Below are positions 1-64,000 of a stretch of 64,000 nt of DNA, piece by piece (position 1 is the stretch's first letter; every line of letters starts with the position of its first letter). The stretch lies in NCBI RefSeq assembly GCF_026240635.1, contig NZ_CP110848.1:3491741-3555740 (forward strand), in the 5' to 3' direction. The position numbers and the translations under genes are program-made. This DNA comes from Trichothermofontia sichuanensis B231. Its GTDB lineage: Bacteria; Cyanobacteriota; Cyanobacteriia; B231. A model generated the notes under the pieces. The model was given only the letters and a program-made list of their open reading frames with translations, did no database searches and was not told where the DNA came from.

Positions 1-163
1 CCAGGCCCACGGTCCCCTCTGGGTGATTCACGGCCACGGCACCGGACGCCTCCGACGTGGGATTCATGCGTTTCTGGAACAGCATCCCCAGGTCGATCGC
101 TTTGAACCAGCCGAAGCTGCCGATGGAGGCAGTGGCGTCACCGTGGTTTATCCCACCCCTTAG
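1..163 (+). CDS. MutS2-type Smr domain, C-terminal end (partial)
   Basis: An open frame enters from the left edge (first full codon at 2) and stops at TAG 161-163, giving 53 residues. The stretch with WVIHGHGTGRLR followed by a short helix and GVTVVYP matches the end of an Smr domain, the nicking nuclease module that closes MutS2 proteins; the HGxGxGxLR motif is its signature. MutS2 is the likeliest parent because the domain ends the protein, but a stand-alone Smr protein cannot be excluded from this fragment. The following AarF-family gene is convergent, 81 bp away. Confidence 0.72.
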   Translation, partial: QAHGPLWVIHGHGTGRLRRGIHAFLEQHPQVDRFEPAEAADGGSGVTVVYPTP

Positions 164-244
164 TGCCCCCTTTAGTGCCCCTTCATGTCCTTCGTGTCTT
201 CGTGGTTAGAAAGCGTTATGGCAACCCCAAGACCCCAAGATTAA

Positions 245-2287
245 TCACCGGCTCACAGGGAGGGCCGGTTGGGGGACGATCGGTCCCTTGCCATTACTCG
301 CGCTCGGCTCCACTTCTTCCCGCAGCAAGATCTCGCGGATCAGGCGGGCGATCGCCCGTTGGGCCAAACCCGATACCACCTGTTGCCCCATTTCCTGGAC
401 TTCAGGCCGGAAGAGAAGACCGACGAGGGCGGGCAGTTTTTGTAGGGGATCAAAGCCAGGGGTTTCCCCCAGAATGGTCAGGATACGCTGGATTGGCTCT
501 AGCCCGTGGGCAGCCTGGGCTGTTTGGTGACCATTTTGGCTCGGTGCGGGGCTGCCAAACCATTGGGCAGCGATCGTTTGTACCGTTTTCACCGAGAAGG
601 CATCTAATTGTTGTACCACCTCCTCAGTAATCCGGTGGCGGATAAGTGCCCCCCGTTCAGACAATAGAAACTCGATCGCCTGGTCAAAAGCTTGGTCAAA
701 ATCATAGTCAGTGCTATTGCGGGCGTTGCGGAGCAGGTTTTCTAAGCGATTCCAGCGGAACCCATCCTCCCGGAAGAGTAAATCCCGCAGCGAAGCCCGT
801 AATTCCGGCGCGGGATCAGTCAGCAACCGTTTGGCAATGTAGGGATAGGCTTTACTCAACACTTTGAAGTTAGGATCAACATTGATCGCAATGCCTTCGA
901 GCGTAACTAGAGATCGAATAATCAGGGCATAGTAGGCAGGGACCTTAAAAGGATACTCGTACATTAATTCCGAGAGTTGATCAGTAATACTCTTAAAATT
1001 CAAATCTGCCACACTTGCACCTAGGGCATTGTTAAATACGTTGGCGAGGGCGGGCACGATCGGGCGCAGATCGGTTTCTGGATCGAGGAACTCCAATTTC
1101 ACATAGTCCTCGACCAAGCGTTCAAAATCCCGATTGACCATGTGAACCACTGCTTCGATCAGCCCATAGCGCTGGTAAGGTTTCACCTCCGACATCATGC
1201 CAAAGTCGAGATAGGCCAATTTCCCATTGGGCATGGCCATGAGGTTACCGGGATGGGGATCGGCATGGAAAAAACCATGTTCTAATAACTGGCGCAGGGA
1301 ACACTGAACCCCCACTTCAATCAGGTCAGTTGCATTAATCCCTTGCTTACTGAGTTCCTCTAACCTAGTTAGCTTAGTGCCTGCGATCCACTCCATTGTG
1401 AGTACCCGTCGGCGGGTATATTGCCAATAAATGCGAGGGACATAAATCCCCGGCAGGTGACCGTAGAGCTTGGCAAAGCGCTCGGCATTGCGCCCTTCAT
1501 GGGCATAGTCCATTTCTTCAAAAATTCGCGCCCCAAACTCATCCATGATGGCAACGAGATTGCTGCGCAACTTGAAGTGTCGCTGCCCCCAACTCGCTAA
1601 TTTCCGTAAAATATAGAGATCTAAGGTAATGCGCTCAGCTAAACCCGGACGTTGCACCTTCACTGCAACCATTTCACCCGTATGTAATTGGCCTTTGTAC
1701 ACCTGTCCGAGGGAAGCAGCAGAGACAGGTTCAGGGGTCAGTTTGGCGTAGATCTCCAAGGGCTTGCCCCCCAGTTCTTCCTCGATAAATCCATAGGCCA
1801 CTTCATTGGAAAACGGCGGTAGTTGATCCTGGAGTTGGGACAGTTCTTCGAGATACAGAGGCGGCACTAAATCAGGCCGTGTGGACAGGGCCTGACCAAC
1901 CTTGATAAAGGCAGGTCCCAAGCGGGTCAAGGTTTCGCGCAGTTGAATGGCACGACGCTTTTGATGGGCCTGGACTTTTCCCCACCGCCGGTCCCACCAA
2001 AGACCCAGGAAAAACCAGATTAGAGGGGTGAAGATGCCCAGGAACCGCCCCAAGGCTTGTAGGGGGCGGCGATCGTAGTAGCGGGAAATCGCGATCGGGT
2101 CATAGCGCAAGTCCTTCGCCAGCAGTGCCGGATCGGCATCATCCGGGATTAGGGGTTCTTCGGGTTCCGGGATGGTCTCACTGGCGACAGTGACGGTTGT
2201 CAGGTTGTGGGGGGTGTGGCTTAGGGGGCGATCACTCACCGCACCGTAAACCTGCGTATCGGACTGTACACCCGCCTCGGTCTTCAT
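245..2287 (-). CDS. AarF/ABC1/UbiB-family atypical kinase
   Basis: A 680-residue protein of the UbiB (ABC1/ADCK) family, atypical protein-kinase-like ATPases that in cyanobacteria and plastids are linked to prenylquinone metabolism and membrane lipid stress. Family hallmarks are visible in order: the KxGQ motif at 129-132 followed by STRPDLVP, the Ala-rich loop ASLGQ at 191-195 replacing the usual glycine loop, the nucleotide-binding Lys in VAVK (K210), the catalytic HADPHPGN at 341-348 and DFG at 361-363. A hydrophobic segment near residues 83-98 could be membrane-associated. The C-terminal 200 residues are helical and family-variable. The gene stands alone, convergent with the Smr fragment. 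Which of the several cyanobacterial paralogues this is cannot be told, so no symbol is given. Confidence 0.9.
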   Translation of the reverse strand: MKTEAGVQSDTQVYGAVSDRPLSHTPHNLTTVTVASETIPEPEEPLIPDDADPALLAKDLRYDPIAISRYYDRRPLQALGRFLGIFTPLIWFFLGLWWDRRWGKVQAHQKRRAIQLRETLTRLGPAFIKVGQALSTRPDLVPPLYLEELSQLQDQLPPFSNEVAYGFIEEELGGKPLEIYAKLTPEPVSAASLGQVYKGQLHTGEMVAVKVQRPGLAERITLDLYILRKLASWGQRHFKLRSNLVAIMDEFGARIFEEMDYAHEGRNAERFAKLYGHLPGIYVPRIYWQYTRRRVLTMEWIAGTKLTRLEELSKQGINATDLIEVGVQCSLRQLLEHGFFHADPHPGNLMAMPNGKLAYLDFGMMSEVKPYQRYGLIEAVVHMVNRDFERLVEDYVKLEFLDPETDLRPIVPALANVFNNALGASVADLNFKSITDQLSELMYEYPFKVPAYYALIIRSLVTLEGIAINVDPNFKVLSKAYPYIAKRLLTDPAPELRASLRDLLFREDGFRWNRLENLLRNARNSTDYDFDQAFDQAIEFLLSERGALIRHRITEEVVQQLDAFSVKTVQTIAAQWFGSPAPSQNGHQTAQAAHGLEPIQRILTILGETPGFDPLQKLPALVGLLFRPEVQEMGQQVVSGLAQRAIARLIREILLREEVEPSASNGKGPIVPQPALPVSR

Positions 2288-2641
2288 GCGCTTAACCCAC
2301 TAGCAACAATGTAAACCATTGTAACAAGTCCACGTCTTCATAGTTAGCGGTTCGTTCACGATCGCCCTCACTACCCTGTCTCCTTAACAAGACTACCCTC
2401 TAGCCTTAGGGTTACAGGGTTAGGTATTGCATATTCTGTCTCCCTACCGATTAAAAATGTGATTCGGTGAATATGAGCAACACACTTTTGGATAATTAGA
2501 GGTTAGAACAGGCAAGTCAACTGCTTAGAGACAGACTTAGGGTGAAGGTTTCCCTCACCCCTTTTAGGATCAAGATTTAAATTTTAGGATCAAGATTTAA
2601 ACCTTACAACCTTTATCTTAATCATAAATTTTTCATGATTT
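2288..2641. other. Spacer with a 20-bp tandem duplication
   Basis: No credible gene lies between the AarF-family start and the end of the TauD-like gene. The stretch is AT-rich and should hold the promoter of the AarF gene. A 20-bp unit (TTTTAGGATCAAGATTTAAA) is present twice head to tail at 2562-2581 and 2582-2601, just beyond the TauD-like gene's end. Confidence 0.6.
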
Positions 2642-3439
2642 TTAGCTTGAGGTCACCCCAACAGGCCGCAATGCCGGTTGACCCTCAAACCACAACCCAT
2701 TAATCTGTCGCTTAGAATACGGCGAGAAAGCGGTGCGACCATGCAAGATCCGCGTGTTATCAAAAATCAAAATCTCACCCGGTTGTAAGTGCCACTGAAA
2801 TTGGTGAGTGGGGTCAGCTAGGTATTGCTTAATGCGCTCAAAAACGGCTTGTGCATGGGGCTTAACCCTGATCTTAGCAATGTTATCAGAACGAAATGCT
2901 ATTTTTAATATTCCATCGCGATCGTGCCAGAAAATCGCCCGTTCCGCTGCTTGATTATCCCGTTCAATATAAAACACATCTGGTTCAAACAAATAGTGAA
3001 GACCAACCGGATCAACCTGAAGTAGGTATTGATAAACCTCATAGCCATCGACCAGACAACTTAACCCACCTGTTTCAGCGGCGATTTCACATTGCATCGC
3101 CATTACGGCAGGAGGAACCTGTTCAAATGCACCATCGGTGTGGAGATCCAAATGATGGTGATGGGTGTTAGCATAATCGGGATAGTCAGGTAACAGGGTA
3201 ATCGGTAGAATGCCCAGCTCATCTGATTGATTATGACGGATAATCGGTCCAAAATAAGTTTGTAATTGTACAAAGTCTTGCTTTGACTGCATTTCCGGTT
3301 CACAATCGAGAATCACAAAGCCAAATGTTTGAAAGCGAGCTACCATCCCTGCTGCCTGTTGAGGGGTAAGGGCACTCACCGATCGCACCGGTAAAAAGAC
3401 GTTATCGATCGCCGTCTTGTTCATAACCCTATCTTTCAT
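2642..3439 (-). CDS. TauD/TfdA-like Fe(II)/2-oxoglutarate dioxygenase
   Basis: A 265-residue protein with the 2-His-1-carboxylate iron site of the TauD/TfdA (clavaminate-synthase-like) superfamily: HxD at H100/D102 and the distal His in RILHGRTAF (H232), with Arg residues after it (R234, R243) suited to binding 2-oxoglutarate. These enzymes hydroxylate or desaturate small organic substrates in the cytoplasm; the substrate is not predictable here, as there is no pathway neighbour. A run HHHH directly precedes the HxD site. The start could be the ATG at 3439 or the in-frame ATG at 3424. The gene is isolated between repeat-bearing spacers. Confidence 0.85.
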   Translation of the reverse strand: MKDRVMNKTAIDNVFLPVRSVSALTPQQAAGMVARFQTFGFVILDCEPEMQSKQDFVQLQTYFGPIIRHNQSDELGILPITLLPDYPDYANTHHHHLDLHTDGAFEQVPPAVMAMQCEIAAETGGLSCLVDGYEVYQYLLQVDPVGLHYLFEPDVFYIERDNQAAERAIFWHDRDGILKIAFRSDNIAKIRVKPHAQAVFERIKQYLADPTHQFQWHLQPGEILIFDNTRILHGRTAFSPYSKRQINGLWFEGQPALRPVGVTSS

Positions 3440-3497
3440 TTTTCATAATCCTATCTTTAGATCTTTCGTGGGTTTCTCTGAATGCGCAATCAGCAGT

Positions 3498-3604
3498 TGT
3501 AGTCAATCCAAATAAGAAGGATACAGTTTTTCACTCCCTTCTCCCAGAGCGGGAGAGGGGCTGGGGGTGCGGGTGCTGTTTCAGCCTAAATGGCAACGAC
3601 TATA
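3498..3604. repeat. Family A MITE-like element, copy 1
   Basis: A 107-bp element in the orientation starting TGTAGTCAATCC and ending GACTATA. Its two ends are imperfect inverted repeats: TAGTCAATCCAAATA at the left, and TAGTCGTTGCCATTTA when the right end is read on the other strand. The centre is a hairpin of the type CTCCCAGAGCGGGAG. It has the same length as the copies at 15067 and 49538. The left TA has decayed to TG; the right TA is intact. Confidence 0.8.
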
Positions 3605-3737
3605 AGTGAAGGCACGCAGTGGGGGCATTCCTGGTTCTGGCACATCCTACTTATCCTAACAAGTCCACTCAAGCCTGGCAGCTCTGCGCGATCGCTAGCG
3701 TTATTCTGGTTAACGCCATCCCTCGATGCTAACCCGG

Positions 3738-6068
3738 TTACTGGAGCAGGATTCGGGATTTTTCATCCGCACCTAGGGCACGTTCAGCCAGAAGTTGGGC
3801 AATTAGCAGATGACAGGCCGCCAGCAGTTGCGGATTTTCTTGCCACATTTTGGCTAACACCTCATGGGAAATCCGATAAAGCTGGCAAGGTCTATCGGTA
3901 ATAGCCGTTGCAGGATGGGGGGTCTGGCTATAGAAACCGACCTCTCCTAAAACGGTCCCTTCGCCAAAAGTACCCAATCGCTCCGTTTTACCCGTAGGCA
4001 GTTCTCGAATGAGTGAAACTTGACCCGATTCAACAAAGTAGAGGGCATCGGGAAAATCCCCCTGTTTAAACAGACAGTGAGCTGCAGGAAGATGTAGCCG
4101 CTCCATATAGGAAACAAATTTTGAGACCAGCGAAGGAATTGGGAAAATCGCTTCGAGCTGAATTGCCAGCGGCATAAAGCGTTTACGGCGAAAGGTCGTT
4201 TGCTTCAAAATTTGGTTTTCACACCATTCCACCCCCCGATCTAAGTCTAGGAAAACCAGGACTCGTTCGATAGCAGGGTTGTCAGTTGTCTGGGTATGCT
4301 GCCGTCGGGACACCGCCCTAGCGATCGCAGCCCAATCAGAAGAGACAACCGGTTCCGGGTCTGGCTCCTCGACACTAGAGACTGTTGTCTGAGCGATCGC
4401 CAGTTGGGCATCACTGATGACCGACACCCCGTGTAAACCAACTGCGATCGTAGGCGATAGATTTGTCAAAATTACCGTCACGTCAGCCTTTTCGGCCAGT
4501 TGCTTGATCTTCAAAAAACTGACGAAGGCAGAGGAATCTAAACCGACTACCAGCAGAAAATCGAGGATTAAAAACCTGAGCTTCGCTTGACTCTGATCGA
4601 AAAACCGATCACGAATATACTCTAGTAGACTATTGGCTGTACCAAAGAAGAGATAGCCCTGCAGGCGCAGGATGACAAGCTCATCACCATATTCTTTTAA
4701 GAGTTTCTTTTGATGAAAAGAGCGTTCAAAATTGCTTTGATAAATCTTCCCTGAAAACGCATTTTTAATCACGCGCAGATTGCTATAGTTGACCACAAAC
4801 AAGAGACAGGCGCTTAAGAGGCCAATCCCCACCCCCTGCAAGAGGCCCAGACGGGAGATGGTCAGTAACATGATCAGTACGAGGGCATAGTCCAGTTTTG
4901 CGAGGCGAAACCAGGCTTGGTAGATCCACTCAATCAAGAGTGACACGCCTAAATAAAAGAGTAACCCCCCAAATAGAAAGCGCGGTAAGTAGTTAAAGAT
5001 ACCGGTTCCCCAAAATAGAAATAAGGCACAGAATAGGGCAGCGACCAACCCCGAACTCCGATTACGTCCCCCGGCAGCATGGTTCAACAAACTGCGACTA
5101 ATGGAAAAATGTCCGACAATCCCACTGCACAATCCTGTTACCAGGTTGGCAATCCCAGCAGTTTCCAACTCCTGATCCAGATCAACATCTGTCTGGGTAG
5201 CCATCTCCAGCCCCGTTGCGTTGAGCAAAATGGTGATGGGTACGATCGCTAACAGGGTCAGCAGACTTTGAAACTGCAACCCTAAGGTAGACCAATCTGC
5301 TTTAAAAAGAGTGCTTAGGTTTGGCAATTGGCTGAGGCTATTCCCGGTAAAACTAGAAAAGAGTAAGCCAGCATCCCGAGCTACAGTAAACGATGTTCCT
5401 GTTAAGGCTAGACCTGCATAGAAACAGATCAATGCACCTAACAGAATTAGGGGAAACGTTACAAAGTGCTTAAAATGAGTCAGGATGACCTGTAGGGTAA
5501 TGCCTAACAAGATACCGGGTAACCATAGCAACAACAGCGAGGGTTGGAAAAGGCTAAGCACTCCGCCTAGGTCTACAGACATCCCAGTCATGACACTGAC
5601 TGATCCCTGGGCAAAAAGCCAACCCAAACCTGCTAAAAATCCTCCCACAACAGGGTAGGGGATGAAGCGAATAAACCGTCCCAGATGTAACCGTCCTAGT
5701 GTCCACAAAAACAAACCGGTACAGGACGTTGTGACGATGATAGTTAACCAGATCGTAGGCAATACTCGATCCGATGCTTGGGTGTTTAAGTTCTGGGCGA
5801 TCGTCGCCACAATCAGTGCCAGGATCGCAGCAGCGTTGGAATCGGGACCCGAAATAATAAACGGAAGAGAACTCCGGAGGGCAACGATCGCTCCCGTGAC
5901 ACAGGCAGTAATTAAGGTACAGGTAATGCCAAAGGGCAGGAACTGTGATAATTCACCGGGGAAAATTAGGGCTGCATAGGAAAGACTATAGGTAATATTC
6001 ACCAGGCCTGAAATGAGACCCGCTGACAGGTTAGAGAACAGGGGCGTGAGTTGGGAAAGTCTTAGCAC
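3738..6068 (-). CDS. SulP-family anion transporter with STAS and cNMP-binding domains
   Basis: A 776-residue inner-membrane protein. The first 430 or so residues are a string of hydrophobic segments of the SulP/SLC26 core (sulfate, bicarbonate or other anion uptake), including the conserved ISGPDSN stretch near the third segment. A STAS domain follows (about 465-575; FLILDF...GLDSSAF), and the C-terminus is a cyclic-nucleotide-binding fold (about 650-765; LFKQGD, GEVGFY). This SulP-STAS-cNMP architecture is known in bacteria and suggests ligand gating, but the substrate cannot be read from sequence. The start is GTG (6066-6068). The gene is monocistronic, with a 155-bp gap to the PBP2 gene on the same strand. 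Confidence 0.88.
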   Translation of the reverse strand: MLRLSQLTPLFSNLSAGLISGLVNITYSLSYAALIFPGELSQFLPFGITCTLITACVTGAIVALRSSLPFIISGPDSNAAAILALIVATIAQNLNTQASDRVLPTIWLTIIVTTSCTGLFLWTLGRLHLGRFIRFIPYPVVGGFLAGLGWLFAQGSVSVMTGMSVDLGGVLSLFQPSLLLLWLPGILLGITLQVILTHFKHFVTFPLILLGALICFYAGLALTGTSFTVARDAGLLFSSFTGNSLSQLPNLSTLFKADWSTLGLQFQSLLTLLAIVPITILLNATGLEMATQTDVDLDQELETAGIANLVTGLCSGIVGHFSISRSLLNHAAGGRNRSSGLVAALFCALFLFWGTGIFNYLPRFLFGGLLFYLGVSLLIEWIYQAWFRLAKLDYALVLIMLLTISRLGLLQGVGIGLLSACLLFVVNYSNLRVIKNAFSGKIYQSNFERSFHQKKLLKEYGDELVILRLQGYLFFGTANSLLEYIRDRFFDQSQAKLRFLILDFLLVVGLDSSAFVSFLKIKQLAEKADVTVILTNLSPTIAVGLHGVSVISDAQLAIAQTTVSSVEEPDPEPVVSSDWAAIARAVSRRQHTQTTDNPAIERVLVFLDLDRGVEWCENQILKQTTFRRKRFMPLAIQLEAIFPIPSLVSKFVSYMERLHLPAAHCLFKQGDFPDALYFVESGQVSLIRELPTGKTERLGTFGEGTVLGEVGFYSQTPHPATAITDRPCQLYRISHEVLAKMWQENPQLLAACHLLIAQLLAERALGADEKSRILLQ

Positions 6069-6223
6069 ACTTAGCTTACCGAAAAGTTTAAAACACGCCA
6101 GGCACCATCATGTTTTGCACCTGTCTTGCATTGGCTAGGGTAGCGGCTTTGCCCGCCCCAGGATTGGGTGAGGCTGGCTGAGACCGCCCTGGCCAGCTCC
6201 CTCGCCTTAAGGGGATACCTCGT

Positions 6224-7987
6224 CTATTGGTCGAAATAGGCTTTATAGACTGCGAGGGCGATCGGGGCGGCTGTCGCGCCGCCATAGCCGCCATTTTCTA
6301 CAACGACTGCCACTGCCAATTCCGGTTTTGTAGCAGGACCAAATCCCACGAACACCGCATTCGATCGCTGTCCCCCTGGTACTTCGGCAGTCCCTGTTTT
6401 CCCACCCGTTAGGGGAATCGAGCCATCATTGAGACGACGAGCCGTGCCCTTGCGCACTGTATCGATTAAACCCGCGCGGATCACGTCGATGACTTCCGGC
6501 GCGATCGCCGTTTTAACCGGCTGAAATTCCGGTTGCTGGGTTTGGGCGGTCAGAAGGTGAGGTTGGACGCGTGCACCCCCATTGGCGATCGTCGCCACCA
6601 TCACCGCCAACTCCAGGGGCGTCACCAGCACCAGACCCTGCCCAATGGACATACTGACCGTATCCCCAGCGTACCAGGGTTCCCCATAGAGGCGTTCCTT
6701 CTCCGCTGGCGTCGGGATCAAGCCAGAACTGCCCCCCTCCAAACCCAACTTTTCTAGACTGGTGGTACCAATCCCCAACTCACGGCTCCACTTGGCAATT
6801 GCTTCTGGCCCGGTAGCCATCCCCACCTGGTAGAAAAAGGTATTGCTGCTATAGGCTAGGGCATCCCGGAAGCCGATCGTGCCATAGCCACCGCTGTGTT
6901 CCCAAAACTGAGTACCGCCCACCGTAATAAAGGAACTGGTCCCCAACATTGACTGGGGCGAGAATTTGCCCGACATCATCCCCGCCACCGCCGTCACGAT
7001 TTTGAACGTACTACCAGGGGGATAGCCCTGCAAAGCCCGGTTGAGCAGGGGTTCATCGCTGGATTGAAGGGCTTGCCATTCAGCAGTGGTGATCCGCTTC
7101 GTAAACAGGTTGGGATCAAAGCTGGGGGAACTGGCCAAAACCCGAACGGCCCCTGTTTTTACATCCAGGGCCACCACTGCGCCCCGCCGCCCTGCCAGCG
7201 CCTGTTCCGCTGCTTTCTGCATCTTCAGGTCCAAGGTCAAGTGCAGAGGCAGTCCCCCTTGGGGTAGTTGAGTGCCCAAGACCCGTAATTCCTTGCCTTT
7301 GGCATTCACCTCAATCAGCCGGTTGCCCCATTTTCCCGCCAGTTGCGTATTCGCCGATCGCTCAATCCCCATCTGCCCTACAATCATCCCCATCGGATAT
7401 TCTGGATGTTCTTTGAGATCTGCCTCGGTGGCCTCGCCAATATAGCCCAGCACATGGGCTGCCACAGTGTGATTCGGGTAGTTGCGGGTCGACTCTGCCT
7501 GGATCTCTACCCCCGGCAAGCTTTCGGCATATTCCGCCAGACTGATAAATTGGGCGGGTTTGAGATCACGGGTAATCCGCACCGGCATAGCCGACTGATA
7601 CCCCACCTCCGAGAGTTTCTCCAAAATTTCCACCGTGGGAATCGACAGGATTTGACTCAGACGAAAAGCGGTCGTTTGCCACTGTTCCGGTGATTGGGCA
7701 CGGGGCCATAAATAAACAGCACGCGATAGGCGATTAGTTGCTAAATATCGGTGTTTGCGATCGAGGATTAAGCCGCGATCAGAGGGGACAGGGATCAGAC
7801 GAATCCGGTTTTCCTCAGCTTGATTGCGAAAATGATCCCCATTGACGATTTGCAACTGCCATAGGCGAAATCCAGCAATAGATAATAGGGTCGTTACCAC
7901 CATCATCAGCAGGACTGCCTGATAGGTTTGCTTGGCTAAGGAAACCGTAACTCGTGACTTAGATGCGATCGAAAATTCGCCAGCCAT
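6224..7987 (-). CDS. mrdA: Penicillin-binding protein 2 (peptidoglycan transpeptidase)
   Basis: A class B PBP that cross-links peptidoglycan during cell elongation. It has an N-terminal membrane anchor (about 24-41), the dimerisation domain starting with the RGLILDRKHR stretch, and the transpeptidase domain with STFK (catalytic Ser 326, Lys 329), SSN at 380-382 and KTG at 530-532. Numbering uses the ATG at 7987 (587 residues), which places the anchor at the usual distance from the N-terminus; the frame is open to an ATG at 8062, which would add 25 residues lacking family character. Length and motif spacing fit PBP2. The elongasome partner genes rodA and mreBCD are not adjacent. Confidence 0.93.
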   Translation of the reverse strand: MAGEFSIASKSRVTVSLAKQTYQAVLLMMVVTTLLSIAGFRLWQLQIVNGDHFRNQAEENRIRLIPVPSDRGLILDRKHRYLATNRLSRAVYLWPRAQSPEQWQTTAFRLSQILSIPTVEILEKLSEVGYQSAMPVRITRDLKPAQFISLAEYAESLPGVEIQAESTRNYPNHTVAAHVLGYIGEATEADLKEHPEYPMGMIVGQMGIERSANTQLAGKWGNRLIEVNAKGKELRVLGTQLPQGGLPLHLTLDLKMQKAAEQALAGRRGAVVALDVKTGAVRVLASSPSFDPNLFTKRITTAEWQALQSSDEPLLNRALQGYPPGSTFKIVTAVAGMMSGKFSPQSMLGTSSFITVGGTQFWEHSGGYGTIGFRDALAYSSNTFFYQVGMATGPEAIAKWSRELGIGTTSLEKLGLEGGSSGLIPTPAEKERLYGEPWYAGDTVSMSIGQGLVLVTPLELAVMVATIANGGARVQPHLLTAQTQQPEFQPVKTAIAPEVIDVIRAGLIDTVRKGTARRLNDGSIPLTGGKTGTAEVPGGQRSNAVFVGFGPATKPELAVAVVVENGGYGGATAAPIALAVYKAYFDQ

Positions 7988-8465
7988 GATGAGAAAACCT
8001 GAAAAGGGGGCGGTAAAATCTGGGGACCCATTGGGGAAAGATAGCCATCCAGCAACCATCATTGTGAATGGCCGTTATCGACGACACTGCCAACTCTCCA
8101 GCCGTTTCTAGCCGTGATCCGGATGCTTTTGAGCACCCCAATACCGCGCTAATCCCATGCTCTAGGGAGGCCGTTGCACACGCCTCCTGATTCTCGCAGA
8201 TCCTAGTTGACAGGATAGGCCCCCTCACTGTTTGGGGACTGTCCAGTCTCAGCATTGGGTAAGTAAGCGTGGCCCTTGGTTAAGGCCAGAAGGCGACCAT
8301 CGGTTCCAGCAGTGAACCCTTGACTTTTCCCTATATTTACCCATCTGTATATGATCAGTGTAATGGAAGCTTCTACCCTCAAAAGGATTATGAGGAGATT
8401 GTTTATAATTTGTTTATAATTGGTTGTGTAATTGTGGCGCTGTCCCAAGCAGTGAGATTACCTTG

Positions 8466-8510
8466 AAGATCAGCCCAATCAGCATAAGGCTGATCTTTCG
8501 CTTTTGCTTT
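8466..8510 (+). terminator. Hairpin with T-rich tail, possible end of a small transcript
   Basis: A perfect 10-bp stem (AAGATCAGCC at 8466-8475 with GGCTGATCTT at 8488-8497) and a 12-base loop are followed by T-rich sequence on the plus strand. Two TATAAT hexamers lie upstream at 8404-8409 and 8415-8420, so an RNA of roughly 80 nt is conceivable. No matching coding frame is present. Confidence 0.4.
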
Positions 8511-8640
8511 ACCTGAAAATGCGGACAGAGGTGTGCCAGGATGTACGGGGCACCGCTGTCTTCCCAACCATTCCCTCCAAGTCATAAAATTGGGGAAGCG
8601 ACAAGGATCATATCGCTTCCCCAATCAGTATTTTTGCCTG

Positions 8641-8723
8641 TATAGTCATTGCAATTTAATTGCAATTTAGACTGAAACAGCACCCTCACCCCCAACCCCT
8701 CTCCCAGCGCGGGAGAGGGGCTT
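8641..8723. repeat. Family A MITE-like element, copy 2 (truncated)
   Basis: Begins with TATAGTCATTGC and contains the inner GACTGAAACAG and the hairpin core CTCTCCCAGCGCGGGAGAG. It then departs from the family before the second inverted repeat, so one end is lost. A small duplication of CAATTTAATTG lies inside the remaining end. Confidence 0.7.
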
Positions 8724-8756
8724 TTAGACATCTCCTGCTCATCTGCAATAACTATC

Positions 8757-8800
8757 GTCACTCAGTTCCCCTGACTTCTGACTCCTCTATCCTCACGCCT
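8757..8800 (+). repeat. Short dispersed repeat (about 44 bp)
   Basis: A TC-rich unit beginning GTCACTCAGTT and ending ATCCTCACGCCT. A closely similar unit occurs at 61218-61261 in the same orientation, and a diverged one at 19590-19632 in the opposite orientation. I see no terminal inverted repeats, so its nature is unknown. Confidence 0.5.
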
Positions 8801-8863
8801 AAATCCCTTCTGGCAGTTCGAGTTTTGTCAGTCAATCAGATATTCACGGGGTATCAAGGGTTA

Positions 8864-8899
8864 GCTCAGGCAACTGCCCGATCGGGCAGTTGCCTGAGC
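8864..8899. repeat. Perfect 36-bp palindrome downstream of desC
   Basis: GCTCAGGCAACTGCCCGA is followed immediately by its exact reverse complement, with no spacer. It lies 20 bp past the desC stop on desC's downstream side. The stem would be very stable in RNA but no T-run follows on either strand, so a standard intrinsic terminator is not evident. Confidence 0.75.
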
Positions 8900-8918
8900 C
8901 AGACTGAGGTAGGTAGTT

Positions 8919-9752
8919 TTAGGCTTCTGAGTCTGCCGTCATGAAATTGGGCAAGCGTACCTTACTCGCAAGCCCCAAGAACTGAAGTAGTTGGATCGTC
9001 ATCCAGGTCATATCGACTTCCCACCAAGCTAGGCCATGACGGGCCGAATATTGGTAGGCATGGTGGTTATTGTGCCAGCCTTCACCATAGGTCAGTAGAG
9101 CCACCCACCAGCAGTTGGTCGAACGATCGCCACTTTCGTGGGATTTATATCCAAACATGTGAGTAGCGCTATTGACCAACCAAGTGCAGTGGAAGACTAA
9201 CACTAAGCGCAAAAAGACTCCCCAGACAACGAGAGGCCAGCCGCCTAACAGAAAAAGCACAATTCCTAAAACAACTTGAATGGGAATGAAATAAGAATCA
9301 AGGAATTGATAAACCGGATCATCGTTCAAATCACGGGTATAGCGACGAATGCCTTCCGGATCGGGACTCTTAAAACACATCCAACCAATGTGGCTCCACC
9401 AGAAGCCCCGGTTAGAGTCATGGGGATCAAGGGATTGATCGGAAAACTGGTGATGTTGCCGGTGTAAACCTACCCAATCAATGATGCCACCCTGGCACGC
9501 CAAGGTACCACAAAAGGCAAAAAAATATTCCAGCCACTTGGGGGTCTGGAAACTGCGGTGAGTAATTAGACGATGAAAGCCCAGGGTAATGCCCAAGCCG
9601 CCCGTTACCCAATGGAGGAATACCGCTGTGCCCACGCCCCACCAGGTAAAATTGCTTGGCAGTAAGACGAAGAGTGCCCCTATGTGGATAATGATCAGGT
9701 AAATTACAACGGGCCAATCCAGTTCAGGTTTGTTTACTGTCGCTGTAGTCAT
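8919..9752 (-). CDS. desC: Delta-9 acyl-lipid fatty acid desaturase
   Basis: A 277-residue membrane di-iron desaturase that puts the first double bond into acyl chains of membrane lipids in cyanobacteria. All three histidine boxes are present: HRLITH (60-65), HRQHH (97-101) and HNNHH (227-231), set between two pairs of hydrophobic segments as in DesC and stearoyl-CoA desaturases. Box spacing fits delta-9 rather than delta-12/15 enzymes, whose boxes read differently. The gene is single; its divergent neighbour across 156 bp is the PLP enzyme. Cold or light control is common for this family, but no specific operator is visible here. Confidence 0.9.
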   Translation of the reverse strand: MTTATVNKPELDWPVVIYLIIIHIGALFVLLPSNFTWWGVGTAVFLHWVTGGLGITLGFHRLITHRSFQTPKWLEYFFAFCGTLACQGGIIDWVGLHRQHHQFSDQSLDPHDSNRGFWWSHIGWMCFKSPDPEGIRRYTRDLNDDPVYQFLDSYFIPIQVVLGIVLFLLGGWPLVVWGVFLRLVLVFHCTWLVNSATHMFGYKSHESGDRSTNCWWVALLTYGEGWHNNHHAYQYSARHGLAWWEVDMTWMTIQLLQFLGLASKVRLPNFMTADSEA

Positions 9753-9908
9753 TCAATACTCTCAAATCAGGAATCGGGAACTGGCAAAACAACTGCCCGC
9801 TAGAATGGCCTGCTAGGTGGTTGTGTGCAGATCCCTGTAGGTACATGACTCTAGTGTAACCTGTTACCGTTAGCCACAAAAACAGATTTAGGGCAATCTT
9901 TAGAGTTT

Positions 9909-11153
9909 ATGCACGTTACGTGGACGCAATCTATGCTGCAAGACGCCGAGCAGCACCTGTTACCCCAGTTTGCTGCGATCGATGCCCAGGTTAAGGGTAA
10001 TCTCCAACGGGTTCTCAGCGCGTTTCGGCAGCACCAGGTTGGCGTTCACCATTTCGCAGGGGTGTCGGGATATGGCCATGATGATCTGGGGCGGCAAACT
10101 CTAGATCGGGTTTTTGCTGAGGTGATGGGGGCGGAGGCAGCGGCGGTCCGGCTCCAGTTTGTCTCCGGTACCCATGCGATCGCCTGTGCCCTGTTTGGCA
10201 ACCTACGTCCAGGGGATGAACTGCTGGCGGTGGCCGGTGCCCCCTATGACACCCTGGAGGAGGTGATCGGTCTGCGGGGCAGCGGCCAGGGATCGCTAGC
10301 GGACTTTGGCATCACCTATCGGCAATTGGAGTTGACCCCTGAAGGCACGATCGACTGGGCGGTGCTGGCGACGGCAATTCGGCCCCAAACCCGCATGGTT
10401 CTGATTCAACGCTCCTGTGGCTACTCCTGGCGGCCCAGTTTAACGATCGCGGAGATTGGCAAAATTGTTGAACAGGTCAAGCGCCAGAATCCAGACACAA
10501 TCTGCTTTGTGGATAATTGCTACGGCGAATTTATTGCGGACCAGGAACCCCCCCACGTCGGGGCGGATCTGATCGCTGGCTCGCTGATCAAAAATCCGGG
10601 GGGCACGATCGTGCCCACTGGCGGCTATGTGGCTGGACGTGCCGATTTAGTCGAAGCGGCGACCTGCCGGTTAACCGCACCGGGCATCGGCAGTAGTGGC
10701 GGGGCCACCCTCGATCAAAATCGCCTCCTGTTCCAGGGACTTTTCCTGGCACCGCAAATGGTAGGAGAAGCGGTGAAGGGAACCCACCTCATGGCCTATG
10801 TATTTGATAAACTCGGTTATCCGGTCCAACCCCGCCCCTTTGAACCCCGGCGCGATGTGATCCAAGCAATTCAACTCGGTTCACCGGCCAAACTGATCGC
10901 CTTCTGCCGGGCAATTCAGCAACACTCACCCGTTGGCTCCTACCTTGATCCCGTACCGGCCCCCATGCCCGGCTACGACAGCCAATTGGTAATGGCCGGA
11001 GGTACCTTTATCGATGGCAGTACCGCCGAATTCTCGGCTGACGGTCCCCTCCGAGAACCCTATGTCGTATTTTGCCAGGGGGGAACTCATTGGACCCATG
11101 TTGCGATTGCCCTGGAAGCAGCGATCACGGCAGTGGGGGCTGCTGATGGCTGA
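9909..11153 (+). CDS. Methionine gamma-lyase / aluminium-resistance family PLP enzyme
   Basis: A 414-residue cytoplasmic fold-type I pyridoxal-phosphate protein. The cofactor site is visible: Asp in FVDNCYGEF (D202) that would contact the pyridine nitrogen, and the Schiff-base Lys in SLIKNPGG (K228), followed by the family stretch APGIGSSGG. This is the conserved family annotated as methionine gamma-lyase-like or aluminium-resistance protein, common in cyanobacteria and Firmicutes. The reaction (C-S lyase on a sulfur amino acid) is inferred from family naming and not shown by the neighbours. The start is the ATG at 9909. Confidence 0.85.
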   Translation: MHVTWTQSMLQDAEQHLLPQFAAIDAQVKGNLQRVLSAFRQHQVGVHHFAGVSGYGHDDLGRQTLDRVFAEVMGAEAAAVRLQFVSGTHAIACALFGNLRPGDELLAVAGAPYDTLEEVIGLRGSGQGSLADFGITYRQLELTPEGTIDWAVLATAIRPQTRMVLIQRSCGYSWRPSLTIAEIGKIVEQVKRQNPDTICFVDNCYGEFIADQEPPHVGADLIAGSLIKNPGGTIVPTGGYVAGRADLVEAATCRLTAPGIGSSGGATLDQNRLLFQGLFLAPQMVGEAVKGTHLMAYVFDKLGYPVQPRPFEPRRDVIQAIQLGSPAKLIAFCRAIQQHSPVGSYLDPVPAPMPGYDSQLVMAGGTFIDGSTAEFSADGPLREPYVVFCQGGTHWTHVAIALEAAITAVGAADG

Positions 11154-11786
11154 TAGTGGTACGAGTTGATAGTTCTTAACCGTTGACCTTGTCGCCCCTC
11201 CCAACGGGCGATCGTCGCCAACCCTTGTGAGCCGCATACCTAGAAAACTAGCGGCCAGCACCTCAAACCTGACAGGGAAAAATGTGTCGAGAAATCACCC
11301 TGATGATCACAGCTCGGCCCGCCACTCCTCAAGCCGCCCTAGAAGCCCTAGAAAACGAGTGGACTGCTGGGGATGCGGGGCGGAAGGTTGTCTGAACAAA
11401 GGGCAGACTACAGGAAAATAGAGTATATCCATTCATGCGCATTAGCGAAACCATATCCTGCTGATATTCCACGACACGGTAGTAGTCACCCGCATTGGAT
11501 ATTAGCCACTCTCCTACTTGCAGTTTCATAACTTTCAGATTACAGAATATAAAATTTATTTTTTTTAGTTTATTTTCATCTTCTCTAAAAACTTTGCTTC
11601 TAAACAATAAGATTTGTAAAAAAAGGCTGTTGGGCGAGTTCACCCTCTTTATAAAACTTAAAGTTTAGGGCTTAAAGAGCCTAGGGATCACAAACTCAGT
11701 TCTAATTTTTAAATTCTGAAAAACTGATTGAATACTTTCTTTTTTATTAAGATTTGTTTCAGATTGATCAGATTGGTTCATCAATA
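11154..11786. other. Spacer with possible very small genes
   Basis: About 630 bp. A short frame on the plus strand (11282-11395, 37 residues, MCREITLMITARP start) and a 66-residue frame on the minus strand overlap tail to tail. The rest (11530-11786) is strongly AT-rich with no open frame worth calling. A family B element begins at 11787. Confidence 0.4.
11329..11529 (-). CDS. Hypothetical 66-residue protein
   Basis: From the ATG at 11529 the first 38 residues (MKLQVGEWLISNAGDYYRVV and on) look protein-like, with hydrophobic and aromatic alternation and a repeated Tyr pattern. The last 25 or so are Ser/Pro/Arg-rich and less convincing, so the real end may have been lost or shifted. The frame continues upstream to 11643 through very AT-rich sequence that I do not believe is coding. 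There is no recognised family and no clear ribosome binding site. Confidence 0.3.
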   Translation of the reverse strand: MKLQVGEWLISNAGDYYRVVEYQQDMVSLMRMNGYTLFSCSLPFVQTTFRPASPAVHSFSRASRAA

Positions 11787-11898
11787 GGCTCTTCTGGGAT
11801 TTTGGGGTAAACAGTATCAGCAACTACAAATAAACGATCGGAAACGTTGAGTTTATGGTGGGGGCGCGTAGCGCCCCCACCATAAACTCAGGAGAGCC
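11787..11898 (+). repeat. Family B MITE-like element, copy 1 (intact)
   Basis: A 112-bp element with ends GGCTCTTCTG and CAGGAGAGCC, near-perfect inverted repeats. It holds a large palindrome centred on GCGCGTAGCGC (about 11850-11890). ATCAATA is found on both sides (one more matching base if the element starts one base later), which is the target duplication. This uninterrupted copy serves as the reference for the nested insertions at 15029 and 49450. Confidence 0.85.
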
Positions 11899-12026
11899 AT
11901 CAATAGACACTTGCAGCAACATCTGCTAGTGTCCGGCTGACCGATTGGGAGCAAGAGGGCGGGCGGAGGGATAGAAAACAGGATTGGCGGCTGGGCAGCC
12001 CCATAATGCTGCCGCTAGGACATGGA

Positions 12027-12677
12027 CTAGGGGGCAAGGCGCTCTAGGTGCCAGGTCTGGTGATCGCCCTGGCGATAGCGCAGGCGATCGTGCAGGCGAT
12101 TGGGACGTCCTTGCCAGAACTCGATCGTGTGAGGGCAAACCCGATAGCCGCCCCAATCGGGGGGACGGGGAACCGGGCGATCGGCATATTGCTGGCTGAC
12201 CACTTGGAACTGAGCCTCTAGAACTTCCCGGCTGGCGATCGGTTGACTTTGGGGGGAGGTCCAGGCCCCTAGTTGGCTACCCCGCGGGCGACTCTGGAAA
12301 TAGGCATCCGATATCGCTGCCGTGACCCGCTCAACCTGCCCTTCAATCCGCACCTGTCGCTCCAACTCATGCCATAGGAAAACCAAGGCCGCGTGGGGAT
12401 TGGCGGCTAACTCTTGGCCCTTACGACTGCGGTAATGGGTATAGAAGATAAACCCTCGCTCATCCAGCCCATTGAGTAAAACAATGCGCGCGGAGGGCAG
12501 TCCCGCAGGGCTGACCGTTGCCAGGGTCATCGCGTTCGGTTGGGGGACTTGGGCTGCCACCGCCTGCTGGAACCACGCGGCAAACTGCTCGATCGGGTCA
12601 GCCGCCACATCGGTTTCCCGCAAAACCTGTTGGCTATACTCCTGCCGGAGCTGGGCAATCGCCTCTGCCGTTAACAC
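12027..12677 (-). CDS. pdxH: Pyridoxamine 5'-phosphate oxidase
   Basis: A 216-residue FMN enzyme that oxidises pyridoxamine- or pyridoxine-5'-phosphate to pyridoxal 5'-phosphate, the last step of vitamin B6 salvage. Recognisable are the substrate-binding start LRQEY, the FMN-binding block SARIVLLNGLDERGFIFYTHYRSRKGQEL, the WHELERQVRIEGQVERV strand, and the C-terminal block ending in the RLHDR...W..RLAP signature. Length is typical. The final residues RLAP mark the native C-terminus, so the gene is intact. It is single, on the minus strand, with a 178-bp divergent spacer to guaB3. Confidence 0.95.
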   Translation of the reverse strand: MLTAEAIAQLRQEYSQQVLRETDVAADPIEQFAAWFQQAVAAQVPQPNAMTLATVSPAGLPSARIVLLNGLDERGFIFYTHYRSRKGQELAANPHAALVFLWHELERQVRIEGQVERVTAAISDAYFQSRPRGSQLGAWTSPQSQPIASREVLEAQFQVVSQQYADRPVPRPPDWGGYRVCPHTIEFWQGRPNRLHDRLRYRQGDHQTWHLERLAP

Positions 12678-12855
12678 AATCTATCGTCCAATCGTCCAGA
12701 AGGTACTCAAGTCTGTTAGTCTAGCCTAAATAATTGTCTGGAAAGCTGCGATCGAAAACAATGGCGTCGGGGTGAAACCACGCGGCGATCGCGGCCTAGA
12801 CTGCTCGTTACGAGCGTCAAGCGTTCTTTATAGCTGATTGGGCAAGGGTTGAGAC

Positions 12856-14019
12856 GTGGAGATTCAAATTGGACGGGGGAAGATCGCACGCCGATCGTAT
12901 GGGATTGATGAAATCGCACTGGTACCGGGACGCCGGACCTTAGATCCCAGTCTGACTGATACCACCTGGCGTATTGGCCCGATCGAACGGGAGATTCCAA
13001 TCATTGCCAGTGCGATGGATGGGGTGGTGGATGTGGCAGTGGCGGTGCGACTGTCGCAACTGGGTGCGTTGGGGGTCTTGAATCTGGAGGGTATCCAAAC
13101 CCGCTACGACGATCCCAATCCGATTCTGGACAAAATCGCCACCGTTGATAAAACGGAATTTGTGCCCCTGATGCAGTCGCTGTATGCGGAACCGATTAAG
13201 CCAGAGTTAATCCAACGCCGCATTACGGAAATTAAGGACCAGGGGGGGATTGCTGCTGTCAGTATTACGCCGGTCGGTGCGGCTATGTATGGGGCCGCGA
13301 TCGCCGCGGCGCAACCCGATCTCGTCTTTGTGCAGGCCACCGTGGTCTCCACGGATCACATTGCCCCCGCCTCGGTCAACCCCCTGGATCTGGCCGCCTT
13401 TTGTCGGGAGATGCCCATGCCGGTGGTGTTGGGCAATTGCGTGACCTACGAAGTGGCGGCCCAATTGATGCGGGCAGGGGCTGCTGCTGTCTTGGTGGGC
13501 ATTGGACCGGGTGCCGCTTGTACTTCCCGTGGTGTGTTGGGCATTGGGGTTCCCCAAGTGACTGCGATCGCGGACTGTGCAGCAGCGCGGGAAGATTTCT
13601 ACCGGGAGACGGGGACCTATGTGCCGATAGTTGCGGATGGCGGTTTGATCACCGGTGGTGATATCTGTAAGTGCATTGCCAGCGGGGCCGATGGCGTGAT
13701 GATTGGCTCCCCCTTGGCTAGGGCGGCTGAAGCACCGGGACGCGGTTACCACTGGGGAATGGCGACACCCAGTCCTGTCCTTCCACGGGGGACCCGGATT
13801 CGGGTCGGCACGACGGGGACCCTAGAGCAAATTCTACGCGGTCCTGCTCAGTTGGATGATGGTACCCACAACCTGTTGGGAGCGCTCAAAACCAGTATGG
13901 GTACCCTGGGAGCGAAGGATCTTAAGGAAATGCAGCAGGTGGAGGTGGTGATTGCCCCGTCCTTGCTGACGGAAGGGAAGGTGTACCAGAAGGCGCAACA
14001 GTTAGGGATGGGCAAGTAG
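12856..14019 (+). CDS. guaB3: GuaB3-family IMP dehydrogenase-related protein
   Basis: A 387-residue TIM-barrel protein of the IMPDH/GMPR family without the CBS pair found in full IMPDH (about 490 residues). The active-site loop is present, with [12 protein letters not shown] giving the catalytic Cys at 222, together with ADGG near the phosphate site. Length and the absence of CBS domains match the GuaB3 group of cyanobacteria and actinobacteria, a purine-nucleotide enzyme distinct from GuaB. The start is GTG at 12856, because family members begin at this point and no upstream ATG fits. A convergent creatininase gene follows after 16 bp. Confidence 0.88.
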
Positions 14020-14035
14020 CGGCAGTCACCGTGGG

Positions 14036-14842
14036 TTAGGACTGGGCGATCGGTGGCTGAAAGGTATAGAGGTTTTCAATCACCCGGACCCAACCGTGAC
14101 TCAGGGCCGCCAGCAGGCGATCGCCCTTTTCCCGCGTCGCCGAGAGGGGATCGCCCATCACGCCACTCTGGCTGATATCCTGCGTTACCCAGGCAAAGGG
14201 CAACTCACCTTCCACACTCAGGAGGCTATCCGCCGGTAAATCAGGGGGATATTCAGCCACAGCCTGGTCCATGTGGACGTAATCAGGCAGTAGGGCCAGC
14301 ATGAGGCTGGTTTCCGCATCGCCCGCATGGATCCCCAGTGCTCGCTCTTTGGGGGTTAACAGGGTCTCCCCCCCGTGGGGAACTCGCCAGACAAAGAGGG
14401 GAAAAACCCAGAAATCCCCATAGCGTTGGTGCAAATCCCGTGCAGCCATCTCAACAATCTGGGGTTGGCCACCGTGGGCATTAACAAAGGCCAGCTTGCG
14501 AAATCCCGCCCGGTAGAGGCTTTCTCCGACTTCCATTAACAGGGCTAAGAGGGTCTGGGCCGTGAGGGTGATGGTACCGGGGAAATGCCAGTGTTCGTTG
14601 GATTTACCGTAATACAGTGTGGGCAAGGCATAGGCGGGAATTGCAGGACTCAGATCCCGCAGCGCTTGACCCACAACGGCTGTTGCGATCGCGCTATCGA
14701 CAATCAGGGGGAGGTGGGGACCATGTTGTTCGATCGCGCCGATCGGTTGCAGCAGCACCACTGATGCGCGATCGGGCATCGCCGCAATTTCAGTCCAGGT
14801 TAGATAAGGGAAAAACCGCTCCGGCGGGATCAACCCATGCAT
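14036..14842 (-). CDS. Creatininase-family amidohydrolase
   Basis: A 268-residue metal hydrolase of the creatininase family. The metal ligands are visible in GAIEQHGPHLPLIVDS (E38, H40, D49) and later in HAGDAETS; NAHGG is the other family motif. Members hydrolyse cyclic amides (creatinine) or related formamide intermediates, including ArfB and MftE homologues in cofactor pathways; cyanobacterial members are of unknown role. The gene converges with guaB3 with a 16-bp gap, so the two may share termination. Confidence 0.85.
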   Translation of the reverse strand: MHGLIPPERFFPYLTWTEIAAMPDRASVVLLQPIGAIEQHGPHLPLIVDSAIATAVVGQALRDLSPAIPAYALPTLYYGKSNEHWHFPGTITLTAQTLLALLMEVGESLYRAGFRKLAFVNAHGGQPQIVEMAARDLHQRYGDFWVFPLFVWRVPHGGETLLTPKERALGIHAGDAETSLMLALLPDYVHMDQAVAEYPPDLPADSLLSVEGELPFAWVTQDISQSGVMGDPLSATREKGDRLLAALSHGWVRVIENLYTFQPPIAQS

Positions 14843-15028
14843 ACAGAGATTTCCTCAAGAAGGGAATCGGCTCGGAGAGCCATCCTAACCATTAGCCATA
14901 ACCGGGCAGGCAAGATGCCTACCCCACCAGACTAGGTATCGTTGAGAATACTGCCAGATACGGTTGGATCACTGGAGCAATTTAAACAAATAATCATACT
15001 GATCATCCAATTACCCTTCAATGACAAC

Positions 15029-15246
15029 GGCTCTGCCGATATTTGGGTGTAAACCGTATAAGCAACTATGGTCAATCCAAATAAGAAGGATACAGTTTTT
15101 CACTCCTCTCTCCCGTTCTGGGAGAGAGGCTGGGGGTGAGGGTACTGTTTCAGCCTAAATTGCAATGACTATACAAACACAAGATTTAATAATGTGAGGT
15201 TGATGGTGGAAGCGCGTAGCGCTTCCACCATCAACCCAGGAGAGCC
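15029..15246 (+). repeat. Family B element, copy 2, split by a family A element
   Basis: Its ends are GGCTCTGCCG and CAGGAGAGCC. The perfect 8-bp sequence ATGACAAC flanks it at 15021-15028 and 15247-15254, so the host element itself has a clean target duplication. The interior is interrupted after GCAAC by the 107-bp element at 15067-15173; without that insertion the host is about 109 bp and aligns with 11787-11898. The large palindrome has the variant core GAAGCGCGTAGCGCTTC. Confidence 0.85.
15067..15173. repeat. Family A MITE-like element, copy 3 (nested in B)
   Basis: A full-length 107-bp copy from TATGGTCAATCC to TGACTATA, inserted in the B copy at 15029. The host reads GCAAC-TA-CAAA in the uninterrupted relative at 11787 and GCAAC-TA-(element)-TA-CAAA here, so the outer TA pairs are the target duplication and the element core is 103 bp. 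Confidence 0.88.
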
Positions 15247-15251
15247 ATGAC

Positions 15252-15454
15252 AACCTTTACCTACTTTACCTAATTGACTTAGTCCCCAGTTAAGGTTTGG
15301 GTCCCAATCCGACCGGCAGCCCTCATCCCCCAACCCCTTCGCCCAAGTGGGGCGAAGGGGAGCCGGATTTTCAAATCCCTCTCCCAGGGCCAGCGAGGAA
15401 CCTAGGGTCAGGGAATGTAAAACGGTACTTTATGATTGCGGGAGGGGCTGTACC
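15252..15454. repeat. Family C element, copy 1
   Basis: Starts CTTTACCTAATTGACTTAG and ends GGGGCTGTACC, with the typical interior: AGTTAAGGTTTGG, a CATCCCCCAACCCC block, a GGGGCGAAGGGGAGCCGG block, a CTCTCCC core and ACGGTACTTTATGATT before the end. The two ends resemble inverted repeats (TGTAGCCTTTACCT type against GTACAGCC type). It fills most of the spacer downstream of sigC. Confidence 0.6.
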
Positions 15455-15488
15455 TTAAACCTTGCTACGGACAAGAGTCAACATTCGC

Positions 15489-16655
15489 CTACGAGAACGC
15501 TTCCAAATAATCTTTGATCAAATTGCGGCGCTTGGGTTGGCGGAGTTTTTGCAGGGCCTTGGCTTCAATCTGGCGTACCCGCTCCCGTGAGAGATCCAAC
15601 GCCCGGCCAATTTCCGCCAAGGAATAGGGATGGCCATCGCCTAAGCCAAAGCGCATCTGGATCACATCCCGTTCGCGGCTGGTGAGGTCAGACATCAGTT
15701 GCAGCAGATCGTTGCGGAGAGCATCCTGCATCAGGGATTCTTCTGGGGAGAGGGCATCAGTTTCGAGTAAATCCCCCAGTTCCGTATCCCGATCCTTGCC
15801 CACTTTGGTTTCCAGCGACACAGCACGGGGAACCCGCAGCAGGACTTCTCGCACCTGGGGTGGAGTCATTTCCAGTTCCTTGGCAATATCCTCAATCGAG
15901 GCGGTATGCCCTTTTTCCTGGGAAAGCTTGCGTTGGGCTTTTTTAATGCGATTAAGCTTTTCCGTAATATGCACGGGCAGACGAATCGCCCGACTTTGGG
16001 TCGCGATCGCCCGCGTGATTCCCTGGCGAATCCACCAGTAAGCATAGGTACTAAAGCGATACCCTTTCGTCGGATCAAATTTTTCAACGGCTCGTTCGAG
16101 ACCCAGCGTTCCTTCCTGAATCAGATCCAGGAGTTCAAGCCCTCGGTTTTGATACTTCTTCGCCACCGAAACCACTAGCCGCAGGTTGGCTTTGATCATG
16201 TGCTCTTTGGCCCGCATCCCCTCCGACAGCACCCGTTCTAATCGGGCCACCGATAATCCCACGAGTTCAGCCCAGGCTTGCTTACCTGCCGTCAGGATGG
16301 CCTTGAGATCGGCGATCGGCAAATTGGCTTCGTCCGCCCAGCGTTCGAGGGATGGGCGATACCCCAGGTAAGCCGTCAGGGCATCGTGGATGCGGTACAA
16401 TTCCACATACTGATACAGGATCGCATTCCCCTCTGCCGCTGCCTGATTGCGGCGTTCAACCAGGTGGATATAGTGTTGGACCTTTTGAGCTTCGGCGACT
16501 TCCTCTTCCCGGCCTAACAGACCCACCCGGCCAATTTCTTGCAGGTACAAGCGAACCAAATCAGTCGTCCGTCGCGAAGCGTGATTGGGCAGCCCACCCA
16601 ACTCTGCTGCCGTTGGGTCTAGCTCATCGAGAGTTTCTGCCATCACTGCTGCCAT
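15489..16655 (-). CDS. sigC: Group 2 RNA polymerase sigma factor, SigC-like
   Basis: A sigma-70-family factor with region 1.2 (DLVRLYLQEIGRVGLLGREEEV), region 2 (NLRLVVSVAKKYQNRGLELLDL...YWWIRQGITRAI), region 3 and the region 4.2 helix-turn-helix (RERVRQIEAKALQKLR). The long insert between regions 1.2 and 2.1 with RPSLERWA, and the end DYLEAF, resemble cyanobacterial SigC rather than SigA, whose region 1.2 and 3 sequences differ. The ATG at 16655 is preferred over 16676, because AAGAAGG sits 8 bases before it (388 residues); the longer form would have 395. SigC is non-essential and takes part in heat and stationary-phase responses in model species. An inverted repeat lies upstream at 16919-16943. 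Confidence 0.85.
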   Translation of the reverse strand: MAAVMAETLDELDPTAAELGGLPNHASRRTTDLVRLYLQEIGRVGLLGREEEVAEAQKVQHYIHLVERRNQAAAEGNAILYQYVELYRIHDALTAYLGYRPSLERWADEANLPIADLKAILTAGKQAWAELVGLSVARLERVLSEGMRAKEHMIKANLRLVVSVAKKYQNRGLELLDLIQEGTLGLERAVEKFDPTKGYRFSTYAYWWIRQGITRAIATQSRAIRLPVHITEKLNRIKKAQRKLSQEKGHTASIEDIAKELEMTPPQVREVLLRVPRAVSLETKVGKDRDTELGDLLETDALSPEESLMQDALRNDLLQLMSDLTSRERDVIQMRFGLGDGHPYSLAEIGRALDLSRERVRQIEAKALQKLRQPKRRNLIKDYLEAFS

Positions 16656-16918
16656 GTCGTCACCTTCTTGGTACATTGCTAAGCCATGAATGGGATCATT
16701 GAGGTGCTGCGGTTCACGTTCCGTTTCAGGGAAAAGGTTGCTGATGGCATTCAGCGTACCGACGATCGCAGGAGCGGTCGATCAAGCTCGTCAAGTCACC
16801 CCATCCCTGGGGCAACTTTCGCTTGCTTGCAGCTCAATCAGGAAGCCTCTGTAAACCGTACTCCCACTTATTCAGTATGCCCACTCCCGGAAGACGAGTG
16901 GTCACGACTCATCGTTCC

Positions 16919-16943
16919 GTTACATTAGGCTCGGTAATGTAAC
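16919..16943. promoter_or_regulatory. Inverted repeat between sigC and the 17150 gene, possible operator
   Basis: Two perfect 9-base arms, GTTACATTA and TAATGTAAC, separated by 7 bases. It lies about 265 bp before sigC and 205 bp before the divergent Pro-rich gene. Dyads of this size suit a dimeric helix-turn-helix regulator; the sequence does not match the NtcA consensus (GTA-N8-TAC). The remaining spacer (16677-17149) shows nothing else I can name. Confidence 0.4.
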
Positions 16944-17149
16944 AAAAGTATGACGAAAGCCTAAATAACGTAAATGAATGCAACCGTGCGCCTCAATGCT
17001 AGCCCTGATCCTACTGACGAGTTTAGGCAAGGGGAAGACGCGGGTACGTGATTTCCGTCAGGGTTGGAATTAATCTTCATCACGTCCCGCCGGTTTTCCT
17101 AAAATGGGGGTAGCCGCCCCTCTGGTCTCCGCAATACGGCACGACCGGT

Positions 17150-18034
17150 ATGACCTCCCCAACCTTGCCCGAAAATGGTGCTAATAATGGTACGAATCCC
17201 ACCCGTGCAGCCCATGCGGTCGGGATGTCGTCACCTGCGAGAAGAACGTTGAACCCCTCCGATCTACAAGAGCCGTTGGCCCAATTCCGTCACCGTTACC
17301 CGTCCGGCTGCCTGATGAGTGAACTTATGCTAGTGCAGGATGGCCAGTGGGTTGTCCGGGCGATCGTGAAATTGGGGGATCAGGTCCTAGCCAGTGGGCT
17401 AGCCTCGGACTCGACGCTTGAAATGGCGGAAGATAAGGCTCGCCTGCGGGCACTCCAGGTTTTGGCGATTCCGGCGGCAGCTAATTTGGCCCCTGTGTTG
17501 CAAGCTTCGGCCTATGAATTGCAGGTGCGCCTGACTGCCAACCGCACCCATCCTGGGGATTTGCCGGCTGCGCCCGCATTTCCCTCCCTCCTGGAGGCCC
17601 AGTCCTATGATGCTCAACCCTATCCGGAGGCTCAACCCTATCCAGATCCCTATCCCGATGCCTATTTAGAACCCGCCGTCGACGCGGAACTCCCGCCCCC
17701 GCGCCGCCAAACGCGCCGCTTGCCGGAACGGATGGAACCTGCCGAACCTACCCCCCGCCCCCGTAGCACCTCTATGGGTGAATCGCGCTCTCGCCGTCAA
17801 TCCCCAACGGTCGATCCCCCGCCCCCACCCCCGCCCGCTCCGATTGACCTATCCGATGTCATTGCCCAGACGACGGTGGAATTGCGCCGGTTGGGTTGGA
17901 CCGAGGCGCAAGGGCGTCGGTATCTGCAACAGACCTACGGCAAGCGATCGCGTCAACAATTGGATGATGACGAACTTTTAGAATTTTTGCACTATCTGCA
18001 ATCGCTGGATGCGGCGGATGAGTCGCCCTTTTAG
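17150..18034 (+). CDS. Conserved-looking unknown with Pro-rich linker
   Basis: A 294-residue protein of unknown function in three parts. Residues about 38-110 form a compact alpha/beta-looking unit (QFRHRYPSGCLMSELMLVQD, then VVRAIVKLGDQVLASGLA and a helix). Residues about 145-225 are low complexity, with repeated Gln-Pro-Tyr-Pro-type units and poly-Pro (PPPPPPPAP). Residues about 228-290 hold a helical unit with LGWTEAQGRRYL and TYGKRSRQQLDDDELLEFL. From memory, this last motif recurs at the end of several unrelated cyanobacterial proteins, which suggests a protein- or nucleic-acid-binding tail. No catalytic motif is visible. The start is the ATG at 17150. Confidence 0.65.
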   Translation: MTSPTLPENGANNGTNPTRAAHAVGMSSPARRTLNPSDLQEPLAQFRHRYPSGCLMSELMLVQDGQWVVRAIVKLGDQVLASGLASDSTLEMAEDKARLRALQVLAIPAAANLAPVLQASAYELQVRLTANRTHPGDLPAAPAFPSLLEAQSYDAQPYPEAQPYPDPYPDAYLEPAVDAELPPPRRQTRRLPERMEPAEPTPRPRSTSMGESRSRRQSPTVDPPPPPPPAPIDLSDVIAQTTVELRRLGWTEAQGRRYLQQTYGKRSRQQLDDDELLEFLHYLQSLDAADESPF

Positions 18035-18143
18035 GAATAGTCATGATCTTAATTAACCGTTGCCCTGAATCATCGTGGCTTAACGCGTTCGTTTCCCCTT
18101 TCCCCCGGCGTACCGAGGGTCGTCGCTTGCCCCAGGAATGACG

Positions 18144-18288
18144 ATACAGCCTTTACCTCATTGACTCAGTACACAGTTAAGGCTTGGATCTCGATCCAAC
18201 CGACAGCCCTCATCCCCCAACCCCTTTGCCCAAGTGGGGTGAGGGCCGCACCAGCGGGCTGCCTCCAGCCTACCCCTGTAAAACTGAG
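18144..18288. repeat. Family C element, copy 2 (right end missing)
   Basis: Starts TACAGCCTTTACCTCATTGA and runs through CAGTACACAGTTAAGG, the CATCCCCCAACCCC block, GGGGTGAGGGCCGCACC and CTGTAAAACTGAG, but lacks the CTCTCCC core and the terminal GGCTGTACC. It fills the 310-bp spacer before the glycosyltransferase gene. Confidence 0.6.
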
Positions 18289-18344
18289 TCAACCCGATCG
18301 ACGGATTGAACGTACCTACTCCTGGATTGCCGGAATCACCGCCT

Positions 18345-19538
18345 ATGTCTCTAAGTTTGTGCATGATTGTTAAGAATGAAGCTGCGAACCTGCCCCGGTG
18401 TTTGGACAGTGTGCGAGGGTTGGTTGATGAGATGGTGATCCTGGATACGGGGTCTAGCGATGAGACGATCGCGATCGCGACCCAGTACGGAGCAAGGGTC
18501 GATCGCGGCGCGTGGCACCATGACTTTGCGGCAGCACGCAACCAAACCCTGGAGCGGGCAACGGGGGACTGGATTCTTGTGTTAGATGCGGATGAAAGTC
18601 TGGTACCGGAAGCAATCCCTGCAATTCAGGCGGCGATGAGGCATGAGAACCATCTACTGGTAAATTTGGTGCGACAGGAGGTGGGCGCCGCGCAGTCGCC
18701 GTATTCGTTAGTGTCGCGGTTGTTTCGGCGGCGATCGGATCTGCGGTTTCAGCGGGCCTACCATGAACTGATCGATGACAGTGTAGCGGCCTTGCTGCAA
18801 CGGGAGCCGCATTGGCAGGTGATCACCCTCTCACCCGTGGCGATTCGGCATTGGGGCTATCAACCGGGGACGATCGCCGAACGCCAGAAGCGCGAGCGGG
18901 CGAAAACGATGCTGGAACAAGCATTAGCCCAACAACCGGACGACGCCTATCTGTGTAGCAAGTTGGGGGCGCTGTACCTTGATAGTGGCCAAGTGGAGAA
19001 GGGGCTAGTGTTGCTCCATCGCGGGCTGCGGGCAAAACCCAAGGAAGCAGGCGTGTTGTACGACCTGCACTACCATTTGGGCATCGCCTACAGCCAGATT
19101 AACCAACCCCAGGCAGCAATCGCGCACTATCAACAGGCAACGCAACAGCCCATCCTGGCGCTTCTGAAGCTCGCGGCCTATAACAATTGGGGCAGTGTTC
19201 TGAAGGAGCAAGGGGACCTGGTAGGGGCGGAGGCAGCCTACCAGACAGTGTTGCAGTTGGACCCGAATTTTGCCCTAGGGTATTACAACTTGGGGTTGAC
19301 ACTCCGGGCACAGGGGCGGCTCCAGGGGGCGGTGGCGGCCTATCAGCAGGCGTTGCGTCTGAATCCCCACCATGCGGAAGCTTACCAAAATATGGGGGTG
19401 GTATTGCTCAAGTTAGGCAGTATCCCGGCCAGTCTGAATGCCTTCCGGCGGGCGATCGCGCTGCACCAGCAACAGGGCAATGCCGCAGAGGCCGATCGGT
19501 TGCGCCAGGGGTTGGCGGAGATGGGGTGGGAACTCTGA
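18345..19538 (+). CDS. Family 2 glycosyltransferase with C-terminal TPR repeats
   Basis: A 397-residue cytoplasmic protein from the ATG at 18345 (MSLSLCMIVKNEAANL is the usual start of this family; the frame extends 13 codons further up). The N-terminal 220 residues are a GT-A domain with MIVKNE, the DTGSSDET nucleotide loop and VLDADE, the DxD-type metal site. The C-terminal half has at least four tetratricopeptide repeats (for example YLCSKLGALYLDSGQ, ALGYYNLGLTLRAQG, AEAYQNMGVVLLKLG). Such proteins glycosylate proteins or cell-surface polymers; the acceptor is unknown. No sugar cluster surrounds it. Confidence 0.88.
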   Translation: MSLSLCMIVKNEAANLPRCLDSVRGLVDEMVILDTGSSDETIAIATQYGARVDRGAWHHDFAAARNQTLERATGDWILVLDADESLVPEAIPAIQAAMRHENHLLVNLVRQEVGAAQSPYSLVSRLFRRRSDLRFQRAYHELIDDSVAALLQREPHWQVITLSPVAIRHWGYQPGTIAERQKRERAKTMLEQALAQQPDDAYLCSKLGALYLDSGQVEKGLVLLHRGLRAKPKEAGVLYDLHYHLGIAYSQINQPQAAIAHYQQATQQPILALLKLAAYNNWGSVLKEQGDLVGAEAAYQTVLQLDPNFALGYYNLGLTLRAQGRLQGAVAAYQQALRLNPHHAEAYQNMGVVLLKLGSIPASLNAFRRAIALHQQQGNAAEADRLRQGLAEMGWEL

Positions 19539-19589
19539 TTAACCGACAAAACGCGAACGGCCCTCCCCCCCAGGGTTTGGGGTTAAATA

Positions 19590-19632
19590 GGAGTGAGGAT
19601 AGAGGCGTGAGAAGTGAGGGAAACTGACCGAC
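19590..19632 (-). repeat. Short dispersed repeat, inverted diverged copy
   Basis: On the minus strand this reads like the units at 8757-8800 and 61218-61261 (GTCAGTTTCCCTCACTTCTC...TATCCTCAC). TC-rich sequence follows at 19640-19705 with several CTCACTCCT runs. It sits between the glycosyltransferase and clpP. Confidence 0.4.
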
Positions 19633-19790
19633 GATCGCCGTCCTCTTTCCTCGCTTCTCTCTCCTCACTCCTTATTTCTCACTCCTCGCTTCTCACGCCT
19701 CACGTAAGGCGAAAAGATGGGTCAGTCAACGTCCGTTTGCGGAACGACCCCACTAAAATAGGGAAAGTTGTCTTCTTCTGAGTAGGCCCC

Positions 19791-20396
19791 ATGATTCCCA
19801 TTGTGATTGAACAGTCTGGTCGCGGTGAGCGTGCCTTTGATATTTATTCGCGTCTACTGCGGGAACGGATTATTTTCCTGGGCCAACAGGTGGACTCGGA
19901 TTTAGCGAACCTGATCGTGGCGCAAATGTTATTTCTAGAAGCAGAAGATCCAGAGAAAGATATCTACCTCTACATCAATTCGCCCGGTGGTTCGGTGACG
20001 GCGGGGATGGGGATCTATGACACCATGCAACACGTCCAACCAGATGTCTCGACCATTTGTTTAGGGTTGGCAGCCAGTATGGGGGCATTTCTGCTGGCAG
20101 CGGGTGCCAAAGGGAAACGCATGAGTCTGCCCCACTCGCGGATTATGATTCACCAACCCCTAGGGGGCGCCCAGGGGCAGGCGACGGATATTGAAATCCA
20201 GGCCCGCGAGATTCTTTACCACAAGCGCCGTCTCAATGAAATCCTGGCAGAGCGCACGGGACAACCCCTCGAGCGCATTGAAGAAGATACCGATCGCGAC
20301 TTTTTCATGTCGGCTGAAGAGTCAGTGCGCTATGGCCTGATTGACCAAGTGATCGATCGGCGTCCTTCGGCAAGTCGTCCCGTCGTCGTGAGTTAG
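19791..20396 (+). CDS. clpP: ATP-dependent Clp protease proteolytic subunit
   Basis: A 201-residue serine protease subunit that assembles into heptameric rings and degrades proteins delivered by ClpC/ClpX ATPases. The catalytic triad is in place: Ser 96 in GLAASMGAF, His 121 in MIHQPLGG and Asp 170 in [12 protein letters not shown]. It also has YINSPGGSV, which forms the oxyanion region. Cyanobacteria carry several clpP genes plus clpR; this one has all catalytic residues and so is a true ClpP, but which paralogue it is cannot be told. It is monocistronic, with no adjacent clpX. Confidence 0.93.
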
Positions 20397-20498
20397 GCTG
20401 TCGTCGTGAGTTGGGCGCGATCGCTGAACTACCTGCTAGGTCACCAGTGCCCTCCCATTGACAGACAGCTTAGCTGATCCGGGGGGCCTGTACCCGGC

Positions 20499-21536
20499 CT
20501 AGCGGATAGGACCGTTATACAACACTTCGATCGTCCAATTGGTCGGATTCACCTTGATTTCGCTTTCCACCGTCGGTGTTACAAACCCCGGTGGCCCACC
20601 CTTAAAGGTAAAGGTGACCGTGCCGTCATTGTTTACCCGAAAGGGGGATTCGGCAGCGGGTCCGTGCATGGCTGCTTCCGCCTGGTAGCGCCCCAACCCT
20701 CCATTGATGCGCTCACCCGTTTGCCGTGCCAGGTTTTTCGCCCGTTGCAGATCAATCGGGTGGATCGACTGCTCACTGCCTGGGGTCGTCACCTGCACCG
20801 TCGCCACCCCCAGGGGAAAGGGTGTACCGGGATACAACACAACGTAGCGATCGCGAACTACCACAAGGCGGGGGAGCGCCCGATCGAACTTACTCAGCAA
20901 ATCATCCCGCAGGAGACGATCATAGTCCGATCGCGGCAGCCGATTCACCGTCACCACCTCGCCCTGGGGACTGAGGCGCAAATCCTGTCCCTCCTGTAAA
21001 TTAATCAACACCACTCCCGGACGGCGGCGCGAAGTGACGCTGACTTCGCCTTCCAAGACCTGAAGCTCTTCCCGACCATCCGCCCCCACACTCAAGAAGT
21101 AGGTCGCATTGCGCGTACTAATCTGAGCCGTCGGCGTACAACCAACCACCGGCCCACTGACGAGCATCCGCCCCCGCTTGAGTTGGAAACAGGTGCGATC
21201 GAAGCCCATTTCGGCATTGCGCCCCAAACGGCCCACAGCCCCCGTATTAAACTCAAAGCCCATCAGGGCATTCTCAGTGCGGAGGGTTTGCCCTGGACGC
21301 ACTTGGCTGCCGACTCTGGCCCGTTGATTGTTGACATAGACCTGATCGCCCACCGCGTCCTGCACCGTTAGGGTAGACAAGGAGGTCGTCTGGGCTTGGG
21401 TGGGTAGCGTATATCCCCCGATCAAACTGACACTGCCCATCCCCATCACCAAGGCTAGGGCGATCGCCCGCCATCTTGGGTTAATCTGATACAGACAAAG
21501 ACGGGATTGACGCGTTGGAGGAGTATTGCGCAACAT
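20499..21536 (-). CDS. Secreted FecR-like domain protein
   Basis: A 345-residue exported protein. A long N-terminal signal region (Arg-rich start, hydrophobic core about 27-45, likely cleaved after TQAQ) leads to a beta-rich FecR-type domain (about 55-210) with GDQVYVNNQRARVGSQVRPGQTLRT and LEGEVSVTSRRRPG...LQEGQDLRL. The C-terminal part is unfamiliar. FecR-like domains in cyanobacteria are often periplasmic or surface ligand-binding modules without an iron-dicitrate sigma system, and no fecI is near. A Cys pair (FDRTCFQ and VVGCTPT) could form a disulfide. Confidence 0.7.
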   Translation of the reverse strand: MLRNTPPTRQSRLCLYQINPRWRAIALALVMGMGSVSLIGGYTLPTQAQTTSLSTLTVQDAVGDQVYVNNQRARVGSQVRPGQTLRTENALMGFEFNTGAVGRLGRNAEMGFDRTCFQLKRGRMLVSGPVVGCTPTAQISTRNATYFLSVGADGREELQVLEGEVSVTSRRRPGVVLINLQEGQDLRLSPQGEVVTVNRLPRSDYDRLLRDDLLSKFDRALPRLVVVRDRYVVLYPGTPFPLGVATVQVTTPGSEQSIHPIDLQRAKNLARQTGERINGGLGRYQAEAAMHGPAAESPFRVNNDGTVTFTFKGGPPGFVTPTVESEIKVNPTNWTIEVLYNGPIR

Positions 21537-21813
21537 GAACCATGCTCCTTAACTGTGGTTAATTTTGGCTTAATTTGGGATAGCGTCGTGAAAACCGTGT
21601 TATTGAAAACAGTGTTCTCAAGAGACTCCGTCATCAGGATATCCAGGATAGCGATGATGATAGCGATGATCGAGACACCCTCGATGCGCGATTGCTCAAC
21701 GATCCCCTGGCCTTAACCCATCATGGGCATCGCCTTTTACTGACGGAACTTGAGCACGCAACGTTCCCGCTTTGTGGCAATCTGGTAAGCAGGATCGTTC
21801 TCGCTTCGACCTT

Positions 21814-23046
21814 ATGCAAACTCTGTCTCCCCCCGCCAATCTACCGACTTCGGTCCCCAACCCTGCCCTATCCACGGATACTGCCATTCGCCGCCGCCCC
21901 ACCCGATCAGTGCCGATCGGGGATGTGTGGGTGGGTAGCCAGCATCCTGTGGTTGTCCAGTCTATGATCAATGAAGATACCCTCGACATTGACGGGTCTG
22001 TAGCCGCCATCCGCCGCCTCCACGAAATCGGGTGTGAAGTGGTACGGGTAACGGTGCCCAGCCTCGCCCATGCCAAGGCAATGGAAGCCATCAAGGCCAA
22101 GTTAATTCGCACCTACCAGAATGTTCCCCTCGTGGCCGATGTCCACCACAATGGCATGAAGATTGCCTTAGAAGTGGCCAAATATGTCGATAATGTGCGG
22201 ATCAATCCTGGCCTCTACGTGTTTGAAAAGCCCAAACCCGATCGCACCGAATTTACCCAAGCCGAGTTTGACGAAATTGGCGAGAAAATCCGGGAAACCC
22301 TAGCCCCCCTGGTGATCTCCCTGCGGGATCAGGGTAAATCCATGCGCATTGGCGTGAACCACGGCTCCCTCGCCGAACGGATGCTCTTCACCTACGGCGA
22401 CACCCCCGAAGGCATGGTCGAGTCTGCCCTCGAATTTATCCGGATCTGTGAATCCCTGGATTTTCGTAACCTGACCATTTCCCTAAAAGCCTCCCGTGTG
22501 CCCGTGATGATTGCCGCCAACCGGCTGATGGTCCAACGGATGGATGCGCTGGGCATGGATTATCCCCTCCATCTAGGCGTCACCGAAGCAGGCGATGGGG
22601 AATACGGGCGCATCAAGTCCACTGCCGGCATTGCCACCCTCCTAGCCGAGGGCATCGGCGATACCATTCGGGTGTCCCTCACAGAAGCACCCGAAAAGGA
22701 AATCCCTGTCTGTTATGGCATTCTCCAGGCCCTGGGCCTGCGGCGGACAATGGTCGAATACGTCGCCTGTCCCTCCTGTGGCCGTACCCTGTTTAACCTT
22801 GAAGAAGTCCTCCATAAAGTCCGCAACGCCACCCAACACCTAACCGGGTTGAACATCGCCGTCATGGGCTGTATCGTCAACGGCCCAGGGGAAATGGCCG
22901 ATGCCGACTATGGATACGTGGGCAAGCAGCCCGGTTATATTTCTCTCTATCGAGGCCGTGAGGAAATCCGTAAAGTTCCGGAGGATCAAGGCGTTGCCGC
23001 GTTAATTGAATTGATTAAGGCGGATGGTCGCTGGGTTGACCCTTAA
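21814..23046 (+). CDS. ispG: 4-hydroxy-3-methylbut-2-enyl diphosphate synthase
   Basis: The iron-sulfur enzyme of the MEP isoprenoid pathway (GcpE), converting MEcPP to HMBPP with reductant from ferredoxin in cyanobacteria. It has a TIM barrel beginning with [17 protein letters not shown], the NPG substrate loop, and a C-terminal cluster domain with CPSCGR and GCIVNGPGE, the ligands of the 4Fe-4S cluster. The ATG at 21814 (410 residues) is chosen, as family members start near here; 14 more codons are open upstream. The gene is intact. A C-terminal protease gene follows on the same strand after 150 bp. Confidence 0.95.
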
Positions 23047-23196
23047 ACCCCATAAAACCTACTCACACCCTCTCAATGGCGTGGGATAGGGGGGAAGAGG
23101 ACACCTGAGAAACTGGACGCATCCCGCAGCCAGCGGAAATAGCTGTGCTAAATTGGGCGTAATATCCCCTCGCCGCTGTTCATTTGGGAAAGTGCC

Positions 23197-24492
23197 ATGA
23201 CAGTTACAACAAATCGACTGGTGATCGGTGCGACTGCACTCATGGTAACCGCTGTGACTGTCACAGGGGCGGGGATGCACTTATCCAAAAGTCAGGCTTT
23301 TTTCCGCGAAAGTCCGAAGGAACTCATTGATGAAGTGTGGCAAATTATCGATCGCACCTACGTCGATGCAACCTTCAACCAGGTGGATTGGCGGGCTGTC
23401 CGTACCGAATACCTGAACCGCACCTACGCTAACCAGAAAGCTGCCTACGATGCGATTCGGGAAATGTTGGGGAAGCTCGACGACCCCTACACCCGCTTTA
23501 TGGACCCAGACGAGTTCCGTAATATGCAGGTGGATACCTCCGGTGAACTGACGGGGGTGGGCATTCAACTGGCCCAGGATGAGAAGACAAAGAAGTTGGT
23601 GGTGGTGTCTCCGATCGAAGACACCCCGGCAGCCCAAGCGGGCCTTCTGCCCAAGGACATTATTATCAAAATTGATGATAAGAGCACTGAGGGGATGGAT
23701 GTGAATCAGGCCGTTAACCTGATTCGGGGGCGTGTGGGCACGGAAGTGGTCCTCACCGTTCAGCGGGGCGACCAACAACTCGTCTTCCCCCTCAAGCGCG
23801 CACGGATTGAAATTCATCCCGTGCGCTACAGCCTGCGCCAAGGTCCAGAGGGTAAGATTGGCTACATTCGGCTGGTGCAATTTAGCTCCCTGGCCCCCAA
23901 GGAAATGCGGGAAGCCATCGAGGAGCTGGAGCGGCAACAGGTGGATGGTTACATTCTGGATTTGCGATCGAATCCGGGGGGGTTACTCCAGGCGAGTGTC
24001 AGTATTGCCCGTCTCTGGCTTAAGGAGGGTGAGATTGTCTCTACGGTGAGCCGGGTGGGCAGTACCGATCATCAGCGGGCGAACAATTCGCAACTCACGA
24101 ATAAACCCTTGGTGGTGCTGGTCAATGGCGGTTCCGCCAGTGCCAGTGAAATTCTGTCGGGTGCCCTGCAGGACAACGATCGGGCTGTGCTGGTGGGAAC
24201 CAAGACCTTTGGGAAAGGGTTAGTGCAGTCCGTGCGACCCCTGGGGGATGGGTCGGGGCTAGCAGTAACCATTGCCAAGTACTTTACTCCTGATGGCAAT
24301 GACATCAATAAGGCGGGCATTAAACCAGATATTGAAGTCGAGTTGACGGAAGCCCAAATCGAAGCCCTTTCCCGTGACGGGGGAGCCAAGATCGGTACCC
24401 TGGATGATCCCCAGTTTGTCCGGGCACTGGAAGTCCTCAATCAAAAAATTGCGGCCACACGGGGCAACCGAGTGGAATCCCGCTTGCCTTGA
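23197..24492 (+). CDS. ctp: S41-family C-terminal processing protease
   Basis: A 431-residue tail-specific protease. It has an N-terminal hydrophobic export segment (about 8-28), a PDZ domain (about 112-195, GVGIQLAQ...GLLPKDIIIKIDD) and an S41 domain with the Ser-Lys dyad (nucleophile in GSASASEI, about S315; base K340 in GTKTFGKG). Cyanobacterial CtpA trims the D1 precursor of photosystem II in the thylakoid lumen, while CtpB and CtpC act elsewhere; sequence alone does not let me choose among them. It lies in a same-strand series with ispG and the STAS/HATPase genes, but with sizeable gaps. Confidence 0.92.
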   Translation: MTVTTNRLVIGATALMVTAVTVTGAGMHLSKSQAFFRESPKELIDEVWQIIDRTYVDATFNQVDWRAVRTEYLNRTYANQKAAYDAIREMLGKLDDPYTRFMDPDEFRNMQVDTSGELTGVGIQLAQDEKTKKLVVVSPIEDTPAAQAGLLPKDIIIKIDDKSTEGMDVNQAVNLIRGRVGTEVVLTVQRGDQQLVFPLKRARIEIHPVRYSLRQGPEGKIGYIRLVQFSSLAPKEMREAIEELERQQVDGYILDLRSNPGGLLQASVSIARLWLKEGEIVSTVSRVGSTDHQRANNSQLTNKPLVVLVNGGSASASEILSGALQDNDRAVLVGTKTFGKGLVQSVRPLGDGSGLAVTIAKYFTPDGNDINKAGIKPDIEVELTEAQIEALSRDGGAKIGTLDDPQFVRALEVLNQKIAATRGNRVESRLP

Positions 24493-24634
24493 GCCTGCCT
24501 GAGGGGGTCACTTGATCGGTCCCTGGCACTTACCCCTTGACACATTTATCAGGAAAGCGTTTACTGAAGTCAATCAGTGGTCAGTCTGCTTAGCTTTCCG
24601 TCGCGTTCTCTCGGCAGGTAAAGTCGAAAATTAT

Positions 24635-24970
24635 ATGACCTCCGTTGCCCAGATTATTCAACCTGCTGGCGTCCTGGATAGGAATATGGGCCGCGAGCTG
24701 CGAGATGAGGTCACGGTCCTGGTCAATCAGGATGTTCCTGCAATTCTTGTGGATTTGAGTCAGGTTGTTTTTGTCGATAGTTCAGGTCTGGGGGCATTGG
24801 TTTCCTGTCTTAAGCTAGCGCGAGCGGCCCAGTGCCAACTGGCTATTTGCGGCCTGAATGATCAGGTTAAAATGTTGCTGGAATTGACCAGTATGGATCG
24901 TGTCTTCAAAATTTTTACTGATCGGGCTGCGTTTGAACGTTCGATCACCCAAGAGTTGCCCGCCAGTTGA
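24635..24970 (+). CDS. STAS-domain anti-sigma factor antagonist
   Basis: A 111-residue single-domain STAS protein of the SpoIIAA/RsbV type. The motif VFVDSSGLGALVSC carries the Ser that a cognate kinase phosphorylates to switch binding off. The ATG at 24635 gives the normal length of this family; an open frame upstream to 24512 is not homologous. The next gene, 82 bp downstream, is the expected partner, an HATPase anti-sigma kinase. A phosphatase (PP2C/RsbU type) that would complete the cycle is not in the window. Confidence 0.85.
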   Translation: MTSVAQIIQPAGVLDRNMGRELRDEVTVLVNQDVPAILVDLSQVVFVDSSGLGALVSCLKLARAAQCQLAICGLNDQVKMLLELTSMDRVFKIFTDRAAFERSITQELPAS

Positions 24971-25052
24971 GGCACAAGCAATGGGCACACTGGTACATGG
25001 GCGCTCCGTGTTCAAGCTGAAATCTTCTCTGATGCCATTCTGGTAGGCGAAT

Positions 25053-25538
25053 TTGATCGAAGACAGCAGACCTCCTTCCGTGAGTAGCCCCGCTATTGAG
25101 CAGTCCAATCAACTCCAGGTTGTGAGTGATCTGGGGGTGCTAGATCGTATTTTAGTTTGGTTCGATCACCTGTGCTTGCCGACGATGCAGGGGCCTGTGT
25201 GGTCCCATTTTTGGGTGCAGTGTAAAACGGTGCTGGCTGAGGGGTTTACCAATGCGGTTCGCCATGCCCATCGCGGTTATCCGCGGGAAACGCCAGTCAT
25301 GATTGTGGTCATTCTCCACGCCCAGAGTCTGGAAATGTGTATTTGGGACAGTGGACCGCCGTTTGATCTACAGCAAAAACTGGCGGATCTCCAGGCGCGT
25401 CATGACCTGTATGCCGACAGTGGCCGGGGCTTAATGATTATGGAGTCCTTGACGGATCAGATGGAGTATTGCCGCTATCCTGATCGGCGCAATTGCCTAC
25501 GGGTGATCAAGGCCTATCCCAAGGGGGCTGTCTACTGA
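25053..25538 (+). CDS. Anti-sigma regulatory factor, HATPase (RsbW/SpoIIAB-like)
   Basis: A 161-residue GHKL-type serine kinase. The N box (AEGFTNAVRHAH), G1 box (WDSGPPFD) and G2 box (SGRGLMIM) are all present, as in RsbW. It would phosphorylate the preceding STAS protein and sequester a target. The start appears to be TTG at 25053, preceded by TAGG at a fitting distance; a GTG at 25080 is the alternative. Cyanobacterial SigF/SigB relatives and non-sigma targets are both known for such pairs, so its client is open. Confidence 0.82.
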   Translation: MIEDSRPPSVSSPAIEQSNQLQVVSDLGVLDRILVWFDHLCLPTMQGPVWSHFWVQCKTVLAEGFTNAVRHAHRGYPRETPVMIVVILHAQSLEMCIWDSGPPFDLQQKLADLQARHDLYADSGRGLMIMESLTDQMEYCRYPDRRNCLRVIKAYPKGAVY

Positions 25539-25608
25539 AGCTGACTCCCGATGAATCCGGTTGGGGTGATTGGGGTTGGCTGCGGCCCCCTGCGATCGCC
25601 CTGAATCA

Positions 25609-26478
25609 TTAGGCGGTGGCGTGATCGATGTGGGCGATTTCCGCAGGCGTGAGGGTGAGATCAACGGCTCGCACGGAGTCCTCAATACTGCTGGGTTTGC
25701 TGGCCCCAGGAATCGGCACAATACAGGGAGACTTAGCCCGCAACCAGGCAAGGATGAGGCAGTAGACCGAAACGCCTTTGGTCGCTGCTAGGTCCACGAT
25801 CGCCGGGAAGGTGGCCAATTCTTGCACCCGACGGCTACCTCCCAACGGACTCCAGGGAAAAAAGGTTAAACCAGCCTGCTCGCAGTAGGCTAAAACGCCG
25901 TCGGTTTCGGGTTTCCGGTGCCACGGGTTGTATTGATTTTGCACCGAGACCAGGTTAACGATCGTTTGGGCTTCCTGAATTTGGGCGAGCGAGACATTAG
26001 AAATCCCCACCGTCTGAATTTCGCCGGCGGCCACGGCGGCTTGGACGGCCCCAAGGGATACTGCCAACGGATAGGCGGGATCGGGGGCATGGTATTGCCA
26101 CAGGGGAATGGGCCGATCGCCCCCCAGCGCCAGAAAGCTCTCGTGAATTGTTTGGCGCAAATAGTCCGGGTTGCCATTGCGGGTCCAGGCCCCCATCGGT
26201 CGCATTAACCCACCTTTGGTTGCCACGACGACGTGATCGGTATCGGCGGGATAGGTGCGCAATGCGTGGGCAATCAGCCGTTCGTTATGATGTTTGTCCG
26301 TTTCATCGCGGCAGTAGGCATCTGCCGTATCGATGAGGGTGACCCCCAGGTCAAGTGCCCGATGGATCACTGCGATCGCCTGATCAGTCGGTGGACGCTG
26401 GTTGAGCGAGAGGGGCATGGCACCGAGGCCGATCGCGCTCACGGTGAGGGGACTGTGCCCCAAGGGGACTTGCTGCAT
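25609..26478 (-). CDS. Aldo/keto reductase
   Basis: A 289-residue NADPH-dependent TIM-barrel oxidoreductase. The catalytic tetrad is visible: D50 and Y55 in LIDTADAYC, K88 in VVVATKGG and H130 in WQYHAPDP. The C-terminal block VPIPGASKPSSIEDSV binds the cofactor phosphate. The family reduces aldehydes and ketones; the closest groups are the general AKR enzymes of bacteria with no assigned substrate. It converges with the HATPase gene and is followed upstream, after 64 bp, by a membrane-anchored unknown on the same strand. Confidence 0.9.
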   Translation of the reverse strand: MQQVPLGHSPLTVSAIGLGAMPLSLNQRPPTDQAIAVIHRALDLGVTLIDTADAYCRDETDKHHNERLIAHALRTYPADTDHVVVATKGGLMRPMGAWTRNGNPDYLRQTIHESFLALGGDRPIPLWQYHAPDPAYPLAVSLGAVQAAVAAGEIQTVGISNVSLAQIQEAQTIVNLVSVQNQYNPWHRKPETDGVLAYCEQAGLTFFPWSPLGGSRRVQELATFPAIVDLAATKGVSVYCLILAWLRAKSPCIVPIPGASKPSSIEDSVRAVDLTLTPAEIAHIDHATA

Positions 26479-26542
26479 GGGCAGACACCTCAGAAATGCC
26501 AGGGGAGACCTATCCCCCAGCGTAGCGCAAGGTTAGGGCGGA

Positions 26543-27715
26543 CTAGCGGGCAGCGGGGGGGCGGATCAGCACCAGCGGGGTCTGTTCATCGGCATTCCCG
26601 GCTGGGTTGCCGCGCAACGCTGTTTCTAAAAGGGTCAGGTCAGTCCCCTGGCTGGCGGCCAGGACTTTTACTGCCCGGAGATCGTTGACATCAACGATCG
26701 CGGCAGCTAATCCTGTGGTTTGGTAGAGGCGATCGACAACGGCTTGGGGGCGATCGGGTCCCAGGACAATGAACTGATCGTAGGGGGGCAGTGTGCCAGT
26801 GACATCATCAATCAGCCGCGCCTGTTCCCCCGCAAGCTGGTAAAAACCACCGGGTTGGCCGAAGATCTTGGCGATCGCCCCACCAATAAATGCCAGGGCC
26901 ACCCGCCAGGGACCGACTAAATCCACGAGGGACTGCAACCCACACGCCGTCGCCAAACTGGAGGTGGGTAAAAAGTAATAACACAGGCGACGGGCCAGCC
27001 ATCCCGGTTGAATATCACTGGGGTGTCGCCACCGGCCCTGCATAATCGCCAGGGGGGTTTCTCCGATCGTGACGATATCACCCGGTTGGGCATAGGGTTG
27101 CACGTAGCGCTGGACCACGGCCACTGGATCGTCCAAATGGGTCAGCAGGTGGGTACGAATGGGCAAAACGCCCAACTGCTCAACGGATTGCCATTGGGGG
27201 TAAGCTGGGAGTTCTGGGGGAGGCGCCAGGGGCAGCACCACGTGCCGCGATTTGGGAATCCGCCCCTGGGGACCATAGGTGAGGTAGTGGACTTGCACCC
27301 AGGCGGCTTCTAGGGCGCTGAGGTCTTCCCCCCGTATCTCAATCGTTACTTTCAGGCGGGTTGTTTTGCGAATTTTGACAATATAGGCAAACCAATAGCC
27401 GTCGGCACGGGCGGGAGCGTCCTCATGGGCCGGGGTGACGATCGTCTCACAGGTGATCCCGGCAAGGCTGCCGCTGGCGAGTAATTGGGTCGTAGCCCAC
27501 ACTTGCGGCACCATAATTTCCAGGCGACGGGTGCGGTTGACCAATTCCATCTCCCCCACCCAGACGCGATGACCGGGCGTCGCGATCGTTTCTTGCCAGT
27601 GCCCCAGCGTTAGCTCCAGATCATTGCCGGGACGCCGGCGGTATTGAAGCTCAAAGGCCAGTAGCCCTAAGCCAATCAGGACCAGCACCCCTATCCCTAT
27701 ATTGATAAACACCAT
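26543..27715 (-). CDS. Membrane-anchored unknown, possibly CofE-like fold
   Basis: A 390-residue protein with one N-terminal membrane segment (about 4-23) and a soluble remainder. The C-terminal half has conserved-looking blocks: GDIVTIGETPLAIMQGRWRH, SSLATACGLQSLVDLVG, DDVTGTLPPYDQFIVLGP and AAIVDVNDLRAVKVLAAS. I recall cyanobacterial proteins with these blocks being labelled F420-0:gamma-glutamyl ligase-like, but the assignment is from memory, and cyanobacteria with a membrane-bound form would not obviously make F420. Treat the function as unknown. The middle (about 60-150) is beta-rich with no motif. Confidence 0.55.
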   Translation of the reverse strand: MVFINIGIGVLVLIGLGLLAFELQYRRRPGNDLELTLGHWQETIATPGHRVWVGEMELVNRTRRLEIMVPQVWATTQLLASGSLAGITCETIVTPAHEDAPARADGYWFAYIVKIRKTTRLKVTIEIRGEDLSALEAAWVQVHYLTYGPQGRIPKSRHVVLPLAPPPELPAYPQWQSVEQLGVLPIRTHLLTHLDDPVAVVQRYVQPYAQPGDIVTIGETPLAIMQGRWRHPSDIQPGWLARRLCYYFLPTSSLATACGLQSLVDLVGPWRVALAFIGGAIAKIFGQPGGFYQLAGEQARLIDDVTGTLPPYDQFIVLGPDRPQAVVDRLYQTTGLAAAIVDVNDLRAVKVLAASQGTDLTLLETALRGNPAGNADEQTPLVLIRPPAAR

Positions 27716-27902
27716 ACCGTTGCCCTATCCCTTAAAATGATGCTGCTAAAACGATGCTGAGCTTTGATAGTTGACTAGCGTTGAACAACCCACGACCCAC
27801 CCGCACCTGCATTCCACCCGCACCTGCATTGAGGATAATAACTCAAAGCCTTCCCCTCACCCCAGTCTGCTGGCTAAGCCTTTAGGGCCTCCAAGAAACT
27901 GT

Positions 27903-28058
27903 CTGTTTGACTGACAAATCTTTGCCCCTCATCCCTAAATCCCTTCTCCTACTAGGGGCGAAGGGACTTGAAACCCGAACCTCCGGTTCGATGAGCACCT
28001 CGCCTGCTCTGGGAGAGAGGTTGGGGTAAGGGCCGTTCGCGTTTTGTCAGTCAATCAA
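27903..28058 (-). repeat. Family D MITE-like element, copy 1
   Basis: Starts CTGTTTGACTGACAAA and ends TTTTGTCAGTCAATCAA, which are inverted repeats. It aligns in inverse orientation with 33064-33217 (154 bp) over both ends and in the CCTAAATCCCTTCTCC block. The flanks AAGAAACTGT and AGGGAACTGT agree at 8 of 10 positions. It occupies the middle of the 450-bp spacer before the Rieske gene. Confidence 0.72.
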
Positions 28059-28165
28059 GGGAACTGTAGTATTCTTGGCTAGAATCTGCCTAATCACAGG
28101 GTTCGCCAACCCCTCAATGGGCAAACTCCCCTCGATAACTGGGAAAGAAACGTGAGATCGCTACT

Positions 28166-29314
28166 ATGCCAGAGGACGCTTTACAGGTTACGACTGACCC
28201 GACGATCGCTGACGGGGCAGCTCCTCCCCCCGATGGTCAGGCGCAGCCAACCCGACCACACTCTAACTTCCCAGTTCCCCTCCGACAATTAGGCATTAAT
28301 CCCAACCATTGGTATGTGGTGGCCCAAAGTACGGAAGTCACCACGGCTCCGCTCAGTTGTCACCTCTGGGAAACCCCGATCGTGCTTTACCGCGATCGCC
28401 AGGGCCAAATTCAGGCCCTTGAAGACCGCTGTCCCCACCGTCAGGTGAAACTCAGTCATGGGGTGGTTGTGGGAGATGCGATTGAATGCGCCTACCACGG
28501 TTGGCAATTCAACCGGGAGGGGGCCTGTATCCATGTGCCCTACCTGGCCGAAAATCAGCAACTGCCCCCCTGTCGGATTCGCCATTTCCCTGTGCGGGAG
28601 CAGGATGGCTTTATCTGGTTGTTCCCCGGTGCAGTTGCCCTAGCAGACACCACGCCATTGCTCGGCGTTCCCGAATGGGATCATTTGAACTACATTGGTT
28701 CCGTGGCGGTGATTGACTGTCAGGCCCACTTTTCCTTCCTGATTGAAAACCTGATGGATATGTACCACGGCCATTTACATGAGAACTATCAGGCATGGGC
28801 ATCAGCCAAGTTAGAGCACATTGAGACCAGCGATCGCCACGTTCATGCTCACTACCAGGCCCAAAGTTATTACCGCATTGATAAAATCTGGTCCGTGTCG
28901 CAGCTTTTTTTCCCTGCCCTGCGTCGTCTGCACCCCGAACCCCTAGATGTTTGGTATCTTTATCCCCACTGGACCTCCACCCTGGGTCAGGATTTTAAGA
29001 TTTATTGCCTCTTCTGTCCGGTCTCCCCGACCCGTACCCGTGCCTATCTGGTGCACTTCACCTCGCTTCATGCCTTCCCCCGTCTACATCAACTCCCGAT
29101 CGCGGTGCGTCGGTTTTTCAAAACTAGCCTATCGGGCACGGCTAGAGGGCTTTTAGAAGGATTGATTCGCCAGGACGTGTTGATGATCGAGGAAGAACAG
29201 CAAGCGATCGAGCGGGGCAACAGTCCTCGTAATTACGAACTCAATCCGGCGCTGTTACAGGTGCAGCGGCTGATTCAACGGCAGGCCACTGGGACAACGG
29301 GGGAAGGGGAATGA
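28166..29314 (+). CDS. Rieske non-heme iron oxygenase
   Basis: A 382-residue oxygenase of the pheophorbide a oxygenase / chlorophyllide a oxygenase-like group. The Rieske cluster ligands are C89-P-H91 and C108-x2-H111. The mononuclear iron site follows in ENLMDMYHGHLHENY (D198, H201, H205). The C-terminal hydrophobic region seen in plastid PaO/Tic55 relatives is not obvious, so it may be soluble. Candidate roles in cyanobacteria include chlorophyll breakdown or aromatic ring oxidation; the neighbours do not settle it. The start is the ATG at 28166. Confidence 0.85.
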   Translation: MPEDALQVTTDPTIADGAAPPPDGQAQPTRPHSNFPVPLRQLGINPNHWYVVAQSTEVTTAPLSCHLWETPIVLYRDRQGQIQALEDRCPHRQVKLSHGVVVGDAIECAYHGWQFNREGACIHVPYLAENQQLPPCRIRHFPVREQDGFIWLFPGAVALADTTPLLGVPEWDHLNYIGSVAVIDCQAHFSFLIENLMDMYHGHLHENYQAWASAKLEHIETSDRHVHAHYQAQSYYRIDKIWSVSQLFFPALRRLHPEPLDVWYLYPHWTSTLGQDFKIYCLFCPVSPTRTRAYLVHFTSLHAFPRLHQLPIAVRRFFKTSLSGTARGLLEGLIRQDVLMIEEEQQAIERGNSPRNYELNPALLQVQRLIQRQATGTTGEGE

Positions 29315-29366
29315 GTGGATGGAGATTGAGTTGACCGACGGGAGCATCTCAGCTGGGCAAGATGCA

Positions 29367-29490
29367 GCCCTCATCCCCCAACCCCTTCTCCCCACTTGGG
29401 AGAAGGGGAGCCGGATTTTCAAGTCCCTCTCCTAGAGCGGGAGAGGGACTTAGGGTGAGGGCCGCACAAGTGAGGTGCACCCTGACCCAC
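29367..29490. repeat. Family C interior block
   Basis: The spacer between the Rieske gene and hsp20 (29315-29734) contains the CATCCCCCAACCCC block, GGGGAGCCGGATTTTCAAGT, the CTCTCCTAGAGCGGGAGAG hairpin and GGGTGAGGGCCGCAC, in the order seen in family C copies, but neither terminal repeat. A GGTGCACC palindrome follows. The rest of the spacer holds the hsp20 promoter region. Confidence 0.5.
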
Positions 29491-29734
29491 AGCGTCAGGA
29501 TCAGCGGTCAATGGCATTGGAGAAGGGCCATTGTTGCTGTCCGGTAAGGAGATCGGAACCTGACTTGTCCAGAAAACCGTCCTTCCTGGCTTGGTTGCTG
29601 GTGATAGGATGAAGATGTCAGGAGCAAGGAACCGACTCAACATCGCAATTTGAATGCCTGACAGTGTTCCAGCAAAACTAAGCAACCCACACAAGCTACA
29701 AGCTAGGTCTAGCTAAATCCAGGAGGTTTAATCT

Positions 29735-30175
29735 ATGGCACTTGTTCGTTGGGAACCTTTCCGGGAAATTGAAACGCTGCAACGGCAAATGAATCGGCTG
29801 TTTGACGAACTGGCACCAGCGACGCGAGAAATGCGCGATGGAATTGCCTTTGTCCCCTCAGCCGAACTGGAAGAAACCCCTGAAGCCATCCATCTGAGAC
29901 TGGAAATTCCGGGTATGGATGCGAAGGACCTGGATGTGCAAGTTTCGGCAGACTCAGTTTCCATCGCTGGGGAACGCAAGTCTGAAACGAAGACCGAAGA
30001 AAAAGGGATGACGCGTACTGAATTCCGCTATGGCAAGTTCCAACGGGTTATTCCTTTGCCTGCCCGGATCCAAAATACCAACGTTCAGGCTGAATACAAG
30101 GATGGCATTCTCTCGCTGACCCTACCGAAGTTGGAAGAAGAGAAAAACAAGGTTGTGAAGGTCAACCTCAGCTAA
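29735..30175 (+). CDS. hspA: Small heat shock protein, Hsp20 family
   Basis: A 146-residue alpha-crystallin-type holdase. It has an N-terminal arm with the typical start LVRWEPFREIETLQRQMNRLF, the alpha-crystallin domain (about 45-135) and a C-terminal tail. Cyanobacterial HspA binds unfolding proteins and thylakoid membranes at high temperature. A strong AGGAGG lies 8 bases before the ATG. A 5-bp hairpin (AGCTA...TAGCT) lies just before the Shine-Dalgarno; it does not cover it, so an RNA-thermometer role is only a possibility. No CIRCE element is visible. An intrinsic terminator follows at 30216. Confidence 0.93.
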   Translation: MALVRWEPFREIETLQRQMNRLFDELAPATREMRDGIAFVPSAELEETPEAIHLRLEIPGMDAKDLDVQVSADSVSIAGERKSETKTEEKGMTRTEFRYGKFQRVIPLPARIQNTNVQAEYKDGILSLTLPKLEEEKNKVVKVNLS

Positions 30176-30215
30176 GGTGAATTTGCGATCGCAAGGCGAT
30201 CGCGCTCAAGCTAGA

Positions 30216-30265
30216 GGGTCGGTCCCAGGCAGTCCTTTGTCCTGATCTACCGACCCGATTTTTTT
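30216..30265 (+). terminator. Intrinsic terminator of hsp20
   Basis: The 8-bp stem GGGTCGGT (30216-30223) pairs with ACCGACCC (30249-30256) around a 25-base loop that may fold further. Seven T bases follow at 30259-30265. It lies 41 bp after the hsp20 stop codon and separates it from the next gene's promoter. Confidence 0.75.
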
Positions 30266-30350
30266 CGGATTGAGTACTGCTTGAGTTCGGCGACAACAGC
30301 CTGTTGACCTCTGTTGACACCATGTTTTTCAATAACTAGGAGTAATATTA

Positions 30351-31121
30351 ATGACCTCTGCCTTTGCCAACCCTCCAGAAAAGTGCGTCTCTGCGGCTTT
30401 TAAGGATGAGAAAAAGCTGCATGATGCGATCGAGCGTTTACTCAATCGGGGTGTTCCCAAAGAACGAATTTCTATCATTGGGCGTAACTTTCAGTCAGAG
30501 GCTCGGATCACCGGTTTTCTGACCCATAAGGAGATGATCCTTGATGGGGTGGCCACTGGGGCTATCTATGGTTCCCTCTTTGGTTCAGTCTTGAGCCTGC
30601 TGACGGGGGTGGGTGTCCTCTTTATCCCCTTTTTGGGAGCTGTTGTGGCAGCAGGTCCCCTAGGGACGGCCCTCTTAGGTGCGACCAGTGGGGCCTTATA
30701 TGGTGCGCTAGGGGCAGGTTTAGGATCGGCGTTGATGTCACTAGGAATGCCACAGGAAAAGGCTGCTATTTACCAGACACGAGTCCAGGCGGGTGAATTT
30801 TTGTTAGCTGTCGAAGTGCCCGCGGATAAGGCAGGGGAAACTTTCCTGCTATTACAAAGTGCCGGTGGTGAGGAAGCTGCCATCACTGATATGCAAATTC
30901 CCAGCCAGCCAGAAGGCGAACTCACGACCCGCGATCAGTTGTCCCCTGAAATTAAGGCTGACCTGTCAGAAGAAGCTCAGCAAGCTTTTATGGAAAGCTA
31001 CAATCAAAACCTGAGTCAATCCCAGGAGAAAACCAATGCCCTGATCCAAGCTTGGGAGCACATTAAACGCCTGTTCGATCGTGATGAAAAAGGGATTTTT
31101 TCCAAGCGTAAATCACAATAA
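30351..31121 (+). CDS. Glycine-zipper membrane protein, stress-related unknown
   Basis: A 256-residue protein. An N-terminal alpha/beta unit (about 10-50; CVSAAFKDEKKLHDAIERLLNRG resembles general-stress-protein-type domains) is followed by a long small-residue stretch rich in Gly/Ala (about 65-130) with GxxxG spacing, typical of glycine-zipper membrane insertion. A second alpha/beta unit and a charged C-terminal tail complete it. AGGAG precedes the ATG at 30351. It stands between hsp20 and dnaJ, so a membrane-stress role is plausible, but this is inferred from context only. No enzyme motif is seen. Confidence 0.65.
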   Translation: MTSAFANPPEKCVSAAFKDEKKLHDAIERLLNRGVPKERISIIGRNFQSEARITGFLTHKEMILDGVATGAIYGSLFGSVLSLLTGVGVLFIPFLGAVVAAGPLGTALLGATSGALYGALGAGLGSALMSLGMPQEKAAIYQTRVQAGEFLLAVEVPADKAGETFLLLQSAGGEEAAITDMQIPSQPEGELTTRDQLSPEIKADLSEEAQQAFMESYNQNLSQSQEKTNALIQAWEHIKRLFDRDEKGIFSKRKSQ

Positions 31122-31271
31122 CCATCAGACAGGTGTCAACAGATCTGTTGCTAGTGGATGCGGTAGCGTACACAGTGAAAGTCGGTAGGATCACCATCCT
31201 GGCTGAGATCATGACAGCCAGGATGCCTACTCTGATAGTACGATCGCTAGTAATGAATCATCTGCACCTGA

Positions 31272-31384
31272 GTTGATACAATTGCCTGATCGATGAATGC
31301 TTAGATACGCGGACGTTACCAGAGGAACAGGGTCGGATGTTAGTTGTTGATACAACCATCTGATCAATGAATGCTTGAATACGC
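31272..31384 (+). repeat. Imperfect 39-bp direct repeat upstream of dnaJ
   Basis: Two 39-bp units at 31272-31310 and 31346-31384 share 32 positions (both start GTTGATACAA and end with ATACGC). A third partial unit (TTATCAATGAG) lies just after. They fill the leader of the dnaJ gene and end about 40 bp before its start codon. They could be a regulatory array or a decayed duplication. Confidence 0.6.
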
Positions 31385-31422
31385 CATCTTATCAATGAGT
31401 TAATCACTCAAGGGAGGTCGCG

Positions 31423-32418
31423 ATGGCTGCAACTGACTTTAGGGACTACTACGAAATTTTAGGGGTGAGTAAGAACGCCACGCCGGAGGAAATCAAAAAA
31501 AATTACCGGCGCTTAGCCCGTAAGTATCACCCCGATCTTAATCCGGGTGATAAAACGGCGGAAGCCCGTTTTAAGGAAATCAATGAAGCCCATGAGGTAC
31601 TCTCCGACCCGGAAAAACGTCGGAAGTACGATCAGTTTGGTCAGTATTGGAAGCAGGTCGCAGCCGGTACGCCCCCACCCGGCGGCCCTGGCTTTGAGGG
31701 CATGGATTTTGGCCAGTACGGTAGCTTTGATGACTTTATCAACGAGTTACTGGGGCGCTTTAGTCGGGGCGGCGGTTCTGGACGCCGGGTCTATACCTAC
31801 CGGACCACAACCGGGCCAGAGGGCTTCCGCGAATATGTGGACTTTGGCGAAGATCCCTTCAGTCGCTTTACGGAAATGCCCGCCCAGGATACGGAAGCGG
31901 CGATCGCTCTCACCCTGTCCGAAGCCTTTCACGGTACCCAGAAGCGCCTCCAAATTGGCGACGAGACGGTGACGGTGCGGATTCCGCCCGGTGCTAAATC
32001 CGGTAGCCGAATCCGAGTCAAGGGTAAGGGGCAAATCAGTCCCTTCAGTCAAATGCGGGGTGATTTGTACCTGACAATTGAGCTACTGCCCCATCCCTTC
32101 TATCGATTTGACGGCGATAATCTCATCTGCGACCTTCCCATCAGCCCGGAAGAAGCCGTACTGGGTGCCCAGGCTGTTGTCCCCACCCCCGATGGTAAAG
32201 TCACCCTGACCATCCCTGCTGGGGTTGATTCAGGCCAAACCCTGAGGCTACGGGGTAAGGGCTGGCGTGATCCCAAGGGTAACCGGACGGATCTGTTAGT
32301 CCGCCTGAAAATTGTGACACCCAAAGCGCCCACCGCTGCAGAAAAAGAATGCTACGAAAAATTGCGGCAGGTCAGTCATTTTAATCCCCGAAAAGCCCTT
32401 GCGGAGGTACACCTATGA
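31423..32418 (+). CDS. cbpA: DnaJ/CbpA-type co-chaperone
   Basis: A 331-residue Hsp40. The J domain (about 8-72) has the HPD motif at 36-38. A Gly/Phe-rich linker (about 82-130) leads to two C-terminal substrate-binding subdomains (about 150-325), with no Cys-rich zinc finger, so it is a type II, CbpA/DnaJ2-like protein. It stimulates DnaK's ATPase and binds unfolded clients. The ATG at 31423 has GGGAGG 7 bases upstream. Its stop overlaps the start of a CbpM-like gene by 4 bases (ATGA), as in the cbpAM operon of Escherichia coli. Confidence 0.9.
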
Positions 32419-32717
32419 CCACTGGTTTAGGACTGTCTCAAATTGTCTGGTCCGAGACGGGCGATCGCCTCTACAGTTTTGAGCAGGCGGCCTACTTTAC
32501 CCAAACCTCCGTCCCGCTACTGGAGCGGTTTGTTGTCCTGGGTATTCTCGAACCCACGGGGATTATGCTGCGCCGCCAGGATCTCATCCGGGTGGTACAA
32601 ATTCAGCGCCTGCGTCGCGACCTGGGACTCAACCTCGTAGGCGCAGCCATTGTCCTGGATATGGCCACCGAAATGGCTCAACTCAAAGCACAACTGCGAG
32701 CGTATCAAAAGATCTGA
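32415..32717 (+). CDS. CbpM-like chaperone modulator
   Basis: A 100-residue protein with a MerR-like helix-turn-helix layout ([28 protein letters not shown]) and a C-terminal helix. The start overlaps the dnaJ/cbpA stop by 4 bases, so the two genes are translationally coupled. In Escherichia coli CbpM binds the J domain of CbpA and blocks it; the same partnership is inferred here from position and size. DNA binding is not excluded. Confidence 0.75.
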
Positions 32718-32801
32718 AAAAAGCTCGGAAAAATGAGATCGGAAAAATCTAGGTAATTGCGATCGCCGATGCGATCGATAAGCTTTAGGTATCAGGATGA
32801 T

Positions 32802-33038
32802 ATGATCACTGAAATCGCCAAAAGCTTAGTTACGATCGGCCTAATCTTTTTGCTCGTGGGTGGTCTATTCTGGCTCAGTGCCAGTACACTGAGATCGTTT
32901 CCCATTGGCCGGCTACCCGGAGATATTCTCATACAAAAAGAAAACTTTACAGTATATTTTCCATTGACCACCGGCCTTCTCTTAAGTTTGGTTTTAAGTG
33001 CTGTTCTCTGGCTTGTTCAGTGGCTGACGGATCGCTAA
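32802..33038 (+). CDS. DUF2905-type small membrane protein
   Basis: A 78-residue protein with two predicted membrane helices (about 8-28 and 50-72) joined by a conserved-looking loop with GRLPGDI, the hallmark of DUF2905 proteins. AGGA precedes the ATG at 32802 closely. A longer frame to 32757 is open, but the added residues do not belong to the family. Function is unknown. It lies 84 bp after the cbpM-like gene on the same strand. Confidence 0.75.
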   Translation: MITEIAKSLVTIGLIFLLVGGLFWLSASTLRSFPIGRLPGDILIQKENFTVYFPLTTGLLLSLVLSAVLWLVQWLTDR

Positions 33039-33063
33039 TTAAGCCCAATCAATCGCAGCTAGG

Positions 33064-33217
33064 CTGATTGGCTGACAAAACTCGGACTACCCTCACGCCA
33101 ACCCCTTTCCCAGAGCGGCAGAGGTGCTCGCGAGCCAGGGTTCGGGGTTCAAGTCCCTTCGCCCCTAGTGGGAGAAGGGATTTAGGGATGAGAGGCAAAA
33201 ATTTGTCCGTCATCCAG
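33064..33217 (+). repeat. Family D MITE-like element, copy 2
   Basis: A 154-bp element beginning CTGATTGGCTGACAAAA; its far end on the other strand reads CTGGATGACGGACAAAT. The perfect 10-bp sequence CGCAGCTAGG flanks it at 33054-33063 and 33218-33227, the best evidence for transposition of this family. It sits between the DUF2905 gene and the psiE-like gene. Confidence 0.78.
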
Positions 33218-33265
33218 CGCAGCTAGGTCAAGTTAAAAACTTAAGACTATTAACTTGATGGCCCT

Positions 33266-33733
33266 ATGATGCAACCTCCCACTCAAGATGGTGTCTGGAA
33301 ATCCTGGTTCTATAGGGTAACGATCGTTCGCAACCTGGAAATCTTTCAGAATTTTATCATCGTTGCCCTATGTATTGGCATCTTTTGCGTTATGTTGATT
33401 CGGCTCGGTGAGATGTTTTTGTCGCTACTAGAGCCAATCAATTTTCAAATTATCACATCAGACATACTATTTGTCCTTATCCTGGTGGAGATTTTCCGTC
33501 TGCTGATTGTTTATCTAGAGGAACAGCGGATCTCGATCGGGGCAGCTGTTGAAGTTTCTCTGGTGTCTGCCTTGCGGGAAGTGATCATGGGAGGGGTTCT
33601 GGATATTCCCCTCGATCGTCTATTCGGGGTATGTCTATTTCTGTCCGTTTTAGGAGGGCTATTATTTTTACGGGTTTTAATGTTGCAGCGATTCGATAGA
33701 ATTAATAAACAGTCTCGCATGAGAGAATTCTGA
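33266..33733 (+). CDS. PsiE-family membrane protein
   Basis: A 155-residue protein with four hydrophobic segments (about 27-48, 66-83, 103-118, 122-140) and the family pattern with EIFRLLIVYLEE, matching the phosphate-starvation-inducible PsiE family. The biochemical role of PsiE is not known. No Pho box is obvious upstream; a family D element ends 48 bp before its start. It is part of the same-strand run from hsp20 to the PRC-barrel gene. Confidence 0.72.
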   Translation: MMQPPTQDGVWKSWFYRVTIVRNLEIFQNFIIVALCIGIFCVMLIRLGEMFLSLLEPINFQIITSDILFVLILVEIFRLLIVYLEEQRISIGAAVEVSLVSALREVIMGGVLDIPLDRLFGVCLFLSVLGGLLFLRVLMLQRFDRINKQSRMREF

Positions 33734-33736
33734 GAA

Positions 33737-33795
33737 ATCAACCTGGCAACCCTCATCCCCCAACCCCTTCTCGCAAGGTGGGAGAAGGAGGACAA
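33737..33795. repeat. Family C-like fragment
   Basis: Contains CATCCCCCAACCCCTTCTCGC and a short hairpin, without ends. It lies between the psiE-like and PRC-barrel genes. Confidence 0.4.
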
Positions 33796-33900
33796 CTCTC
33801 ACCTTACGCTTTAAACTAAAGAGCTTAGTTGCTTCAGTGTCATATTCTTATTATTTTTCTTTGCGAAACTTGATGGTAAGTCTTTTGGGAGGATTTGATT

Positions 33901-34665
33901 ATGTTTAATCTTGTTCGTCGTAGTCAAATGATTGGCCTAATGGCAATGGATGGTAGTACAGCAACTCGTATAGGTGGCGTTGAAGAGGTGTGGGTAGACG
34001 ATCGCGGTCGGGTGGTTTATTTCACCAGCAATGCGGGTTATACCCCCTTTGAACAGATTGCCACCATTGGGCCAGATGCGGTACTGACCTATTCTAATCT
34101 TGCTCTATCGGCACCCGGTACCCTGCGTCGCCTATACCGGATGGCTGTGCAAACCCCCACGATCGCTAGTCCCATTGGTTGGGTAGATGACTTTTTGTTT
34201 GACTGGGAAACAGGCGATATTGTTGCCTATATTTTGGGTGGTGATATTGCAGCACCCTTTGGCGGACGGGCAGTGTTATTCCCAGAAGATGTTGAAGTCA
34301 TTGATGCCGAGGTGCTGATCATCAAGGATGATGCCAGACATCATCTCAAGAGTGAAGCAGAGGGGCTAAAGGGTTTCCTCAGTGAAAAATCACAACAGGT
34401 CAAGAATCTAGTCAAACAAATGGGCGATCGTCTGAAATCATTGGTTTCTCCCCAGGATCAACCTGAAGTGGTGCGAGTCAAAATCAAGGAAATTCATGAT
34501 GAATTGGCTGCCTGTGGACGTCATGATCAGAATGTTCTGCAAGAAGCAACCGAGTTCTTGCAAGACAAATGGGAAGCGGTCCAACACAGCTTGCATCGCA
34601 CCGGGCAACGGATGAAACAGGCAGTAGATGCGGCCTGGAAACAGTTAACCCGACGTGACGACTGA
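33901..34665 (+). CDS. PRC-barrel domain protein
   Basis: A 254-residue protein from the ATG at 33901, which has GGGAGGA 7 bases upstream (a TTG two codons earlier is in frame). Residues about 1-75 and 76-145 are two PRC-barrel-type beta units (GVEEVWVDDRGRVVYF; GWVDDFLFDWETGDIVAYIL). The C-terminal 110 residues are a charged helical tail, possibly coiled coil. PRC barrels occur in photosynthetic reaction centre H subunits and RNA-processing proteins; this double-barrel form is common in cyanobacteria and unassigned. It is the last gene of the stress-type run. Confidence 0.78.
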   Translation: MFNLVRRSQMIGLMAMDGSTATRIGGVEEVWVDDRGRVVYFTSNAGYTPFEQIATIGPDAVLTYSNLALSAPGTLRRLYRMAVQTPTIASPIGWVDDFLFDWETGDIVAYILGGDIAAPFGGRAVLFPEDVEVIDAEVLIIKDDARHHLKSEAEGLKGFLSEKSQQVKNLVKQMGDRLKSLVSPQDQPEVVRVKIKEIHDELAACGRHDQNVLQEATEFLQDKWEAVQHSLHRTGQRMKQAVDAAWKQLTRRDD

Positions 34666-35229
34666 AACGCGATCGTCCCTGCCCCTCAAAATACAGCCTT
34701 TACCTTGGTCATTAACCACCAAATGGAGTTATTGGGGGAATATTCATGTTGCGGTATTTCAATCAATAGCCCGGTTTTGTAGGGTCGGGTTTTGTGACAA
34801 TATTGGGATTCATCCGACCATCTGGCAATAAAACCCGCCCTTTGGGACCTGTGCCTGACCTTACAGGGCGGGTTTGATGAATGGTCGTCACCAGTTTGGG
34901 TAAACCCGTCCCGACAATCTTGGCGTTTCTTCGTGTCCTTCGTGTCTTGGTGGTTCAAAAAAACTAACCCCCTGGACCCCTTGATATCCCTTGATAAACC
35001 CCAATTTTGCAAATTTTAATTTCTTTAAAAACCAAAACTTGAAAAGTGTAAAGAAAAAATTAAAAAGTCTAAAGACGGGAGTCCTCGCGGTTGACGTTAA
35101 TTTACTCAGTACACAGTTAAGGTTTGGAGCTTGATCCTATCGCCAGCTCTCATTCCCTTCGCCCCTTCGCCCAGAGTTTAGGCTAGGGGCACGTAGCACT
35201 CCTAGCCTAAACTCAGGAGAGCCAAACCC
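34666..35229. other. Spacer between PRC-barrel gene and tamB, with C and B relics
   Basis: About 560 bp without a gene. A family C left-end fragment (ACAGCCTTTACCT) is at 34692. A second C fragment (TTACTCAGTACACAGTTAAGG) starts near 35100 and runs to about 35173. It abuts a diverged family B right half at 35174-35223 with a palindrome around GGGGCACGTAGCACTCC and the B end CAGGAGAGCC. The middle part shows nothing I can name. Confidence 0.55.
35174..35223 (+). repeat. Family B relic (right half only)
   Basis: Arms GAGTTTAGGCTAGG and CCTAGCCTAAACTC surround CACGTAGCA and end with CAGGAGAGCC, as in the right half of B. The left half with GGCTCTTCTG is missing and no target duplication is seen, so it is a relic or a relative. 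Confidence 0.5.
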
Positions 35230-38200
35230 CTAAAATCGCGCTTCATACTCTAGCAACGCCTGACTATTGCCCGACAAATCCGTCGACCCCCGGAACAATA
35301 GCTCATTGTTGATGCGATAGCGGAGGCTAAATAGACCAATTTGATCATTGGTTAAGACTCGCAGGGCCGAGAACGAGAGATTGCCCGGTAAATCGATCCC
35401 GATCTCGGCCCCCAGGCCAATGGTACTACTGCGGGATTCTCGATTCGGCGTCATCACCGGGAAGAGCCGGAAATCAGTTAACCCCAGCGCATTGCCAATG
35501 TGGGACTGAATGTTGGTGAGCAGAGCCGATCCTGCCAAATTTGCCAGTAACAGACTGCTCTCCCCCTGTGCGAGGGAGTTAATAAAACTTCCTCCCAATA
35601 ACCCCACAATTTCGGCCTCATTACGCGGGGGTGTACTGGTCAGGGCCAACACCTCGGAATTGCCGCTGGTATTCGCTAACTCGCTAGCTAAGCCCCTGAC
35701 CTCAGCTTGCACCCGGATGGTTCGTAGGGCACCCAGGCTGGTGGCAGGGGCATCCGTCACTTCCGGCACGGTAGAGGTCGGAATCGGGGTACGGGTGACC
35801 TCGGGGACAAGAGTGACCAAACGAATATCCAGGTAGGGGTCAAGTCCCTGCTCTGGATTAAAGGTGGCCGTATTCTCACGGCCACGGGCCAGGACAAATT
35901 CAGTGGTGAAGAGATTAACCTGACCACTGCGTAGACGAATAGTTCCACTGGGTTCAATATCCGTCAGATTACCGTTAATGACGAGATCACCCGTGGCGAC
36001 AAAGTTCAACAAGGGCTGCCGCACAATCTGGATATTGCGGCCCAGGGTAATCTGTAGGTTGTTCAGGGCGATCGGGGATTGGGGGGGCGGCTGGCCTATA
36101 CGGGTGGGGGTTGCCGCCATCGCAGCCCCCTCTGGGGTTGATAGGGGTGATTCAGTAGGGGTAACTAGCCGGATTTGCCCATCGGCCAAGGTCAGGTCCC
36201 CTTCAAGGGCGGGGGTAAAGGCACTGCCTGTTACTCGGATCTGACCCGTGAGATCGCCTTCATAGGGCTGTAACTTCAGCTTCAACCGCTTGAGATCGAC
36301 CGTTACTGGATTTTCCCAGTCGGGATCGGTTTCGGGCAGGGGATGGGCGATCGGGATCACGCCCTTAGCCAGGATTTGACCACCGCCAAAGGCCCCCTCA
36401 AGGCTTTCAACCCGGATGCGATCGCGATCAAAAGTGGCACTACCGTGGATCGCCGTAATCGGCTCCGGCAGGGCTGGCGAGGTGATCGTTGCCTGCTCAA
36501 GGGCTGCTGTCCCCGTGGCGATCGGGTCACGCAACGTCCCGCGGACTTGGAGGTTAACATTGCCCTGGCCTGCCACCAGGTTTAGTTGCGAACGGGAGAG
36601 GATATTCAACAGTGCCAGACCACTATCCTGCACCTTGAGATCCAACTTGATCGCTTCGGTTGCCGGGGCGGTACTGGCAAAGGGTAATTGATAGGGAATA
36701 CTGCCGACCATTTGGATGGGGTCGGGTCCAGTGACTGCCATCGTTGCCCCAAAGTCAAGGCGAGCATCAGCATAGCTAAAGCTCCCTAGGGCTTTTTCGA
36801 TCGGCGCTTGATTCAGCGTGCCATCCACCAGGGTAATTTCCCCGCGGGCCTGGGGATTAGCTAGAGTCCCAGCGATCGCGGCGCTGGCATTTAAGCGACC
36901 AGTAATCTCAAAAGGTAGAGTGACCGTTCGTTTCAGGAGATCGACGGGGATATTTTCAGCCCGGAATTGTCCCGTTTGGCCAGTGGCCCCCAACTGGCCA
37001 GTGAAAGTCAGCAGGGCCTCATCGGCAGTCAACCGCAGGGGTAGGAAACTGACCACACCATCTTTATACTGCCCTTGAACCAACACCTCATCTGCTTTGT
37101 AATTCCCCCACTGCCAATCCGTCCCCTGGAAATGGAAGTCGATCGTTGGTCCTGCTGCCAGGGACCCGGCAATCGTGATGTCGCCGTGGAAGTGACCATC
37201 CAGAGCCATCAGCGGCGGTAAGGGCTGAGCGGCTAATGCAGCAGCCTGGTGTTCTTGAAGCACCTGCAATTCACTTAAGCGCCGCATTTGTTCCAGCACT
37301 GACATCTGGCTAGCATCAATCGGCACCGGGCGCACAGTGGCCGCTGCGACATAACTGGGGGGACGGAAACCGCGTCCTATGTCGCTGAACTCAAACCACT
37401 GGAGGGTGCGTAGGAGATCCTGGGTACGGGCGTCGGGGACGTGAATTTGGGCTTGGAAGGGTGCTTGCGCCGCCGGGTTGAAATGGGCATTGACCTGGAT
37501 CTGGGTTTGCCCCTCGGTTAACACCCCCTGCTGTAACGAGGCCACACCATTAACGTAACGGAAATCGCCCTGGAAGCTGTCGGCCTGGAGGTGGCCAAGG
37601 CTGGGGTTAGCGATCGCGATCGTCCCTGTGGTCTCAAATTGGCGCAGGTCGATCGTCGCCGCTCCCGATACCGTCCCGGTTATGGCTCCTAGCCCGATCG
37701 CCGCCGCTGGGGTGAAATTAAAAATCCCCAAGGGCAAATTCGCGAGGGTCACCTGTAACGTGTTATCAACCGTCGTTCCCCGCAGTTGCGTCTCCTGGCG
37801 CTGGATGAGGAACGTTGCGGGACGATAGTCCGGCGTGAGGGCCAGTTGAATGTGCTCCTGATCCCCCCGCAGGTCAACCTCCAGTCCCTGATCCAAGGCA
37901 AAGTGCACCGGCCCCGACAAGACCGGTGCAAAGGCCCATTGGTTCACCACCAATTGTTCCAGTTGCAGATCGCCCCCTAAGGCAAGGCGATCGGGCGAAC
38001 CACTCAACTGGCCGGTGAAGCTGGCCCGACCAGTTGTTTGTATGGGCACGGGCAAGGAGCCGGGTAGCCAGGCTTGCAGGGTTTGGAGATCGTAGCGATC
38101 AACCGCTAGCGCCAGATTGATCTGTTGAATGCTAGGCGTTGGACCTGTGCGCGTATCCACCTGAATTGCCCCATTGGCCTGGACTTGGCCTGCGTTAAGC

Positions 38201-40212
38201 GTCTGGACGAGGACCTGCTGGCCATCCCAGGCGAGGCTGGCGCTGATCGGCTGGGAGAGTTGGGTGGGTCCCTGGGGCCGTTGGATGGTCACACCCTGGG
38301 GCAATTGCAGTTCGGCGATCGCCTGGGTCGTCGCCAGCCCTGGCGCTTCCAGACTCCCTGCCAGTTGGATCTGGCCATCAAGGAATCCCTGCAAAGCGAA
38401 CGCGCCATTAGCAGGCTGGAGCCGGGCCAGGGGTAGCTGCTGGCCTTGAACGACGGCCTGCCAGCGGCCATTAGCGATCTCCGCCTGGGCCTGGAGTTGC
38501 CCACCATCAATTTGGGCGATCGCCTTTTGCAGACGAATGATCCCATTGGCAATAGTCACCTCGCCCTGGGCAGGATAGGTACCCTGGGGAGCCTGCCATG
38601 CCACCACCGTTTGTACCTGACTGAGGGGACCAAAGACCTGGATCTGAGCATTCATCGGTCCCAAGCTCACAGGAAGCGTCGGGCTACCGTAGAGACGGGC
38701 CAAGGTATCGGCGGGGATATCCTGGGCCAGGAAGTCCAGCACTAACCCTTGGGGGTCCGCCAGCTTGATCTGCCCGCCGCCGCTGATCGTGCCCCCCACT
38801 AACGGGTTGGCCTGCAGGTCCGATAACAGCAGATTGGGGCCATTCAGCTTAAAGTTACCCTGGATCTGGTTAAAGACCACGCGATCAACACGGGTGGGTT
38901 GCGTGGTGGCGATCGTACCCGCGATCACGGGTTGTGGCAGCGGCCCCGTCACCGTAATGGTTGCCTTTGCAGCCCCCTCAATACCCACGGGGAGGGAAGT
39001 CACCTGAGCCGTTTTCAGCGCCGTGGCGATCGGGACTGAGGGCACCTCGGCCCGGAGATGGTAATCCCCCTGAAGATCTAACTGACCATTGACCTGAATG
39101 GGGACCGCGCCATACTGGCCCTCCAACTGATGAAAACTCACCTGGGAGCCTTTGACCCGGATCTGGCCGCTGGTAATTTTGACCGGTTGGGGCACCCGAT
39201 CAATGGTCCCCACCACATTCTGAAGTTTGACGCTACCTTCCAAATAGGGCATTGCGGGATGCGCGAAGTGCTCCCCCTGGGAATCGGTCTGGCGGGGGTT
39301 TGCATCCGGGTCTCCCTGGAAAATCGTCACCTGGCCGTCCAATTGCCCCCCCTGAAGCTGAACGGGCATGGGCACCAGCGGACTTACATCAGTCACCGGG
39401 AGCGATCGCACCACCGCCGTGACGGTATAATCCGGTGCTGCGGCCAGTCCTGCCAGGGTCACTTCCCCCGTTGCCTGGAGTTGGCCATCGGTTGCCGTGC
39501 GTCCCTGGACCTGAAACTGGATGTGCTGAGGCGGGTTTTCCTCTGTGGGGGCATTGGGAAAAGGGGAGAGCTGCTGGAAACTGGCATCGGCCTGGAGATC
39601 CTTCAGCACAACCGGTGTGGGGGCTTTGCTGGGTGAGGCGGGCTGAGGCACGAGCGTCAGGGTGCCATCCGCCAGACGGACTCGGCCAACTTCAAACGTC
39701 AGAAAACCGGGGGGACCGGGGGTAATTTCCGTATCGAGCCACTGCCCAGATTCAGCCTGGACCACCGAGGCCACGGGCTGGATCACCGTAATATCAAAAG
39801 TCACGGTGCGGGTGAGCAAGGCTTGGAGCGGATTGAAGCCCACCGCGATCGCCCGAATCGTCATCTGATCCGGATCGGTGGCCGTAGGGGGAATCGCCGA
39901 TGGGCCAAACCGGACCCCTGTCAGACTAATGTGTTCAAGTTCACCGACGACGATCGGGCGATTCAGCATTTGGGCCAAATTGGTTTGCACGAGAGGTACC
40001 AACTGGTTCCGCACAAATAGCCAGACCCAGAAGGCGCCACCACCCGCCGCCAGCAATAGGAACACCCCCACCCCTACCCCCAGCCATCGCACTCGGGCCA
40101 ATTCTCCACGGGAAACGCTACGCGAACGGCCTTGGCCCTTCGGCTCAGACTCCGGAACAGGGGGCGGTCTCTTAGACAAGTTCTCAGAATGGGAATTGGG
40201 CAGAGGGGCCAT
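35230..40212 (-). CDS. tamB: TamB-like translocation/assembly protein (DUF490)
   Basis: A 1660-residue inner-membrane-anchored periplasmic protein. One N-terminal membrane segment (about 45-68) is followed by a very long beta-rich repeat region of the AsmA/TamB type and a C-terminal DUF490 domain with TATFNPEQGLDPYLDIRL and the end ELLFRGSTDLSGNSQALLEYEARF. TamB-class proteins bridge the inner and outer membrane and are implicated in lipid transport and outer-membrane assembly. The terminal aromatic residue is typical. The gene is intact and very large relative to proteobacterial TamB (about 1260). The partner Omp85/TamA is not adjacent. Confidence 0.92.
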   Translation of the reverse strand: MAPLPNSHSENLSKRPPPVPESEPKGQGRSRSVSRGELARVRWLGVGVGVFLLLAAGGGAFWVWLFVRNQLVPLVQTNLAQMLNRPIVVGELEHISLTGVRFGPSAIPPTATDPDQMTIRAIAVGFNPLQALLTRTVTFDITVIQPVASVVQAESGQWLDTEITPGPPGFLTFEVGRVRLADGTLTLVPQPASPSKAPTPVVLKDLQADASFQQLSPFPNAPTEENPPQHIQFQVQGRTATDGQLQATGEVTLAGLAAAPDYTVTAVVRSLPVTDVSPLVPMPVQLQGGQLDGQVTIFQGDPDANPRQTDSQGEHFAHPAMPYLEGSVKLQNVVGTIDRVPQPVKITSGQIRVKGSQVSFHQLEGQYGAVPIQVNGQLDLQGDYHLRAEVPSVPIATALKTAQVTSLPVGIEGAAKATITVTGPLPQPVIAGTIATTQPTRVDRVVFNQIQGNFKLNGPNLLLSDLQANPLVGGTISGGGQIKLADPQGLVLDFLAQDIPADTLARLYGSPTLPVSLGPMNAQIQVFGPLSQVQTVVAWQAPQGTYPAQGEVTIANGIIRLQKAIAQIDGGQLQAQAEIANGRWQAVVQGQQLPLARLQPANGAFALQGFLDGQIQLAGSLEAPGLATTQAIAELQLPQGVTIQRPQGPTQLSQPISASLAWDGQQVLVQTLNAGQVQANGAIQVDTRTGPTPSIQQINLALAVDRYDLQTLQAWLPGSLPVPIQTTGRASFTGQLSGSPDRLALGGDLQLEQLVVNQWAFAPVLSGPVHFALDQGLEVDLRGDQEHIQLALTPDYRPATFLIQRQETQLRGTTVDNTLQVTLANLPLGIFNFTPAAAIGLGAITGTVSGAATIDLRQFETTGTIAIANPSLGHLQADSFQGDFRYVNGVASLQQGVLTEGQTQIQVNAHFNPAAQAPFQAQIHVPDARTQDLLRTLQWFEFSDIGRGFRPPSYVAAATVRPVPIDASQMSVLEQMRRLSELQVLQEHQAAALAAQPLPPLMALDGHFHGDITIAGSLAAGPTIDFHFQGTDWQWGNYKADEVLVQGQYKDGVVSFLPLRLTADEALLTFTGQLGATGQTGQFRAENIPVDLLKRTVTLPFEITGRLNASAAIAGTLANPQARGEITLVDGTLNQAPIEKALGSFSYADARLDFGATMAVTGPDPIQMVGSIPYQLPFASTAPATEAIKLDLKVQDSGLALLNILSRSQLNLVAGQGNVNLQVRGTLRDPIATGTAALEQATITSPALPEPITAIHGSATFDRDRIRVESLEGAFGGGQILAKGVIPIAHPLPETDPDWENPVTVDLKRLKLKLQPYEGDLTGQIRVTGSAFTPALEGDLTLADGQIRLVTPTESPLSTPEGAAMAATPTRIGQPPPQSPIALNNLQITLGRNIQIVRQPLLNFVATGDLVINGNLTDIEPSGTIRLRSGQVNLFTTEFVLARGRENTATFNPEQGLDPYLDIRLVTLVPEVTRTPIPTSTVPEVTDAPATSLGALRTIRVQAEVRGLASELANTSGNSEVLALTSTPPRNEAEIVGLLGGSFINSLAQGESSLLLANLAGSALLTNIQSHIGNALGLTDFRLFPVMTPNRESRSSTIGLGAEIGIDLPGNLSFSALRVLTNDQIGLFSLRYRINNELLFRGSTDLSGNSQALLEYEARF

Positions 40213-40410
40213 CGCTCTCCAGACAGTTGCAAGGAATCCAGCGCACGGGTCCAGATGGGGTTAGCCTATCAGCAGTTTAAATGACGTACAGCACAGCGTC
40301 TGGGGTACTTGCCCTACCCCCAGCCTGAGGGCAAGGCTGTGTAGCCTTCCCAGAAGAACCCATCTATTATCAGCGCCGATCGTCAAAGTGGCTATGCTTA
40401 GCCGCCCCGA

Positions 40411-41267
40411 TCGGGCAACAAGGAGGAGCGTTAGGTGGAATATGGGGCCTCAAACCCACCTATGGCCGATTATCACGGGCAGGGGTCTTCCCGTTCCGTC
40501 ATAGTTTTGATCATATTGGCCCCTTGGCCCGATCGGTGCGGGATCTGGCGGTAGCGTTTGATTGTCTTCAAGGACCGGACACAGCGGACCCAGTCTGTAC
40601 ATCCCGCCCCGCAGCGCCGTGTCTGCCCCAATTGCCCCTGGGGATAGAAGGTCTCCGCATTGCCGTCGCCGCCGGCTATTTTCAGGAGAAGGCAGAGGCC
40701 CAGGTCTTAGCTGCCGTTGATCAGGTTGCCCATGCCCTAGGGGCAAGCCGATCGATCACCCTTCCCGAAACACACCGGGCCAGGGCGGCTGCCTACTTGA
40801 TCACGGCCACCGAAGGCGCAAATTTACACCGGGAGAACCTGCGGCAACGCCCCTAGGACTTTGATCCGGCGACCCGCGATCGGTTTCTAGCTGGTTTACT
40901 GATCCCTGGGGATTGGTACCTACAGGCACAACGGTTCCGCCAGTGGTATCGCGATCAGGTACGGGAATTATTTCAAACCGTGGACCTCATCCTCGCTCCC
41001 ACAACCCCTTGCCCTGCCCCCCTCATTGGGCAGACCATAATGGTGCTCGACGGCGAAGCCATGCCCGTGCGGCCTAACCTAGGGCTATTTACCCAACCCC
41101 TATCCTTTATTGGCCTACCCATTATTTCGGTACCGATCATCCAACCCGGCCAACTTCCCGTCGGTGTGCAAATGATTGCCGCTCCCTACCAGGAGGGGGC
41201 ACTCTTCCGCGCAGCGACCTATCTCGAAACGGTGGGCTTAGTGCCCACCCCAATCCCTTTGGCATAG
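40411..41267 (+). pseudogene. Broken amidase-signature-family gene
   Basis: The frame running from about 40411 reads like an amidase (GIWGLKPTYGRLSRAGVFPF, then FDHIGPLARSVRDLA) but is interrupted by an in-frame TAG at 40854-40856 and continues in the same frame to 41267 (DLILAPTTPCPAPLIG...PIISVPI...GVQMIAAPYQE). The N-terminal third, which carries the catalytic Lys and the GSDTGGS Ser-Ser pair of the family, is absent; the readable part begins just after it. Two independent lesions make it inactive. It may derive from a GatA-like or other amidase. It lies 200 bp after the tamB start, on the opposite strand. Confidence 0.82.
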
Positions 41268-41315
41268 CTTCTCCACACGAGGATTTGCCACTGCCCCAGT
41301 TGCGTAAGCGACTGC

Positions 41316-41639
41316 TTAAGAGGCAAGGGCGACCTCAACCATTTGCTGGAGTTCCCCCTTTTGATAGAGTTCAATCAGGATGTCGGATCCCCCAATAAAC
41401 TCACCGTTGATATAGACCTGGGGAATGGTTGGCCAGTTGGAATATTCCTTGATGCCCTGACGGATATCTGGATCGGCTAACACATCGATCGTTTCAAAGG
41501 GCACCCCCAGCACATTGAGGATCTGCACCACATTATTCGAGAACCCACACTGGGGCATCAATTTGGTCCCTTTCATAAAGACCATGATCTTGTTTTGCTG
41601 GATGAGATCGTCGATCCGTTGTTTCAGTTCTGGCGTCAT
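41316..41639 (-). CDS. grxD: Monothiol glutaredoxin (CGFS type)
   Basis: A 107-residue Grx4/GrxD-type protein with the CGFS active site (C31) and the WPTIPQVYINGEFIGGSD glutathione-binding stretch. These proteins bind a 2Fe-2S cluster with glutathione, and pair with BolA, for Fe-S delivery or iron sensing. The ATG at 41639 with AAGGA upstream fits the known length; a 16-codon extension to 41687 is open but not family-like. The BolA-family gene is 145 bp upstream on the same strand. Confidence 0.93.
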   Translation of the reverse strand: MTPELKQRIDDLIQQNKIMVFMKGTKLMPQCGFSNNVVQILNVLGVPFETIDVLADPDIRQGIKEYSNWPTIPQVYINGEFIGGSDILIELYQKGELQQMVEVALAS

Positions 41640-41784
41640 AGTCCTTGTCGGTGTGTTTACGTTACCCAAAATTCTAAACCGACTCACCCCTATGTAACTA
41701 ATTGTTTACGTTAAGCGCGACCGAGTTGGCGTCCGTGGCAGGTCTGACCAGGAGTATGGCGTCTATGGACCCTGTGGAAACTCC

Positions 41785-42045
41785 CTAGGTGCTCCCCCGC
41801 GCCGCTGCCCAGGTTTCGGGGGTGTAGGTCTTCAGGGCAAGGGCATGAATCGCTTCACTCGACATGGCCTGCTGCAGGGCACCATAAACCATCTGGTGTT
41901 GCTGCACTAAACTTTTACCAGCAAATTGACTCGATACGACTGTCACTTGGTAGTGATCACCACCGCCGGTCAAATCCTGTACCGATACCTCGGCATCGGG
42001 CAGAGCGGCCTGGATCATCGTGGTAACATCTTGGGGAGTAACCAT
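41785..42045 (-). CDS. BolA-family protein
   Basis: An 86-residue protein with the BolA fold: an N-terminal helix start ([27 protein letters not shown]), [20 protein letters not shown] and the C-terminal [12 protein letters not shown] stretch. The conserved His of BolA (H in HQMVY) is present. It is next to the CGFS glutaredoxin on the same strand, the classic pairing for Fe-S and iron signalling, and probably in one operon with it. A family A element ends its upstream region. Confidence 0.88.
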
Positions 42046-42068
42046 ACACTACTCTCCTAAATCTCTTC

Positions 42069-42170
42069 TGTCACTAAATAAGAACGATACAGTTTTTCGC
42101 TCCCCTCTCCCGCTCTGGGAGAGGGGCTGGGGGTGAGAGAGCTGTTTCAGCCTAAATTGCCATGACTATA
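42069..42170. repeat. Family A MITE-like element, copy 4
   Basis: About 102 bp, from TGTCACTAAATAAG (left end slightly shortened) through GATACAG, the CTCTCCCGCTCTGGGAGAG hairpin, CTGTTTCAGCCTAAATTG to GACTATA. It differs from full copies by a few bases lost at the left end. It lies upstream of the BolA gene. Confidence 0.78.
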
Positions 42171-42264
42171 ACTCAAGCTTGTCTACGACTGGTCTAGGCA
42201 ATAGCCTAATCGCGCCGGGTTGCGGCGCCTACGGACTGAAGACAGGATGCCGTCGCGATCGCGG

Positions 42265-43284
42265 CTACTGCCTGGCACGCGGGAAGGTGGTATCGGCAAA
42301 CCCCAGTTCAAATAGCTGTTGATAGGCGCGTTTACCCAAATCCCGCGTGGGCTGCTGACTGCCGATAATCTGCACCAACAGCGGCACCGCCAATTCCGGC
42401 TGGTTTTGGGCACGGTGGACAAGCGCCAGTTGGTAAGTGGCTTCATCCCGCAGTTGAGCCGCATCCAAGGCCCGCTGACGGTTGGTACTGGCAATAGTAT
42501 TGTCAATGCCGGTAAAACTGGCCGCCAGATCTTGATAGAAATTGGACAACTGGTTATAAACCTGACGGGCTTCCTGAAGCTTGGTGATCGCAAGGCCGTA
42601 GTTTTGCGCCGCGATCGCACTGGTGGCTTCCGTCATCAATTGCTGCCCCCCTTCTAGGCTCAGCAGGTTGGTCGACTGGGGTTGGGGTCGGCTGGGGGCC
42701 ACCTCCCCCTCAGCAGGACGGGGGAAGGGCTGATCGACAAAGCCGAGTTCAAACAATTGTTGATAGGCCCGTGTGCCTAAGTCGCGGGTCGGCTGCTGGC
42801 TGCGAATAATCTGGATCAGGAGGGGGATGGCCAGTTCCGGTTGGTTGCGGGCACGGTGGACAAGCGCCAGTTGATAGGTCGCTTCATCGCGCAGCTGCGC
42901 CGTATCCAGTGCTTTTTGCCGTTGACTTGCAGAAATGCGGTTATCAATGCCAGAGAAGCTGGCCGCCAGTTGCTGATAGAAGTTGGAAATCTGGTTGTAA
43001 ACTTGACGGGCTTCTTGCAGTTTGGTCGTGGCGAGGCTGTAGTCCTGGGCCGCGATCGCGGTACTGGCCTCATTCACCAACCGTCGTCCCCCTTCCAAAC
43101 TTAAGAGACTGCTGGCCTGAGCAAGGGGGCGTAATTCATTGGGGTTGGTGATCTCGGTCGCCGGTTCCAGTCCAGGGACATTGATTTCCTGGGCTTGTCC
43201 GGCTACGGCACCCAGGCAAAGACAAGCCACCGAAATCGGTAGCGACAACAAACTCCGGCGAGGCCAACGGTAAGCGGTGGTCAT
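42265..43284 (-). CDS. Secreted protein with two tandem copies of a 130-residue unit
   Basis: A 339-residue exported protein of unknown function. A signal peptide (about 1-31, AVAGQA cleavage) leads to two units at about 56-187 and 202-336 that are nearly identical: LLSLEGG, AAQ-YxLAxTKLQEARQVYNQ, SNFYQ-LAASF-GIDN, LRDEATYQLALVHRA, QPELA-PLL-QII-SQQPTRDLG and YQQLFELGF. Each unit is alpha-helical, TPR-like. The DNA is also recognisably duplicated, so this is a recent internal tandem duplication. Single-unit relatives may exist in other cyanobacteria; that is not checked. Confidence 0.75.
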   Translation of the reverse strand: MTTAYRWPRRSLLSLPISVACLCLGAVAGQAQEINVPGLEPATEITNPNELRPLAQASSLLSLEGGRRLVNEASTAIAAQDYSLATTKLQEARQVYNQISNFYQQLAASFSGIDNRISASQRQKALDTAQLRDEATYQLALVHRARNQPELAIPLLIQIIRSQQPTRDLGTRAYQQLFELGFVDQPFPRPAEGEVAPSRPQPQSTNLLSLEGGQQLMTEATSAIAAQNYGLAITKLQEARQVYNQLSNFYQDLAASFTGIDNTIASTNRQRALDAAQLRDEATYQLALVHRAQNQPELAVPLLVQIIGSQQPTRDLGKRAYQQLFELGFADTTFPRARQ

Positions 43285-43736
43285 GGATTCGTATGTTGGG
43301 GGCTAACGGATGGGAATCAGGACAAATTGTAAACCTTTTGTAAACCTGCGTATCCCTTCGTATCCTATCCTGCCAGGGTCGCAGTGTCTCCAGATGACGC
43401 GATCAGGGTGTAACGGGTTCCGATCGAGCTGGACGTCAGCACCCAGGGAGCAACACGGGCAACAGGTCGCCGCATCGTGGGATAGGACGAATTAACACCC
43501 ACACAATTTCCCCCACCCCCCAGCAAGGCCATGCAACGGCCTGGGCCAGCCAATCTAACGCAACCCGTCGTAGCCCCTATCCAGGCACCTTTACCCTAGC
43601 TCACTTCTGCGTGCCATCATCAGGGACTTACCCCCTAGGGGTGATACCCTCCACCACTAAAATGCAATACTGTGGTATGAGGCAGGAGCCAAGACTTAAC
43701 CGAGATTTAAAAAGTGCATAAAAATAATTTTAGGGG

Positions 43737-43767
43737 GTGACACCCCTCACCCCGTTCATGTAATAAT
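43737..43767 (+). promoter_or_regulatory. Sigma-70-type promoter for the candidate small RNA
   Basis: GTGACA at 43737-43742 and TAATAAT at 43761-43767 with an 18-base spacer, close to the standard form. Transcription would begin near 43774. Confidence 0.45.
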
Positions 43768-43774
43768 GTGCTAT

Positions 43775-43827
43775 GTAAATGCACCCTGATGATTGGGGGA
43801 GTCACCGAGGTGGCTCTCCTTTTTTTA
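43775..43827 (+). ncRNA. Candidate small RNA of about 55 nt
   Basis: From the predicted start near 43775 to the T-run ending near 43826. The 5' part (TATGTAAATGCACCCTGATG) is unstructured, and the 3' part is a strong hairpin (GGGGAGTCACC with GGTGGCTCTCC) with seven T bases. No coding frame or ribosome binding site accounts for it, and it does not match the Yfr1 motif I know. The case rests only on the promoter-terminator geometry. Confidence 0.42.
43796..43826 (+). terminator. Strong intrinsic terminator
   Basis: A stem of about 10 pairs (some G-U) between GGGGAGTCACC and GGTGGCTCTCC is followed by TTTTTTT at 43820-43826. It is 230 bp before argJ, so it ends the small upstream transcript and not argJ. 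Confidence 0.7.
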
Positions 43828-44058
43828 GGTCGCGGATGTGGAATTGTTGTGGAGAGGCGCCTGCGGTTGCGATCGGGGGACAGGGGTTGCAAGCGTGCAC
43901 CGAGGCAGTGGGGAACTGACAAGGGGGGTCGAGGAGACTTGGTATAATAACGCAGCTTCATGTTGCTGCGGAGTTCCAGTGGCTTAACTGGAGCGACCGG
44001 CTCTGGGATTCCGGGTCAGCACAGCATGCACCACTCCTGCGCAAAGGTTGACAGCACT

Positions 44059-45300
44059 ATGGCACAATGGCGGGAAATTTCCGGAGGCGTTACGGCTCCC
44101 AAGGGGTATCAGGCCGCAGGCATCACCGCTGGCTTGAAGTCATCGGGGCAACCTGATTTGGCTCTAATTTTTTCGGAAAGTGAGGCGATCGCGGCGGGGG
44201 TTTTTACTACTAGCCAAGTGCGTGCCGCCTGTGTGGACTACTGTCGGCAATGCCTTCAGGCAAAGCCCAGTGCCCGTGCCATTCTCTGCAATGCGGGACA
44301 GGCCAATGCGGCAACGGGCAGCCAAGGCTGGGACGATGCCGTCGAAAGTGCCCAACTACTGGCGGCTGCCCTCCAGATCCCCCCGGAGTCGGTACTGGTA
44401 GCCTCAACCGGGGTCATTGGTCAACGCATTAAGATGGATGCCCTGCGGGCTGGAATTCCGCAACTGGTGGCCGCCGCCTCGGCCACTGGCTCGGAGGCTG
44501 CGGCCCGCGCCATTACCACCACGGATCTGGTGCCTAAAACGATCGCCCTGGAAACGACGATCGGCGATCGGCCCGTGCGGATCGGGGGGATTGCCAAGGG
44601 ATCGGGGATGATTCACCCGAATATGGCCACCATGCTGTCCTTTATTACCTGTGATGCTGCCGTTGCCCCTCACCTGTGGCAGGAGATGTTGCGTCGGGCC
44701 GTCGATCGCAGCTTTAACCAGATCACCGTTGATGGGGATACCAGCACCAATGACACCGTGCTAGCCCTGGCCAATGGCCAATCCCGTACCCCTGCTATTA
44801 CCGATTGGGGGCCAGAGGCCACAACCCTAGAGGGGATGCTCACGGCGGTGTGTACCCATTTAGCGAGGGCGATCGCCCGTGATGGGGAGGGAGCCACCTG
44901 TTTGATTGAGGTTCAGGTGAGGGGCACCGATACGGAAGCGGCGGCTAACCAGATTGCCCGGACGATCGTGGGTTCTTCCCTGGTCAAATCGGCCATCTTT
45001 GGGCGCGACCCCAACTGGGGGCGGATCGCGGCAGCGGCGGGTCGTGCGGGGGTCCCCTTTGCCCAGGAACATCTGCGGGTGCAATTGGGGGATTTCCTCT
45101 TGATGGATCAGGGCCAACCCCTGCCCTACGATCGCGAAGCGGCCAGCCAATACCTGCGCCAGGCCGCAGCGGGAGCCTATTTGGTTGAGGATACCGTCCT
45201 CATTCAGGTCAGCGTGGGCAATGGTCCGGGTCAGGGACGGGCCTGGGGTTGTGATCTCAGCTATGACTACGTGAAAATTAACGCTGAATATACGACCTGA
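44059..45300 (+). CDS. argJ: Bifunctional ornithine acetyltransferase / N-acetylglutamate synthase
   Basis: A 413-residue enzyme of the arginine pathway that moves the acetyl group from N-acetylornithine to glutamate and can also use acetyl-CoA. The precursor cleaves itself between A190 and T191 in HPNMATMLSF, making alpha and beta chains; T191 is the nucleophile. Conserved STGVIG and the C-terminal end DYVKINAEYTT are present. The ATG at 44059 is chosen because MAQWREISGGVTAPKG is the usual start; a longer frame to 43960 is open. The HD-domain gene follows after 90 bp. Confidence 0.95.
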   Translation: MAQWREISGGVTAPKGYQAAGITAGLKSSGQPDLALIFSESEAIAAGVFTTSQVRAACVDYCRQCLQAKPSARAILCNAGQANAATGSQGWDDAVESAQLLAAALQIPPESVLVASTGVIGQRIKMDALRAGIPQLVAAASATGSEAAARAITTTDLVPKTIALETTIGDRPVRIGGIAKGSGMIHPNMATMLSFITCDAAVAPHLWQEMLRRAVDRSFNQITVDGDTSTNDTVLALANGQSRTPAITDWGPEATTLEGMLTAVCTHLARAIARDGEGATCLIEVQVRGTDTEAAANQIARTIVGSSLVKSAIFGRDPNWGRIAAAAGRAGVPFAQEHLRVQLGDFLLMDQGQPLPYDREAASQYLRQAAAGAYLVEDTVLIQVSVGNGPGQGRAWGCDLSYDYVKINAEYTT

Positions 45301-45389
45301 CCGCTGCTGGATGGCCGATATCCTTCCGGTCCGGTGTGCCCCCACCTGGAGATCGAGTTAGATAGCTACCACGGGAGGAACGCGCAATC

Positions 45390-45839
45390 ATGACATCAAC
45401 TGCCACGGGCAAAATTGCCACGCTGGAGGATGCCGTCGCGATCGCGGCTTTGGCTCACCGTGGCCAACAGGATAAGGCCGGTGCCCCCTATCTGCTTCAT
45501 CCCCTCCGGCTGCTACTGCGGATGGACTCGGAACTGGCAATGATGGCCGCGGTCCTGCATGACGTGGTTGAGGATACAACCTGGACCCTTGAACAGTTAC
45601 GGGAAGCCGGTTTCCCGGAGGCAGTGCTGGCGGCAGTTGACTGCTTAACCCGGCGATCGCACGAAAGCTACGATGCGTTCATCGATCGCATCCGCCAGAA
45701 CCCGATCGCCCGGCAGGTCAAGATCGCCGATCTCGAAGACAACATGAACCTGCAACGGTTGGCCCAAATCAGCCCCCAGGATTTAGGGCGGCTGGAGAAA
45801 TACCACCGAGCTTGGCGCAGGCTCACCAGCCAGGACTGA
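45390..45839 (+). CDS. Small HD-domain phosphohydrolase
   Basis: A 149-residue protein matching the HD domain of RelA/SpoT-type (p)ppGpp hydrolases (MESH1/SAH-like): H37 in LLHPLR, HD at 57-58 in AVLHDVVEDT, ED at 61-62 and later KIADLEDN. No synthetase or ACT domain follows, so it is a single-domain hydrolase. Its substrate may be ppGpp or another nucleotide; that is inferred. The family is common in cyanobacteria. Confidence 0.85.
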   Translation: MTSTATGKIATLEDAVAIAALAHRGQQDKAGAPYLLHPLRLLLRMDSELAMMAAVLHDVVEDTTWTLEQLREAGFPEAVLAAVDCLTRRSHESYDAFIDRIRQNPIARQVKIADLEDNMNLQRLAQISPQDLGRLEKYHRAWRRLTSQD

Positions 45840-46042
45840 ACATCCCCTAGCGACAATCCCCAGGAAGACTCAGTCAACTAGCACCCGCGCAACCAAAGCC
45901 AACGCTGCGATCGCCCCAGGAGGTGGTCAGCATTAAGAAACATCTTAAGAAACATCTAAAATCCGACAGGGAAACTGGGGTATATGGCAAAATCGCTAGG
46001 TAGACTCGATTGAAATCTGAAGTATTAAGTAGGAAAACAACT

Positions 46043-46678
46043 ATGGCTCTTCAACTCGGTGATGTTGTGCCCAACTTCACCCAAGCTTCTAACGTCGGCG
46101 ATATTAACCTTTATGACTGGGCAGGCGATAGCTGGGTCGTTCTGTTCTCCCACCCGGCAGACTATACCCCAGTGTGTACGACCGAATTGGGTGAAGTCGC
46201 CAAGTTGATGCCCGAATTCGAGAAGCGGAACGTCAAGGTTCTGGCTCTCAGCGTTGATGATGTCGAGTCCCACAAGGGGTGGATTAACGACATCAACGAA
46301 ACCCAAAACGTCACGGTGAACTATCCCATCCTCGCCGATGCGGACAAAAAGGTTTCTAACCTGTACGGTATGATTCACCCCAATGCCAATCCCAACCTGA
46401 CGGTGCGCACAGTATTCGTGATTGATCCGGAACGGAAGCTACGGCTGACGATTACCTATCCCCCCAGCACGGGCCGGAATTTTGAGGAAATTCTGCGGGT
46501 GATTGATTCGCTGCAGCTGACAGATAAATACAGCGTGGCAACGCCTGTGAACTGGAAGGATGGCGAAGATGTGGTAGTGGCTCCGTCTATTCCCACTGAG
46601 GAAGCCAAGCAGAAATTCCCGAAGGGGGTAACGGAAATCAAGCCCTACCTGCGGCTGACGCCCCAGCCCAACAAGTAG
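46043..46678 (+). CDS. 1-Cys peroxiredoxin (Prx6 type)
   Basis: A 211-residue thiol peroxidase with the peroxidatic Cys in HPADYTPVCTTE (C45), the conserved Thr, and the long C-terminal domain of Prx6-type enzymes (DWKDGEDVVVAPS-like: NWKDGEDVVVAPSI). No resolving Cys is seen. It reduces hydrogen and alkyl peroxides with ascorbate or glutathione as proposed donors. The ATG at 46043 is the family start; an 11-codon extension is open. It is monocistronic. Confidence 0.93.
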   Translation: MALQLGDVVPNFTQASNVGDINLYDWAGDSWVVLFSHPADYTPVCTTELGEVAKLMPEFEKRNVKVLALSVDDVESHKGWINDINETQNVTVNYPILADADKKVSNLYGMIHPNANPNLTVRTVFVIDPERKLRLTITYPPSTGRNFEEILRVIDSLQLTDKYSVATPVNWKDGEDVVVAPSIPTEEAKQKFPKGVTEIKPYLRLTPQPNK

Positions 46679-46812
46679 GGACTTAAGCCCATATCTGTGG
46701 GTGATTGCCCAGAAACCATTAACCGACTATGTGGGATAGGTTTCACCCAGCGATTTGTGTTGTCACGGGCAGGGTGAGTTAACCTGTCCCCATTGCTCAT
46801 ACTGTTTAGTAG

Positions 46813-47040
46813 ATGTAGCCTTTACCTAATTTGTTCAGTACACCATTAAGGTTTGGATCTTGATCCGACCGAATGGCCTTCATCCCCCAACCCCTTCTCC
46901 CAAACGGGGCGAAGGGGAGCTGGATTTGCTAGTCCCTCTCCCAGAGCGGGAGAGGGATTTAGGGTGAGGGCAGCACCCGTGGGCTGCACCCAGCCTACCT
47001 ATGTGAAACTGTACTTTATAATTCAGGTACAGGCTGTACC
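46813..47040. repeat. Family C element, copy 3 (full length)
   Basis: About 228 bp, from ATGTAGCCTTTACCTAATT to CAGGTACAGGCTGTACC. The ends are imperfect inverted repeats of about 20 bp. The interior has AGTACACCATTAAGGTTTGG, the CATCCCCCAACCCC block, CTCTCCCAGAGCGGGAGAG and CTGTACTTTATAATT. This is the most complete copy. Confidence 0.65.
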
Positions 47041-47087
47041 TCTCCCCCTAACCTCTATCCCAATAACGGGGCTATTAAGAATGGAAT

Positions 47088-47304
47088 TGCCGTGGTGGGT
47101 TAGCAACGGGCTAGGCGTTAGCTCTGTAGTTTTTACCGTGCTCAAAAGCACCTCTGGATGCCGTCACTCGCTGCTGAGCCGCCTGATCGAGGGGGGCGCA
47201 TCCCTACCCCAAGCCGCCTACGTCGCTGGCCATGCCAACACCAGGATGGTCAGCCAGACATACGGACACATGATCAACTGCCCCCAACTGCCCAACTGGC
47301 ACTG
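47088..47304 (+). pseudogene. Tyrosine recombinase C-terminal remnant
   Basis: The 70-residue frame ends with CRHSLLSRLIEGGASLPQAA followed by VAGHANTRMVSQTYGHMI, which looks like the tail of a tyrosine recombinase: RH (box II), GH, and the catalytic Tyr in TYGH. Box I and the N-terminal half are missing, so it is a fragment. It lies 113 bp from the tRNA-Val 3' end on the opposite strand, the classic place for an integrating element. Nothing else of a mobile element remains, and the 46679-47088 part of the spacer is filled by the C repeat. Confidence 0.6.
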
Positions 47305-47417
47305 ATCCCTAACTTGATCCCTAAGTCCCCCCAAACAGACCCAAATAGACCTAAGTATGTCCATACTACAATCGCCCAGGTGCTACGGGGATAAGGGGTT
47401 GGGGGCTGAAACCTAGA

Positions 47418-47491
47418 TGGACACAACTGGACTCGAACCAGTGGCCTCCACGATGTCAACGTGGCGCTCTAACCAACTGAGCTATGCGTCC
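47418..47491 (-). tRNA. tRNA-Val (anticodon GAC)
   Basis: 74 nt on the minus strand. The acceptor arms GGACGCA and TGTGTCC pair with one G-U; the D arm has GCTCAGTTGGTTAGAGC, the anticodon arm CCACG-TTGACAT-CGTGG gives anticodon GAC, and the T arm has GGTTCGAGTCC. The discriminator is A and CCA is not encoded. It reads GUC and GUU codons. Confidence 0.95.
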
Positions 47492-48179
47492 GTGCTCAAC
47501 TTTCCAATATAGCAGAAGACGATCGCGCCTGCCTAGAGATCCCACCCGTTTTCTCGCACACTGCCCATCATACTTTTTGCAATGTTTTGGCAATCAGGAT
47601 CGCTGACCACTCTGAGAAGTGCTAGAGTGGGGGTGTGCATTGTTCCTGTGACTAAGGCCTTGAACAACATCTGCTTTGTATGGTACCCGTGGCAACTCCT
47701 GTGGTACCTGGAAATGAAACTAAAGCGGAAGCGCCAGTGTGACCCGGCTCTGTCGTGGGTTGATCGCTGTGAAGCGCCTAGTATGATGTGATCGGCCTGT
47801 AACTGCTAGGTTCGCCCAACTCTGTACCTACGGTCGTCAATGGTCTGGTACCGTTCTCCCTTCACGTAGGGCCTAGAGATTGCGAACTCGGTCGATCAAC
47901 AGGATGAGTCTTGCTTAATTTTTAATCTGAGCAATTGGGAAAACCGGTTAGCGGCTTCCTGCTTGTCAACGTGGGTGGCGCTCCTTAGGGGAAGCGCGAT
48001 CGCTAGGTAGGGTCTCTCTAAGAGAGACTGACCTAGGGTGATTGTCCTGGAAGCGATTCCCAGGCAGTGCCCGATCGCCTGACAGGTGTCCTGATTGCAC
48101 GCCTATAAGCCAGTCTCGTCCGTTGCAACTTTACATTTCTTTATCCAGTACGCCCTTCATCGACACGGGAGTGTGAATC
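47492..48179. other. Spacer between tRNA-Val and the DHS-like gene
   Basis: About 690 bp. A 69-residue frame at 47582-47791 looks like chance. A hairpin (GTCTCTCTAAGAGAGAC near 48012) and a HIP1 site are present. I find no element of families A-D. Confidence 0.5.
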
Positions 48180-49388
48180 ATGTCGAAAACGCTGAACTAT
48201 AAGATTGCCCCGGCCCCGATGCCCAACAGCATTGGCATTACGGACTTGATCGACGGCTACTTCACTGCTTATAACTCGGCTCGGTTACGGGAGATTTGTC
48301 ACTTGTTATGCCGGGAGGTACTCCAACCGGGGGTAACGGTGGGGCTGAGTTTATCGGGGGCGATGACCCCGGCTGGTTTTGGGGTGGGTATTTTGGCCCC
48401 GCTGATTCGCCACGGCTTTGTGGATTGGATCATTAGCACGGGCGCGAACCTATACCATGATTTGCACTATGGGCTGGGCATGAACCTCTATGCGGGTAGT
48501 CCCTTTGCGGATGATGTTAAGCTGCGCCAGGAAGGACGGATTCGCATTTACGATATTGTGTTTGACTACGATGTACTGCTGGAGACGGACGCCTTCCTGC
48601 GGGAGTTGCTGCGATCAGAACCTTTTCAAAAGCGCATGAGTACTGCTGAGTTCCACTACCTGCTCGGACGTTATGTGCGGGAAGTGGAGCAGCGTTTGGG
48701 GTTGCAACATTCCTGTTTGCTGGCTGCGGCCTATGAGTGTGGTGTACCGATCTACACCTCCTCACCAGGGGATAGTTCGATCGGGATGAATGTGGCTGCC
48801 CTGGCCCTAGAAGGCTCGCAGTTGGTACTGGACCCGTCGCTGGATGTGAATGAAACGGCGGCGATCGTCTATGGTGCCCGCACGTCAGATATCCCTGGGG
48901 TTGAAGGCAAGAGTGCAGCGGTGATTATTGGTGGTGGCAGTCCGAAGAATTTCCTGCTGCAAACCCAGCCCCAGTTGCATGAAGTGTTGGGCCTAGAGGA
49001 ACGGGGCCATGACTACTTTGTGCAAATTACCGATGCGCGTCCGGATACGGGGGGCCTATCAGGTGCGACTCCTAGCGAAGCCGTGAGTTGGGGTAAGGTC
49101 GATCCGGATGAATTGCCCAATACGATCGTCTGCTATACCGACAGCACGATCGCTTTGCCGATTATCTGTGCCTATACAGTGCAACAATGCCCGCCGCGTC
49201 CCCTGAAGCGGCTCTACGATCACCGGGCAGAGTTGGTCGCCAACTTGCAACGGGCCTATCGAGCTGCCCAGGCCAGGATGCAAGCGGAAGCGGAGGTGCT
49301 GACCCCCGTTGCAGCGGTTCCCTATGCAGCCCCGAAATCTATTCCCGTAGCCACCTATCCCTGCGGCACCCCCATTCGCCAGCGCTAG
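48180..49388 (+). CDS. speY: Deoxyhypusine-synthase-like (homospermidine biosynthesis) protein
   Basis: A 402-residue member of the deoxyhypusine synthase family. The NAD site [15 protein letters not shown], the [12 protein letters not shown] block and the active Lys region [19 protein letters not shown] are visible. Bacteria lack eIF5A; bacterial members are proposed to make homospermidine or related polyamines (speY), so the polyamine product is inferred. The Lys in EGKS corresponds to the catalytic Lys of eukaryotic DHS. It is monocistronic. Confidence 0.85.
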
Positions 49389-49449
49389 GGATCAGGGTGT
49401 TTACAAAGCGTCTCGCCCTGATTTTACGGCCCTCAACCCTTGTATCTTA

Positions 49450-49665
49450 GGTTCTTCTGGGTTTATGGTGGGGGCGCGTAGCGCCCCCACCATAAACCCA
49501 GCATTTGAGTTCTTTAATTTGTAGCTTTTTGCACTGTTATAGTCATTACAATTTAGGCTGAAACAGCACCCTCACCCCCAGCCTCTCTCCCAGATCGGGA
49601 GAGAGGAGTGAAAAACTGTATCGTTCTTATTTGGATTGACCATACACCAAAATCTCAGAAGAGCC
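49450..49665 (-). repeat. Family B element, copy 3, split by a family A element
   Basis: The ends are GGTTCTTCTG and CAGAAGAGCC, in reverse orientation relative to 11787. GTATCTTA is present on both sides (49442-49449 and 49666-49673), an exact 8-bp target duplication. The interior is interrupted after GCACTGT by the 107-bp element at 49538-49644; beyond it the host resumes with CACCAAAATCTCAGAAG, matching CCCCAAAATCCCAGAAG in intact copies. Confidence 0.85.
49538..49644. repeat. Family A MITE-like element, copy 5 (nested in B)
   Basis: A full-length 107-bp copy from TATAGTCATTAC to TTGGATTGACCATA. It is inserted at the TA of the host's TTACCCC stretch, a different TA from that used at 15067, so this is a separate event. 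TA is present at both junctions. Confidence 0.86.
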
Positions 49666-49960
49666 GTATCTTAAAAGATGAGCGGGAGAGGGACCTGCAT
49701 TGATCTGGCTCCCCTTCTCCCGGCCTGGGAAAAGGAGCGGGGGGAGGAGGGCGGCTCGGAGTAAAACGGAACTTTATCAAAAAACATAAAAATTAGAATA
49801 AATCAATATTTTTTTAGATATTTTCAAATCAATTCAAATCAATAATCTCGAAATTTATCAACCATTAAGATCATCCATCTGGAGGACGTTGGCTGCTGGG
49901 AAATAGGGCACACTATTGAATAGAACCTAATGATAATTCAGGCTGTTGAAGGAGGCAACA
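49666..49960. other. Spacer before the pentapeptide repeat gene
   Basis: After the B/A element lie fragments with CTCCCCTTCTCCCGGCCTGGG (a D/C-like core) and then about 150 bp of strongly AT-rich sequence with repeats of TCAATTCAAATCAAT type. It should contain the promoter of the next gene. Confidence 0.45.
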
Positions 49961-50401
49961 ATGCGCTTAACATTTTTAGTAGCAACAGCCGTCGGGGTGA
50001 GTTTGGCCTTCATGCCAGCGGTGGGCGCGGCTGACCCAGCCCAAGTCGATCAACTATTGCGGACAGGGGCCTGCCCTGCCTGTGACCTGACCGATGCCAA
50101 CCTCCAAGGTGCCCATCTGATTGGCGCCGATCTGCGATCGGCCAACCTAAGCGGCGCCGATCTGCGGGAAGCGAATTTAGAGGGAGCTGATCTCACGGGA
50201 GCCGATTTGACCGGGGCTAAACTGAATCAAGCCTGGTTAACTAACGCCAGTCTCAGTTATAGTACCCTGGTAAATGTGGACTTTACCGATACGCAGCTTT
50301 ATCATGCGAATCTCCGAGGTGCAACACTCGTTGGTGCCAATCTGGATAATGCAGTGACTTATGGTGCGAATTTGCATGATGTCCAATTAGACTTGCCCTA
50401 G
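49961..50401 (+). CDS. Exported pentapeptide repeat protein
   Basis: A 146-residue protein with a signal peptide (cleavage after AVGAA) and about 15 pentapeptide repeats of the A(D/N)Lxx type ([20 protein letters not shown]), which fold as a right-handed quadrilateral beta helix. A CPAC motif just before the repeats might form a disulfide in the periplasm or lumen. AAGGAGG lies 6 bases before the ATG at 49961. Such lumenal pentapeptide proteins are frequent in cyanobacteria; function is unknown. Confidence 0.82.
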
Positions 50402-50643
50402 GCTCAGTATGGGAAGAGAGCCAGCGGTTTCGCTGCATTATGGTTTCGCTGCATTATATAGACATTGGCGCTGGTTGACGGACCGTTCCCCTCACGTGAG
50501 GAGAGAGAAGAGAGAAAAGAGGAGAGAGGTGATTATCGCTGGGGCCGGACCCTGTTGGGCTGAAGCTCTGGTACAGTAGGCCCACCGCTAAGCTGAGAAG
50601 GGGAGGGAGCGATCGCCAGTCTACGATCGCCGAGTGTAAGAAG

Positions 50644-51528
50644 ATGCTACAGTCTCCGTCCTGGCAACCGGAATTAACGGAGGATGGGTCTTTCACCTTT
50701 TTCTCTGAGGAGTTTGGTGAACATTTTCATAGTCGTGCGGGGGCCAAGCAGGAAGCCTTGCACAAATTTGTGCGGGCTACCCAATTGGCGTATCGTGCCC
50801 AGCAGCCAGCCTTGCGGTTGCTGGATGTTTGCTATGGGTTGGGCTATAACACAGCGGCGGCGTTGACCACGATCGCTGAGGTGAATCCGGCCTGTCAGGT
50901 AGAGGTGTATGGTTTGGAAGTGGATGCGAGTGTGCCTCGCGCTGCCATCACCCCTGAGTTGCTCACGATCTGGTCGCCCCCGGTTCAAGCTATTTTGCGG
51001 GATTTAGCCCAGGACCATCAATGCCAACGGGAGACGTTGAAGGCAACAATACTGCTGGGGGATGCCCGCCAAACGATTCAGACCCTGCGTCAACAGGGCT
51101 TCCGGGCCGATGTTGTCTTTTTGGATCCTTTTTCGCCGCGTCGCTGCCCGCAATTGTGGACCGTAGAGTTCTTCAGCGAAGTGGCGGCCTGCTTAGCCCC
51201 TGATGGCATTCTGGCCACCTATTCGCGATCGGCCTGTGCGCGATCGGCCTTGCTGGCGGCGGGGTTCTGTATTGGAACGATTCCCCCCCGCGCCGAGGCT
51301 TTATCCCATCAATGGTCGGAGGGAACCGTTGCCGCTTTTCAGCCCGATGGCCTCATCCCGCTTTCCCGGATGGAACAGGAACACCTGCAAACCCGTGCTG
51401 CCATCCCCTACCGCGATCCGGATTTATCCGACTCAGCAGCGGCGATTTTAGCGCGTCATCGCCAGGAGCAGGCACGATCGCCCTTAGCCTCTACCTCCAG
51501 TTGGCGGCGGCGGTGGCAGATTGACTAA
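50644..51528 (+). CDS. MnmC-like SAM-dependent methyltransferase
   Basis: A 294-residue protein with the MnmC N-terminal-domain-type methyltransferase fold: DVCYGLGYNT (SAM-binding motif I), the conserved start LTEDGSFTFFSEEFGEHFHS, and VFLDPFSPRRCPQLWTVEFF near the catalytic site. In E. coli MnmC the methyltransferase half makes mnm5U34 in tRNA. The FAD half is absent here, as in many bacteria that have only this domain. Its substrate is inferred from the family. Confidence 0.82.
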   Translation: MLQSPSWQPELTEDGSFTFFSEEFGEHFHSRAGAKQEALHKFVRATQLAYRAQQPALRLLDVCYGLGYNTAAALTTIAEVNPACQVEVYGLEVDASVPRAAITPELLTIWSPPVQAILRDLAQDHQCQRETLKATILLGDARQTIQTLRQQGFRADVVFLDPFSPRRCPQLWTVEFFSEVAACLAPDGILATYSRSACARSALLAAGFCIGTIPPRAEALSHQWSEGTVAAFQPDGLIPLSRMEQEHLQTRAAIPYRDPDLSDSAAAILARHRQEQARSPLASTSSWRRRWQID

Positions 51529-51537
51529 CGGGGGATT

Positions 51538-52023
51538 TTAATCCATTGGAATCAGGTAAGTGCCCCACGTGGGGGCTTGCTGACGTGTTCCCCCTTGCAG
51601 ACGGGCCAAGCGCCAGGTTTTGTTTTCAACTTGGGGTTGGAGGTAAACTTCAAATTGACTGGGTTGGGTGATGGACCGCCCCGCTTCTTTGCGGTTGAGA
51701 TCGTAGGAGCCAGTGACACGATAGGTATCCACATGGGCGATCTGGGTAGGTTCCACCTGTTTAATCTGGACATGCTTAACAGTAAACTTGGGGGCGGATG
51801 AGGTATCCAGGGGTAATTGTTGACTCAGTTCTTCCTGGGCCAGGGCGAGTTGGAGGGCGATCGCGTTGCGGACGATAGTTTGGCTCAGGCCAGGGACCCC
51901 CGTCCCACAGGCAGTTAGTAGGCAGAGCACACCGATGAGGACTAGAGTCCAGCCAGCGCGAAGGCGTTGCCAGAGGGGATTCTGTGTCGAAGCCGGCTGC
52001 ATCATAGCGGAAACATCTACCAA
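51538..52023 (-). CDS. Putative lipoprotein, unknown
   Basis: A 161-residue protein with an N-terminal hydrophobic segment ending in LLTAC (lipobox, Cys about 39) and a C-terminal beta-rich domain. Starts are possible at 52023 or at the ATG pair 18 and 21 bases later. No family is recognised. It converges with the MnmC-like gene, 9 bp apart. Confidence 0.6.
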   Translation of the reverse strand: MVDVSAMMQPASTQNPLWQRLRAGWTLVLIGVLCLLTACGTGVPGLSQTIVRNAIALQLALAQEELSQQLPLDTSSAPKFTVKHVQIKQVEPTQIAHVDTYRVTGSYDLNRKEAGRSITQPSQFEVYLQPQVENKTWRLARLQGGTRQQAPTWGTYLIPMD

Positions 52024-52121
52024 CCCACTGCGATCGACTCTACCAGCAAACTGATCCGATGATCGCGATCGTTGCCTATAGTGATAGAACGCATCATCAG
52101 AGTTGGCATGAGAGGTTGCCT

Positions 52122-52304
52122 ATGTTTGGGTTAGGTTGGCCGGAAATGACTATTATTGCCGTGGTAGCGTTGCTACTCTTTGGTCCCAAGAAGATTCCGG
52201 AGTTGGGCGCGGCCTTGGGGAAAACGCTGCGGGGCTTCCGGGAAGAGTTGAATAAGCCAGAGTTGCCTGCTGAGAAGGAGACCGATCGCGACGATCGCCC
52301 TTGA
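52122..52304 (+). CDS. tatA: Twin-arginine translocase TatA/E subunit
   Basis: A 60-residue protein: a short N-terminal membrane helix (MFGLGWPEMTIIAVVALLLFGPKKIPELG) with the FGPKKIPELG hinge, then an amphipathic helix (GAALGKTLRGFREELNK) and an acidic tail. This is the TatA pore-forming type, exporting folded proteins to periplasm and lumen. The ATG at 52122 with GAGGTT upstream is chosen over 52059, which would add 21 unrelated residues. tatC is not adjacent. Confidence 0.92.
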   Translation: MFGLGWPEMTIIAVVALLLFGPKKIPELGAALGKTLRGFREELNKPELPAEKETDRDDRP

Positions 52305-52338
52305 TTGCCCTTAGGCAGAGTTTGAGAACAAAGCTAAG

Positions 52339-54024
52339 CTAGAGCCGATTTAGACCCTCCTGTTGTGTCCTTGCGTAAATGCAGATTTTCGGGTTGATTT
52401 TGTCAAAGTTAGAGTGAATCGTGCGCTTTTCCAGGTATCGCTCTCCCAATTCCTGATGATTTAATAAATCAGGCCAAGGTTGGGAACGATAGGCAAACAC
52501 CTTTTGATAGCCTAATGTCCCCTGTTCTAATTGGTCAAAAAACTCGTATTGGGGTGAGCCAGGGGCAAAGCGACGAATATCGTAGCCACTGGTCGTAATC
52601 ACATATTCAAAGGGATATTGCTCCAGATGAGCGATCGTTGGTTCCATAGCGATATCAACATGGTCATAGTGCTCTTCAAGACGGGGTAAATAGCGCTTGG
52701 CTCCAGTGGCTAAAATACTGGCCTCTTCAGGGATATTCGCAGCCATCCACGCCTCGACGGTATAACGGGAATCGTGCTTCATTAAGACATTAATCGAGTA
52801 GCTATAAAAAAAACTGTAGATAAAGATGAGACTAATGGCTAGCGATCGCCACGGCCAGCGATACCGTGGGATTGGATGATTAATCTGAGCTTGTATTTGC
52901 ATTGGTACCAAGTGTTGTGCTAACCACTGCCCTCCGAAAATTGTCAGGATCAGATTGATTGCCAGCAAATAGCGTACATCATTAAACACAATCACTGTGA
53001 TATAGGTTAAATAGTAGGAGATCAAAGGTACCCAAAGCATCAGAGCAAGGGCATGTTGCCGGGGTTTACACAGGGCTGTGATTAGGCCAACTAGACAGAC
53101 GATATACAGGGGCCAACCAGAGGCAAAACGAATATGTCGCCAGCTTTGCCAGAACATTTGTAAATGCCCGCCGAGGGTCTGCTCATAGCGCGGGACAACC
53201 CTTGCTGAGCCAGTGGTAATCAGTTCCAGATGTCTCAGAAATCCCTGCCAGTTAAAAATGATATTGTTTAACAGAACAAAAGTGATAATCCCGGCTAGTA
53301 AGGGATAAACGAGGCGCGGGTCACGTAATATATGTATCCAAATTGGTGATTGTCGTTGTTCGTCAGCATGTTGTTTAAGAAACTGGTAATATCGCCAGAG
53401 GATAAAAAATGGCGTGAGGATATAAAATCCGTAGGCTTGATCTTTGGTGGCAACGGCGATCGCAGCCACAATCGCAAACAAAAGATAATCCTTTAATAAA
53501 TGAGCTTTAAGAATTCGGATATAGAAAATAAGTGATAACATCACCCAAAATAGATAGGGCACATCTAGATTGACGACTTTGGCATAATAAACCATAGGCA
53601 GGAGGACTGCCGTCATCAGGGCCGACCATAATGCTGATGATTGGGAATAAACTTCCCTGGCTAGGATATAGATTAATCCAACGATCGCGGCCCCCATGAG
53701 CACACTTAGCGATCGGCCTAGATAAAACACGGTCGTATAGATTTCTAGGTCTTCAGTAAGCTTAGTAAAATCACCATGATTAAGCCAATAAACTGGCAGG
53801 TATAGGATCGCTAACAGATAAAAGTGGAAAGGTGGATATTTTTCGGACCATCCATTCGTAAATCCAGCCTGCATTCCCCGCAAAACTTGGGACGGCAAGA
53901 CTTCATCGACAGCCCACCCACTGAAGCTCGGCAGCCCCCAGCCCATTCCATCACAATAGAGGCAAACACTTAAAACTAGAATCGTGACTAATAGACGATG
54001 TTGAGGTTGAAATCGTTGTATCAA
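52339..54024 (-). CDS. GT39/ArnT-like integral-membrane glycosyltransferase
   Basis: A 561-residue protein with about 10-12 hydrophobic segments and a soluble C-terminal part. The N-terminal loop WAVDEVLPSQVLRG with an acidic residue after the first helix matches the DxD/E site of GT39-type (PMT/ArnT-like) enzymes that use polyprenyl-phosphate sugars. The acceptor (protein or lipid) is unknown. The coding sequence is more AT-rich than its neighbours, which might indicate a transferred gene. It has no sugar-operon neighbours. Confidence 0.75.
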   Translation of the reverse strand: MIQRFQPQHRLLVTILVLSVCLYCDGMGWGLPSFSGWAVDEVLPSQVLRGMQAGFTNGWSEKYPPFHFYLLAILYLPVYWLNHGDFTKLTEDLEIYTTVFYLGRSLSVLMGAAIVGLIYILAREVYSQSSALWSALMTAVLLPMVYYAKVVNLDVPYLFWVMLSLIFYIRILKAHLLKDYLLFAIVAAIAVATKDQAYGFYILTPFFILWRYYQFLKQHADEQRQSPIWIHILRDPRLVYPLLAGIITFVLLNNIIFNWQGFLRHLELITTGSARVVPRYEQTLGGHLQMFWQSWRHIRFASGWPLYIVCLVGLITALCKPRQHALALMLWVPLISYYLTYITVIVFNDVRYLLAINLILTIFGGQWLAQHLVPMQIQAQINHPIPRYRWPWRSLAISLIFIYSFFYSYSINVLMKHDSRYTVEAWMAANIPEEASILATGAKRYLPRLEEHYDHVDIAMEPTIAHLEQYPFEYVITTSGYDIRRFAPGSPQYEFFDQLEQGTLGYQKVFAYRSQPWPDLLNHQELGERYLEKRTIHSNFDKINPKICIYARTQQEGLNRL

Positions 54025-54029
54025 GATGC

Positions 54030-54135
54030 CTGATTGACTAACAAAACTTTGGAGGTGTCAAACCCACTCTAGGAGAGAAGCCTAGCTTACAGCCCTGACC
54101 TCAATCATAAAGTACAGTGTTACCTGGGTAGGATG
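54030..54135. repeat. Fragments of families D and C
   Basis: CTGATTGACTAACAAAACT at 54030 is the inner-facing end of a D element; TTACAGCCCTGACCT...ATAAAGTACAGTG at 54089-54120 is the right end of a C element on the other strand. Neither element is complete. Confidence 0.45.
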
Positions 54136-54157
54136 GGATATCCCCCAGGTGTGACCC

Positions 54158-54655
54158 TCACCGTTGTCCTGCAAGACTTTCCAGGGCAATACGCCCCTGG
54201 GTGCGGGGCGATTGAGGGCACTGGTGTCGAGGTAGATTCTCAGACGGGGGCTGGGCAGCGGCTGGTGCTTTTAGGATACAAGGAGTTGATTTGAGGTGGC
54301 ATGATATTGTAATCACTAACCCAACGCGACTCCCCATGCTGGATCTCCCGCAAGCGGGTCTGGGTGGTGGGATGGAGGGAGAGGGTGGCGGCTTGACCTT
54401 GCTGGACGGCTTGCTGAAAGAGATGACAGAGTCGGCTGCGGCCTCCTCCAACACCGCCACCGCTTGTACATTCCCCCGAATCCGATCCCAAACCACCGTT
54501 CCCAACGTCATCACCTTCTCAGAAAGCGCTGCTGTTAGTTGCTTCCCCAGTTCCCCAGCATCACTTTCCACAAACTTTTCCACAAACTTATTTAGCGCGA
54601 TCGTTGCGATCGCCTGCGCCGCCGCCCACGTCAACACATCCATACTTAACGCCAA
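54158..54655 (-). CDS. Hypothetical protein, probably frame-disrupted
   Basis: 165 residues. The first 75 (MALSMDVLTWAAAQAIATIALNKFVEKF through VVWDRIRGNVQAVAVLEEAA) are a convincing helical N-terminus with a hydrophobic segment. After that the frame turns into a Pro/Ser-rich run that looks non-native, while another frame of the same strand contains a more natural-looking stretch (CHLFQQAVQQGQAATLSLHP, further REIQHGESRW) over 54240-54440. I suspect a frameshift near 54430; the gene may be dead. Confidence 0.45.
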   Translation of the reverse strand: MALSMDVLTWAAAQAIATIALNKFVEKFVESDAGELGKQLTAALSEKVMTLGTVVWDRIRGNVQAVAVLEEAAADSVISFSKPSSKVKPPPSPSIPPPRPACGRSSMGSRVGLVITISCHLKSTPCILKAPAAAQPPSENLPRHQCPQSPRTQGRIALESLAGQR

Positions 54656-54719
54656 CCCCCAGCGCTAAACCTTGTCCTGATTATGACAATCACTCGCCCC
54701 CTCTACCAGTAACGTTTGA

Positions 54720-54824
54720 AACGCCAGGGTTGAGGATCTAGATTCGCCACCCTTAGATAATAATCTTCCTCCAGAAGCGGAAACTTTTGAAGCGATCGCT
54801 GATCGCCTAGCTGACAACTTCTAA
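54720..54824 (+). pseudogene. Possible small-protein remnant
   Basis: A 34-residue in-frame stretch between stops (ending DNNLPPEAETFEAIADRLADNF) has natural composition with an amphipathic C-terminal helix, as in small antitoxins, but no start codon. It is given only as a possible decayed gene; chance is equally possible. Confidence 0.2.
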
Positions 54825-54871
54825 ATGTATGTTGGGGCTACGCCGCCTGCTCTATCAGATTATGCCGTTAG

Positions 54872-54983
54872 GGCTCTTCTGAGTTTATGGTGGGGGCGCG
54901 TAGCGCCCCCACCATAAACTCAGCATTTGCGATCGTTTATTTGTAGCTGCTGATACTGCTTACCCCAAAATCCCAGAAGAACC
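54872..54983 (-). repeat. Family B element, copy 4 (intact)
   Basis: 112 bp, ends GGCTCTTCTG and CAGAAGAACC, flanked on both sides by GCCGTTAG (54864-54871 and 54984-54991), an exact 8-bp duplication. It is in the same orientation as copy 3 and is the best empty-site reference for it. It fills a large part of the 54656-55038 spacer. Confidence 0.88.
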
Positions 54984-55038
54984 GCCGTTAGTTGCGCCGG
55001 AATTTATGGTAGATTCAAACCAATCTATCGTTTCATCC

Positions 55039-57240
<2,202 letters not shown>

Positions 57241-57313
57241 TCACCCCCCTAGCTTACCGCTCATCAAAGCGTTAAACCCCTCAGGGATGTTCGTGGCACC
57301 AAGGTGTATTTTA

Positions 57314-57376
57314 TTTATTGCGTTTATTACGTTTATTGCGTTTATTGCGTTTATTGCGTTTATTGCGTTTATTGCG
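57314..57376. repeat. Seven-copy 9-bp tandem repeat
   Basis: TTTATTGCG repeated seven times without gaps (the second copy is TTTATTACG), with a degenerate eighth copy. It lies between the divergent ligA and antitoxin genes, about 90 bp from ligA's start and 70 bp from the antitoxin start, so copy number could affect promoter spacing of either. Confidence 0.9.
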
Positions 57377-57446
57377 TTCGTGACGCATACTGAATCACAA
57401 CGACTCTTGACAAGTGTTGACACTACCCGATATCTGGAGACGGGAC

Positions 57447-57890
57447 ATGGCTATTCACATTGCTGATTTTCCAGAAACAATTACACCGACTGCGGAAGAC
57501 ACAGAACTTGCACAAGCGTTGAGTTATCAGCTTTCAATGTTGATAAACCAATACCCGACGGAAAGTCACTCTTCTAGCCTGAAACTATGTGTGCAGATTG
57601 ATAATAAACCAGAAGAGTTGGTTATTCCGCTGTTCGCTTTGCGACTTTTAAAAGATCTTTTGACGCAGATAGTTCACGGCCATACGGTTATCTTGATGCC
57701 TATTCATACTGAGTTAACGACGCAACAGGCCGCAGAGATTCTGAATGTGTCACGTTCATTTCTGATCAATCTGCTAGATGATGGTAAGATTCCCTACCGA
57801 AAAGTGGGTACCCATCGTTGAATCCGTTTTGATGACCTGATCGCCTACAAGCAGGAGATCGATCAGCAAAGATTGCAAACACTATCCTGA
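57447..57890 (+). pseudogene. Excisionase-type (HTH) antitoxin with an in-frame stop
   Basis: From the ATG at 57447 (GGAG upstream) the frame reads 124 residues and then meets TGA at 57819-57821. Translation across it gives IRFDDLIAYKQEIDQQRLQ and a stop at 57888. The region around TTQQAAEILNVSRSFLINLLDDGKIPYRKVGTHR is the excisionase/MerR-like helix-turn-helix of antitoxins paired with PIN toxins; the normal next residue is Arg, so a CGA to TGA change explains the lesion. The truncated product may still dimerise and bind DNA. A toxin relic follows. Confidence 0.72.
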
Positions 57891-58068
57891 TGAGTTTGTT
57901 ACCCAGTTAATTGATTTAGATCCTTTAATCGTTTGTGCTGCTGCTAAACGACAACGCCTGAGTTTGCAAAAACTGCCTTATAGTATTGACGATCTCATGG
58001 TTGCTTATGAAAACCAAGGTTTGGTTCAGACCGTGGCAGCACTAAGACCATACTATGAACGACTTTGA
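57886..58068 (+). pseudogene. PIN-domain (VapC-like) toxin remnant
   Basis: Starting within the antitoxin's last codons, a 60-residue stretch (PDEFVTQLIDLDPLIVCAAA, later YSIDDLMVAYENQGLVQTVA, ending PYYERL) matches the C-terminal end of a PIN toxin of this antitoxin class. The N-terminal part with the acidic nuclease residues and its start codon is missing, so an internal deletion removed about two thirds of the toxin. Together with the antitoxin stop this locus is a dead toxin-antitoxin pair. Confidence 0.62.
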
Positions 58069-58105
58069 AGTCCTTCACTAGGTTGCTGGTTAGATTGACA
58101 TTCCC

Positions 58106-59368
58106 CTACCGCAGTACGATCCAGCTATAGGTGACGGCTAGGGTTATCAGGGTCAGGGGTAAACCAAAGCGCAGATGTTGCCAGAACGAGAGGGTACACC
58201 CGGCGGAGGCGGCAGCTTCAACCATAATTAAGTTGGCAACGGAGCCGAACAGGGTCAGGTTACCGGCCAAGGTGGAGCCAGCCGCTAGGAGTAACCAGCT
58301 TTCCGTATTCCCCGGCCCGATCGCCCCTTGCAATAACAACACGGCTGGCACATTGGAAATCAGATTAGACAGTCCTACCGTGATCGCCAATAACCCGACG
58401 GGATGGGCCACCCACGCCCCTACCCCTGTCAATAGGGGCAACGATGCTGCTGCGACGACGCTCAGCGATCGCACACAGGCAGTCAGGATAAACAGGCCCG
58501 AAAACAACACCAGCAAGGACCAGTCCACCTGCTGCAAGACGCGCTCTGGCTTAATCCGCCGGGTAACCAACAGGGCGGCTGCCGCTAAAAACGCCGATTC
58601 CCCCAGGGGGAGGCCCACCACAAACGCGCTCAGGAGCAAACTGGTGATGATCAGCGTTTTCACTAACAGGGCGCGATGGTAGCGCAGACGCGGTAATTCC
58701 GGGAAGGTGCCGGGAGCCAGCGATCGCACCTCCGGGTAGAGCAGCCATAGTAACCCCAGTTGGATTCCTAACCCGACGATCGCCACCGGCACCAGTGCCT
58801 GGGCAAAGTCCAGATAGCCAATCCCGGAAAATGCCCCCACCAGGATATTCTGGGGATTGCCACTTAGGGTCGCCAGGGAGCCGATATTGGTCGCCCCAGC
58901 GATCGCCAGCAGGTAGGGAATGGGATTGAGCTTGAGCGATCGCGTCAGTTGCAAGGTTAACGGGGTACTGACTAGGGCCAGGGTATCGTTGAGGAAGACC
59001 GCCGAAAGGAGGCCCGTGCCCACCGTCAGCACTCCCAATAAGCCAAAGGGACTACGGGTTAAGCGCAGCAGGGAGAGGAGCGCCAGATTGAAAAAGCCCG
59101 CATAGGACAGGTAGGCATTGACCACCATCATGCTCAGCAAAAACACGATCGTGTTGGCATCGATCGCCTGCCAAGCTGCCTCTAAACTCAACGTTCCCAA
59201 CCCGATCAACAAAGCTGCACTGACCAGGGCGATCGTGGCCCGATTCATGCGCAATCCCGGCACCGAACCAATCCCCAGGGCGACGTAGCTGAATGCCACT
59301 ACGATGATTTGTAGCCCAGTGAGCGCGTTGGACATTTCCAAAGTAGCCGGTTGCGAGGCAGATATCAC
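58106..59368 (-). CDS. SLC13/ArsB-NhaD-type anion permease
   Basis: A 420-residue inner-membrane protein with 10-12 hydrophobic segments. The stretch FLNDTLALVSTPLTLQLTRSL and the following GATNIGSLATLSGNPQNILVGAF match the ion-transporter family (ArsB/NhaD/DASS), with a second similar hairpin (NLISNVPAVLLLQ) in the C-terminal half, as expected for its inverted internal repeat. The substrate could be arsenite, dicarboxylate, sulfate or Na+/H+; there is no arsenic operon beside it. Starts at 59368 or 59335 are both possible. Confidence 0.82.
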   Translation of the reverse strand: MISASQPATLEMSNALTGLQIIVVAFSYVALGIGSVPGLRMNRATIALVSAALLIGLGTLSLEAAWQAIDANTIVFLLSMMVVNAYLSYAGFFNLALLSLLRLTRSPFGLLGVLTVGTGLLSAVFLNDTLALVSTPLTLQLTRSLKLNPIPYLLAIAGATNIGSLATLSGNPQNILVGAFSGIGYLDFAQALVPVAIVGLGIQLGLLWLLYPEVRSLAPGTFPELPRLRYHRALLVKTLIITSLLLSAFVVGLPLGESAFLAAAALLVTRRIKPERVLQQVDWSLLVLFSGLFILTACVRSLSVVAAASLPLLTGVGAWVAHPVGLLAITVGLSNLISNVPAVLLLQGAIGPGNTESWLLLAAGSTLAGNLTLFGSVANLIMVEAAASAGCTLSFWQHLRFGLPLTLITLAVTYSWIVLR

Positions 59369-59465
59369 CCGCGGGAATCGCTTCCGTATCCGTGATTGAT
59401 TCAGTCAACGCTTAGAATAGTCGCATACTCAGCTCAAGTACTCAATTGCGCTCCCACCTCACCCT

Positions 59466-60101
59466 ATGCAAACCCACGATCGTCCCTCTGCCCCGGTGCG
59501 CCTGTCCGAACGCGATCGCACGGCCACGGTGCGCCGTACCACAGGCGAAACCGATGTGTCCGTCACCATTAACCTGGATGGCACCGGCCAATGTAACGCC
59601 CAGACCGGCATTCCCTTTCTGGATCACATGCTGCACCAGATCGCGTCCCACGGCCTGATTGATCTTGATATCCAGGCAACCGGCGATCTTCATATTGATG
59701 ACCACCACACCAACGAGGACGTGGGGATTACCCTAGGACAGGCATTGCATCAAGCCCTCGGCGATCGCAAAGGCATCGTGCGGTTCGGCAACTTTCTGGC
59801 TCCTCTGGATGAGGCGCTGATCCAGGTTGCCCTGGATTTTTCCGGGCGGCCCCACCTGAGCTATGGGCTGGCGATTCCCACCGAGCGGGTGGGAACCTAC
59901 GATACCCAGTTAGTACGGGAATTCTTCGTGGCCCTGGTCAACCACAGCCAGATGACCCTACATATTCGTCAACTGGACGGCATCAATTCGCACCATATTA
60001 TTGAAGCCACCTTTAAAGCCTTTGCCCGCTCCCTGCGGCTGGCAGTAGCGGTTGATCCGCGCCGGGTAGATGCCATCCCTAGCTCCAAAGGAGTTCTGTA
60101 G
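59466..60101 (+). CDS. hisB: Imidazoleglycerol-phosphate dehydratase
   Basis: A 211-residue enzyme of histidine synthesis (monofunctional HisB, without the phosphatase domain of enterics). The duplicated metal-binding motifs are [11 protein letters not shown] and, in the second half, [20 protein letters not shown], and [11 protein letters not shown] is also present. It dehydrates imidazoleglycerol phosphate. The gene is single, as his genes in cyanobacteria usually are. The start is the ATG at 59466. Confidence 0.95.
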
Positions 60102-60216
60102 ACCCTTTGGTTAATAACGCTTGAAAGAACTGGGACCCGGTGTCAAGATCACAATGATTGAGTCAGTAGAAGTTGATACGGCTTGGTTTGCAAAAATTTA
60201 ATTCAATGAGGTCTAA

Positions 60217-60459
60217 ATGGTTGCAACCCTTAATAAACCATCTTCGTTAATCCATGAGATCCGGATCGAGAAAGTTGGCAACTGGGATTTATTCAAATTT
60301 AGTGAATCTCTTCAACTGCGAATGGAGACCCTTCTAGAAAAGAAAAAAGCTGATCAACTCACGCCTGATGAACTTGCTGAATTAGATGCGATTGGAGAGC
60401 TAGATCGTATTTTTACGCATATCAACGCGATGCTCGCTGCTCAACATGCCAATCAGTGA
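60217..60459 (+). CDS. Small protein, partner of the HNH gene
   Basis: An 80-residue protein (MVATLNKPSSLIHEIRIEKV start) rich in charged helices in the second half (METLLEKKKADQLTPDELAEL). The next gene starts 14 bases before its end, so the two are translationally coupled. No family is recognised beyond similarity to small unknown cyanobacterial proteins that precede HNH genes. It could be an antitoxin- or chaperone-like partner, but that is only inferred. Confidence 0.6.
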   Translation: MVATLNKPSSLIHEIRIEKVGNWDLFKFSESLQLRMETLLEKKKADQLTPDELAELDAIGELDRIFTHINAMLAAQHANQ

Positions 60460-60898
60460 TGAAGTCAGGCAGGCTATTCGAGAGCGTGCTAACTATATCT
60501 GCGAGTATTGCCACTCTCCAGAACGGTTGAGTGCTAATCGGTTTACTGTTGATCATGTCATCCCAAAATCTTTGGGAGGTTCCGACGCACTCGACAATCT
60601 TGCGCTGGCGTGTCGTCGTTGCAACGAGAGGCGTTACAATTTTGTGGCTGGTATCGATCCAGAGACCCAAGAAATTGTTCCTATTTTTAATCCTCGCAAA
60701 CAAAAATGGGCAGAGCATTGTGTTTGGCAAGATAAGGGCGTTGTCATAGGAGGAACTACACCCATTGGTCGTGCAACTTGCCTGCGGCTTGATTTGAATG
60801 ATACTCGTTATCCAGAGGAAGATTCTATTCGAGCAACCAGACGATTGTGGATACAAACCGGATTACACCCTCCAGCAGATGATCCGTGTCAAGCTTGA
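60446..60898 (+). CDS. HNH endonuclease
   Basis: A 150-residue nuclease with the HNH core: CEYC (C19, C22), VDHVIPKSLGG (D36, H37), N51 and the second Cys pair CRRCN (C56, C59). The two Cys pairs bind structural zinc. The C-terminal 80 residues are family-variable. Such stand-alone HNH proteins are often mobile or selfish, or repair-linked. The start lies within the preceding gene. The role is unassigned. Confidence 0.8.
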   Translation: MPISDEVRQAIRERANYICEYCHSPERLSANRFTVDHVIPKSLGGSDALDNLALACRRCNERRYNFVAGIDPETQEIVPIFNPRKQKWAEHCVWQDKGVVIGGTTPIGRATCLRLDLNDTRYPEEDSIRATRRLWIQTGLHPPADDPCQA

Positions 60899-61083
60899 AG
60901 TAGTTTAGCTGCCAGCCAGCTAACCCTGCGTGGCAGCGGACAGACGAAAGTCGCTGTTATTAAGTTTAAGGTTATCCGCCGCCGCTGCACTTCACCGTTC
61001 CCCAGATGAGGGACTTGGTTAGACCTTGTTGATTGACAAATCTTTTCCCCTTTCACGAGGAGAGAGAACAGAGAAAAGAGAAC

Positions 61084-61195
61084 GGCTCTCCTGAGTTTAT
61101 GGTGGGGGCGCTACGCGCCCCCACCATAAACTCAACGTTTCCGATCGTTTATTTGTAGTTGCTGATACTGTTTACCCCAAAATCCCAGAAGAGCC
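61084..61195 (-). repeat. Family B element, copy 5 (intact)
   Basis: 112 bp, ends GGCTCTCCTG and CAGAAGAGCC. The flanks AAGAGAAC (61076-61083 and 61196-61203) form an exact 8-bp duplication. The palindrome core reads GCGCTACGCGC, inverted relative to the GCGCGTAGCGC core of copies 1, 3 and 4, which suggests the loop can flip. Confidence 0.88.
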
Positions 61196-61217
61196 AAGAG
61201 AACAGAGAACAGAGATA

Positions 61218-61261
61218 GTCACTCAGTTTCCCGCACTTCTCACTCCTCTATCCTCACGCCT
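61218..61261 (+). repeat. Short dispersed repeat, second direct copy
   Basis: Nearly the same 44-bp TC-rich unit as at 8757-8800, in the same orientation, in the spacer upstream of chlM's end. Confidence 0.5.
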
Positions 61262-61325
61262 ATCTCCCACACCGACTTACCGAAAATCGGCTAACCAGTG
61301 CCGTGGTTTCCTCATGCAGTCTGGG

Positions 61326-62015
61326 TTAGTCTGCCCGCACCGCTTCCAGCAGGCGGGAAAAATAAAATCGGGTTTGGATCATGGCATTGCGTTCGACGCG
61401 CCAGCCCCGTGCGGCTAATTCCCGCACAATATCGGCTTCGTTGTGTTGATAGGCGCGGGTGGTTTTGCTGGGGCCGGGGAAAAACTCACCCACTTTTTTC
61501 AGGATGCTCAGCCAAAAGGTTTTGGGCGCAAAGCTGAAAATCAGGCGGGATTCGGCCAGGGATGCGAGGTGCTCGATCATGGCGATCGCGCGTTCCTGGG
61601 GATAGTGGATCAACACATCCAGGCAAATCACCGTATGGTATCGCCCACCCAGGGTCTCTAGATCTTGAACCACAAACTTGAGGTTATCCATCGTGTCCAG
61701 GATCGCGGTAGCCCGTTGCCATGCTTCCGTCGTCATTTTTTCGGAAATATCCGTGGCATAGACCTTTGCCCCAGCGGCAGCAAGGGGAATGCTGAGGCTA
61801 CCGACCCCACAACCCGCATCGCAGATCGATAGGCCCTTGAGGTTGCCATCAGCTTGTAACCAGGTGAGCACCTGCTCAACAGTTTGCTGGTGGCCCTGGC
61901 GGATGTCGAGTTGGATCCGGTTGACTTCCCCATCCCCATAAATCCGTTGCCAGCGATCGAACCCGGTGGCATTGAAATAGTCGCGAACGATCGTCTTATC
62001 GTCAACTGCACTCAT
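61326..62015 (-). CDS. chlM: Magnesium-protoporphyrin IX methyltransferase
   Basis: A 229-residue SAM-dependent methyltransferase that esterifies the C13 propionate of Mg-protoporphyrin IX in chlorophyll synthesis. Motif I CDAGCGVGSLSIPLA and the family features YFNATGFDRWQRIYGDGEVNR at the N-terminus, and FAPKTFWLSILKKVGEFFPGPS near the end, are typical of ChlM/BchM. It acts at the thylakoid or plasma membrane with Mg-chelatase. It is followed by a gene on the same strand for a bilin lyase 227 bp upstream. Confidence 0.94.
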   Translation of the reverse strand: MSAVDDKTIVRDYFNATGFDRWQRIYGDGEVNRIQLDIRQGHQQTVEQVLTWLQADGNLKGLSICDAGCGVGSLSIPLAAAGAKVYATDISEKMTTEAWQRATAILDTMDNLKFVVQDLETLGGRYHTVICLDVLIHYPQERAIAMIEHLASLAESRLIFSFAPKTFWLSILKKVGEFFPGPSKTTRAYQHNEADIVRELAARGWRVERNAMIQTRFYFSRLLEAVRAD

Positions 62016-62242
62016 AAACTTGAATTCGCTTGCGTTAGTCGCTGCTTGTGATGGATGACAGTTTCCATCCTACGGGCTAGGGGGGACGCCCACACCTCTG
62101 GCAAAGCTGGAAAGTAGAACAACACCCAACGACACCCACTTAACATTCAAATCCCACTCCTCACTCCTCACTCCTCACTTCTTACCCCATAAAAAAGGCA
62201 GGCCCGATGCCCACCCACTAGCCTCACGGCGATCGCCAGAGT

Positions 62243-62836
62243 CTACACAAGGCGTTTTTCCAGGTACTGGCCGATCATCACCTGTTCGCCCGATCGCGAA
62301 ATCACGGTTTGCCGGGTGCGGTACTGCTGGCCGATCAGCTTAATTTCTTCCTCGAAGACGGACCCCTTGTACTCGGTGCGTAGGCAGAAGCTATTGGGGG
62401 TAGGGAAGTAGAAACTGGCAGTTATAGGTTTCGTGGTCGCAAAGCCGCGATCGCGGTACAAGATATCACCCGCTACCCCAAAAACCGTTGAGCCTTTTGA
62501 CTGGGGACGCCCCGACACCGCCAACGCACTCTCCCAGATGACTTCCGCGCCACAGGTCAAGCTGGTGGGATCCGAGAGATGATGCAATGCCGCGAGATGG
62601 ATTAACTCCGGACTGCCCTGGGACAAAAAACGAACCTGGATCAAACTCACCAGTTCCTGGGTTTCCCCATCTGGCAGCGTGTAGTAGCGACGCTCCGATC
62701 GCCACTGGCCTGCCGAGCGTTGGAAAAAACTCGCCACGAATTGTTCATCGGTTAGTTGAAGAGATGAGATAGATGGAGACACTACAGTTCCCTCATGAAA
62801 ATGGGCAGGCGTGTGAGCAAACAAGCCACGGGACAT
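62243..62836 (-). CDS. CpcS/CpeS-type phycobiliprotein chromophore lyase
   Basis: A 197-residue protein of the CpcS/CpeS lyase family, a ten-stranded beta barrel of the fatty-acid-binding-protein class, which attaches phycocyanobilin to Cys of phycobiliproteins. The core is in FFQRSAGQWRSERRYYTL, with a conserved Trp/Arg-rich strand, and the C-terminal strands ending in MIGQYLEKRL are family-like. Whether it is the S, T or U type is not certain. A start at 62836 is used; the next Met codons lie well inside the barrel. Confidence 0.82.
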   Translation of the reverse strand: MSRGLFAHTPAHFHEGTVVSPSISSLQLTDEQFVASFFQRSAGQWRSERRYYTLPDGETQELVSLIQVRFLSQGSPELIHLAALHHLSDPTSLTCGAEVIWESALAVSGRPQSKGSTVFGVAGDILYRDRGFATTKPITASFYFPTPNSFCLRTEYKGSVFEEEIKLIGQQYRTRQTVISRSGEQVMIGQYLEKRLV

Positions 62837-63022
62837 TCCCCCGCACGGTGAATCTTCACTAATTGTTACCTAAATTAACAAAAAGCAACAAATTGACCAT
62901 GTATTAATGCTTAACACCTTAGCGGCTCCCTCCGGAAGAACTGTATTCAACTGCACACCATGACGATTTAAATTCGGGAGAAAAATTTAAATTCGGGGCG
63001 ATGACGAGCAGGGGAGGCCGCC

Positions 63023-64000
63023 CTAGCCCGTTACCGTTAGGGTGCGCTTCACCTCAATCAGCACCTTGCCTTGGCGGGTTAGACGGTACTCACCGCGCCA
63101 GGTTCCGGGTTGGAGGGGGGCTTCCGGGCGCACACGTTTACCCACAAAACCGAGGTAGAGCCGGTTGGCGCGATCGCGGGGTTGGCGCTGGTCCACCACG
63201 GCTTTGCCGTTGGGGTCGAACAGGCGCATCTCTTCCATATCCCCGGCTTCCAGCCCGTAGGACTGCACCCAAAAGATCAGGGCTGGGACGTTGGCTGCTA
63301 GCTGCGTGTCGGTAAATTCCCCCTCCCAGACAGCCTTGGTATCCGGGGGCCGGGTGGAAAAGCCCGCGCGGACAAGGCCCGTGGGCTGATAGGGTAGGGC
63401 CGGTTGCCACAGGGGCCGCCGCTTGACCTGACAGCCAGCGCCAGCATCCGGTCCGACAAAGGGATCGACCGCCTGGGCCTGATGGCGGACACTCAGGTGG
63501 ACGTGGGGGAAAGAGGCCATTCCCGACATCCCGACCAAACCCAGGGGGGTCCCCGCCTGCACTTGATCCCCCGGTTTGACCCGAACACTACCCTGGCGAA
63601 GGTGGCAGTATTGGGTTTCCCAGCCATCGGCGTGTTGGATGACCATGCCATTGCCGCATTCCGTGCCTGCGATCGCAGCCTTATCCGTATCACCCTCAAC
63701 CAGGCGATCAACCACACCATCCCGCACCCGCAGCACTTGCCCCGGAGCCGCTGCTACCACCGTTACCTGGGCATCCATACTGGGAATCGCAAAATCGGTG
63801 CCATCATGGCCATCGTAGGTGAGCTGGCCACAGCCCACGTCAGTTGCCGCTGGACTGGGGTCACGATCGGGATAAAGCAACACAAAACAGGAATCGCCGA
63901 TCTGGCAATCGATCGGCAGGCCCAGGCGGAAGCCCTCGTAAGGGCGGGCAGTTTCGGTTGCCGCCGCGATCTGGGTGGTGTCCTCGGTGGCAATCGCCGT
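63023..64000 (-). CDS. M23-family metallopeptidase, C-terminal part
   Basis: The frame is open to the right edge, so the N-terminus is missing; 325 residues plus stop are visible. The M23 (LytM/LysM-type) Zn site shows GHDGTDFAIP and HVHLSVRH, with the other ligand His in QYCHLRQG. Peptidases of this family cut peptidoglycan crosslinks or act as regulators of amidases. The C-terminal extra domain (about 140 residues) is not recognised. The GTG at 63883 is in frame but not a real start, because the upstream sequence is coding. Confidence 0.85.
   Translation of the reverse strand, partial: TAIATEDTTQIAAATETARPYEGFRLGLPIDCQIGDSCFVLLYPDRDPSPAATDVGCGQLTYDGHDGTDFAIPSMDAQVTVVAAAPGQVLRVRDGVVDRLVEGDTDKAAIAGTECGNGMVIQHADGWETQYCHLRQGSVRVKPGDQVQAGTPLGLVGMSGMASFPHVHLSVRHQAQAVDPFVGPDAGAGCQVKRRPLWQPALPYQPTGLVRAGFSTRPPDTKAVWEGEFTDTQLAANVPALIFWVQSYGLEAGDMEEMRLFDPNGKAVVDQRQPRDRANRLYLGFVGKRVRPEAPLQPGTWRGEYRLTRQGKVLIEVKRTLTVTG

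Follow-up and report, generated by a model that had tools for sequence, protein, structure and literature searches.

A family A element lies inside a family B element at positions 15029-15246 of the window, and the nested insertion of A into B is confirmed. The window, meaning the whole stretch of DNA that was analysed, comprises 64,000 nucleotides (3491741-3555740) of the single-contig, 4,436,989-base genome of Trichothermofontia sichuanensis B231. The chromosome of this thermophilic, hot-spring cyanobacterium has been published as CP110848 (PMC10172474). The nested element has a creatininase-family gene on one side and a sigma-70-type gene on the other (Table 1). Two unrelated non-autonomous elements (MITEs) almost certainly transposed in succession at this locus. 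The direct evidence consists of the anatomy of the elements, both target duplications, uninterrupted siblings, repeated use of the TAs of B, and nesting in the reverse direction.

In the proposed mechanism, B (112-113 bp, ISL3-derived) would first have inserted between the two genes and duplicated the 8 bp ATGACAAC. Later, A would have inserted at a TA within B and duplicated this TA, as IS630/Tc1-mariner transposases do. ISL3 and IS630/Tc1-type enzymes supplied in trans are the presumed drivers of B and A, respectively. The ISL3-like source of B probably survives only as a broken remnant, and a source of A was not found in the searches described below. ISL3-type MITEs, IS630/Tc1-type MITEs and nested small bacterial repeats are already known, and the A-in-B nest, though clean, is an ordinary example of one mobile element within another. 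The nests are useful for annotation and as a worked example; the general view of MITEs is unchanged.

Insertion of A into B at 15029-15246

The sample consisted of 944 kb of stretches together with whole-genome DNA searches, in each of which the best 40 candidates were scored. Strong matches in the 944-kb sample numbered 84 for A and 40 for B. As claimed in the preliminary description, the B copy at 15029 is flanked by exact 8-bp duplications, which were read on both sides. The interruption by A is likewise real; however, the length of 107 bp given for it counts the TA at each end, and the net insertion into B is 105 bp (103 bp and one extra TA). Once A is removed, B measures 113 bp. The copy at 11787, which had served as the empty site, is uninterrupted and reads GCAAC-TA-CAAA as described.

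Since this young copy is only 77% identical to the interrupted B, copies of the same subfamily provide a better test of the empty site. The two parts of B were joined into a 113-bp query and searched against the whole genome, with the best 40 candidates scored. Uninterrupted relatives were detected at 82-89% identity. In the alignment, eight uninterrupted copies (L231, L232 and L234-L239) crossed the site with a single TA, mostly as CAAC-TA-CAAAC, and the young copy gave the same answer. An alignment of the B copies had been suggested as the means to show whether the interruption is ancestral. A was absent from this TA in the eight same-subfamily copies and in the main young B groups. Therefore, the interruption is derived, not ancestral, and A entered B after B was in place, as had been proposed.

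The empty site is paralogous, being formed by other B copies in the same genome. When an orthologous empty site was sought, the intergenic query matched only repeats elsewhere among the relatives, the closest of which belong to the same class. A scan of named genomes gave homologous genes at 67-75% identity. A 105-bp insert placed beside a TA without duplication is formally indistinguishable from duplication of the TA; the symmetric ends of A argue for duplication.

Table 1. Features of the two nested elements in the window and of their surroundings (window positions)
Feature	Position	Strand	Basis or remark
Uninterrupted young B copy (empty site of the preliminary description)	11787-11898	+	one of 23 identical copies found
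Creatininase-family gene	14036-14842	minus	
Left 8-bp target duplication of B, ATGACAAC	15021-15028		direct sequence reading
B element, 5' part (assigned as ISL3-type MITE), begins GGCTCT	15029-15066	+	aligns with eight uninterrupted same-subfamily copies
A element (TA-inserting MITE) including both TAs	15067-15173	+	TAs 15067-15068 and 15172-15173; core 15069-15171
B element, 3' part, ends GGAGAGCC	15174-15246	+	aligns with same-subfamily uninterrupted copies
Right-hand hairpin of B, ~18-20 bp stem and 3-nt loop	15196-15239	+	folding z -8.5; covarying stem pairs across the copies
Right 8-bp target duplication of B, ATGACAAC	15247-15254		direct sequence reading
Sigma-70-type gene	15489-16676	minus	
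Second nested B, left target duplication GTATCTTA	49442-49449		
Second B element interrupted by A	49450-49665	-	uninterrupted siblings L261-L263, 94-96% identity
A inside second B, at TA of GGTG-TA-ACAG (B orientation)	49538-49644	-	
Second nested B, right target duplication GTATCTTA	49666-49673		

Nests at other sites and in the reverse direction

The A of the second nest in the window, a nest that the preliminary description does not mention, uses a different TA of B than that at 15029. Further A-in-B nests were detected at L224, L204 and L244, several different TAs of B being used, and fragments of B lie next to A at L197, L046 and L056. L244 (1585859-1586063) is interrupted at the same TA as 15029, and its A shows 8/107 differences. 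Because A is reversed in L244, this nest is an independent event. L204 is also interrupted at this TA, but there A sits in another, diverged B copy. Both interruptions are best read as separate events from that at 15029.

Window position 49538 and L224 (4311583) have the B subfamily, the TA position and the orientation of A in common, and their B target duplications differ. This agreement would fit a single ancestral A-in-B element that moved as a unit, so that the nest predates the locus. However, the two As differ at 12/107 positions and are not nearest neighbours, which favours independent hits on one TA. Furthermore, uninterrupted siblings exist for both subfamilies, and, apart from 15029 itself, one nest of the same subfamily was found at that TA, with its A reversed. 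Movement as a composite is highly improbable, and for 15029 this reading is largely refuted.

At L056, A lies between the first TA of B and a TA near the right end of B, and the middle of B is missing. This arrangement resembles what a deletion from one TA of a B copy to another would leave, as though two copies of A had recombined with each other. Such an event, like the ~391 A right ends in the genome, which make recombination among copies likely, would favour the view that A entered B not by transposition but through gene conversion or homologous recombination involving another copy of A. In contrast, an uninterrupted B had no A sequence to serve as partner, and the junctions lie at TA with exactly one extra TA at several different TAs of B. 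We consider entry by recombination extremely improbable, and successive transposition is the preferred reading.

Nesting in the reverse direction was also observed: young-type B copies lie inside A copies at L007 and L193, at the same place in A, with the duplications AACGATAC / AACGACAC. Five A-in-B nests were counted among the 84 A copies in the 944 kb, against 2.8 expected when A picks TAs outside long ORFs, and no clear preference of A for B was observed.

Family B, its ISL3 relatives and its hairpin

B is a multicopy element of 112-113 bp, far too small for a transposase gene, and 141 matches to its hairpin were found. Duplications of 8 bp (≤1 mismatch), the target duplication of ISL3-family MITEs, were present around 71 of the 93 B copies, as compared with 0.9% of mismatched controls. 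An ISL3 remnant from ~3638790 onward begins GGCTCTTCTGGGTTTTTGGTG and encodes ISL3 zinc-ribbon and HTH domains. It is frameshifted and stops short at a young B that has TGACTTAT on each side. Instead of an intact ISL3 transposase gene, only this frameshifted and truncated remnant was found in this genome. ISL3 relatives in other cyanobacteria are 1.23-1.25 kb long with GG(C/T/G)TCT ends, and six of them possess exact 8-bp duplications (GTAGAGTC, AGAAAGTG, GCATATCC, GACTAATC, AGAATTTC and AGATGCCC). Ends starting with GG(C/T)TCT are common to B and the ISL3 elements (remnant, GGCTCTTCTGGGTTTTTGGTG; relative L312, GGCTCTCCTGAGTTTATGGTG), and the end of one relative matches the right end of B over ~21 bp. 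Because of the 8-bp duplications and the remnant and relatives with matching ends, B is, as judged from its sequence, an ISL3-type MITE. B also has homologues, each exactly 112 bp long, in G007, a distant cyanobacterium of the same class; three of them have exact 8-bp duplications. An ISL3 relative is represented in G007 by an open frame of 389 residues.

At L174 (3638741-3638800), a solitary B hairpin that has a GGCTCTTCTGAG end abuts the left end of the ISL3 remnant. Among the relatives in other cyanobacteria, the ISL3-type transposase genes of L301-L303, L305, L307, L308, L311 and L312 occupy two frames, with the break at a run of ~7-9 A and the second part in the -1 frame in most, and those of L304 and L324 are in one frame. 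The split genes suggest that this subgroup of ISL3 uses frameshifting or undergoes transcriptional slippage.

A MITE of Microcystis aeruginosa PCC 7806 has been assigned to ISL3 transposases by shared ends, according to the excerpt of PMC11448079. Like B, it is cyanobacterial, with ends starting GGCTCTTC, 8-bp direct repeats and a stem-loop. It is 187 nt long, whereas B is 112 nt, and the likeness is one of ends. No nesting is described in the excerpt, whereas B is nested here. Nezha is likewise a cyanobacterial MITE, as B and A are, known here from the citation of Zhou et al. 2008 in PMC10969869.

The hairpin stem of 20 pairs was kept across the B copies. Compensating changes on both sides of a pair were found in 43 cells, as compared with 43 changed only on the 5' side and 32 only on the 3' side, counts that are inflated by the shared descent of the copies. 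Between the consensus B of this genome and that of G007, 38 of 40 stem positions are identical, as against 27 of 40 in the middle, and in some G007 copies a T-A pair of the stem has become G-C. The 20-bp hairpin thus outlasts the divergence of the remaining element. The right-hand hairpin is possibly, though rather doubtfully, a functional part of B maintained through paired changes; if so, it could serve as a transposition signal or as a structure useful to the host. Selection and DNA-level correction of palindromes are both possible causes of its conservation.

Otherwise identical B copies differ in the orientation of the hairpin centre, which reads either GCGC-GTA-GCGC or GCGC-TAC-GCGC (e.g. 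23 vs 3 and 18 vs 7 copies), as if the tip of the palindrome flips. The sites include window positions 11848-11891, 54880-54923 and 61092-61135 and other B copies.

Family A and the order of the insertions

The ends of A, TATGGTCA / TGACTATA, are near-perfect inverted repeats. The terminal inverted repeats (TATGGTCA / TATAGTCA) extend, with interruptions, for ~29 bp, and A folds on itself. Uninterrupted siblings carry one TA at the site and interrupted copies carry two. Most A copies sit outside long ORFs. The right end of A occurs ~391 times in this genome and was not detected in the reversed-pattern control. It was not found within 3 mismatches in 389 other cyanobacterial genomes, nor as an exact match in viral contigs, and plasmids gave only one short 40-bp match.

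Around the resident DDE_3 (IS630-type) transposases for which element ends could be located, no A-type ends were found, and the 944-kb sample yielded no longer element bounded by such ends. Paired A ends 1.9-2.4 kb apart were considered as candidates for an autonomous A, and proved to belong to distinct A copies or fragments beside unrelated genes. By its TA target and inverted ends, A works like an IS630/Tc1-mariner MITE. Since no IS630-type element with the ends of A was found, A is likened to such MITEs and not placed among them as a proven member. No enzyme source could be detected for the roughly 390 copies of A that persist in this genome.

RUP of Streptococcus pneumoniae has TA as its target. 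RUP is a 107-bp high-copy MITE with ends matching IS630-Spn1 (PMC3049150), and resembles A in length, high copy number and its link to IS630. Its host is unrelated to that of A, and its presumed IS630 partner is common in that host, whereas a partner of A was not found in the searches above; RUP and A are likened by description, not by sequence (PMC3049150).

The median divergence of A copies from their own consensus is 6 of 107 positions. Two large B groups consist of identical copies (23 and 18 found) and look recent, and the A-in-B nests that were found involve diverged B copies. The simplest order we infer begins with old B, followed by A and finally by young B, as read from divergence and nesting and not from a dated history. 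The nests thus allow two waves of small mobile elements to be placed in time relative to each other without recourse to related strains.

A third repeat family (CCCTCATCCCCCAACCCC...) was observed at window positions 15264-15434, 18151-18245, 29367-29482 and 46820-46991. Many other cyanobacterial genomes contain partial matches to this family, which resembles the interior of A. A 9-bp unit, GTTTATTGC, forms a tandem array at window positions 57304-57393.
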